DNA of 29,248 nt from a virus. Below the pieces are notes generated by a model. That model saw only the letters and a program-made list of their open reading frames with translations, was not told the DNA's origin and ran no database searches. The stretch lies in IMG/VR virus record IMGVR_UViG_3300043464_002127, positions 1 through 29,248 of that record; one strand, written 5' to 3'. Made by a program: the position numbers and the translations under genes. Of this stretch, positions 1 through 29,248 are shown in pieces (position 1 is the first letter of the stretch; each line of letters starts with the position of its first letter).

Positions 1-15
1 AAACTACTTGGGTAG

Positions 16-399
16 TCATGCGCCACCCCCATCGTAAATATATTCAATCACTGTTGGCGCTGGTGGGACCGGCACCAACGCCGCGCCGCCATCCAGGATC
101 ACCACCGTCTCTTCTGGGGCGTCAACCCGGACAAGCGGAATTCTGCAAAACTTGCCATCGTCAAACCGTTGCGGTGACATTTCCACTTTATACGTTTCGC
201 CATCTACGCTAATTGCTGCACCATATCCCAACCCTCCAAACTTGCTAGTTTGTGCAATTAATAAATAATCAATTATAGTCAGGTTGCCATCAAAAATCAT
301 TTCACTGTTCAGATCAAGATAGCCGTCACCAGCAATGGCGCCGGCTATCACGGGGACAACATCCAGGTCCGAGTCTAGGAAGTCATCCAGGTCATCCAT
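16..399 (-). CDS. Head-tail joining protein (lambda gpFII-like)
   Basis: 127-residue protein at the promoter-distal end of the head operon. It starts with an acidic stretch (MDDLDDFLDSDLD), and its middle (around residues 60-95) reads as a short beta-rich domain containing VDGETYKVEMSP, followed by a Pro/Ala-rich tail. In lambda-order head clusters the gene after the FI position encodes the small joining protein gpFII, which caps the connector and accepts the tail. Length, acidic start and the V-D-G-x-x-Y-x-V pattern agree with that family. The start codon overlaps the stop codon of the preceding small gene by one base. The family call rests on position plus a short motif, so the role is moderately supported. 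Confidence 0.55.
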   Translation of the reverse strand: MDDLDDFLDSDLDVVPVIAGAIAGDGYLDLNSEMIFDGNLTIIDYLLIAQTSKFGGLGYGAAISVDGETYKVEMSPQRFDDGKFCRIPLVRVDAPEETVVILDGGAALVPVPPAPTVIEYIYDGGGA

Positions 400-575
400 C
401 AGTCGCCAGGCTCCGCAGGCTTGGTCTTCTTGCCACCTTCGGGCGTGGCACCAACAACCCCCAAGGCCATCAGAGCGGCAGCTTCTTCGGTGGTTAGCCG
501 GGGGATCTCGGCGCCATCTTCATAGCGGGCCCCGTCGTGGTAAACAGGGCCATTGAGAACGGTGTAGGCGGGCAT
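399..575 (-). CDS. Small head-operon protein, FI position
   Basis: 58-residue protein beginning MPAYTVLNGPVYHDG. It has the short pattern of a common phage family found next to the major capsid gene: a Y-x-V start, a small beta segment, then L-T-x-E-E-A-A-A-L-M-A-L-G-V-V and a Lys/Pro-rich tail. It occupies the slot of lambda FI (DNA packaging accessory), but no sequence relationship to FI can be claimed. A longer in-frame reading from 659 would overlap the capsid gene by about 80 bases, so 575 is the better start. The junction with the capsid gene is TGATCATG, the same as two others in this operon. Confidence 0.55.
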   Translation of the reverse strand: MPAYTVLNGPVYHDGARYEDGAEIPRLTTEEAAALMALGVVGATPEGGKKTKPAEPGD

Positions 576-577
576 GA

Positions 578-1534
578 TCAGGCGACTGCGTTTTTGATTA
601 GGTAGCCAGCCGCCTTGGAGGCAATGGCGGGAGCTTCGCAGCTGGACACCGGGAAACACCAGCTCTTCTGGTTGTTTTCGTAATACGCTGGCTCACTCAT
701 TGGGTATCCGTTAAGGTTGTAGGTGTACCCATAGCTAGGCAGTCCCCTTTGAGCCAGCGATGCAATTGGAGTGTAAGCAAGTACCATATCCTTGCCCCAT
801 ACATCAGAAAACACGCCAGCATCACTTGCCTGAATAGCATCGCCAACATAAACATTGGGGATGCCAAACAGTGAAGCCAAAAGCTCGGGAGTGGCGGTAT
901 CTCGACCCGTGTACTTGATTCGATCAACAATCACAGGGTGCTGAGTCAATACTTCAAAGACTTGAGCACCCATCCCCAAAGCAGTAGGGCGTTTCCCAGT
1001 CTGTTGGCGAATTACCTCTTTAGCATCTTTTACAATCTTTACCGGATTACTAGTGCCGCTAAAGTCTGAGAATTGGTTAGCGCCGGAAAGGGTGATTCTA
1101 TTAGAAGGATCATAATTTGCCAAGTTAGTGGCTAGGGCAGCTTGTTGAATTTCAAGCCGCAAACCAATAATATCCATGGCGCCATTAATGGCCATGGTCG
1201 CACCGTCAATGGTGAAACCCTTGGCGGGGTCAAGCTGCTCTTCTTGAATTTCCTTCGGCAACTTGCCCTCGATAGAAAAATCTTGTAAAGCGTAATCACT
1301 TCCAGCATAACCAAACTCTACGCGAGGAGTCCTAGCGCCAGGACTTCTCGCCATGTTTGTGTATTGCATAAAGGAAGACTTATCAAAAGTGATAATCTTG
1401 CCAGCCCGAGCACCAGTTGGTACGCGGGGGAAAAAATAACCACCAATAAATTCAGAATTTTCCCAGCCCTGAGCAATCGTAGTGTTGACGGGGCTGATGC
1501 CAGCACGGGCCTGGCTGAGGTTTTGTGCGGGCAT
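578..1534 (-). CDS. Major capsid protein (lambda gpE / HK97-fold type)
   Basis: 318-residue protein that would form the icosahedral shell. Its length and position between the decoration gene and the FI/FII genes match lambda gpE-type capsid proteins. Visible features typical of such proteins are an N-terminal arm (SPVNTTIAQGWENSEFIGGYFFPRV), a Gly/Arg-rich early segment, a long central helix region (around residues 110-190, with QQTGKRPTALGMG), and a C-terminal half with GIPNVYVGDAIQASDAGVFSDVWG, the usual segment before the axial domain ends. No N-terminal prodomain is evident. The DNA is clearly AT-richer than the flanking decoration and protease genes, suggesting exchange of the capsid gene between phages. 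High confidence in role; the exact family was not checked by search. Confidence 0.85.
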   Translation of the reverse strand: MPAQNLSQARAGISPVNTTIAQGWENSEFIGGYFFPRVPTGARAGKIITFDKSSFMQYTNMARSPGARTPRVEFGYAGSDYALQDFSIEGKLPKEIQEEQLDPAKGFTIDGATMAINGAMDIIGLRLEIQQAALATNLANYDPSNRITLSGANQFSDFSGTSNPVKIVKDAKEVIRQQTGKRPTALGMGAQVFEVLTQHPVIVDRIKYTGRDTATPELLASLFGIPNVYVGDAIQASDAGVFSDVWGKDMVLAYTPIASLAQRGLPSYGYTYNLNGYPMSEPAYYENNQKSWCFPVSSCEAPAIASKAAGYLIKNAVA

Positions 1535-1536
1535 GA

Positions 1537-1872
1537 TCAGTTGGGGATAAGGAGAGCTTCAGCAATGTCACCAGCGGCAGCGGCAGCGGTGATAGATCGG
1601 GCAACGGTAGCGCCAGTGGTTCGGGTCACCAGGCGGCCAACAGAGTCAAACTGCAGCGCAATGTCTGCGGCGAATGCTGCGCCGGCTTCAACCTGCGCAG
1701 TTCCCGTCACAACAGCAGTGATGAGATCGCCACTCACGCCGCCAAACACCGCCACAGCGCCATGACCGCCAGCAGCTGGAATTGCGCCAGCAAAGTTGAT
1801 GGCTCGGTTTTGGGTGATGGTAGCCGTTGCCCTGATGGGCAGGCTGATTTCAGCGTAATTACCAACGGCCAT
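1537..1872 (-). CDS. Capsid decoration protein (gpD position, DUF2190-like)
   Basis: 111-residue Ala/Gly/Val/Thr-rich protein located between the protease and the major capsid gene, the place of lambda gpD. Its pattern (polar start, then V-x-G-D-L-I-T-A-V-V-T-G-T-A-Q-V-E-A-G, then D-S-V-G-R-L-V-T) resembles the DUF2190 capsid-cement family more than classical gpD: repeated short beta strands with GD and GR turns. Such proteins bind the outside of expanded capsids and stabilise them against internal DNA pressure. It is separated from both neighbours by the TGA-TC-ATG junction, implying tight co-translation. Role from position and composition; family from pattern only. Confidence 0.65.
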   Translation of the reverse strand: MAVGNYAEISLPIRATATITQNRAINFAGAIPAAGGHGAVAVFGGVSGDLITAVVTGTAQVEAGAAFAADIALQFDSVGRLVTRTTGATVARSITAAAAAGDIAEALLIPN

Positions 1873-1874
1873 GA

Positions 1875-3236
1875 TCAGTTGCCTCCTTGGGTGGTGATGG
1901 CGCGAATTGCATCCTGATAGCTAGCGCCAGGATGCTCGACTTGATAGGCCAATGCGCTGGCGTGGATAGCATTTTCATCGGCTCCAGGGCCTAGAACCCC
2001 AGAGAACGCAAAGGCCTTGCCAGGTTTAGCCTCATGGTTGCCGTCAGGGGCAGGGGCGTAGGGAACATTGGGGGCCCCGTCAGACTGCCGAGCCTGCGCA
2101 ACAGCGGCGAGGCCGGCCTTTTCGGCAGCCAGAACAGCATCACCAGCTTCAACGCCAGTGGTTCTACCATCAGCGGCCAAGCGCTCAATCAGAGCTTCAT
2201 GGCCTGGCATTGACCGGGCGCGAACATCGGCGATCCGCTGGCGTTCGGCGGCGGCGCCTTCGGCTCGCAGTGATGCGACGACCTCGGGGTTGGCCGCCAG
2301 CCATTCCGCAGTGGTCTGGGGCGTGAGTTGATTTTCATCCATAGCAAGACGGGCGGAGGGCTGGGTGGATGGGGCAGAGCGCCCACCAGTGGAGGCGCTA
2401 GGGGTTGCAGTGAGTTGAGCTATCAGCATGTCCAGGCTACTGATTTGGTCCGCAAGGCCCGCATCAATCGCCTGTTGACCGATGAACATTCGCCCATCAG
2501 CCATGTCATCGAGAACACGCTCAACCGATACCCCACGGTTGGCGGCAACATCAGTGACAAACAGCGAGTACAAATAGTCTACTTGATCCTGGATTACTTT
2601 TTGGCCGGTTTCGGTCAGCGGGCCATACTGCGATGCCGCCCGCTTGAACCGGCCAGCCACGATCTCGCTAGTCTTGATCCCCATCGCCTGCTCTCGCTGG
2701 CTCACGTCCACATGGGTCGCTACAACACCAATCGAGCCAACCTGAGCAGTCTCAGAAGCCAGTACCACCAGACCCGTAGCGGAACCAATCCAAACCCCGG
2801 CGCTGGCCATCAAGTCCTGAACCATGGTGGCGATCGGCTTCACACCACGCACCGCCCGCACCGCTGCGGCAGCGGTCTGGGTGCCAGCCACGGTGCCGCC
2901 TGGGGTGTCTGCCAGCAAGATGATGGCCTTGACGGTGGGGTCTGCCGCTGCGGTCTGAACATCACGAGCGAACAGCTCGGTGCTGGTGCCGCCTGACATG
3001 TTGGTCATCAGGTTCATCCGCTGGGCCAACACGCCATGCAGCGGGATCAATGCTGCGCCGTTCCGCACCTCATAGCCCTGCTGCTGCTCAGTCCCAAGTG
3101 GCCGGCCGATCCTGGCCTCTACTGCCGCAATGTCCAGTTCCTCCCCGCGGCTGCGGGCTGCGTAGATCCCCTGAATTTCCTCCAGGCGGTTGGGCAGGAT
3201 CGCCCACGGTGCATTTAGGACATCAAGAACTGTCAT
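1875..3236 (-). CDS. S49-family head maturation protease with C-terminal scaffold region
   Basis: 453 residues. Residues about 60-275 form an SppA/S49-like serine peptidase (lambda gpC type). They include D-T-P-G-G-T near 110-114, the nucleophile context M-A-S-A-G-V-W-I-G-S with Ser145, and a likely catalytic Lys198 in A-G-R-F-K-R-A. This protease processes scaffold and portal during prohead assembly. From about residue 299 (MDENQLTPQTTAEW) the protein becomes Ala/Glu/Gln-rich and helical, as expected for an assembly scaffold; in lambda the scaffold Nu3 is translated from an internal start inside C. An internal ATG at 2342 could do the same here, but no strong ribosome-binding site precedes it. 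Lies between portal and decoration genes. Confidence 0.85.
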   Translation of the reverse strand: MTVLDVLNAPWAILPNRLEEIQGIYAARSRGEELDIAAVEARIGRPLGTEQQQGYEVRNGAALIPLHGVLAQRMNLMTNMSGGTSTELFARDVQTAAADPTVKAIILLADTPGGTVAGTQTAAAAVRAVRGVKPIATMVQDLMASAGVWIGSATGLVVLASETAQVGSIGVVATHVDVSQREQAMGIKTSEIVAGRFKRAASQYGPLTETGQKVIQDQVDYLYSLFVTDVAANRGVSVERVLDDMADGRMFIGQQAIDAGLADQISSLDMLIAQLTATPSASTGGRSAPSTQPSARLAMDENQLTPQTTAEWLAANPEVVASLRAEGAAAERQRIADVRARSMPGHEALIERLAADGRTTGVEAGDAVLAAEKAGLAAVAQARQSDGAPNVPYAPAPDGNHEAKPGKAFAFSGVLGPGADENAIHASALAYQVEHPGASYQDAIRAITTQGGN

Positions 3237-3245
3237 GGGCCCAAT

Positions 3246-4817
3246 CTAATCGGTAGTGCTGTTTGGGTCAGGTGGTGGCACCGCAACCGCAACGGCTGGC
3301 ATCTGCAGACCATCACGCACCCTGGCCGCCATCTCCCTGGCGCTCTGCCGGTGCTTGGTTTCCCAGTCGCCGCCGTCGTAGGCAACAACCTCTTCGGCTC
3401 GGGTGGTAATGCCCTCCTCCATGCGCTTGGCTGCCGCCATGGCCTCCTTCAATGGATCGAGGGCCCCAGGGCCATCGCCACACCAACTCGTCTGGCTCCA
3501 GGCATACCGAATAAAAGGGTCAGCAAAAAACCCTGGCGCCTGGATGATCCCCAGTGCCACGGCATCGGCCAACCACTCCTCATAAACGGGCTGGCATAGC
3601 CTCTGTGCCAGCCAGACGCGCTTGATTTGCCAGGTGCGCCAGGCATCCATCAATGCAGCACGGCTGGCGGAATAGGAAGCGTTGAAGGCTTTGGCCAGCA
3701 CCTCCTTAGGGATCCCTAGGCCCATGCTGCAGATGTTCAGCATCGCCCCAAAAAATGGGTCGAAGTTCGGGTTTGGGCGGCCAGGGGTAGGGCTGACAAT
3801 GCTTTCGCCTGGCATCAGGTTTACTGCTCGACCGCTTTCGATCGTGCCGTCCCAGCCACCAGCGGCGGCCAAAATCTTGGTCCGCTCGTCATCGCTGAAA
3901 ATGGAGGTTTCTTGGAAGGCCTCTGGGTCCATCTGCAAAAACAGCGCCAGCGCTGCGCTGTTCACCGCCGCGTCCACTTCGGCGTCGGTGTACCGGGTTA
4001 GCTGTTTGATTGTGGCAATAATCGGGGCCAGGATCGGCAGCCCACGGGTTTGGCCAGGGCGCTTCATTTCCTTCAGGTGCAAAACGTTGCGGCGGCCAGA
4101 ACTGCCCCGGTACGGGATGCGTTCCCATATGTTGGCGGTTCGAGGGATTAGCCGGCCTGGGTGGTAGCGAGAAACCTGAATCGCCACTGGCTCGCCGTCG
4201 CCGTCACGCTCTACGCCATCAATCAGCGTGGCAGAGTTCATCCGTCCCTCTGGGTTGCTGACCCGGTCAGCCTCAACAAGCTGCATCGTCAGCCGAAACG
4301 GCCAATCCTCGCGGCCCTTATCGCCAAGCAGTACAAATACATCACCGCTGGAATCGTGCGAACGCAACGCCAGCTGCTGCTGCTCATAGAAACACAGCTC
4401 GCCATGGCGATCGGCATACTGTGATTTTGCCCACATTCCAAACCGCCGCTCGGTCATGCTCTGCCATTCGCTGGCCTGTTCATCCGAAAGGCCCAGCTCC
4501 TTGGCATCGATTCGGCTTTGCAGGCTGAGGCCGGTTCCAACAATGTGCGAAACCCTAGTCTCGATCGCCCCAGTCGCTACCGGTGCGGTTCGCTCCAGGT
4601 CCCTGGAAAATGCCCGCAGGTCGGCCAGTTCATACTCGGCCTCACCGTCTGCATCCAGTAGCTGTGGACGCCAGTTGGCAAACCGCGGCGACCGGGCCAT
4701 CCTGCTAGTACCGGTCATGCCGCCAAACGCCATCATCCCGCCATGGCCTAAGCGGTCAAGGTCTGCGGGCAGAGTCTGAGCTACCGGGCGGTTCTTGCTG
4801 TTGCGGCGCTTTGCCAT
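3246..4817 (-). CDS. Portal protein (lambda gpB family)
   Basis: 523-residue portal subunit; the dodecameric ring at one capsid vertex through which DNA is packaged and to which the tail attaches. Family features include A-R-S-P-R-F-A-N-W-R near the start, the W-A-K-S-x-x-A-D-x-x-G region, D-W-P-F-R-L-T-M-Q-L-V-E-A-D-R-V-S-N-P, a long central segment with V-L-H-L-K-E-M-K-R-P-G-Q-T-R-G-L-P-I-L-A-P, and F-N-A-S-Y-S-A-S-R-A-A-L-M-D-A-W, a strong signature of gpB-type portals. The length is close to lambda gpB. The start overlaps the gpW-like stop by one base (TGATG on the minus strand), and the gene is followed by the protease gene after a short gap. Confidence 0.93.
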   Translation of the reverse strand: MAKRRNSKNRPVAQTLPADLDRLGHGGMMAFGGMTGTSRMARSPRFANWRPQLLDADGEAEYELADLRAFSRDLERTAPVATGAIETRVSHIVGTGLSLQSRIDAKELGLSDEQASEWQSMTERRFGMWAKSQYADRHGELCFYEQQQLALRSHDSSGDVFVLLGDKGREDWPFRLTMQLVEADRVSNPEGRMNSATLIDGVERDGDGEPVAIQVSRYHPGRLIPRTANIWERIPYRGSSGRRNVLHLKEMKRPGQTRGLPILAPIIATIKQLTRYTDAEVDAAVNSAALALFLQMDPEAFQETSIFSDDERTKILAAAGGWDGTIESGRAVNLMPGESIVSPTPGRPNPNFDPFFGAMLNICSMGLGIPKEVLAKAFNASYSASRAALMDAWRTWQIKRVWLAQRLCQPVYEEWLADAVALGIIQAPGFFADPFIRYAWSQTSWCGDGPGALDPLKEAMAAAKRMEEGITTRAEEVVAYDGGDWETKHRQSAREMAARVRDGLQMPAVAVAVPPPDPNSTTD

Positions 4818-5062
4818 CAGAAGTTGGGCCTAAGGGTGAATCCCCGGCCACGGCCATTGGCCCGGCTGCTCAGCTCCTGCACCCTGCGATCCCATATCTG
4901 AATTCCCGCCTGCACTTCTGCAAGGTCTGCACGCTTTAAAGTCCGGCCGCCAATCGTTTTTTCCTGGCCGGCCAGAATCTTCAGCTCCGCATCGAGATAA
5001 TCCTCTAGCCGCGCCGTGGCGGTTGCGAGCGTGATACCTGCCATGGCTTGCATCATACTCAC
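4817..5062 (-). CDS. gpW-like head-tail connector protein
   Basis: 81-residue helical protein located exactly between terL and portal, the slot of lambda W. gpW plugs the portal after packaging and forms the platform for FII. The sequence shows two helices (residues about 9-33, ATATARLEDYLDAELKILAG, and about 43-66) joined by a short beta-hairpin-like turn E-K-T-I-G-G-R-T-L. This is similar to gpW/DUF6148-type proteins in length and in the x-R-T-L-x-R-A-D-L-x-E-V turn. The start overlaps the terL stop by ATGA. An overlapping ORF in another frame (4830-5084) lacks such features and is disregarded. Confidence 0.75.
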   Translation of the reverse strand: MSMMQAMAGITLATATARLEDYLDAELKILAGQEKTIGGRTLKRADLAEVQAGIQIWDRRVQELSSRANGRGRGFTLRPNF

Positions 5063-6933
5063 CCAAACCGCCCGCCAGTGCCAAACCTATTAGCCCCTCC
5101 CCCTCCTGCCCCCGGCGCCTGGGTGCCCAGAGTGCGGGCGAGCTGGGCCCACATGGTTCCTGCTGCGTAGTTGCGTTTCACCAGCTCCAACATCCCCAAG
5201 ATGTAGACCTCCAAATCCAACGGCTCGTTTCGGGCCCCCTTCTCATTTCGCCATTCAGATTGCTCAAAACCTCTGCCGTCAATTGTGGTTACAAGTTTCT
5301 CGCAAGTTAAACCCTTAAAGTATTCATCATTTGCATTTTGCCCAAAGTGCATAAATCCCGGCCCTGGTTGCTCAATGTTTAACCTTCCGTAGATAGTTCG
5401 CTTTAACGTGTGCGTGTTTATCATGTAAAGGGTAACTCCCTTTTTTATCTTGCGACCGCGTAAATTTACGTCTTGCTTTGTGCCATCGCCAAGGGTTTTT
5501 GCTTTTTTGTCGCTGCCGCCTTTGACTGCTACCACTCCCTCGTTGACCCTTTGGCGGCAATAGTCATAGACTTCATGCGTAAAGCTTCCCCCAGTGTCAA
5601 CCGCTGTTTTCTGAACGGTCATGGTGCCGCCGCTTGCATGATTAAATACAGTCTTTCGAATTACGTCGATCTGCTTCCATACTTTATCTTCTGCTGGATT
5701 TCCATATACTTTTTCGTGCCATATCAGCCAGCTTTCCTCGCCCACGCCAAAGCCCTTGACCTTGATCTCTAGCCAAGTGTCCTGAACGTCAACCGCAGCC
5801 AGCAACAGCAACACGCCATCTGGACAGAACCCGCTCGGATACGGGTTTGCCGCGGCACGTTGCATCAGGCCATCGGGGCTCACCTTTGCCGTTGCAGGAT
5901 CCTCCCAGGCCTCGGCTGCCCGCTTGTTCACCCAGCCCTTCAGGAGCATGGTGTCATTTTTGGCACGCAAAAATTCATCTCGGATCTTCTCCCAGCTCAA
6001 CCACCCATAGGGGGCATACCAGCCAGGCAGATGGAACCCTGCCGTTTCGCCATCGCCCTTGGCAGTAGCTCCCCACACCCCCCCGGCCAGCATCGCCACC
6101 TTGTGGTGCTGCGCCAGGCGCTCACCGCACGCTGGGCACTTGCACCTAACCTCCCCATCCTTTTTGTCCCAAACCATGTGCTCCCAGCGGATCACCTCGT
6201 TGGCCCCGCAGCAGGGCATGAACGCGGCAAAGCGTCGGCGGTCGCTGCGATTTTCAAACTCCCAGGTGATCCGGCACGCGCCGCGGGTGCCGGGGGTGCT
6301 GGTGATCAGGGTCTTCCTATCGGGAAAATTGGTCTGCCGCGCCTCGGCGTTCTCGATCGGGTCGCCCTTGTCGTCAATCTCCAGGGGCAAGCTTGACGCC
6401 TCATCAACCCATAAGTTCTGGGCCGGCATCCCCTGGGCAGCGCTGCCGCTGTTGCCGCCAATGATCGACAGCAGCATGTCGCCTTGAAACTCCTTCAGGA
6501 ACATGGCGTTGGCCGCGTCCCTGCTCTTGGTGCTGATCTGCTTTGCGGCAACCGCCGGGGTGTCCTTGAACAACGGGTCAAGCCGTTGCCTTACCTGCCG
6601 CTTTGCAAAGCTCTCGGTTGGGAACAGGATCAGAAACGGCGCCGGATCCATGGCAATGGTTCGACCTAGCCAGTTCAAGCCGCATTCAGTTTTGGCCCCT
6701 GACTGGCTGCCAAAGATCAAGATCACGCGCCTGATCTTCTTCTCCCGTGGGCTCAACAGGTCCATGGGCTCCCGCAGAAACGGAACGCGATCGGTTCGCC
6801 ACTGCCCAGGCTCTGAGCTGCTGCGTCTGGTCAGCTGCCGCTCGGCGTCGGCCCACTCGCTGACACTGAGATGCAGCGGCGGTTGAATGGCCTCAATAAA
6901 GGCATCCTCGTAAATCTGGCCGCCGTCAGGCAT
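5059..6933 (-). CDS. terL: Terminase large subunit (GpA family)
   Basis: 624 residues from the chosen start MPDGGQIYEDAF; a further upstream in-frame start at 6990 would extend deeply into terS, so 6933 is preferred (8-base overlap with terS). ATPase motor: Walker A-like G-S-Q-S-G-A-K-T at about 75-82, Walker B L-W-V-D-E at about 174-178, and coupling motif S-T-P-G-T at about 212-216. A zinc-ribbon follows (C-C-G ... C-x-C-P-A-C-G, about 241-270), typical of lambda gpA relatives. The nuclease domain has acidic residues in A-A-V-D-V-Q-D (about 379-385), A-V-D-T-G-G (about 444-449) and N-E-P-L-D-L-E (about 569-575). It cuts concatemers and pumps DNA into the prohead. The DNA for the nuclease half (roughly 5160-5780) is AT-richer than the ATPase half, suggesting internal mosaicism. 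Confidence 0.95.
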   Translation of the reverse strand: MPDGGQIYEDAFIEAIQPPLHLSVSEWADAERQLTRRSSSEPGQWRTDRVPFLREPMDLLSPREKKIRRVILIFGSQSGAKTECGLNWLGRTIAMDPAPFLILFPTESFAKRQVRQRLDPLFKDTPAVAAKQISTKSRDAANAMFLKEFQGDMLLSIIGGNSGSAAQGMPAQNLWVDEASSLPLEIDDKGDPIENAEARQTNFPDRKTLITSTPGTRGACRITWEFENRSDRRRFAAFMPCCGANEVIRWEHMVWDKKDGEVRCKCPACGERLAQHHKVAMLAGGVWGATAKGDGETAGFHLPGWYAPYGWLSWEKIRDEFLRAKNDTMLLKGWVNKRAAEAWEDPATAKVSPDGLMQRAAANPYPSGFCPDGVLLLLAAVDVQDTWLEIKVKGFGVGEESWLIWHEKVYGNPAEDKVWKQIDVIRKTVFNHASGGTMTVQKTAVDTGGSFTHEVYDYCRQRVNEGVVAVKGGSDKKAKTLGDGTKQDVNLRGRKIKKGVTLYMINTHTLKRTIYGRLNIEQPGPGFMHFGQNANDEYFKGLTCEKLVTTIDGRGFEQSEWRNEKGARNEPLDLEVYILGMLELVKRNYAAGTMWAQLARTLGTQAPGAGGGGANRFGTGGRFG

Positions 6934-7489
6934 GTTGCTTGAGCCCCTTGAGGGCGTTCTCAATCTCCTCTTCAAGCAAGGCCCGCACATCCTCGGGTTC
7001 GCTCATCGCGGCCAACCGCGCAGCGTTGCGGGTTGGGATGATCAGCAGCAGGTCCCGCACCTGGCGAGCGATCTTGGCGGCCCTGGTGCGAACATCCACT
7101 TCGGTAACCACCTCGTTTCGATCTCTCAAAGCTCCGACACGCGCCCGCTCTGCGTCGTAGTGCAGCTTGCGTTTCATGCTGACATCGGCCGCCTGAATCT
7201 CGTCTTCTGGCAGTCCCATGATCAGGCTTTTTAGTTCGCTGTCACTGGGTAATTGATCAGGCCCAGTTGGAGGCGCAACAGAAACGCCAGGTTCGGGGGA
7301 ACTTTTTTTGTGGCTATTGCGAACCTTGACGGCATCCCAAAGGCGGTCGGCAATCTCAGAATCAATCAGAAATGAGCCATCTTCCTGGGGGACCACCGCC
7401 GGCTTGATTCTGATTTGCCTGGCCTCCTTCACCGTTGGAGCGCTACAGCCCCTATGCCTGGCGTACTGCGCCTGCGTCATCAATGGCAT
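6926..7489 (-). CDS. terS: Terminase small subunit (Nu1-like)
   Basis: 187 residues. The N-terminus (MPLMTQAQYARHRGCSAPTV, continuing K-E-A) is a winged-helix/HTH DNA-recognition segment like that of lambda Nu1 and Terminase_2-type small subunits. A Ser/Pro-rich linker follows around residues 60-80, then a helical segment (MKRKLHYDAERARVGALRDR) that is characteristic of phage small terminases, then a C-terminal helix ending K-G-L-K-Q-H-A, which would contact the large subunit. It recognises the packaging site and recruits terL. First gene of the head operon after a 200-bp gap, and it overlaps terL by 8 bases. Confidence 0.85.
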   Translation of the reverse strand: MPLMTQAQYARHRGCSAPTVKEARQIRIKPAVVPQEDGSFLIDSEIADRLWDAVKVRNSHKKSSPEPGVSVAPPTGPDQLPSDSELKSLIMGLPEDEIQAADVSMKRKLHYDAERARVGALRDRNEVVTEVDVRTRAAKIARQVRDLLLIIPTRNAARLAAMSEPEDVRALLEEEIENALKGLKQHA

Positions 7490-7691
7490 GTTTTCAGGGC
7501 AACCCTTAGCCTTAGCCTTATCCTAACGGCTAGCCTAAGCCTTGCAGACGCTTGAGGCGGGGTAGGGGTTGGTGTGCCTTGCTGAATGATCGAGTAAGGC
7601 TAATTTTTGGCCACTCGCTAGAAAAAGATCGCGCGCGAGATGACCCACGACCAAGGCCCCTGTCGAAGGACCCAAGCCATGGGGGGCGGGC
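7490..7691. other. Noncoding gap upstream of terS; candidate cos/packaging site
   Basis: About 200 bp between the terS start and the gpZ-like stop without a convincing gene. It contains clustered CCTTAG-type repeats (7504-7509, 7510-7515, CCTTA at 7516-7520, CCTAAG at 7534-7539). The 9-mer TTAGCCTTA occurs twice (7506-7514 and 7512-7520), and its reverse complement TAAGGCTAA lies at 7595-7603. In lambda-type phages the cohesive-end site and the small-terminase binding repeats lie directly upstream of the small terminase gene. Position and repeats make this a candidate, but no cos nick site could be identified by eye. It may also carry a late promoter. Confidence 0.3.
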
Positions 7692-8345
7692 TCACCGCGC
7701 CGTTTTCAGCGCTTCGGTCACATATCGCTGCAGTGCGGGCCCCCATGTCCTGCTCACGCTTTCCTGGGTGATCTGACGGATCGGCCAGCGCTTGGGGATG
7801 TTGGGCAGTTGGTTGAAAAGAATCAGCGACTCGACCCGATACCTGCGCATCTTGCCTGAGCCAATGCGACGGTAGACGCCAGGCCGAAGCTTGCCGCGCC
7901 GTTGGTTGACCATAAAAGTGTCAGGCCCACCCCTGAGAGCCTTGACCGCCGCGGCCTTGCTCATGTTGCCCGAGGCATTGAGCCGTGCCCCACGCCCTGG
8001 TCGCCATGCTGGGGCAGCCGTGAGGCGCCGCTCAGATGGCCTTTGGGGCCTAACGCCACCCTGGATGGATGGCAGCAGGTAACGCTCCTGGATCTGTTGG
8101 GGGGCCAGTTCGGCGGTAAGGTCGCGCTTGTTGCTGAACCTGGAGACCCTGTAGGCCCGTTGGGTGAACTGGGTGGGCCTGTCGAAGTATTTATTGGTCG
8201 ATTCGTTGAGATCCTTGACCCCGCCTTTGGCGACCTCATTAAGTGCCCTAGATGCTGCGAAAGGCATCTGGTTCTGAATTCCCGCCAGCCATGCCTGAGC
8301 CCTGCTTAGGCCGCTGCTGTCAATGTCCAGTCGGATGTTGGGCAC
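7692..8345 (-). CDS. Tail completion protein, gpZ-like minor tail protein
   Basis: 217-residue basic protein. Features recalled from the prophage minor tail protein Z family: F-A-A-S-R-A-L-N-E-V-A near residues 29-39, F-D-R-P-T-Q-F-T-Q-R-A-Y-R-V near 54-68, R-D-L-T-A-E-L-A-P-Q-Q-I-Q-E-R-Y-L-L-P-S-I-Q-G-G-V-R-P near 74-101 and a Trp/Arg-rich C-terminus. gpZ-type proteins close the tail tube end that joins the head. In lambda Z lies after FII; here it is upstream of terS. The start overlaps the rusA gene by 26 bases, placing it in the same transcript. The call rests on remembered pattern, so moderate confidence. Confidence 0.6.
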   Translation of the reverse strand: MPNIRLDIDSSGLSRAQAWLAGIQNQMPFAASRALNEVAKGGVKDLNESTNKYFDRPTQFTQRAYRVSRFSNKRDLTAELAPQQIQERYLLPSIQGGVRPQRPSERRLTAAPAWRPGRGARLNASGNMSKAAAVKALRGGPDTFMVNQRRGKLRPGVYRRIGSGKMRRYRVESLILFNQLPNIPKRWPIRQITQESVSRTWGPALQRYVTEALKTAR

Positions 8346-8781
8346 CTATCCCCCCCGTCTCTACATTCTGCACAATGATCTCGCATCCCTCTAGCTCCCC
8401 TTCCATGCAATACGACTTGATTGCAACAACCCGGCACACTTGAGAATCGTCTTTGAATAAAACCCCGGTGAGTGCGTCAAGGGTTGACCGTTCAATTTTG
8501 TCAATATCTGGTTTGGTGATGACGTGCCTGGGAGCGGTTGCCTTGAGCAGGCCTTTGGCATTGAAGTGGCTCTTGGGTCTTGCGAACCGAAAGGCCAACT
8601 CAAGGAACACCGGGCCAAGTGCCATGGGGGCGGCGGCTTTCAATGCCTCTTGTCTGACGGCCTCGCGCCATGGCTTGAGGTTGGTGGACTGCTCCACCAT
8701 GATGCCGCGGCCAACATGCTTCTTAGACCCCTGAGGAGCGGGCCTAATGCCCTCGATGTTGAAATGGATCAAATCTGCCAT
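8320..8781 (-). CDS. rusA: RusA-like Holliday junction resolvase
   Basis: 153 residues. The family signature is clear: K-P-D-I-D-K-I-E-R-S-T-L-D-A-L-T-G-V-L-F-K-D-D-S-Q-V around residues 90-115. It supplies the conserved Asp pair in P-D-I-D and the later D-D of RusA enzymes that bind the catalytic metal, plus a Lys. The N-terminus (F-N-I-E-G-I-R-P-A-P-Q-G-S-K) matches the usual first beta strand and P-x-P-K-x-R-P-R-like segment. RusA dimers cut four-way junctions and in phages help resolve replication intermediates before packaging, consistent with its place just before the packaging genes. Starts 9 bases after the stop of the upstream regulator-like gene. The C-terminal end overlaps the gpZ-like gene. 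Confidence 0.9.
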   Translation of the reverse strand: MADLIHFNIEGIRPAPQGSKKHVGRGIMVEQSTNLKPWREAVRQEALKAAAPMALGPVFLELAFRFARPKSHFNAKGLLKATAPRHVITKPDIDKIERSTLDALTGVLFKDDSQVCRVVAIKSYCMEGELEGCEIIVQNVETGGIGAQHPTGH

Positions 8782-8790
8782 GCCCCAACC

Positions 8791-9426
8791 CTACCTCAAA
8801 TTCGGGTTTGGTGGTTCAACCACGCGCCGGTAGTGCAAACCATTGGCAGCCCAGCCATTCTTAATTGAAGCTGAAATACCAGACTTGTTGACAAATGCAG
8901 CAAGAGATGCTTCTTTGATTGATTTATAGCGTTGGCCAGTTTCAATACATTCGACCTCAACAGTATGCTTCAATCGCGGCAGGTTCATGGCTACAATTTT
9001 GGAAGCGTGTATTTCCGAGTCAAATAGCTGAGTAAGCTCTGAAAAGCCAATACCCCCAAACTGGTTGGGATGCTTTCTGGCAAATTCCCGTAACGCTTTG
9101 CGAGATATACACCAATGATTATTTTTTGACTTATAGCGATAAACTGCTTTTAACTTTCCTGACAAAATCCAGTTAAGTATTTTTTTATTGTTATATCCCG
9201 TAAGAACTGTAATGGCAGATGTTGTAATAAATTCCCCTTGAGGCTTGATTGACAGACCCATGGCCTCTGCTTGCCGGGCCAAAGCCTTGGGAGTTCGTGG
9301 GGGCCGGGCTTGGTTGAACTGATCAACAACCATGTGCCACGGGATCTCCCCAGCAAGGTCCGCCAGAAGTTCGAGGTCTTCCGGCGTCCATCGCCTCCAT
9401 TCACGTTTAGGTGCTGACTGGGTCAT
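8791..9426 (-). CDS. DNA-binding protein with SANT/Myb-like start and NUMOD1-like end
   Basis: 211 residues from MTQSAPKREWRRW; an upstream in-frame start at 9705 would translate the palindromic noncoding region and is rejected. N-terminus (about 9-58) is SANT/Myb-like: W-R-R-W-T-P-E-D-L-E-L-L-A-D-L-A-G and a later R-T-P-K-A-L-A-R-Q-A. The middle (about 68-123) reads as a winged-helix/MerR-like segment (I-T-V-L-T-G-Y-N-N-K-K-I-L-N-W-I). The C-terminus (about 159-200, V-E-C-I-E-T-G-Q-R-Y-K-S-I-K-E-A-S) resembles the NUMOD1 DNA-binding repeat of homing endonucleases. No HNH or GIY-YIG nuclease motif is present. It may be a regulator of the late genes that follow or a binder of the adjacent repeat region. 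AT-rich codons suggest separate acquisition. Confidence 0.6.
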   Translation of the reverse strand: MTQSAPKREWRRWTPEDLELLADLAGEIPWHMVVDQFNQARPPRTPKALARQAEAMGLSIKPQGEFITTSAITVLTGYNNKKILNWILSGKLKAVYRYKSKNNHWCISRKALREFARKHPNQFGGIGFSELTQLFDSEIHASKIVAMNLPRLKHTVEVECIETGQRYKSIKEASLAAFVNKSGISASIKNGWAANGLHYRRVVEPPNPNLR

Positions 9427-9802
9427 GGCTTGTGGCTTCGTGGTGGTTTTGGCAATTGTGAGTTTTGGTGTTTGGCGACTTGATGGTCTGCAATGCTCCC
9501 CCCCCCCCCCAATAAAAAGCACAGGGATCGGGATAAAATCCGGCGAATCGCAGTCATAGCAATGGTTTAGAGGTTCAAAACATCGGGAATTTTGCGGGAT
9601 TTTCTTTGGGGATCGGGATTTTCCGAAATCCTGCCCCTTGAGAAAATCCCGCAAAATTCCCGCAAAATTCCCGATTTGGCAAACCTCAGATCTCTTCCAC
9701 TGCAAACGATCTCACGGATTTTTTCCCGAAATCCCTCTAAAAAGAAAAAACAGTATGGGGGGGGGGAGGTAAGAAGTAGAAATTTGAGTCATTACAGAAT
9801 CC
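9427..9802. other. Repeat-rich noncoding region; candidate replication origin
   Basis: 376 bp without a believable gene, between the primase-helicase stop and the start of the DNA-binding protein. It holds a C13 run (9498-9510), a G10 run (9757-9766), a long imperfect palindrome (9582-9675, separate entry) and several copies of a GGGATTTT/AAAATCCC core. Examples are near 9528-9540 (cgggataaaatcc), 9614-9631 and 9716-9736. Iterated motifs plus large dyad symmetry next to a primase-helicase gene is the arrangement of several phage and plasmid origins. The reading is inferred from structure and position only; an operator cluster for the adjacent gene is an alternative. Confidence 0.4.
9582..9675. 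repeat. Large imperfect palindrome with an 11-bp duplicated unit
   Basis: Left arm 9582-9605 (24 bases) is matched by the reverse complement of 9641-9675 (35 bases). The right arm equals the left arm plus one extra copy of the 11-mer GGGAATTTTGC. Between the arms a second hairpin is visible: GGGG at 9608-9611 with CCCC at 9634-9637, and GGATTT at 9616-9621 with AAATCC at 9626-9631 around a TCCG loop. The structure can therefore extrude as a nearly continuous cruciform of about 94 bp. Seen directly in the sequence. Confidence 0.85.
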
Positions 9803-11959
9803 TTACAGGGCATATCGAGGAGCATTGCGGCCAACGGTTGTCAGCTTCCAGGCCTTCCCCGCTTTTTTGATCAAACCTTGCTTTCGCAGCCAGGTCAGGT
9901 TGTTGCGCACCGTCGCCTCAGAGACCCCCTGAAGGTCATCAAGCAACATCCGGGTGTCGGTGGGCCTACCGCTGGCCTCGCGCAGCTCCAGGCGATCTAG
10001 CAGGGCGCAGCGAGCGTTTCCGGTGATCTCACCATCGGTTACCTCAAAACCTTCACTTCCCAGGCGGTATTTGAAATCACGGGACTGGCTGCCGCGCAAC
10101 TTCAAAACCGACCACTCGTTGCAGGTGCCCCGTTCGCCGGTGTGCCGGGTGATCTGGTGAACACCGCTGGGAATCTGGTTGATGTTCTGGGAGCCTGCGG
10201 CGGCCTGGACGCCTTTGCCAGAGGCTTTGCCGCCTGCAGGGTGGTGCAACCACACCAGGGAGCAATGGCGTCCAACCAGGGCTTGCATGAACCTCATCAG
10301 CGTGCCAACAGGACCGATTCCGAAATTGATCCCGGCCAATTCCAAAACCGCTTTCAGGCTGTCGATGATCACCAGGCTGTAACCGCCGAGATCCAGTTCA
10401 TCGCGCAGCTCAAGCAATCCCCTGGGTGAGCAGCACCAGGGCGGCATGTGATCGCCAGCTTCAGCGGCCCAAATCGATAACTTTTCGATGATCTCGGGAT
10501 CATCAGCAACGCCCAAGTCTTCGAGGTATTCGAGAACCATGGCCCTGGCCCCCTCGCCGGCGTCGGTCCCGATCCAAAGCACCCGCCCGCGCCGGAGAGG
10601 ATCGACGGGGATCTCTTGATCAAGAAACGCCTGGCCCTTGATGACGGCTGCGGCCATTGCAGCTGCGGCCATCGTCTTGCCTGCGCCCCCGGCTCCAAAC
10701 AGGACGTGGTCCCGGCGCCAGAGCAAAAACCCTGGGAGCAGGTCCTCCGCAGGTGAATCGAGGCGGTCGGTGATTGATCGGCCCCGGCGCTGTCCGCTGT
10801 GGCCTTGCTGGAGAGGTAGGCCCCACCTTGCCGCCAGTGCCACCATCATTCGATCGTCAATAGCATCGCCCCGCACGCCCAGGGCAAACAGTTCAGCCCT
10901 GATCGCCTGCTCCTTAGCCCATTGGTCGGCGGGCTCAAGCTTGAGGTTCAGAAGTGTGTCCAGCAGGGATTGAATCTGCTGGTCGCGTGGGGGCTCGGAT
11001 TGTTGGGGCACTGGCTGCCCCTGCTCCTGCTGCTGCTCAGCCTCAACCAAAGTCCAGTAGGCCTCCACCGCTGCCTCTGCGATGTCGATGATCGCGCTCT
11101 CGAGACCGTCTGGGGCATCGTCAATGGATCCGCCGTCTGGGATGTCGGGCCATAAGTCGATCGCCGGGATCACCAGCATCGGCAGCCCTGCCTGCGCCGC
11201 GGCCTCGGCTGCGTTCTCGGCGCGCCGTCGCCCTTCCTGCTGGTGCGCCGGCCGGTCGGGGCCGTCATGGTCCTGCAGGTAGATCAGCCCTGGGCAGCCA
11301 CCAGCCTTGAGCGCCAAGTAACGCGGCAAGATCTGCTCAATAGTGTGGGCATGGCCCGGCTGGGAAATGCTGACCACGCCCTCTGCAGCGCAGAGTTCTG
11401 CGCATTTTTCGCCCTCGGGTTCGAGAATCCAGCCATCGGCGCCGATCGTGTCGGCCAGGTTAAAAACGGGCCACGGGTCAGGGCCGGCGCCCTTCTCCCA
11501 TTTGTCATCCAGTAGATGAAACCCGTAGAACGCCTTGTCACCGTCAGGAAGCGCCACCCGTTTAACCAACTGGGTGGGCCCATAGCGGTATGGGCTGCCA
11601 GCGGGCTCCCTGGGGGTCATCCTGGCCAGGGCCGGGGGCCGGTCAGGCAAAGGCGCCGGCTGTGTCCGCGCTGGTTCGGCTGGCCGCTGCTGAATCGATC
11701 GCCTGGGGAGGCGCTGGGCCCCGTCGCGTGGTTTGTCGAGGGTGAAGTGTCCCGCCCGGCCGTCGCGTGTGTTGGCGGTGAAGGCCCAGGCCTGCTGATC
11801 AGCCCCGGCGACCACCTCGCCGGGCCGGTGGTCTTTGGGATGATGGCAGATCACCTCAAGGCCGTCGGACGACATGCGGCAGTCGCCGTCCTTCGTTCGG
11901 CCGCAGACAGGGCAGGGGTTGCGCCTGCTGCTGACGATCAATTTCTGTTTCTCGCTCAT
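9803..11959 (-). CDS. Phage primase-helicase (zinc finger, TOPRIM-like, RepA/RecA-type ATPase, wHTH)
   Basis: 718 residues. N-terminal zinc-binding segment with Cys16, Cys19, Cys27 and Cys38 (C-P-V-C-G-R-T-K-D-G-D-C-R ... I-C-H-H). Residues about 165-285 resemble a TOPRIM/DUF3854-type domain, with L-E-P-E-G-E-K-C-A-E-L-C at 179-190 and L-Q-D-H-D at 228-232. A Gln/Pro-rich linker lies near 305-330. The ATPase has Walker A G-A-G-G-A-G-K-T at 422-429, Walker B S-L-V-I-I-D-S at 528-534 and L-V-W-L-H-H-P-A-G-G-K near 568-578, as in RepA/DnaB-like hexameric helicases. A winged helix ends the protein (V-S-E-A-T-V-R-N-N-L-T-W-L-R-K-Q-G-L). It would prime and unwind DNA for phage replication. Coupled by ATGA to the upstream RHH gene; a repeat-rich possible origin lies just downstream. 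Confidence 0.85.
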   Translation of the reverse strand: MSEKQKLIVSSRRNPCPVCGRTKDGDCRMSSDGLEVICHHPKDHRPGEVVAGADQQAWAFTANTRDGRAGHFTLDKPRDGAQRLPRRSIQQRPAEPARTQPAPLPDRPPALARMTPREPAGSPYRYGPTQLVKRVALPDGDKAFYGFHLLDDKWEKGAGPDPWPVFNLADTIGADGWILEPEGEKCAELCAAEGVVSISQPGHAHTIEQILPRYLALKAGGCPGLIYLQDHDGPDRPAHQQEGRRRAENAAEAAAQAGLPMLVIPAIDLWPDIPDGGSIDDAPDGLESAIIDIAEAAVEAYWTLVEAEQQQEQGQPVPQQSEPPRDQQIQSLLDTLLNLKLEPADQWAKEQAIRAELFALGVRGDAIDDRMMVALAARWGLPLQQGHSGQRRGRSITDRLDSPAEDLLPGFLLWRRDHVLFGAGGAGKTMAAAAMAAAVIKGQAFLDQEIPVDPLRRGRVLWIGTDAGEGARAMVLEYLEDLGVADDPEIIEKLSIWAAEAGDHMPPWCCSPRGLLELRDELDLGGYSLVIIDSLKAVLELAGINFGIGPVGTLMRFMQALVGRHCSLVWLHHPAGGKASGKGVQAAAGSQNINQIPSGVHQITRHTGERGTCNEWSVLKLRGSQSRDFKYRLGSEGFEVTDGEITGNARCALLDRLELREASGRPTDTRMLLDDLQGVSEATVRNNLTWLRKQGLIKKAGKAWKLTTVGRNAPRYAL

Positions 11960-12144
11960 TCGGCATCACGCCGCGCCTTGGCGGTTTCCCGCGCCGTGGC
12001 TGCCAGACTGGCCCGCCTGGCTCGCTCGATCGCCATAACCACTATGGCATTGACTGCCAGGCCCCTGCTATCAGCCTCAGCCCGCAACCATTGCATTTGT
12101 TGCGGGGTAGGTCGGATTGAGATCGGGTTTCGTTTCGACGGCAT
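11956..12144 (-). CDS. Small ribbon-helix-helix (Arc/CopG-like) protein
   Basis: 62 residues: a basic N-terminus (MPSKRNPISIRPTPQQMQWL), then two helices containing A-D-S-R-G-L-A-V-N-A-I-V-V-M-A-I-E-R-A-R-R. The strand I-S-I-R-P-T followed by helix, short turn and N-A-I-V-V-M-A-I-E helix fits an Arc/MetJ-type ribbon-helix-helix DNA-binding fold of normal length. It is the first gene of the leftward operon and overlaps the primase-helicase gene by ATGA, so it may autoregulate the divergent 12145-12327 region. Function inferred from fold only. Confidence 0.6.
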   Translation of the reverse strand: MPSKRNPISIRPTPQQMQWLRAEADSRGLAVNAIVVMAIERARRASLAATARETAKARRDAE

Positions 12145-12327
12145 CGCTAGGGGCGGGGGAATCTCGGCCAGTGTAGCCGGAGAGGTTCACCCTATGCTAT
12201 GTTCCACCCATGGCCGCCGCACCATGACCTGGCGGCCAGCTACCAACCCTGAGGCTCCCACCATGCCCTAGCTCTTGTGCCCCGCCTGGGGCTGGTTTAA
12301 CCCTTTGAAAATCATTCCCGCTTTCCC
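12145..12327. promoter_or_regulatory. Divergent intergenic region between left and right operons
   Basis: 183 bp separating the leftward replication/packaging operon from the rightward operon. A TATGCTATGTT stretch near 12193-12204 could provide -10 elements, but no convincing -35 was found. Near 12279-12300 a GCCCC-GCCT-GGGGC hairpin is followed by a short pyrimidine-poor tail, so it is not a clear terminator. A 15-codon ORF (12223-12270, MTWRPATNPEAPTMP) could be a leader peptide but has no other support. The RHH protein encoded at 11956-12144 is the obvious candidate regulator. Confidence 0.3.
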
Positions 12328-13452
12328 ATGGCAGCCGAACACCCGGTATTAGAAACACAAACAGCGACTGACGCCCTGGCCATTGTGGCACCGACCACCG
12401 TCATCACCCAGTACGAAGTGCTGATAGATGACATCAAGGAGGCAAGGGCCAAGGCCGCCGAAGTGGCCTTTGATCTGACCGACAAGAAGGGCATCGCCGC
12501 CGCTAAGTCCTATGTCTTCAGCCTCAGGAGGTTGAACGGTCGAATCGACGAGGCACACAGGGACGCCAAGGCCGAAACCTTGGAGCGGGGCAAGGCGATT
12601 GACCGCGTGAAGAACGTTCTCCGCGAGCAGGTGGCTGCACTCATTCAGCCGCACCAGGACGCATTGGACGCCATCGCAAAGGCAGAAGCCGAGCGGGTGG
12701 CAAAGCACCGGCAGGTAATCGACACGATCAAAGATGCGGCACGGGTCCCCTTTGGCTCCACGTCGCAACAGATTGCAGTGATCCAGGAGCACATCAAAGC
12801 CCTGGATATGACCGGCATGGAGGAGTTCGAGGTCGAGGCCAAGGCGGCATGGGCTGACACCATGCAGGCGCTTACGGCTGCGCACGCCACGGCAGTGGCA
12901 ACCGAGGAGAAGGAAGCCGAGCTGGCCCGGCTGCGCGAGGAGGCCCGGCTCCAGGCCGAGAAGGAAGCCGCTGCCAAGGCTGCCAAGGAGGCAGAGGATG
13001 CCGCTGCCGAGGTGGCACGCAAAGCGCAGGAGGCAGCCGATGCAGCGGCGTTGCAGGTGATCGAGGAAGCCGAGCAGAAGGTGGCGGCTGCTCAGGCTGA
13101 AGCGGCAGCGGCAACGCAAAGAGCTCTAGACGCCGAGGCCGTTGCTGATGCGCTGCAATCGGAGGCGCTGCTAGAGATCAAGCCGGCAGAGTTTCCTGCT
13201 GCTGTGATCAGCGACAGGCTCGTCAAGTCCGTCTATGGGGGCGGGCAAAGGCTGGCCCATCCAGCCCCAGCCCCCGAGGCCGTGGTGCCAGCGTTCATCG
13301 TTGATGCCCAGATTGCCCTGCGCCTCGAACTGATGCAGGCCCTGTCCGGCCGGACCCGCGCCGAGGTAGCCGACGCCTTGATCGACGGCACCCTGCACCA
13401 TGCCATCCAGGTCAACTGGGCCGCCATGGGGGCAATCCTACCCACCTCCTAA
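12328..13452 (+). CDS. Long coiled-coil phage protein of unknown function
   Basis: 374 residues. After a variable start, residues about 20-110 are a helical region (Q-Y-E-V-L-I-D-D-I-K-E-A-R-A-K-A, then L-R-R-L-N-G-R-I-D-E-A-H-R-D-A-K-A-E) of a type recalled from phage proteins encoded next to RecT/exonuclease genes (DUF1351-like). Residues about 185-280 form a continuous Ala/Glu/Lys-rich coiled coil (E-E-K-E-A-E-L-A-R-L-R-E-E-A-R-L-Q-A-E-K). The C-terminus is a small globular segment with I-S-D-R-L-V-K-S-V-Y-G. First gene of the rightward operon. Possibly an accessory of recombination or replication; the family was not verified. The antisense readings through the coiled-coil are shadows. Confidence 0.75.
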   Translation: MAAEHPVLETQTATDALAIVAPTTVITQYEVLIDDIKEARAKAAEVAFDLTDKKGIAAAKSYVFSLRRLNGRIDEAHRDAKAETLERGKAIDRVKNVLREQVAALIQPHQDALDAIAKAEAERVAKHRQVIDTIKDAARVPFGSTSQQIAVIQEHIKALDMTGMEEFEVEAKAAWADTMQALTAAHATAVATEEKEAELARLREEARLQAEKEAAAKAAKEAEDAAAEVARKAQEAADAAALQVIEEAEQKVAAAQAEAAAATQRALDAEAVADALQSEALLEIKPAEFPAAVISDRLVKSVYGGGQRLAHPAPAPEAVVPAFIVDAQIALRLELMQALSGRTRAEVADALIDGTLHHAIQVNWAAMGAILPTS

Positions 13453-13665
13453 CCTCACGGGGCATGGCGGGCAGTTCATGGCCCGGCTAAGCGCTCCCTG
13501 GCAATGCCGTCTACTGCCCGGCCCTGGCGGTAGCAAACAAAGGCCTCTTGCCTGCAACGGGACCCGTCGAGGTTTACCGCTGGTGCCAGCCGTCACTGGA
13601 GGTGGGCGGTAACAAGCGCTGACCTGTAAGTCCCCGGCTTTTTCTTTACACAATTTACCTTTCCA
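13453..13665. other. 213-bp gap with no firm gene
   Basis: Between the coiled-coil gene and the next small ORF. A 44-codon ORF at 13478-13612 (MARLSAPWQC...) is Arg/Pro/Gly-rich with no recognizable pattern and no overlap coupling, so it is not called. The segment 13613-13665 contains a T-rich stretch (ggctttttcttt at about 13637-13648) without a clear stem. Otherwise nothing is seen here. Confidence 0.4.
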
Positions 13666-13752
13666 ATGAACTACACCAAAACCACTCCATGCCCAGAAGA
13701 CTGCCCCGTCCCCATCTCTGACGGGGTGAAAGTTCGCCGGGGTAAGCCATGA
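13666..13752 (+). CDS. 28-residue micro-ORF with C-x4-C motif
   Basis: MNYTKTTPCPEDCPVPISDG followed by VKVRRGKP. The Cys-Pro-Glu-Asp-Cys-Pro motif and basic tail are reminiscent of very small phage zinc or regulatory peptides, but no family is recognised. The stop overlaps the start of the nucleotidyltransferase gene as ATGA, the same coupling used throughout this operon, which supports translation. The ORF could equally be just a coupling leader. Confidence 0.45.
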   Translation: MNYTKTTPCPEDCPVPISDGVKVRRGKP

Positions 13753-14273
13753 GCACCGGTCCCCGCATCCCCCTGGCCAAAGCCCTGGCTATTTGCGCAG
13801 ACACCCTGACCGACCTCCGCCCGCATTGCTTGAAAATCGACGAGGCAGGATCAGTTCGACGCCGCTGCCCAACCATCGGCGATCTGGAGATTGTCTGCCT
13901 ACCCAACCGTGACCCCCTCGAATCGACGCCGCTGTTTGCCGGTGGCTTTGCAATGGCTGTGGAGCAGTGGCCCAAGGTTATTGGCGGCCCCGACGGCCGC
14001 TACACCAAACGAATGCTCCCCTGCGGGCTGAAGTTGGATTTGTTCATGCCGCATCCCGATGGTTACGGCCTGATTCTGGCCATCCGAACAGGATCTGAAG
14101 ACTGGTCGCACAAGGTTTTGGCCGCCGGATGGAAGCGAGCCGGCTTCCATTCCGATAAAGGCCTGCTGCGGCGCGAGGATGGATCGATAGTTCCGTGCCG
14201 CACCGAGCGGGAACTGTTCGACACCATCGGGCTGCGCTGGGTTGAGCCGGCAGACAGGGAGGTTAGGCCGTGA
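13749..14273 (+). CDS. Minimal DNA polymerase X (pol beta-like) nucleotidyltransferase
   Basis: 174 residues. Resembles only the palm and thumb of family X polymerases. Visible motifs: G-S-V-R-R-R-C-P-T-I-G-D-L-E-I-V (Gly34-Ser35, Asp45, Glu47), where pol beta has GS...DMD; K-L-D-L-F-M with Asp97 for the third carboxylate; R-T-G-S-E-D-W-S-H-K-V (113-123) corresponding to the FTGS-DxFN nucleotide-binding loop; and a C-terminal E-R-E-L-F-D-T-I-G-L-R-W-V-E-P-A-D-R matching the DIFDYIQWKYREPKDR end. No 8-kDa lyase/HhH domain or PHP exonuclease is present. The second metal ligand is Glu rather than Asp. Possible role in repair, end processing or terminal nucleotide addition; activity unproven. Coupled on both sides by overlapping stop/start codons. 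Confidence 0.8.
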   Translation: MSTGPRIPLAKALAICADTLTDLRPHCLKIDEAGSVRRRCPTIGDLEIVCLPNRDPLESTPLFAGGFAMAVEQWPKVIGGPDGRYTKRMLPCGLKLDLFMPHPDGYGLILAIRTGSEDWSHKVLAAGWKRAGFHSDKGLLRREDGSIVPCRTERELFDTIGLRWVEPADREVRP

Positions 14274-14332
14274 GCACCCCGCTGCCGCCCGCCTCGGTGG
14301 CGCCGATCTCATCGCCTAACGAGGAACCATGA
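14270..14332 (+). CDS. 20-residue micro-ORF linking two genes
   Basis: GTG-started peptide (M)STPLPPASVAPISSPNEEP. It begins at GTGA overlapping the stop of the nucleotidyltransferase gene and ends at ATGA overlapping the start of the HNH gene. The double coupling is the only support; the Pro/Ser-rich sequence suggests no fold. It may serve merely to carry ribosomes to the HNH start. Confidence 0.3.
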   Translation: MSTPLPPASVAPISSPNEEP

Positions 14333-14706
14333 GTAATGCCAGAAACAAACAAAATAGGCAACTATTGCACCAAAAGTATGGGGGTCGTTGTGCATATTGC
14401 GGAGTGTCTATTCAGCTTGAAACCATGCAAGTCGATCACATTGTCCCTCTTAGGCGAAACGACACAGATGGCCAACTTGAAACCTGGGGCGTACCTAGGG
14501 GTTCAGATCATCTAAGCAACTTTAACCCCGCCTGTGCAAGGTGCAACAAATGGAAGGGAACGTTCGGCGTTGAAGAATTCAGGAGTCACATTGAAGCATC
14601 ATTGACCAGATTGGCCAGGGACGCTCCTAATTTCAAATTGGCCATAGACTATGGGCTGTTAGTTGTCAATAAAGTAAAAGTACAATTTTACTTTGAAACC
14701 CTATGA
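14329..14706 (+). CDS. HNH endonuclease
   Basis: 125 residues with the complete HNH layout: C-A-Y-C-G (residues about 22-26), V-D-H-I-V-P-L-R-R (about 40-48, with the DH of the beta-hairpin), L-S-N-F-N-P-A-C-A-R-C-N-K-W-K-G (about 67-82; Asn and His/Asn region plus second zinc CxxC). It is a stand-alone nuclease with no NUMOD domain; in phages such enzymes may be free-standing homing nucleases or take part in packaging or host DNA attack. It is embedded in a string of unknown genes and is much AT-richer than its neighbours, which supports recent insertion as a mobile homing element. Start overlaps the preceding micro-ORF. Confidence 0.88.
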   Translation: MSNARNKQNRQLLHQKYGGRCAYCGVSIQLETMQVDHIVPLRRNDTDGQLETWGVPRGSDHLSNFNPACARCNKWKGTFGVEEFRSHIEASLTRLARDAPNFKLAIDYGLLVVNKVKVQFYFETL

Positions 14707-14903
14707 GCACCCAAATCCGTTACGCCTTGATGATAGCCTGTCCCTGGGACACCCTTACGATCAACGGTGTCGCAATGCCCACGCCAGCAACCGGCCCTCA
14801 ACGCTTTATTCCTGTTTTTGACACACAGGAACAAGCAGTTGAGTGGGGTTCTGACGGAGACACGATTGTCCCAATTGCTACTGCCCCCAACGAGGCCCCA
14901 TAA
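14703..14903 (+). CDS. Small protein of unknown function (66 aa)
   Basis: MSTQIRYALMIACPWDTLTI... ends E-W-G-S-D-G-D-T-I-V-P-I-A-T-A-P. One compact beta-rich domain seems likely from the alternating hydrophobic pattern; the segment F-I-P-V-F-D-T-Q-E-Q-A-V-E-W looks like a strand-helix pair. No family recognised. ATGA overlap with the HNH gene supports the start. Its stop TAA overlaps the damaged start of the next short ORF as ATAA. Confidence 0.55.
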   Translation: MSTQIRYALMIACPWDTLTINGVAMPTPATGPQRFIPVFDTQEQAVEWGSDGDTIVPIATAPNEAP

Positions 14904-14968
14904 GCACCTCCAAGCCACGAACCGACGACGCGCAGGCAGTTTACGAAGCCGTCACAAAGTTTGGGTGA
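14900..14968 (+). pseudogene. Short ORF whose start codon appears lost (ATA)
   Basis: Reads (I)STSKPRTDDAQAVYEAVTKF-G then TGA. It occupies a position where every other junction in this operon has CCATGAGCACC; here the sequence is CCATAAGCACC. A single G-to-A change would turn ATGA into ATAA, keeping the upstream stop (TAA) but removing the ATG. The 3' end overlaps the next ORF as GTGA. It may be untranslated, or begin inefficiently at ATA. Confidence 0.3.
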
Positions 14969-15141
14969 CAACAGACGACCCAAGCTTTATTGCCGCCGCC
15001 GCTCTCCGCGCCGCTGCAGCGCAAATGATCAAAACCGACGACCTGGCAGACATCATGGAGGACGTGATTCGAGGGGCAGAGCGGCGGCGGCAAGCCGGGG
15101 AGCTGCACACCATCGCCACCGAACTGGAGCAACAGCCATGA
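14965..15141 (+). CDS. Small helical protein of unknown function (58 aa)
   Basis: Starts at GTG overlapping the preceding stop (GTGA) and ends at ATGA overlapping the next gene. The sequence (S-F-I-A-A-A-A-L-R-A-A-A-A-Q-M-I-K, then D-V-I-R-G-A-E-R-R-R-Q) is strongly helical. Its last residues, A-T-E-L-E, are shared with the end of the next gene, including a 20-base identical stretch. An upstream ATG at 14767 in the same frame would overlap the previous gene over most of its length and is rejected. Confidence 0.5.
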   Translation: MTTDDPSFIAAAALRAAAAQMIKTDDLADIMEDVIRGAERRRQAGELHTIATELEQQP

Positions 15142-15542
15142 GCGGCACCCTGCCCCCAGCCCCCTTCGGTTTGACGATCCGCCAAAACGCGGACGGGTCG
15201 TGGTCGTATCGAGTCGCCCCCCACGCATGGCGCCCAATGCCCGCCCCGCAGACTGCTGCGCCGTGGGAGGTGCTAGAGCCTGCAGCACCAGCGCCGACAA
15301 CCGGCACAGCGATGACCACCCCCAATTCACTAAGCCCCGCAGCGCAGGCGGTGAAGTTCGCAGCCGGAGAGGCCTTCTGGGACTGGGACAACGCGCAGCC
15401 CAAGGACCCCCAGGAAATCGCAGCATTCTTGATCCGCCGCCTTGTGATCCTGCACGGCAAACCTACGCCAGGCGGCTCCGTCATCCTGAGCGGGGATGAT
15501 CTGCTTGCCATCGCCACCGAACTGGAGGGGGCCAATGTCTGA
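15138..15542 (+). CDS. Unknown phage protein (134 aa)
   Basis: Begins MSGTLPPAPFGLTIRQNADG. The first 40 residues look like a small beta domain (G-S-W-S-Y-R-V-A-P-H-A-W), followed by a Pro/Ala linker and a helical part starting near M59 (M-T-T-P-N-S-L-S-P-A-A-Q-A-V) that ends D-L-L-A-I-A-T-E-L-E. The internal ATG at 15312 could start a separate shorter protein. The C-terminal coding sequence repeats 20 bases of the preceding gene's end. ATGA start overlap supports translation. No family recognised. Confidence 0.55.
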   Translation: MSGTLPPAPFGLTIRQNADGSWSYRVAPHAWRPMPAPQTAAPWEVLEPAAPAPTTGTAMTTPNSLSPAAQAVKFAAGEAFWDWDNAQPKDPQEIAAFLIRRLVILHGKPTPGGSVILSGDDLLAIATELEGANV

Positions 15543-15738
15543 TCCCACCTTCTCCGACCGACTGGCCCTGGCTGCGTGCCCCGTATCAATGGCTCAATCG
15601 AACCCCACAACTGCCACCCCAATGTCAAACCCTAAACCGCCCGAATGGGATGAACTAAGCCAAGACACTCTGATTTTCTTTACCCTAAAACATGACCACC
15701 CCCGCGCTTTGCTTCCAGGCTCGCCCCTTTGGGGATGA
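15535..15738 (+). CDS. Small unknown protein (67 aa)
   Basis: MSDPTFSDRLALAACPVSMA and continuing to P-G-S-P-L-W-G. Overlaps the preceding gene by 8 bases and the next by 47. It has two further in-frame ATGs (M19, M30), so the real protein may be shorter. The segment P-K-P-P-E-W-D-E-L-S-Q-D-T-L-I-F-F-T-L is the most protein-like part. No function suggested. Confidence 0.4.
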   Translation: MSDPTFSDRLALAACPVSMAQSNPTTATPMSNPKPPEWDELSQDTLIFFTLKHDHPRALLPGSPLWG

Positions 15739-15976
15739 GTACGTCGGCTATGTGTTTACGGAAACCAGGGGCCAGGCCAAAGCGTTGGCCATGCAATCCG
15801 ATCCCGGCAACTCACCGCCATACTTGGCCGAAGACTTTACGCAATGGTCAGTTCGCCGCTGGCAGCAGCTAGACGGTCGGCTGCCGGCAGGCGCTGCCTT
15901 GTGGTGCCCGCAGGACGTGCCAGATGGCAGCGGTATTGATCCGGTTGCTCTGTGGACTGACTTTTCTTTTGCCTAA
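15692..15976 (+). CDS. Unknown phage protein (94 aa)
   Basis: MTTPALCFQARPFGDEYVGY, then V-F-T-E-T-R-G-Q-A-K-A-L-A-M-Q, and a C-terminal half with W-S-V-R-R-W-Q-Q-L-D-G-R. The early strand-helix pattern (Y-V-x-F-T-E-T-R-G-Q-A-K) is like that of many small phage proteins resembling ferredoxin-like or beta-grasp modules, but no family is recognised. The 3' end overlaps the next gene whichever start is used there. Confidence 0.5.
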   Translation: MTTPALCFQARPFGDEYVGYVFTETRGQAKALAMQSDPGNSPPYLAEDFTQWSVRRWQQLDGRLPAGAALWCPQDVPDGSGIDPVALWTDFSFA

Positions 15977-16493
15977 CCAGAAACGCCCCGGCCGCCCCCG
16001 CAGGCCGGCCGCTTCCAAGCTCCCGCCAGATCCCCCAGATCTCACCCCGCAGGGCCCGCCACCCCCCAGCGGGGATGCAGTGGCAGCGGCCTTGCTCGCC
16101 GTGGCATCCGGCGCCGTGCCGGTCGAGGCGTGGGCGGTTCGCCCTGACGAGCCCCTTGATCGGCAGCAGGTCTGGGCCGGCAACGGCTGGCGGTTTGCGT
16201 TCTGGTGGAAGCTGGGGGTGCTCCACCGCCTGGCAGTGGCACTGGCCCCTGATGGCGGCCGGTGGGAATACGGCTGCGGCCGGTGGCCTGATTGGCTGGC
16301 GGGGCCCGATGCCGTGGTGCTCGATCCAATCCACCACCTACTAGGCCTGGGGCAGCGTGCCCAGCTGCAATCGCGATTGCTGAGCTGTCCGCCGCGGCCA
16401 CGGCCCCCGGGGCCGGAGTATTTCACGCGCCCCTGGCCGTCGCTTGATGAGGTCTTCCCGCCTGACGAGGATTGGTTGGAGCGAGCGAGCTGA
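15969..16493 (+). CDS. Unknown Trp/Pro-rich protein (about 174 aa)
   Basis: Chosen start is TTG at 15969, giving (M)PNQKRPGRPRRPAASKLPPD after an 8-base overlap with the preceding gene; an ATG at 15924 adds 15 residues but overlaps 53 bases. A basic, Pro-rich N-terminus is followed by A-V-A-A-A-L-L-A-V-A-S-G-A-V-P-V-E-A and a Trp-rich central region (W-R-F-A-F-W-W-K-L-G-V-L-H-R-L). The end is acidic. No family recognised. Last gene of the rightward operon before the convergent terminator. Confidence 0.5.
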   Translation: MPNQKRPGRPRRPAASKLPPDPPDLTPQGPPPPSGDAVAAALLAVASGAVPVEAWAVRPDEPLDRQQVWAGNGWRFAFWWKLGVLHRLAVALAPDGGRWEYGCGRWPDWLAGPDAVVLDPIHHLLGLGQRAQLQSRLLSCPPRPRPPGPEYFTRPWPSLDEVFPPDEDWLERAS

Positions 16494-16506
16494 AGGGGTG
16501 GCCATG

Positions 16507-16528
16507 AAAAAGCCCCCGGATGGGGGGC
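16507..16528 (-). terminator. Intrinsic terminator for the leftward genes
   Basis: On the minus strand: GCCCCC, 5-base loop, GGGGGC followed by TTTTT. The 6-bp GC-only stem (16512-16517 with 16523-16528) plus the U tract at 16511-16507 is a good rho-independent terminator. It lies downstream of the minus-strand cluster that ends at 16547. On the plus strand it lacks a T tract, so it is directional. Confidence 0.75.
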
Positions 16529-16546
16529 GGTGTGGTCAGGCTGGGG

Positions 16547-16744
16547 TCAGGCATCAGCCGGCACCACGCGCAGATCAGCCAAGGGCCACCCAAAGAAGGG
16601 GGCTAGCCGCTTCATTTCGCTCAATGCCTGGGTTTCGGTGTCCCAGGTGCGCCCGCGTAAGCCGGATGGCACCGAGTAGTCGTTCCAGTCCAGGATCTTG
16701 CCACCCAAAAGGCGGGCCTGGATTTTGAATCTGGGGTCAGGCAT
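16547..16744 (-). CDS. Small unknown protein (65 aa)
   Basis: MPDPRFKIQARLLGGKILDW and then N-D-Y-S-V-P-S-G-L-R-G-R-T-W-D-T-E-T-Q-A-L-S-E-M. Reads as a compact alpha/beta domain; last gene of the minus-strand cluster before the terminator. A longer in-frame reading from 16819 would run through most of the preceding ORF and is less likely. Overlaps the upstream ORF by 8 bases. Function unknown. Confidence 0.5.
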   Translation of the reverse strand: MPDPRFKIQARLLGGKILDWNDYSVPSGLRGRTWDTETQALSEMKRLAPFFGWPLADLRVVPADA

Positions 16745-16988
16745 CGACCGGCACCTTCTTGACGCGCAGGGTCCCTCCGCAAAGCCTGATGGCCCGATTA
16801 AGAATCTGCTTCCCACCATGCATCACGCGAACGCCACCACTTGTGGCAATGCCGCATGATTCTTTTGCAGCCATCTTGGCCAGGCCCTGGCTCTGTGGGC
16901 CGGTTGGCATCGGTTGAGTTGAATGGCCTGGCCCGAAATAGGGAAACTCTCGACCAGCGGTGATCTTCGGCCGATCTTTTGCTGTCAA
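16737..16988 (-). CDS. Unknown ORF, possibly the 3' part of a frameshifted gene
   Basis: Begins at TTG (TTG-ACA-GCA-AAA). It contains G-R-E-F-P-Y-F-G-P-G, then A-A-K-E-S-C-G-I-A-T-S-G-G-V-R-V-M-H and L-R-V-K-K-V-P-V-D-A. The frame is open well upstream of this start, and it follows the ORF at 16798-17076 in the +1 frame. Joining the two at an A6 run (17002-17007) would give a single protein of about 113 residues. See the separate finding. Function unknown. Confidence 0.4.
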   Translation of the reverse strand: MTAKDRPKITAGREFPYFGPGHSTQPMPTGPQSQGLAKMAAKESCGIATSGGVRVMHGGKQILNRAIRLCGGTLRVKKVPVDA

Positions 16989-17076
16989 AAGATTGAGCTT
17001 CTTTTTTGTTAGCGAAAAGCCAGATGGCTTGTTGCTCTTCGACGCAATAAATGGGCTGGGCAGTGGTGGCGGTCAT
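16798..17076 (-). CDS. Unknown ORF, possibly the 5' part of a frameshifted gene
   Basis: MTATTAQPIYCVEEQQAIWL, then F-A-N-K-K. The first 25 residues look like genuine protein (strand Y-C-V-E-E-Q-Q-A-I-W-L-F), while the remainder in this frame is Arg/Ser/Trp-rich and looks like out-of-frame translation. This is why a shift at the A6 run, into the frame used by 16737-16988, is suspected. The ATG at 17076 fits a start downstream of the 17140-17448 gene. Confidence 0.4.
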   Translation of the reverse strand: MTATTAQPIYCVEEQQAIWLFANKKEAQSFDSKRSAEDHRWSRVSLFRARPFNSTDANRPTEPGPGQDGCKRIMRHCHKWWRSRDAWWEADS

Positions 17077-17139
17077 GGCCGTAGGTTGAATGGCGATGGT
17101 GGATAGGTTGCCGGGATAAGCCCCCGGCGGGCAGAAGAG

Positions 17140-17448
17140 TCAGAGGCTGAAGTAAAAGCCGGTCAAATCTTCACAGGTCCGCTTCAGGTCTTCGGCATAG
17201 ATTCCAGGAAGTGACAGCACCTCGGGGCAAGAAAAGGTCTTCCGGTTGTACTTGAAGCCCTGGAGGTCGTAGAGGTCAGTGCCTTCGTTGTAGCTGACCT
17301 TCAGGTGGGTGATCTTCTTGGCGCCTGCTTGCTTCTTGAAGACCAGCGTGGCGGCTGCGTTGTCGGTGACGATCTGGGCGCCGGTCATGGCGCTGATTTT
17401 CGAGGCGCCGCCCATTTGGTTGAGAAGGGTTTCGGTGGCGGTTGTCAT
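17140..17448 (-). CDS. Small phage/plasmid family protein with M-T-G-A motif (102 aa)
   Basis: MTTATETLLNQMGGASKISA and then M-T-G-A-Q-I-V-T-D-N-A-A-A-T-L-V-F-K-K. Ends with D-L-K-R-T-C-E-D-L-T-G-F-Y-F-S-L. This layout (I-L-N-Q-L-G-G start, M-T-G-A, then strand L-x-F-K, a K-V-x-Y/L strand, Y-D-L segment, and helix ending T-G-L-Y) is one I recall from a widespread small phage protein family of unknown function. The first half would be a helix-strand unit. A copy of the 59-bp repeated element lies 53 bases upstream of the start, which suggests its own promoter. Confidence 0.7.
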   Translation of the reverse strand: MTTATETLLNQMGGASKISAMTGAQIVTDNAAATLVFKKQAGAKKITHLKVSYNEGTDLYDLQGFKYNRKTFSCPEVLSLPGIYAEDLKRTCEDLTGFYFSL

Positions 17449-17500
17449 GGCTGGCTGGTTGCGGTGGTAACGGCTCGGGACTCCCCTTGCCTGTCCCCAT

Positions 17501-17559
17501 AATGTAATCCGTAGATAACGCCCCAGCGCCTTGAGGTTGTGACGCTTTACGGATTGTCA
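17501..17559 (-). promoter_or_regulatory. 59-bp repeated element, copy A
   Basis: Shares its first 22 bases (AATGTAATCCGTAGATAACG plus CC, plus-strand reading) exactly with 18368-18389. Its last part (TGTGACGCTTTACGGATT plus GTCA) matches 18405-18426 with two differences. Both copies are 59 bases long and end 46-53 bases upstream of a minus-strand start codon. An inverted repeat AATCCGTA...TACGGATT is perfect in this copy. Interpreted as a shared promoter/operator; the stop codon of the zinc-ribbon gene lies inside it. Confidence 0.5.
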
Positions 17560-17810
17560 CCTTTGCCCTTTGCCTTCTGCCGCTGGCGATGCTCCCACAC
17601 CAACCGGGCCACTGTTGCTCGGCCCTCTGGGGTTTTGCGGGCACACTCCCGACAGATGCGGCCATGGGCTCCGGTGTGACGCCGGCCGCAGCCTTCGCAC
17701 AGGAATCGCCGGCCGCCTGGCGCCAGGCCCGCCTTGCGCTGGCGGTAGAGGCGCTGGCGTTGGGCTGCGGGGCTGGGGTCTGGGGTGCTGGGGGTGCTGG
17801 GGTCAGGCAT
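17547..17810 (-). CDS. Zinc-ribbon protein (87 aa)
   Basis: MPDPSTPSTPDPSPAAQRQR and then L-Y-R-Q-R-K-A-G-L. A C-E-G-C-G-R-R-H-T-G-A-H-G-R-I-C-R-E-C pattern (two CxxC, residues about 37-55) would bind one zinc ion, with Arg-rich flanks suitable for nucleic acid binding and a very basic C-terminus (R-Q-R-Q-K-A-K-G-K-G). A longer reading from 17846 enters the membrane-protein gene. The start overlaps the preceding stop by one base (TGATG). Probably a small DNA- or RNA-binding regulator; no named family. Confidence 0.6.
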   Translation of the reverse strand: MPDPSTPSTPDPSPAAQRQRLYRQRKAGLAPGGRRFLCEGCGRRHTGAHGRICRECARKTPEGRATVARLVWEHRQRQKAKGKGDNP

Positions 17811-18322
17811 CACTCGACCACCGTCCAGCCGTAGCGGCGGGCCCATTCAGAAAGGCGGGCCCATTCGGCTTGAGGGATGCCGGGAACATGCAGCTCTAGG
17901 ACATGAGCCCTGGCAGCGTTCGGCTGCTGGGTCAGCCTGGCCTTCAGCCAGGCCCATTGCGACTGTTTTGCTTGGGGCGTGGCGCCCCGATCCACCAGCC
18001 CCCAGGCCGCTGCCAGGGTGGCGGTGATCGGCGCCAGTGCCGCGATCGGTTGAGCGGAAAGCCGCCGCGCCGAGTCGACAGCGAGGGCTTCGATCTGCTG
18101 CCGGCACCAGGCCCCGGCCGTGTAGGTGGTGGCCACCGCTGTGACCAGCGCCGCGGCGATCTGCTGGCGATGGCGCCAGAGCCAGAGGCCCCCGGCTGCC
18201 AGTGCCAGGGCTGCGAGTTGCAGCAGGAGGGGGGCGATGCGTGCCGCCGCAGTGGCGGGGGCAAGGGTTCGATTTGGGGTCATGGGATTGGGGGGGGGAG
18301 TGTGTGCGTCGTCGAAGTCCAT
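17810..18322 (-). CDS. Membrane protein of unknown function (170 aa)
   Basis: From MDFDDAHTPPPNPMTPNRTL. A hydrophobic helix (residues about 28-47, A-P-L-L-L-Q-L-A-A-L-A-L-A-A-G-G-L-W-L-W) and a second Ala-rich stretch (A-L-V-T-A-V-A-T-T-Y-T) suggest one or two membrane spans. The C-terminal half is soluble and helical with several Trp (W-A-R-L-S-E-W-A-R-R-Y-G-W-T). A holin role is conceivable from size and hydrophobicity but unsupported, and a further in-frame ATG (18283) would shorten it. The 59-bp element copy B sits 46 bases upstream of this start; the alternative start at 18391 lies inside that element. Confidence 0.55.
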   Translation of the reverse strand: MDFDDAHTPPPNPMTPNRTLAPATAAARIAPLLLQLAALALAAGGLWLWRHRQQIAAALVTAVATTYTAGAWCRQQIEALAVDSARRLSAQPIAALAPITATLAAAWGLVDRGATPQAKQSQWAWLKARLTQQPNAARAHVLELHVPGIPQAEWARLSEWARRYGWTVVE

Positions 18323-18367
18323 GGCGCGAGAGCGATTGGATCCGGGGATCTCCACCCCGGTGAACAG

Positions 18368-18426
18368 AATGTAATCCGTAGATAACGCCATCGGGCTCTA
18401 GTGGTGTGACGGTTTCCGGATTGTCA
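18368..18426 (-). promoter_or_regulatory. 59-bp repeated element, copy B
   Basis: Second copy of the element at 17501-17559; the first 22 bases are identical, the central 15 differ, and the final 22 match with two differences. The inverted repeat has one mismatch here (TTCCGGATT). It lies in the divergent region 18323-18542 upstream of the leftward membrane-protein gene, next to a 4 x 10-bp direct repeat. Probable promoter/operator shared by two leftward transcripts. Confidence 0.5.
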
Positions 18427-18445
18427 TGGGTTGGGGTTGTTTCGT

Positions 18446-18485
18446 GGCAGATCACGGCAGATCACGGCAGATCATGGCAGATCAT
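18446..18485. repeat. Four tandem 10-bp repeats (iteron/operator-like)
   Basis: Unit GGCAGATCAC occurs four times end to end (18446-18455, 18456-18465, 18466-18475, 18476-18485), the last two ending in T. The 10-bp spacing is one helical turn, so a protein could bind the same face repeatedly. It is located between divergent genes starting at 18322 (minus) and 18543 (plus), beside the 59-bp element. A TATGTT at 18488-18493 directly after the array could be a -10 box for the rightward operon. Confidence 0.7.
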
Positions 18486-18542
18486 GGTATGTTCTGGAGA
18501 CGGGCGCAAACCGCGCTCACTCACCCCTCCTCCTATGGATCG

Positions 18543-18785
18543 ATGATCAGCGACCCTCGACACCGGTTGCTATTGAAACGAGCGATCGACGCTCAGACAG
18601 TAGTAGCCGATGAACTGCAATCGGCTTTTAATGCCCGAATGGCCTTGGTGCCTGGGCACCCACAACGGCTTGAAACTGTGGACCTGTTTCGCGATTGGAA
18701 GGCGCTTGAAACCTTGATCTCTGGCGCCCATGACCTACTCGGCAAGGCCAGCGCCGTCACGCTGCATGGAGGTGCGCAGCCATGA
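18543..18785 (+). CDS. Small unknown protein (80 aa)
   Basis: MISDPRHRLLLKRAIDAQTV followed by V-A-D-E-L-Q-S-A-F-N-A-R-M-A-L. A mostly helical protein, first gene of the rightward recombination operon. The further upstream ATG at 18426 would translate the 10-bp repeat array, so 18543 is preferred. Its stop overlaps the next start as ATGA. No family recognised. Confidence 0.55.
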   Translation: MISDPRHRLLLKRAIDAQTVVADELQSAFNARMALVPGHPQRLETVDLFRDWKALETLISGAHDLLGKASAVTLHGGAQP

Positions 18786-18931
18786 CCCTGCCATTCACCG
18801 GGGCAGTGTTCCTCGCCGGCGTGATCTGCATCGCCTGGATTAGCACAACCCTTCGAGCCCCCCAGGCTATGGCCCCGTTGCCCCAGCCTCTGTTGTTCGA
18901 GCCGCCCCAGCAGGCGGCGCAGCAGCCATGA
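18782..18931 (+). CDS. Single-span membrane microprotein (49 aa)
   Basis: MTLPFTGAVFLAGVICIAWI followed by S-T-T-L-R-A-P-Q. One hydrophobic helix (about residues 5-22) and a Pro/Gln-rich cytoplasmic or periplasmic tail. Overlaps both neighbours as ATGA, strongly suggesting it is translated. Function unknown. Confidence 0.55.
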   Translation: MTLPFTGAVFLAGVICIAWISTTLRAPQAMAPLPQPLLFEPPQQAAQQP

Positions 18932-19269
18932 CCAAGCCCACCCCAAGGCCCCGGCCCGGCCCCGGAATACGGGTCAGCGGTGCGATCTACGACGCCGTCG
19001 GCAACAGCTCGACCGTTTACACGCATCTGTCTGCAGCTGCGTATGAAGCGGTTAAGCAGCTTCAGCAGGAAACCGGCGAACCCTTGGCCGGCGCCTTTCG
19101 CTCCCTGATTTTCAAAGGTGCAAAGTCCCTCGGATTTTCCGATTCGGTTTCGGCCGTGGATGCCCTGGTTGCTGCCAATGGCGGCGCCTCCGATGCCAGG
19201 GCCGTGCACCACTTGGTCCGGCTTGGTGCCGGGCTTGACCCAATTCTTATCAATCCTCCAACGCCATGA
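18928..19269 (+). CDS. Unknown protein with helical DNA-binding-like segment (113 aa)
   Basis: Pro/Arg-rich start (MTKPTPRPRPGPGIRVSGAI), then V-Y-T-H-L-S-A-A-A-Y-E-A-V-K-Q-L-Q-Q-E-T-G-E-P-L-A-G-A-F-R-S-L-I. The strand-helix-helix order V-Y-T-H-L-S ... E-A-V-K-Q-L ... A-F-R-S-L-I is compatible with a ribbon-helix-helix fold of CopG type, followed by a second helical repeat-like unit. ATGA overlaps at both ends. Tentative DNA-binding protein; no partner known. Confidence 0.5.
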   Translation: MTKPTPRPRPGPGIRVSGAIYDAVGNSSTVYTHLSAAAYEAVKQLQQETGEPLAGAFRSLIFKGAKSLGFSDSVSAVDALVAANGGASDARAVHHLVRLGAGLDPILINPPTP

Positions 19270-19607
19270 ATCGACCATCTGATCGTGTAACACTAGCTGA
19301 ATTCTTGGACACCAAACGCATTGACGCGACGATGTATCACCTGGGAGGCCTGCGTGCATCCTGGAGGGCCATGGCCAGGCCCCAGCGGATTGATGCACTG
19401 CGGGCTGCAGCTCTAAGCCTGGGGAACATTGCTGATCGGCAGCTCCCGCCTGGTCAGCGCCGCGCCCGATGCCAAGTCGCTGGATTTGAAAACTGCATTC
19501 TGATGGGGGTCTTGGCCTTGATTGCCTTCACCCTGGCCTACACGGTAGGGGTTGAGCAGGGCCGCGCACGGTGCCCGGTGGGTACTGCTCCGACGGTGGT
19601 GCGATGA
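19266..19607 (+). CDS. Small protein with C-terminal membrane span (113 aa)
   Basis: MNRPSDRVTLAEFLDTKRID. Residues 1-70 are soluble and helical; residues about 76-96 (C-I-L-M-G-V-L-A-L-I-A-F-T-L-A-Y-T-V-G-V) form one membrane helix, followed by a short Arg/Cys-bearing tail. Could be a tail-anchored protein. Stop overlaps the exonuclease start as ATGA. No family recognised. Confidence 0.5.
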   Translation: MNRPSDRVTLAEFLDTKRIDATMYHLGGLRASWRAMARPQRIDALRAAALSLGNIADRQLPPGQRRARCQVAGFENCILMGVLALIAFTLAYTVGVEQGRARCPVGTAPTVVR

Positions 19608-20422
19608 AAATCGCCGACTACCACCGCCACCCAGCTTGGTCACCCACGGCGCTCAAATGCGCCGCAACGGAAACCATGGCGGTATTCAATCACCGGTTTG
19701 GCCCTGGTGCCGCGCCGTTTGTGCCATCTGATGACATGAACAAAGGCAGCCTGGTTGATTGCTTACTGACCCCTCCGTTTCGTATTGACGAGATGTTTGC
19801 TGTCTACGAAAATGTAGACAAGCGCACCAAAGAAGGGAAGGCTAACTGTGCCGAAGCCGCAGAAAAAGGGCTTACCGTTATCAGCTCAGCATGGCTCGCA
19901 AATGCCGAGGCAATTGTCAAAGTTCTCAAAGCTGACCCTGACATCGGTCCGGTCCTGGACAAACTGACCACAGCAGCCAGTCAAGTTCCACACTTTTGGA
20001 ACGATGAAGCCGGCCGCCCTTGTCGGATGCTGCCTGACATCATAACGATTGACGGCTGTCTTTATGATGTCAAAAAAACCCGATCTGCTAAGCAAAAAAA
20101 ATTCTATTGGCAGGCCATGGATTTTGGATATGACTTACAAATGTCACACCTTGATCTTGGCTTTAAGGATAAATACGGTCGCCCCCCCGAAGAGATTGGC
20201 ATCATTGCTTTCGAGTGGGAACCCCCGCACGATTGCACCCTGTTAATCCTCGATCAAGACGACATCGCTCTAGGTCTTGAAAAACGCGAGGAAGCCTTCC
20301 GCCGTATTGCTGAATGCCAGGCCGCTGGTATCTGGCCTAGTTATGGGCGGCAAGCATTCAAGCCCGAACGCGCCAGCGTTGCGCCATTGACCATTGATCC
20401 CGATTCCATCGAACTTTTCTGA
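19604..20422 (+). CDS. RecE-like / PD-(D/E)XK exonuclease
   Basis: 272 residues from MKIADYHRHPAWSPTALKCA. The catalytic core follows the PD-(D/E)XK scheme of the RecE C-terminal and DUF3799 (PDDEXK) nucleases: C-R-M-L-P-D-I-I-T-I-D-G with Asp145, then Y-D-V-K-K-T-R with Asp155, Lys157 and Lys158, and D-F-G-Y-D-L-Q-M-S-H-L around 173-183, the usual Q-x(n)-Y helix. The upstream S-P-T-A-L-K and G-S-L-V-D-C-L-L-T-P elements are also family-like. It would resect double-strand ends to give 3' single strands for the RecT-like protein encoded immediately downstream (overlap of one base). DNA is AT-richer than the flanking genes. The upstream in-frame start at 19571 overlaps the previous gene and is rejected. 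Confidence 0.85.
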   Translation: MKIADYHRHPAWSPTALKCAATETMAVFNHRFGPGAAPFVPSDDMNKGSLVDCLLTPPFRIDEMFAVYENVDKRTKEGKANCAEAAEKGLTVISSAWLANAEAIVKVLKADPDIGPVLDKLTTAASQVPHFWNDEAGRPCRMLPDIITIDGCLYDVKKTRSAKQKKFYWQAMDFGYDLQMSHLDLGFKDKYGRPPEEIGIIAFEWEPPHDCTLLILDQDDIALGLEKREEAFRRIAECQAAGIWPSYGRQAFKPERASVAPLTIDPDSIELF

Positions 20423-21369
20423 TGACTTCCTCGGCACTTGCAACACGCGACGACAGCGACGACCTAAAGGTATTTTCCCCAAGCGGGTTTGAACTTGCCC
20501 AGCGAATAGCCAAATCCTTGGCATCATCAACTTTGGTGCCAAAGATTTACCAAGGCCAGGAGGGCTTGGCTAATTGCATGATTGCATTGGAGCTTGCCAG
20601 CAGGCTAAAAGTTTCTCCAATGGTGGTCATGCAAAACATGGTTCCCATCAATGGGCGGCCATCATGGAGTAGTCAATACCTGATTGCCACGGTAAACGCT
20701 TGTGGCAGGTTTTCGCCTTTGCGCTATATCTTTGATAACGAAGACGCACCTACCTCATGTTATTGCGAAGCCAGGGACCTTGCCTCTGGCGAGGTCCTGA
20801 AGGGTGAAAAAATCACCATCGCCATGGCCAAGGCTGAAGGTTGGTACAGCCGCAATGGCAGCAAGTGGCAAACGATGCCCGGCCAAATGCTGCGGTATCG
20901 CGCCGCGTCATGGTGGCAGGGGGTCTACTGCCCAGAGCTGTCGCGGGGGCTTCCCACGCAGGAGGAAGCCATCGACGTAGAGGCGGTCGCCGTGGCTGAG
21001 GTACCAGCGGCAGCTATTGCCCCTGCAGTCCCCGCCCCCCTGACGCACCGCGCCGAGGAGGTGGTTGAAGCCCTCACCACTGAACCAGAGCCCCCAGCCT
21101 CAACTAGCTCCCCGGATTTAGGGCCCAGCACCCTGACCTTGGAGGCCACCAGCGGCCCGGAACAGCCCGCCCCGGCCGTCGAACCTGGCACGGCTGAGCG
21201 GCTGCCGGTGGGGCGAACCATCGTGGCTGCCGACCCCCAGCCAGCACCCGCGCCCGCACCTGCAGCCCCTGCACCCGGCCGACGGTCCGCCGCCCCCGCC
21301 CCAGTCCGCAGGCCCGGTCATGCCGCCGCACCTGCCGCCGAGGCCCCAATCCCTGGCCTGGTTGATTGA
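20422..21369 (+). CDS. recT: RecT-like single-strand annealing protein
   Basis: 315 residues. The folded part (about 15-185) carries RecT features: K-I-Y-Q-G-Q-E-G-L-A-N-C-M-I-A-L-E-L-A-S-R-L near 44-64, then V-M-Q-N-M-V-P-I-N-G-R-P-S-W-S-S-Q-Y-L-I-A near 72-92, and K-W-Q-T-M-P-G-Q-M-L-R-Y-R-A-A-S-W near 151-168 followed by C-P-E-L-S-R-G-L-P-T-Q-E-E-A. Such proteins anneal ssDNA produced by RecE-type exonucleases. The C-terminal 130 residues are disordered, rich in Ala, Pro and Glu, ending in a basic P-A-P-G-R-R-S-A-A-P-A-P-V-R-R-P stretch, unusual for RecT. Neighbouring exonuclease and SSB genes support the role. Confidence 0.85.
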   Translation: MTSSALATRDDSDDLKVFSPSGFELAQRIAKSLASSTLVPKIYQGQEGLANCMIALELASRLKVSPMVVMQNMVPINGRPSWSSQYLIATVNACGRFSPLRYIFDNEDAPTSCYCEARDLASGEVLKGEKITIAMAKAEGWYSRNGSKWQTMPGQMLRYRAASWWQGVYCPELSRGLPTQEEAIDVEAVAVAEVPAAAIAPAVPAPLTHRAEEVVEALTTEPEPPASTSSPDLGPSTLTLEATSGPEQPAPAVEPGTAERLPVGRTIVAADPQPAPAPAPAAPAPGRRSAAPAPVRRPGHAAAPAAEAPIPGLVD

Positions 21370-21399
21370 TCACTGCCCTATCCCATCGAACCCCCCCCC

Positions 21400-22098
21400 A
21401 TGCAATTGATCACCCTGCTGGCCTACATGGAAGCCCCACCCACGCTCAGCTCGTCTGGCGATACCCAATCTGCTGCGTTCATTGCGCAGGTGGCCCCCTA
21501 CAAACACGAGGATCCCCCGATGGTCCTAACCGCCACTGTCTGGGGTGATGCCGCCACCAGGGCCGCCGCCAACGTCCGAGCCGATAGTCACTGGATCTTG
21601 TCGGGCTATTTCAGGATCGAAAAAAATCAGCCACTGGAGTTCAAGGTTCAGAAATTTTATGCAGTGTCCCCCCCCTTGGATCCCGGCTTCAATTCCGTCT
21701 CCTTGATCGGCCGCGCCGGCCGCGACCCCGAGGCCCGCTATTTCGAGTCGGGCGCCATGGTCGCCAACCTCACCCTGGCGGTGAACCGCCGCAGCCGGGA
21801 CGATGAACCCGACTGGTTCAACCTCGAGATCTGGGGCAAACAGGCCCAGGTCGCAGCTGACTATGTCCGCAAAGGCTCATTGTTGGGCATCATCGGCTCC
21901 TTCAAGCTCGACCGCTGGACCGACCGCAGCAGCGGCGAGGAGCGCACCAAACCGGTCATCAACGTGGATCGGTTGGAGCTGCTGGGGGGGCGGCCAGAGG
22001 CTGAGAGTGGGGGCCCGGTGCGTGGTGGTGAGTCCGCTCAGCCATGGAACGCGGCACCCCTTGGCGGCCAACCAGAAGACGATGGCATCCCATTCTGA
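21400..22098 (+). CDS. ssb: Single-stranded DNA-binding protein with two OB domains
   Basis: 232 residues. The N-terminal domain (1 to about 90) reads as an extra OB fold (M-Q-L-I-T-L-L-A-Y-M ... L-T-A-T-V-W-G-D-A-A-T), similar in layout to the small cyanobacterial Ycf41/PriB-like SSBs as I recall them. Residues about 97-195 form a standard SSB core with F-N-S-V-S-L-I-G-R-A-G-R-D-P-E-A-R-Y-F, D-W-F-N-L-E-I-W-G-K-Q-A-Q-V-A-A-D-Y and V-D-R-L-E-L-L-G, very like cyanobacterial SSB. The C-terminal tail ends E-D-D-G-I-P-F, the usual partner-binding tip. It would coat ssDNA and recruit the phage recombination and replication proteins; genes for RecE- and RecT-like proteins lie just upstream. Confidence 0.9.
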   Translation: MQLITLLAYMEAPPTLSSSGDTQSAAFIAQVAPYKHEDPPMVLTATVWGDAATRAAANVRADSHWILSGYFRIEKNQPLEFKVQKFYAVSPPLDPGFNSVSLIGRAGRDPEARYFESGAMVANLTLAVNRRSRDDEPDWFNLEIWGKQAQVAADYVRKGSLLGIIGSFKLDRWTDRSSGEERTKPVINVDRLELLGGRPEAESGGPVRGGESAQPWNAAPLGGQPEDDGIPF

Positions 22099-22580
22099 TG
22101 AAACTCTTCACCTGGATCAAGGGGCTAGGCCGCCGTGGCTTCAACGCCCCGCTGTCATTTGATGAGTGGCTGGCCACCCCACCGCCAAAAATTGCTGCTG
22201 CGATTAACCGGCATCTTGACCGCGAGATCCCTCGCAGCCGTGGCTCTAATCCTCCCGCGCCAGGCAACAAGCCTGCAGCCCCGGCAGAGATGCCGAGTGA
22301 CGAGCAGATGGAGCGATGGAAACGGGCTGCGATTGATGAGTTCCTGAACGGCAGCGAGCCCACCTGGCACACGGCCGCCCTGCTGGCCTTTGCCGAGGGC
22401 CAGCAGCAGGCTCAATCCCTCCAGCTCCCACCGCCCGGCGCCGATCCGGTGGCGACGGATGGTGATCTGTGGGGCTTGTGGTTCAGCCTTCCGCACTACG
22501 CCGCACGCCGCGCTCTCTACGACCGTGGCCGCGCAGACGAGCGCACCGCGATTCTGCGGGCGCTGGGGGTGGAGCCATGA
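22098..22580 (+). CDS. Unknown helical protein (160 aa)
   Basis: From MKLFTWIKGLGRRGFNAPLS; the upstream start at 22044 overlaps ssb in another frame and is rejected. Contains a Pro/Ala linker near residues 50-65, a helical middle (M-P-S-D-E-Q-M-E-R-W-K-R-A-A-I-D-E-F-L), and a C-terminus with A-A-R-R-A-L-Y-D-R-G-R-A-D-E-R-T-A-I-L-R-A-L. Start overlaps the ssb stop by one base. No family recognised. Confidence 0.5.
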   Translation: MKLFTWIKGLGRRGFNAPLSFDEWLATPPPKIAAAINRHLDREIPRSRGSNPPAPGNKPAAPAEMPSDEQMERWKRAAIDEFLNGSEPTWHTAALLAFAEGQQQAQSLQLPPPGADPVATDGDLWGLWFSLPHYAARRALYDRGRADERTAILRALGVEP

Positions 22581-22768
22581 CCACTGTCACCACTTGCTCT
22601 CGCTGCAACGACCTGCACGACAACTGGCCGGCAAATGACAGCCCAGGTCAGCTGTGCCAACTCTGCTGGGAGGCTCAATGCTCTCAGGAATGGTGGGCTG
22701 GGGTTAATGCAATTGGGGAGATAATTGGCTTTGAAAATCTAATTCAACCCACTGCAATCAAACCATGA
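22577..22768 (+). CDS. Small zinc-ribbon-like protein (63 aa)
   Basis: MTTVTTCSRCNDLHDNWPAN, then D-S-P-G-Q-L-C-Q-L-C-W-E-A-Q-C. Two CxxC pairs (Cys7/Cys10 and Cys27/Cys30) spaced by 16 residues form a probable zinc ribbon, followed by a helix (W-W-A-G-V-N-A-I-G-E-I-I-G-F). ATGA overlaps at both ends. Likely a small regulatory or adaptor protein; unnamed. Confidence 0.55.
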   Translation: MTTVTTCSRCNDLHDNWPANDSPGQLCQLCWEAQCSQEWWAGVNAIGEIIGFENLIQPTAIKP

Positions 22769-23115
22769 CAGGCTCTTCTGACTACCGCAGCACCCCCGAC
22801 AAGGATTACGTTTTTGGGCTTTACGATCCTGACGGTGAAGGATTATCGTTCTACAAAACCGAATCCGAACGCGACGACTCCGCTAAAGAAACTATAAAAG
22901 GCTACTTGGATGGCGACGAATGGGTTGGTGAAGTGGAGAATGTTTTTGCGTTTGTCGTTACCCATCAAGCCAGGCAAACCAATATAAGTTACCCAGCTCA
23001 CGAATCGGATGGATATGATGAAGAAAGTAACTGTTTTACCGACCCAGATATTTATAATTGTGATTATGAATTAAAGTTAATCCAAGAAAATCAACCCATC
23101 GCAACTGAACCATGA
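22765..23115 (+). CDS. Acidic protein of unknown function (116 aa)
   Basis: Asp/Glu-rich (D-P-D-G-E-G-L-S-F-Y-K-T-E-S-E-R-D-D-S and E-S-D-G-Y-D-E-E-S-N-C-F-T-D-P-D), with beta-like segments (V-F-G-L-Y-D and F-A-F-V-V-T-H). Strong acidity suggests a DNA-mimic or protein-binding role, but this is only compositional. The DNA is AT-rich compared with the flanking genes, indicating recent acquisition. ATGA overlaps at both ends. Confidence 0.5.
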   Translation: MTGSSDYRSTPDKDYVFGLYDPDGEGLSFYKTESERDDSAKETIKGYLDGDEWVGEVENVFAFVVTHQARQTNISYPAHESDGYDEESNCFTDPDIYNCDYELKLIQENQPIATEP

Positions 23116-23309
23116 GCGGCCCCTTCGACTTCCCCCGCCCACCCAGTCCGCCCGGCAAGCGCAACCCATGGGTAAGTCCCATGAGCGCCGCTTGCCTGAT
23201 TGCTTGGATTGGTTATACTTTTAACGCCAAGGTAATTGCCACTGACTTTTTTATTTTGGCGTTTCTTTGTTTTGTTTTGGCCGTTTTTTACGATTTCACT
23301 AAACCATGA
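23112..23309 (+). CDS. Two-span membrane protein (65 aa)
   Basis: A Pro-rich start (MSGPFDFPRPPSPPGKRNPW), then two hydrophobic segments separated by a short loop: M-S-A-A-C-L-I-A-W-I-G-Y-T-F and F-F-I-L-A-F-L-C-F-V-L-A-V-F-Y. No lysis-gene context, so a small phage membrane protein of unknown function. ATGA overlaps at both ends. Confidence 0.5.
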   Translation: MSGPFDFPRPPSPPGKRNPWVSPMSAACLIAWIGYTFNAKVIATDFFILAFLCFVLAVFYDFTKP

Positions 23310-23767
23310 TTAATTTAAGCATCTGCACCCTCACCCCCTGGCTGACTCCCTGGCGAACGATCCGCCTGCTTGAGGTGGAGAATCAGCAACTGCGAGAGCA
23401 GGCCGTTCTAGGGGCCGCGATCAATCAAGAGTTGTCAATTCTGGCGGAATCAAGGCGGTTAAAAATTGAAGCCCTAGCTGGCCCGGCCTATCGCCTCCGG
23501 AAATGCCCCACACACGGGCAGCAACCACCTAACGCCTGGGGCTGCCCAGAGTGCGTGCGGGAACTGCGAGGGGAACTGGCGACAACTAGGGAGGCGCTGC
23601 GGCGGTTGTCGCAATGGGGCGGACGGCCCTTTGCCAAGGGTTGGGACGCAGAAGTTGCCTTTTGCATTGCAGATTGGATCCTTTCAGGCATGACCGGACC
23701 CCTGCCACCCCTTCCCGATCACATAGCAAAAAACGAACAACCCGCCACCACCGAGGATCAACCATGA
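23306..23767 (+). CDS. Protein with coiled-coil and Cys/His zinc motif (153 aa)
   Basis: A short coiled coil near residues 19-55 (L-L-E-V-E-N-Q-Q-L-R-E-Q-A), then C-P-T-H-G-Q-Q-P-P-N-A-W-G-C-P-E-C-V-R-E-L-R around residues 68-88, a C-x2-H/C-x2-C zinc ribbon of a kind I recall from cyanobacterial phage and plasmid proteins. A later segment (W-D-A-E-V-A-F-C-I-A-D-W-I-L) is helical. Stop overlaps the start of the variable-region gene as ATGA. Function unknown. Confidence 0.5.
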   Translation: MINLSICTLTPWLTPWRTIRLLEVENQQLREQAVLGAAINQELSILAESRRLKIEALAGPAYRLRKCPTHGQQPPNAWGCPECVRELRGELATTREALRRLSQWGGRPFAKGWDAEVAFCIADWILSGMTGPLPPLPDHIAKNEQPATTEDQP

Positions 23768-24801
23768 CCACTTTTGATTCCAGTCAAGCCGGCTTTGAGT
23801 TTGCTGTGCGGTTTGTCCGCTCTCAAAACGACCAGGCCCTATTCGCTAGTGCCACAGTCGCATTAGCCGAGCTGACCCGGATTGACGCCGACCATCAGCC
23901 CCCAGCAGCTGAAGCAGCTAAACCGACAGCAGACCTAATCCCGCTGGCGTTTATTCCTCCTGGCAGCTTCTTGATGGGTTCCCCCGAGCATGAGCCCCAC
24001 CGATCAAAAACTGAAGGCCCCCAGCACGAAGTAACACTGGCCGCCTTCTGGATGGCCAAGACACCGATTACCCAGGCACAGTGGCGGGAGGTGGCAGGTT
24101 GGCCACGGGTCGAACGCGACCTGGATCCCGATCCTTCGCGCTTCAAGGGCGTCAATCGCCCAGTGGAGCAGGTGAGCTGGCTAGATGCAATGGAATTTTG
24201 CTATCGCCTCAGCCAACGCACCGGCAAGAACTACACCCTCCCCAGTGAAGCCCAGTGGGAGTACGCCTGCCGCGCTGGCACTACCACACCGTTTCATTTC
24301 GGGGCCACGCTGACGCCGGAGCTGGCCAACTACGACGGCAATTACGTTTATGGAAACGGCCCCAAGGGCACCTACCGCGAGCAGACCACCGATGTAGCCA
24401 GCTTCCCTGCCAATGCCTGGGGCCTGCATGACATGCACGGCAATGTCTGGGAGTGGTGCCTCGATAAATGGCACGACAGCTACGAGGGGGCGCCGACGGA
24501 TGGCAATGCCTGGATGGAGGGCGACAGCCTGGGGGAGTCGCCAGCCGCCTGCTGCGCGGCGGGTCGTGGCTCGGCCACCCCCCGAGCTGCCGTTCGGCCT
24601 ACCGCAACGACGTCCACCCGGACTTCCGCGTCGACATCTTCGGTTTCCGCGTCTGTTGCCTCTGATGCCAGCCGCCTGCTGCGCGGCGGGTCGTGGGACG
24701 TCCTCCCCAGGGGCTGCCGCTCGGCTTGCCGCAACAACGACCGCCCGGACAACCGCCGCAGCCTCATCGGTTTCCGCGTCTGTTGCCTCCCCCAGGACTA
24801 A
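23764..24801 (+). CDS. FGE/C-type-lectin-fold protein with tandem DGR-type variable repeats
   Basis: 345 residues as given. An N-terminal helical segment (1 to about 58) precedes an FGE-sulfatase/C-lectin-type domain: L-I-P-L-A-F-I-P-P-G-S-F-L-M-G-S-P (about 58-74), Y-T-L-P-S-E-A-Q-W-E-Y-A-C-R-A-G-T, and L-H-D-M-H-G-N-V-W-E-W-C (about 221-233). This is the fold of many diversity-generating-retroelement targets. The expected variable end appears twice: 24541-24662, read here out of frame, and 24668-24789, read in frame as R-L-L-R-G-G-S-W ... C-R-S-A-C-R-N-N ... G-F-R-V-C-C-L (residues 303-345). Residues 259-302 are therefore Ala/Ser/Thr-rich frame-shifted sequence. The paired Cys of true FGE is missing, so a ligand-binding role is more likely than catalysis. 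It sits in an operon of recombination and nucleotide genes, not tail genes. Confidence 0.85.
   Translation: MTTFDSSQAGFEFAVRFVRSQNDQALFASATVALAELTRIDADHQPPAAEAAKPTADLIPLAFIPPGSFLMGSPEHEPHRSKTEGPQHEVTLAAFWMAKTPITQAQWREVAGWPRVERDLDPDPSRFKGVNRPVEQVSWLDAMEFCYRLSQRTGKNYTLPSEAQWEYACRAGTTTPFHFGATLTPELANYDGNYVYGNGPKGTYREQTTDVASFPANAWGLHDMHGNVWEWCLDKWHDSYEGAPTDGNAWMEGDSLGESPAACCAAGRGSATPRAAVRPTATTSTRTSASTSSVSASVASDASRLLRGGSWDVLPRGCRSACRNNDRPDNRRSLIGFRVCCLPQD
24541..24662 (+). repeat. Variable repeat copy 1 (DGR-type), out of frame with the gene body
   Basis: 122 bases; in its own frame it encodes R-L-L-R-G-G-S-W-L-G-H-P-P-S-C-R-S-A-Y-R then N-D-V-H-P-D-F-R-V-D-I-F-G-F-R-V-C-C-L, followed at once by TGA. 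The first 29 and last 23 bases are identical to copy 2; differences are concentrated in NNC codons. It would continue the FGE domain if one base were inserted, or one base slipped back, at the G5 run 24531-24535. Confidence 0.8.
24668..24789 (+). repeat. Variable repeat copy 2 (DGR-type), in frame with the gene body
   Basis: 122 bases starting 127 bases after copy 1. It encodes R-L-L-R-G-G-S-W-D-V-L-P-R-G-C-R-S-A-C-R then N-N-D-R-P-D-N-R-R-S-L-I-G-F-R-V-C-C-L, followed by P-Q-D and stop. By my count 21 mismatches to copy 1, 19 of them at codon positions 1 or 2. Neither copy has A at all differing positions, so neither is the template repeat. Confidence 0.8.
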
Positions 24802-24847
24802 TTCTTTAGCCTTTTACCCTTTAATTCTTTATACTTGGCTGTTGATT

Positions 24848-26029
24848 ATGAGCTTATTTCCACTTGCAACACAAACCTTAGCCTGGCTCAAACATGCCGC
24901 AGATAGCGGCCAGTGTGAGCCCCTGGCCCTGCTGCACCTGATCGCCCGCGCCGATGCCGGTGATCGAGATGTTGCAAAGTTTCTAGACCACTACTCTAGG
25001 TTCCTGGGCAGCTACTCCAAAACCATCGCCGCGCTCTGCCGCCGGCTGGAGGTGCTGGAGCGTGTGGCTGGGTTGCGTCACCCGGTTGAGGGTGATGCCA
25101 CGCAGTCCGACTCAGTTGTTGACGCCGTTCTGCAGGCCAAGCTAGGAGGGAGGGGGCAGGAACCGAGCGTTGCCGATGTTGATGAGCTTTGCGCCGAGTT
25201 TGGCTTTCACTATGCCGACCTGGACAGCCTAGAAATGTTGCGCGACATGATCGCCGCCGCTCTCGCTCGCTGGGCGCATGCCTCTGCAGCAGCTCCAGAG
25301 CCTAGGGAAAACCCCGCCACCCCGTCAGCGCCAGAGACGCCCGCCGAAGCCCTCGCCGTCCGCCCGCTGTTGGAGAAGGTGGCCGCAATGGCCAACAACA
25401 TTGGCGCCCACACCGTGAACGAGATTGCAGCTATCAGCAGCCGCGCTGAGGCCTGGCTAAGGGACAATCCACCAGGGGCCCGCTCCTGCGTCGAATCCGC
25501 TACGCCAGCGCGGGTGCCTGGGGATGTGGCAACAGTCGCCCAGTGGCTACAGGATCACGCTCTCGAGTGCCGCAAGCTGGGCCGAAACGACTGGGCCGAG
25601 CAATCCATCCGCGCCGCCGTCCTGATCCAGCGCCTGGCATTCCCTGCCTACTTGGTGGTCGGTCGCCCGCCTGAGGGGTTTTCAGATCTGCTGGCCAAGT
25701 TGGAGCCGGGCGAGGTTCAGATTTGCAGCACCGGGGTCAGCATCGAACCGCTGGGGGATGCGCCTGGCCCCACATTCCAAGACGCCATCCGCCTGGCCGA
25801 GCTTGACGACCAACGCCGCGAGGCGGTCCACCAGGCCGTAGCAGAGGCACTGGGCAGCGGGGCCTACGACTGCACGCGCGTATGGAGCGCTTGGCAGGTT
25901 GGAACGATGGGCAAAGACGATTTCTGTTTGCTGGCCGAAAACCCCGACCGCGTGGCCGAGATTGCCGATGCGGCTATTGAAGCAATTCGTGCCATCCCAG
26001 CGCCTCAGGCTGGGGAGGTGGAGGGGTGA
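24848..26029 (+). CDS. Multidomain helical protein of unknown function (393 aa)
   Basis: From MSLFPLATQTLAWLKHAADS. At least three helical modules: residues 1-80; a D-V-D-E-L-C-A-E-F-G-F-H-Y-A-D-L-D unit near 116-135; and a C-terminal part with V-A-T-V-A-Q-W-L-Q-D-H-A-L-E and then Y-D-C-T-R-V-W-S-A-W-Q-V-G-T-M-G-K-D-D-F. The latter looks like a C-terminal module I recall from short unnamed phage and cyanobacterial proteins. A Pro/Ala/Glu linker lies near 150-175. The frame is open upstream through the variable repeats, but 24848 is the first start after them and the only sensible one. No function can be assigned. Confidence 0.65.
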   Translation: MSLFPLATQTLAWLKHAADSGQCEPLALLHLIARADAGDRDVAKFLDHYSRFLGSYSKTIAALCRRLEVLERVAGLRHPVEGDATQSDSVVDAVLQAKLGGRGQEPSVADVDELCAEFGFHYADLDSLEMLRDMIAAALARWAHASAAAPEPRENPATPSAPETPAEALAVRPLLEKVAAMANNIGAHTVNEIAAISSRAEAWLRDNPPGARSCVESATPARVPGDVATVAQWLQDHALECRKLGRNDWAEQSIRAAVLIQRLAFPAYLVVGRPPEGFSDLLAKLEPGEVQICSTGVSIEPLGDAPGPTFQDAIRLAELDDQRREAVHQAVAEALGSGAYDCTRVWSAWQVGTMGKDDFCLLAENPDRVAEIADAAIEAIRAIPAPQAGEVEG

Positions 26030-26214
26030 AAACCAATGAACAAAAACTCAGGACCGCGATGAAAGCGGCCCGTGAATTTATCAACCGGGGCGAGGATTTG
26101 TTGGCCTATTGGGAAGCAGGCGGCCCAACCTTGACCGGCGACGGGCGGTCTGGTGCTGTTCGACGTGCATCCATGGAGCTGACCAGATCGCTCTCTGAAT
26201 ACAGGAAACCATGA
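26026..26214 (+). CDS. Small helical protein (62 aa)
   Basis: GTG start overlapping the previous stop (GTGA): (M)KTNEQKLRTAMKAAREFINR, then G-E-D-L-L-A-Y-W-E-A-G-G. Predicted helix-turn-helix of unknown role. Stop overlaps the next start as ATGA. Confidence 0.5.
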   Translation: MKTNEQKLRTAMKAAREFINRGEDLLAYWEAGGPTLTGDGRSGAVRRASMELTRSLSEYRKP

Positions 26215-26381
26215 GCACCCCCAAGAGCCCCGACACCCTGGCAATTCTGGCCGCCTTCAAGGACAGCCCAACCCTGAACGAGGCCGTTGCTCAGGGCTTC
26301 AGGGCCCTGGCGCTGCTCAAGTCGCCCGAACCCCTTGCGCCGGATCGGTTGTTCCGCATCGCTGACGAGCTGGACCCGTGA
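26211..26381 (+). CDS. Small unknown protein (56 aa)
   Basis: MSTPKSPDTLAILAAFKDSP, then T-L-N-E-A-V-A-Q-G-F-R-A-L-A-L-L-K. Coupled by ATGA to the preceding gene and ending 37 bases before the dCTP deaminase gene. Mostly helical. No function suggested. A GTG-started ORF beginning at 26378 overlaps the deaminase start by about 48 bases and was not called. Confidence 0.5.
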   Translation: MSTPKSPDTLAILAAFKDSPTLNEAVAQGFRALALLKSPEPLAPDRLFRIADELDP

Positions 26382-26418
26382 TCATTCCATTTCCATCCAC
26401 CCTCACCCCTGACCCCCA

Positions 26419-27024
26419 ATGCCGAAAAACGACAGATGGATCAGAGCCCAAGCCGCCGCCGGCATGATCGAGCCCTTTCAGGCGAAGCTGGTGCGGGAGG
26501 TGCTCGCCAACGACTTTGATGGCGACCCAATTCGCCGCGTTCTTTCCTATGGCACCAGCAGCTACGGCTATGACATTCGCCTCTCGGCTGCCGAGTTCCT
26601 GATCTTCCGCCATGTGCCGGGCACGGTCATGAACCCCAAGCGGCCCAACCCCTGCAACCTGGAGCCAGCCCTTCTGCACCAGGACGATGACGGCCGCTAT
26701 TTCATCCTGCCGGCTCACACCTACGGCCTGGGGGTGGCTCTGGAAAAGCTGAAGGTGCCGCCCAATATCACCGTGATCTGCCTGGGCAAAAGCACCTACG
26801 CCAGGCTGGGGATCATTGCCAACATGACACCAGCAGAGGCCGCCTGGGAGGGGCACCTCACCCTGGAGTTCAGCAATTCCTCCGGGGCCGACTGCCGCAT
26901 CTACGCGGAGGAGGGCATCTGCCAATTGCTCTTCTTTGAGGGGGATCCCTGTGAAACCACCTATCAAGATCGGGCGGGTAAATACCAGTACCAGCCGGAG
27001 CGGGTGGTGGTGGCCAGGGTATGA
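26419..27024 (+). CDS. dcd: dCTP deaminase
   Basis: 201 residues, normal length for Dcd. Conserved elements: S-S-Y-G-Y-D-I-R-L near 46-54, L-G-K-S-T-Y-A-R-L-G near 128-137, A-A-W-E-G-H-L-T-L-E-F-S-N near 146-159 (with the catalytic Glu in T-L-E-F), G-I-C-Q-L-L-F-F-E-G near 173-182, and Y-Q-D-R-A-G-K-Y-Q-Y-Q-P near the C-terminus. It converts dCTP to dUTP, feeding dTTP synthesis or shifting the dNTP pool. It is followed immediately, with ATGA overlap, by a DUF5664 nucleotide pyrophosphohydrolase gene, so the pair forms a nucleotide-metabolism unit. Confidence 0.95.
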   Translation: MPKNDRWIRAQAAAGMIEPFQAKLVREVLANDFDGDPIRRVLSYGTSSYGYDIRLSAAEFLIFRHVPGTVMNPKRPNPCNLEPALLHQDDDGRYFILPAHTYGLGVALEKLKVPPNITVICLGKSTYARLGIIANMTPAEAAWEGHLTLEFSNSSGADCRIYAEEGICQLLFFEGDPCETTYQDRAGKYQYQPERVVVARV

Positions 27025-27362
27025 GCGATCACGATCCGACCGGCCGCGACCAGCACGAACCTGGCGCCAAGCTCGATGCGCTTAAGCCTCGCCCGAACCT
27101 GGTCCTTGGCGGCTTCAGCCGTGCCCTCCTGGCCGTCACCCACGTCGGCACCTATGGGGCAATCAAGTACTCCCCCAACGGTTGGCGCACCGTGCCTGAT
27201 GGCGTAGAGCGCTATTCAGAGGCGATGATGCGCCACTGGTTGGATGAAAGCCAGGGGATCGAATGCGATGCCGAGAGCAACATGTTGCATGCCGCGCATC
27301 TGGCATGGAACGCCCTGGCGCGCCTGGAATTGATGCTAGAGGAAATGGAGGAAGGGGCATGA
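27021..27362 (+). CDS. DUF5664 dATP/dGTP pyrophosphohydrolase-like protein (MazZ relative)
   Basis: 113 residues with the DUF5664 pattern: G-A-K-L-D-A-L-K-P-R-P-N-L-V-L near the start, H-V-G-T-Y-G-A-I-K-Y-S-P-N-G-W-R-T-V near 40-57, R-Y-S-E-A-M-M-R-H-W-L-D-E near 63-75, and M-L-H-A-A-H-L-A-W-N-A-L-A-R-L-E-L near 87-104. This all-helical family of NTP pyrophosphohydrolases includes MazZ of 2-aminoadenine phages, which converts dGTP to dGMP or dATP to dAMP. A catalytic role in dNTP pool control is likely. No PurZ or DatZ gene was seen in this window, so base substitution cannot be claimed. Confidence 0.8.
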   Translation: MSDHDPTGRDQHEPGAKLDALKPRPNLVLGGFSRALLAVTHVGTYGAIKYSPNGWRTVPDGVERYSEAMMRHWLDESQGIECDAESNMLHAAHLAWNALARLELMLEEMEEGA

Positions 27363-27562
27363 AAAACCCAGTCCCAGCAGCGCTGATCTCAGCCACCCTC
27401 GCCCGCCGCGGCACGATTGACCCTGACGCCCTGCTCGATTGCCTGTCTCTGATAGCAGTCTTGGATGCACGCAGCCCCGACCTTGCCCAGCATCGAATCA
27501 GCAGAGCCCAGGCCGCCGGCCACCAACCCGACCTATTCGCCTCAGTGGGGCCGGTGGAGTGA
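27359..27562 (+). CDS. Small unknown protein (67 aa)
   Basis: MKNPVPAALISATLARRGTI, then D-P-D-A-L-L-D-C-L-S-L-I-A-V-L-D-A-R-S-P-D-L. A helical protein linked by ATGA to the DUF5664 gene and ending one base before the stop of the convergent minus-strand gene. An upstream in-frame ATG at 27263 would overlap DUF5664 by 100 bases and is rejected. Confidence 0.5.
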   Translation: MKNPVPAALISATLARRGTIDPDALLDCLSLIAVLDARSPDLAQHRISRAQAAGHQPDLFASVGPVE

Positions 27563-27760
27563 TCACCCCTCCCGAACCGCAACACAGGCCTCCAGTTCGC
27601 AGATGCGCTGGGCAGCCTGGCGGATGATCACGCCATTCGTTACCGACTGCGTGAGCAGCACGTGAGCCTGGGCCAACACCTGCTCTGGGGTCATCTGTTG
27701 CAGCATCATGCGGCCCCGTTCCAGGGCAGATTCAGCCTCTAGCGTGAGGTTCGGCACCAT
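27563..27760 (-). CDS. Small helical protein, possible regulator (65 aa)
   Basis: From MVPNLTLEAESALERGRMML, then Q-Q-M-T-P-E-Q-V-L-A-Q-A-H-V-L-L-T-Q. Helices and one polar segment (V-T-N-G-V-I-I-R-Q-A-A-Q-R-I-C-E). An alternative start at 27784 would overlap the divergent plus-strand start. The gene abuts the preceding plus-strand gene tail to tail. Could be a moron-type gene; no family recognised. Confidence 0.45.
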   Translation of the reverse strand: MVPNLTLEAESALERGRMMLQQMTPEQVLAQAHVLLTQSVTNGVIIRQAAQRICELEACVAVREG

Positions 27761-27782
27761 CCAACTATTCGAGGTCGAAGCC

Positions 27783-28055
27783 ATGGCAGATCAGGATTTT
27801 GAAACGAGAGTAGGAACAGACGCGAAAAATGGCGGCTACTGCCTGGAAGTTTGCATTGACGGGGTTCTACACCAGGACCGATCACCCGCCCAGATTCGTG
27901 CCTTGATTGAGCAGCGGCGCGCCCAGCAATGGCACAACCCCTCGGCACGGTGGGCCCAGCTGGAACCGATCGAGGGACTGGATGAGGACGCCGCCGCGGG
28001 GCAGCCTGGCTGGGCCGGCATGGTGCAGGACGGACCAGGCTGGCGGGAGGACTGA
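27783..28055 (+). CDS. Small unknown protein (90 aa)
   Basis: MADQDFETRVGTDAKNGGYC, then L-E-V-C-I-D-G-V-L-H-Q-D-R-S-P-A-Q-I-R-A-L-I-E-Q-R-R. Divergent from the minus-strand gene at 27563-27760, with only 22 bases between the starts, and ends one base before the convergent peptidase gene. Short beta-alpha domain suspected; no family. Confidence 0.5.
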   Translation: MADQDFETRVGTDAKNGGYCLEVCIDGVLHQDRSPAQIRALIEQRRAQQWHNPSARWAQLEPIEGLDEDAAAGQPGWAGMVQDGPGWRED

Positions 28056-28604
28056 TCACGGGAACGTCCACCCCCAGCCCGACCGGGGCCCCTCAACCAA
28101 CCACCTGGGGTTGGTGTTGCGAAACGAATAGTGCTGGCCCCGGCCGCTGCCGTTGCCCGTCCGCACCCACCCCCCAGCAACCAGATCGAGTTCGCCGTAC
28201 GGGTCATGAACCAGCCAGCCTCTGGCGTCATACCCGGTCACGATGACAAAATGCCCGCCTCCACTGGGCCGGGTGACGGGGCCACGGTGCAGGATGCCGA
28301 TCGCCACGGGCCGGCGCCGCAGCAGGCAGGCCTTCAGGTCATCGACCCCCATGTTTTGCCGGAACGTGGCCGGAACTTTCAGGGAGGCCAGGGCTCGCCG
28401 GTGGGTTTCGGCCGCTGTGGTGTCGCCCAGGCGGCGCACGAGGGCCAGGTAATCGGTGTCGTCCGCAATCCCCGGCGTCTTCAGGTAGGCCAGGGCCATG
28501 GCGATCGAGCTGGTCTGGCATTGGCGCCACCCCTCGGGCCCGTCGCTCGGGTCGAGCTGGGAGAAAAATGGAACCGGGAGGTTGACGGTAGACAATGGGG
28601 TCAT
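28056..28604 (-). CDS. C39-like papain-fold cysteine peptidase (possible endolysin)
   Basis: 182 residues, no signal peptide seen. N-terminus V-P-F-F-S-Q-L-D-P-S-D-G-P-E-G-W-R-Q-C-Q-T-S-S carries the nucleophile Cys29; G-G-G-H-F-V-I-V-T-G-Y supplies His118; and L-V-H-D-P-Y-G-E supplies Asp134. This is the order of Peptidase_C39-type (PF13529-like) enzymes, which in phages occur as murein endopeptidase-type endolysins or structural peptidases. It stands alone between plus-strand genes and ends one base after 28055. No holin next to it is certain. Family confidence is good, lytic role is inferred. Confidence 0.8.
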   Translation of the reverse strand: MTPLSTVNLPVPFFSQLDPSDGPEGWRQCQTSSIAMALAYLKTPGIADDTDYLALVRRLGDTTAAETHRRALASLKVPATFRQNMGVDDLKACLLRRRPVAIGILHRGPVTRPSGGGHFVIVTGYDARGWLVHDPYGELDLVAGGWVRTGNGSGRGQHYSFRNTNPRWLVEGPRSGWGWTFP

Positions 28605-28650
28605 GACCAGCGGGATTAAGCTGCTGTCAGGATCCTAGACCTGATTTCGC

Positions 28651-29248
28651 GTGCCATCTTTCACCTACTCCAACGCTTACCTAAATTCCATCACCACCCC
28701 AGCAGCCCCGCTGACTGGTACATGGTACGGGCAACTAATGGGGCCTGGGTTTGTGTTCGACCCTGACATCATGGACACCAGGGCATCGGTAACCAGCGGC
28801 GAAATCACCCCAGTAGGCAGTTACACAGCGGGCGGTAAAGCTGTCGCCGTGACCATTGCCACGGCAAGCGCGATCGTTACAACGACCATCGCCCAGACGC
28901 AATGGAGCGGCGCCAACATTACGGGCGCTCAGGGTATGCTGATTTATTATCGCCCTATAAATTCAATGCCATCCGAACAATACATACTAGGATGGAACAA
29001 TTTCGGGTCGCAGCAAAATCACATAGGCGGAATTTTCAGGGTTGAGGCTTTTAGCTTTGACGCGGATTTCCTAGGGGACGGTGCGCACACAGTCCCAACC
29101 GCCACTCTCACAGCCATTTTCAATGAACAGCTAATACTTTCTACTACCACGGTTTACGCGATGCTTCTGACGGCAAGTTATACGCCAAACGTAGCGCATT
29201 CCTTTAGGTCAAGCCTGACAGCCTTCGAGGTGTCAGCTGCTGGCTACA
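28651..29248 (+). CDS. Phage structural protein, partial (runs off the window)
   Basis: Open from GTG at 28651 through the right edge (199 codons shown). The N-terminus (V)PSFTYSNAYLNSITTPAAPL-T-G-T-W-Y-G-Q-L-M then T-S-G-E-I-T-P-V-G-S-Y-T-A-G-G-K-A-V; later Q-T-Q-W-S-G-A-N-I-T-G-A-Q-G-M-L-I-Y-Y, and near the end M-L-L-T-A-S-Y-T-P-N-V-A-H-S-F-R and F-E-V-S-A-A-G-Y. These match the remembered layout of a common phage neck/collar-type protein (L-x-x-G ... Y-T-P-x ... H-x-F-x ... E-V-x-G-x-G-Y-T-A-G-G ... W), here in two successive copies, the second cut off. AT-richer than its neighbours. Confidence 0.7.
   Translation, partial: MPSFTYSNAYLNSITTPAAPLTGTWYGQLMGPGFVFDPDIMDTRASVTSGEITPVGSYTAGGKAVAVTIATASAIVTTTIAQTQWSGANITGAQGMLIYYRPINSMPSEQYILGWNNFGSQQNHIGGIFRVEAFSFDADFLGDGAHTVPTATLTAIFNEQLILSTTTVYAMLLTASYTPNVAHSFRSSLTAFEVSAAGY

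Follow-up and report, generated by a model that had tools for sequence, protein, structure and literature searches.

Tandem variable repeats of a diversity-generating retroelement in different frames of a phage FGE-fold gene and their probable selection by -1 ribosomal frameshifting

The window analyzed here (the whole 29,248-nucleotide stretch of the IMG/VR virus record IMGVR_UViG_3300043464_002127, from a freshwater phage of small cyanobacteria) contains a gene for a predicted binding protein of the formylglycine-generating enzyme (FGE)/C-lectin fold, in which two tandem copies of a repeat are, judged from their sequence, variable repeats (VR1 and VR2) of a diversity-generating retroelement (DGR), either of which could supply the variable C-terminal segment. 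The best explanation of this layout, and in our view a probable one, is that -1 ribosomal frameshifting selects between a VR1 and a VR2 C-terminus. With the efficiency that we infer, most ribosomes would remain in frame 0, translate VR1 out of frame into a disordered linker rich in Ala, Pro, Ser, and Thr and end with VR2, and some would slip by -1 at positions 24531–24537, read VR1 in its own frame and stop directly after it. The slip would be aided by a GGAGG motif upstream and perhaps also by a GC-rich hairpin downstream. One gene would give two proteins with a common core and different binding surfaces, each separately mutable, as adenine-mutagenised cDNA from an AAC-rich template would overwrite both VRs, the cyanobacterial host being the most likely source of the reverse transcriptase (RT) and of Avd. 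This explanation is preferred mainly because of the phase, the exclusivity and the replacement of a slippery heptamer, and not because of structure.

Results

Tandem repeats in the window gene

The gene and the elements discussed below are as follows:

23764–24801, plus strand: FGE/C-lectin gene in frame 0 (345 aa), consisting of a helix (residues 6–43), the FGE/C-lectin core, the out-of-frame VR1 linker and VR2; PF03781, E = 7.4e-50.
24516–24520, plus strand: Shine-Dalgarno-like GGAGG, 10 nt upstream of the heptamer.
24531–24537, plus strand: slippery heptamer G_GGG_GAG in X_XXY_YYZ phase (first base at codon position 3); relatives have GGGAAAG or AAAAAAG here.
24537–24665, plus strand: end of the predicted -1 frame product, VASRLLRGGSWLGHPPSCRSAYRNDVHPDFRVDIFGFRVCCL, with VR1 in frame; TGA stop at 24663–24665.
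24541–24662, plus strand: VR1; 15/25 template-A sites altered vs. 5/83 non-A sites (Fisher p = 3e-8).
24553–24602 (approximate limits), plus strand: GC-rich hairpin GCGGCGG...CUGCCGC, downstream of the heptamer.
24668–24789, plus strand: VR2, in frame 0, with the TAA stop at 24799–24801; 14/25 template-A sites altered vs. 2/83 non-A sites (Fisher p = 3e-9).

A sequence-only reading of this DNA had described two 122-base copies with 29 (left) and 23 (right) identical bases at their ends and 21 differing sites, of which 19 fall on the first or second codon position, and a recount in the frame that reads SRLLRGGSW...GFRVCC returned the same figures. The C that it saw at the third position of changed codons was likewise present with few exceptions (CCG/AGG, and third-position changes at CGT/CGC and GCC/GCT, two in all), and its assignment of the FGE/C-lectin fold agrees with both the PF03781 match and the structural matches given below. 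The open reading frame that begins with the ATG at 23764 has VR2 in frame and VR1 in the -1 frame; the spacing between the two VRs is 127 nt, i.e., 1 mod 3, and they therefore lie in different frames, as had been noted. That reading was also right to call two adjacent VRs in different frames non-standard, and it missed the slippery heptamer at 24531–24537 and its conservation. The same tandem was found in a dozen further distinct phage genes (spacing 124, 127, or 130, each 1 mod 3), so that neither chance nor assembly error accounts for it.

The downstream gene of the window (24848–26029) occupies the third frame; the open stretch of this frame (24413–26029) extends upstream past VR2, as it also does at most tandem loci. 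In L014, where one VR is left, the FGE body and the downstream gene are fused in frame 0. In L136/L144 the N-terminus of a single-VR FGE protein resembles that of the tandem phages' downstream protein (MSxLPLPxQTLAWLxHAADAG; 24848–26029 in the window), which suggests domain exchange.

DGR template and reverse transcriptase

By searching 300 Cyanobium-family genomes for the constant VR end, a complete DGR consisting of Avd, RT and template was found on a 3-kb contig (G269:C157, loci L156/L161). The RT matched PF00078 (RVT_1, E = 3e-15) and has a YVDD motif, while Avd scored above the cut-off of NF033474. When this template was aligned to the two window copies, the mismatches fell mainly on adenines (15/25 and 14/25 A sites vs. 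5/83 and 2/83 others), and across 20 phage VRs 55% of the A cells were altered vs. 6.4% of the non-A cells (107/1660). The non-A changes were mostly confined to about six columns, which is what a true template closely related to L156 would produce; the exact cognate was not found among the genomes searched, the near-cognate in G269:C157 differing at about these six columns. The earlier proposal that both copies derive from an AAC-rich template is thus borne out by a template that differs mainly at adenines, near-cognate and not exact. Other Cyanobium-family templates fitted the phage VRs more poorly. A template segment in which the variable columns are adenines matched the G269 genome alone among 400, with one mismatch in 41 bases; this pattern was composed after the first template was known and is therefore a consistency check.

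The sequence-only reading had pointed to flanking and host contigs as the place for an RT and a template: both were recovered from the cyanobacterial genome and neither from the phage contig. No RVT_1 was detected in 31 phage records (the window and 30 related contigs, some of them over 50 kb) or in six Microcystis-phage records, and the template repeat was not found inside the ten phage contigs searched for it. Template matches in the viral contig set were two, a VR of L008 and a repeat resembling a template repeat (TR) in L133 (IMG/VR 3300046777_002218, positions 393–656); the latter is a template-like NNN repeat beside a VR-like repeat, on a virus contig without detectable RT. Because no RT occurs in the window or the 30 related contigs, the phage locus is regarded as a remote target and not as a complete DGR, and mutagenesis of the VRs is probably carried out in trans by a host-encoded RT and Avd.

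A DGR encoded by the phage itself, outside the contigs, is the alternative to supply by the host, and we regard it as rather improbable. Canonical phage DGRs have their own RT, and the tandem contigs are linear and probably fragments, so that a phage RT could lie beyond their ends and action in trans is put forward as probable. The RT was nevertheless missing from all 31 records, including those over 50 kb, and the best template match was to a cyanobacterial DGR. In addition, the window TerL has its nearest relatives in Synechococcus phages S-CBS3 (60% identity) and S-CBS1 (58%), and since the genomes of these phages measure 33 and 30 kb, respectively, the 29 kb of the window may represent an almost complete genome. 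The six Microcystis-phage genomes, too, have an FGE VR that varies (Ma-LMM01 vs. MaMV strains) but no RT. In these isolated phages the FGE homologues have a single VR, in frame, and lack a slip site, and they serve only as orphan-VR controls; the single VR of Ma-LMM01 differs from that of the MaMV strains (MaMV-DC) at NNC codons. In Ma-LMM01 and MaMV-DC (L177 and L178, about 5628) the FGE gene is annotated as 'kinase' or hypothetical, and these genomes have no RT.

Conservation of the frame layout and of the heptamer

Eleven tandem genes were examined first (the window, L002, L004, L005, L006, two in L008, L009, L010, L011, and L147). In all 11 the FGE body is in frame with VR2, and VR1 is in the -1 frame with a stop within a few codons after it. 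The distance from the heptamer to VR1 is 5, 14, 17, or 20 nt (all 2 mod 3) and that from VR1 to VR2 is 124, 127, or 130 nt (all 1 mod 3). Their heptamers are GGGAAAG, GGGGGAG, or, in L147, AAAAAAG; L147 is the most distant gene (66–72% nucleotide identity to the others) and has altered amino acids at this point (AKK), yet it retains a slippery heptamer. GGGAAAG was also present in further tandem members (L169, L174, L185, and L195/L196). In every Gly-bearing gene the heptamer Gly codon is GGA or GGG, codons that make up 27% of the Gly codons in these genes. Identical sequences were recovered from two metagenomes for each of the pairs L002/L003 and L006/L007, and a comparison between contigs showed L185 and L002 to have 96% identical flanks and the same VR1, with VR2 different at 21 sites.

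As a control, 100 non-redundant FGE genes were used, the first VR being in the -1 frame in 13 and scored as in frame in 87; none had it in the +1 frame. An in-phase slippery heptamer (GGGAAAG, AAAAAAG, or GGGGGAG) precedes VR1 in 13/13 of the -1-frame genes. Some XXXYYYZ heptamer occurs in 10 of the 87 in-frame genes, and XXXAAAG/GGGGGAG in L196 alone, which is also a tandem, the scan having overlooked its mutated first VR (RGGSR); the motif is thus absent from all true single-VR relatives (about 86). The association between heptamer and frame is strong when every XXXYYYZ heptamer is counted (Fisher p = 1.6e-10), in genes that share ancestry, so the counts do not stand for 13 independent origins. 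L136/L144 offer a natural control, with a single in-frame VR, the context kept and the heptamer broken to GAGAAAG.

A frame-independent tandem scan returned 15 viral stretches with a spacing of 1 mod 3 in all except L172 and the L174 array, in which the repeat units are multiples of three. L172 matched the pattern with a spacing of 131, but its repeat is a different, unrelated one and it was left out of the count. No tandem VRs were found in 400 Cyanobium-family genomes. The two VRs of L019 (8010–8261), at a spacing of 153, share one frame, and this tandem thus differs from the frame-shifted type.

In 11/11 of the genes first examined, exactly 10 nt separate the end of a GGAGG or AGAGG motif from the heptamer that follows it, and the site is weak in L169, L174, and L195; the distance reported for -1 frameshifting is 9–14 nt (PMC5009743). 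The hairpin has an RNAalifold consensus of -24.4 kcal/mol over 12 genes without covariation support, as the VR constants are copied from the template; single-sequence z-scores were modest and the stability is unexceptional for DNA this GC-rich. A_AAA_AAG, G_GGA_AAG, and C_CCA_AAG are highly shift-prone in E. coli (PMC5009743), and GGGGGAA is a widespread site in annotated phage frameshifts, for which G:U re-pairing is given as the explanation (PMC10885494). The GGGGGAG of the window is a near-heptamer, one base off GGGGGAA and of the same five-two type; a literature search for GGGGGAG as a shift site returned nothing, and its published support is weaker than that of GGGAAAG.

Arrays and changes in unit number

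In L174 (IMG/VR 3300020197_000087) seven VRs follow one FGE core (2594–3700). Five GGGAAAG sites, at 2677, 2827, 2971, 3115, and 3265, are all in one phase, and each is followed by a -1-frame VR and soon after by a TGA. In frame 0 these five VRs are read through as linker and the sixth is in frame, while the seventh may belong to a TGATATG-coupled mini-ORF. The second and third VRs look identical by eye, which means that units are duplicated. Two metagenomes yielded what is apparently one phage as L195 and L196, with three and two VR units, respectively, and an added unit changes which VR sits in frame 0. Very short ORFs, each a lone FGE VR segment and several with their own ribosome-binding-like sequence and ATG, were seen in L020 (IMG/VR 3300033571_015173, 5720–6500) and in L174 (1938 and 3537), where use as a split protein is possible.

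Possible translation of VR1

AAC template codons become NNC in the VR frame and NCN (only Ala, Pro, Ser, or Thr) in the linker frame, so that neither frame gains a stop through adenine mutagenesis of AAC and the linker is uninterruptible by it. An alternative that we consider unlikely is that VR1 is never translated in its own frame and is a linker or a silent store that recombines into VR2, the heptamers being a by-product of a conserved Ser-Leu-Gly-Lys/Glu peptide. Frame 0 is indeed open through VR1 in all 11 genes first examined, the copying of the VR constants from a template makes an intact VR1 by itself no sign of use, and the number of units changes (one VR in L014; three and two in L195/L196). 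Against this alternative stand the retention of a slippery heptamer in L147, where the peptide is replaced, the bias of the heptamer Gly codons to GGR, the phase that each interval holds separately, the stop of its own that always follows VR1, and the repetition of the heptamer before each of five VRs in L174.

That translation begins at an internal codon of the -1 frame and yields VR1 as a small protein of its own appears very improbable. ATG or GTG occurs in some -1 leaders (the window, L006, and L008) and stand-alone VR mini-ORFs seem to be present in L174 and L020, but four of 13 genes (L004, L005, L147, and L185) offer no ATG, GTG, or TTG in the interval that separates the -1 stop from VR1, on which ground internal initiation was rejected, and the phased heptamers would be left unexplained. 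Sequencing or assembly error, or a decayed gene, can hardly be credited: VRs are hard to assemble, the members are metagenomic contigs and L195 differs from L196 by one repeat unit, but the phase is constant over a dozen diverged genes that come from different samples, the pairs L002/L003 and L006/L007 each gave one and the same sequence in two metagenomes, and a frameshift sequencing error was excluded by the replication of the layout in diverged contigs. Transcriptional slippage and DNA phase variation were ruled out for GGGAAAG, which has no long homopolymer.

Fold and predicted function

Foldseek matched the structural model to PvdO, FGE and the Treponema denticola variable protein 1 (2y3c). 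In the AlphaFold2 model of the 345-residue product, the pLDDT is > 90 in the core, 40–56 in residues ~251–300 (the VR1 stretch) and 93–98 in VR2, so that the model shows a predicted disordered VR1 region and a VR2 that completes the fold, from an input alignment that included single-VR relatives, which favours this placement of VR2. The out-of-frame VR1 peptides consist of 66–80% Ala, Pro, Ser, and Thr. All curated NCBIfam enzyme models scored far below their cut-offs (PvdO 150.9 bits vs. a cut-off of 500; EgtB and others likewise), and we infer a role in binding and not in catalysis. The protein is homologous to cyanobacterial variable FGE proteins (51–66% identity to those of Cyanobium-like genomes), a class proposed to act as sensors in conflict systems (PMC10907252). 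The gene shares its strand with genes for recombination and nucleotide metabolism; the structural genes are encoded elsewhere, on the opposite strand. As to its putative role, one may guess at a binding protein that disturbs host recognition or at a virion adhesin.

Discussion

DGRs normally provide one variable sequence per target gene per genome. The cyanobacterial DGRs with FGE/C-lectin targets (Vallota-Eastman 2020, PMC7517822) resemble the present system in the TR/VR adenine mutagenesis, in a C-lectin target with the VR near the 3' end of the gene, and in remote variable proteins served from elsewhere in the genome, whereas here the target is phage-borne, with two or more VRs in different frames and a slippery heptamer before VR1. 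Diversification in trans within one genome is already known (PMC7517822, PMC10907252). The tandem C-lectin VR domains of Thiohalocapsa DGR 4/5 (Dore 2024, PMC10907252) likewise combine several variable domains per target with trans-acting DGR components, but they repeat whole domains in one protein, while the phage gene repeats the VR segment only, with frame offsets and a stop for each unit.

Bacterial -1 programmed frameshifting (dnaX, lambda gpG-T, and phage tail assembly genes) shares with these genes the A_AAA_AAG and G_GGA_AAG heptamers, the Shine-Dalgarno-like site 9–14 nt upstream and perhaps a downstream structure; it differs in that the predicted products here end in alternative hypermutated binding segments, with an array form that has serial heptamers. 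The fold is that of the FGE/PvdO family (PF03781; PDB 5hha, 1y1h), and the phage protein scores far below the enzyme-model cut-offs. In the titles and abstracts of the open PMC literature we found no paper in which DGRs and programmed frameshifting are joined as one mechanism, which is weak evidence of novelty.

Somewhat more tentatively than for the choice between VR1 and VR2, we favor a reading in which the choice within an array of retroelement-diversified binding cassettes is made stochastically by frameshifting (most phages having two cassettes, and L174 seven together with five slip sites in series), with the host DGR working in trans. If so, each phage genome would produce a mixture of binding proteins from one mRNA, and the unused cassettes would be linkers that mutagenesis cannot interrupt. 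Frameshift-selected tandem VRs would join two mechanisms, DGR and programmed frameshifting, and one genome could present a number of hypervariable binders in fixed proportions and preserve one of them during the overwriting of another. The phages would exploit the mutator of the host, possibly to counter the sensors that the host itself varies by DGR.
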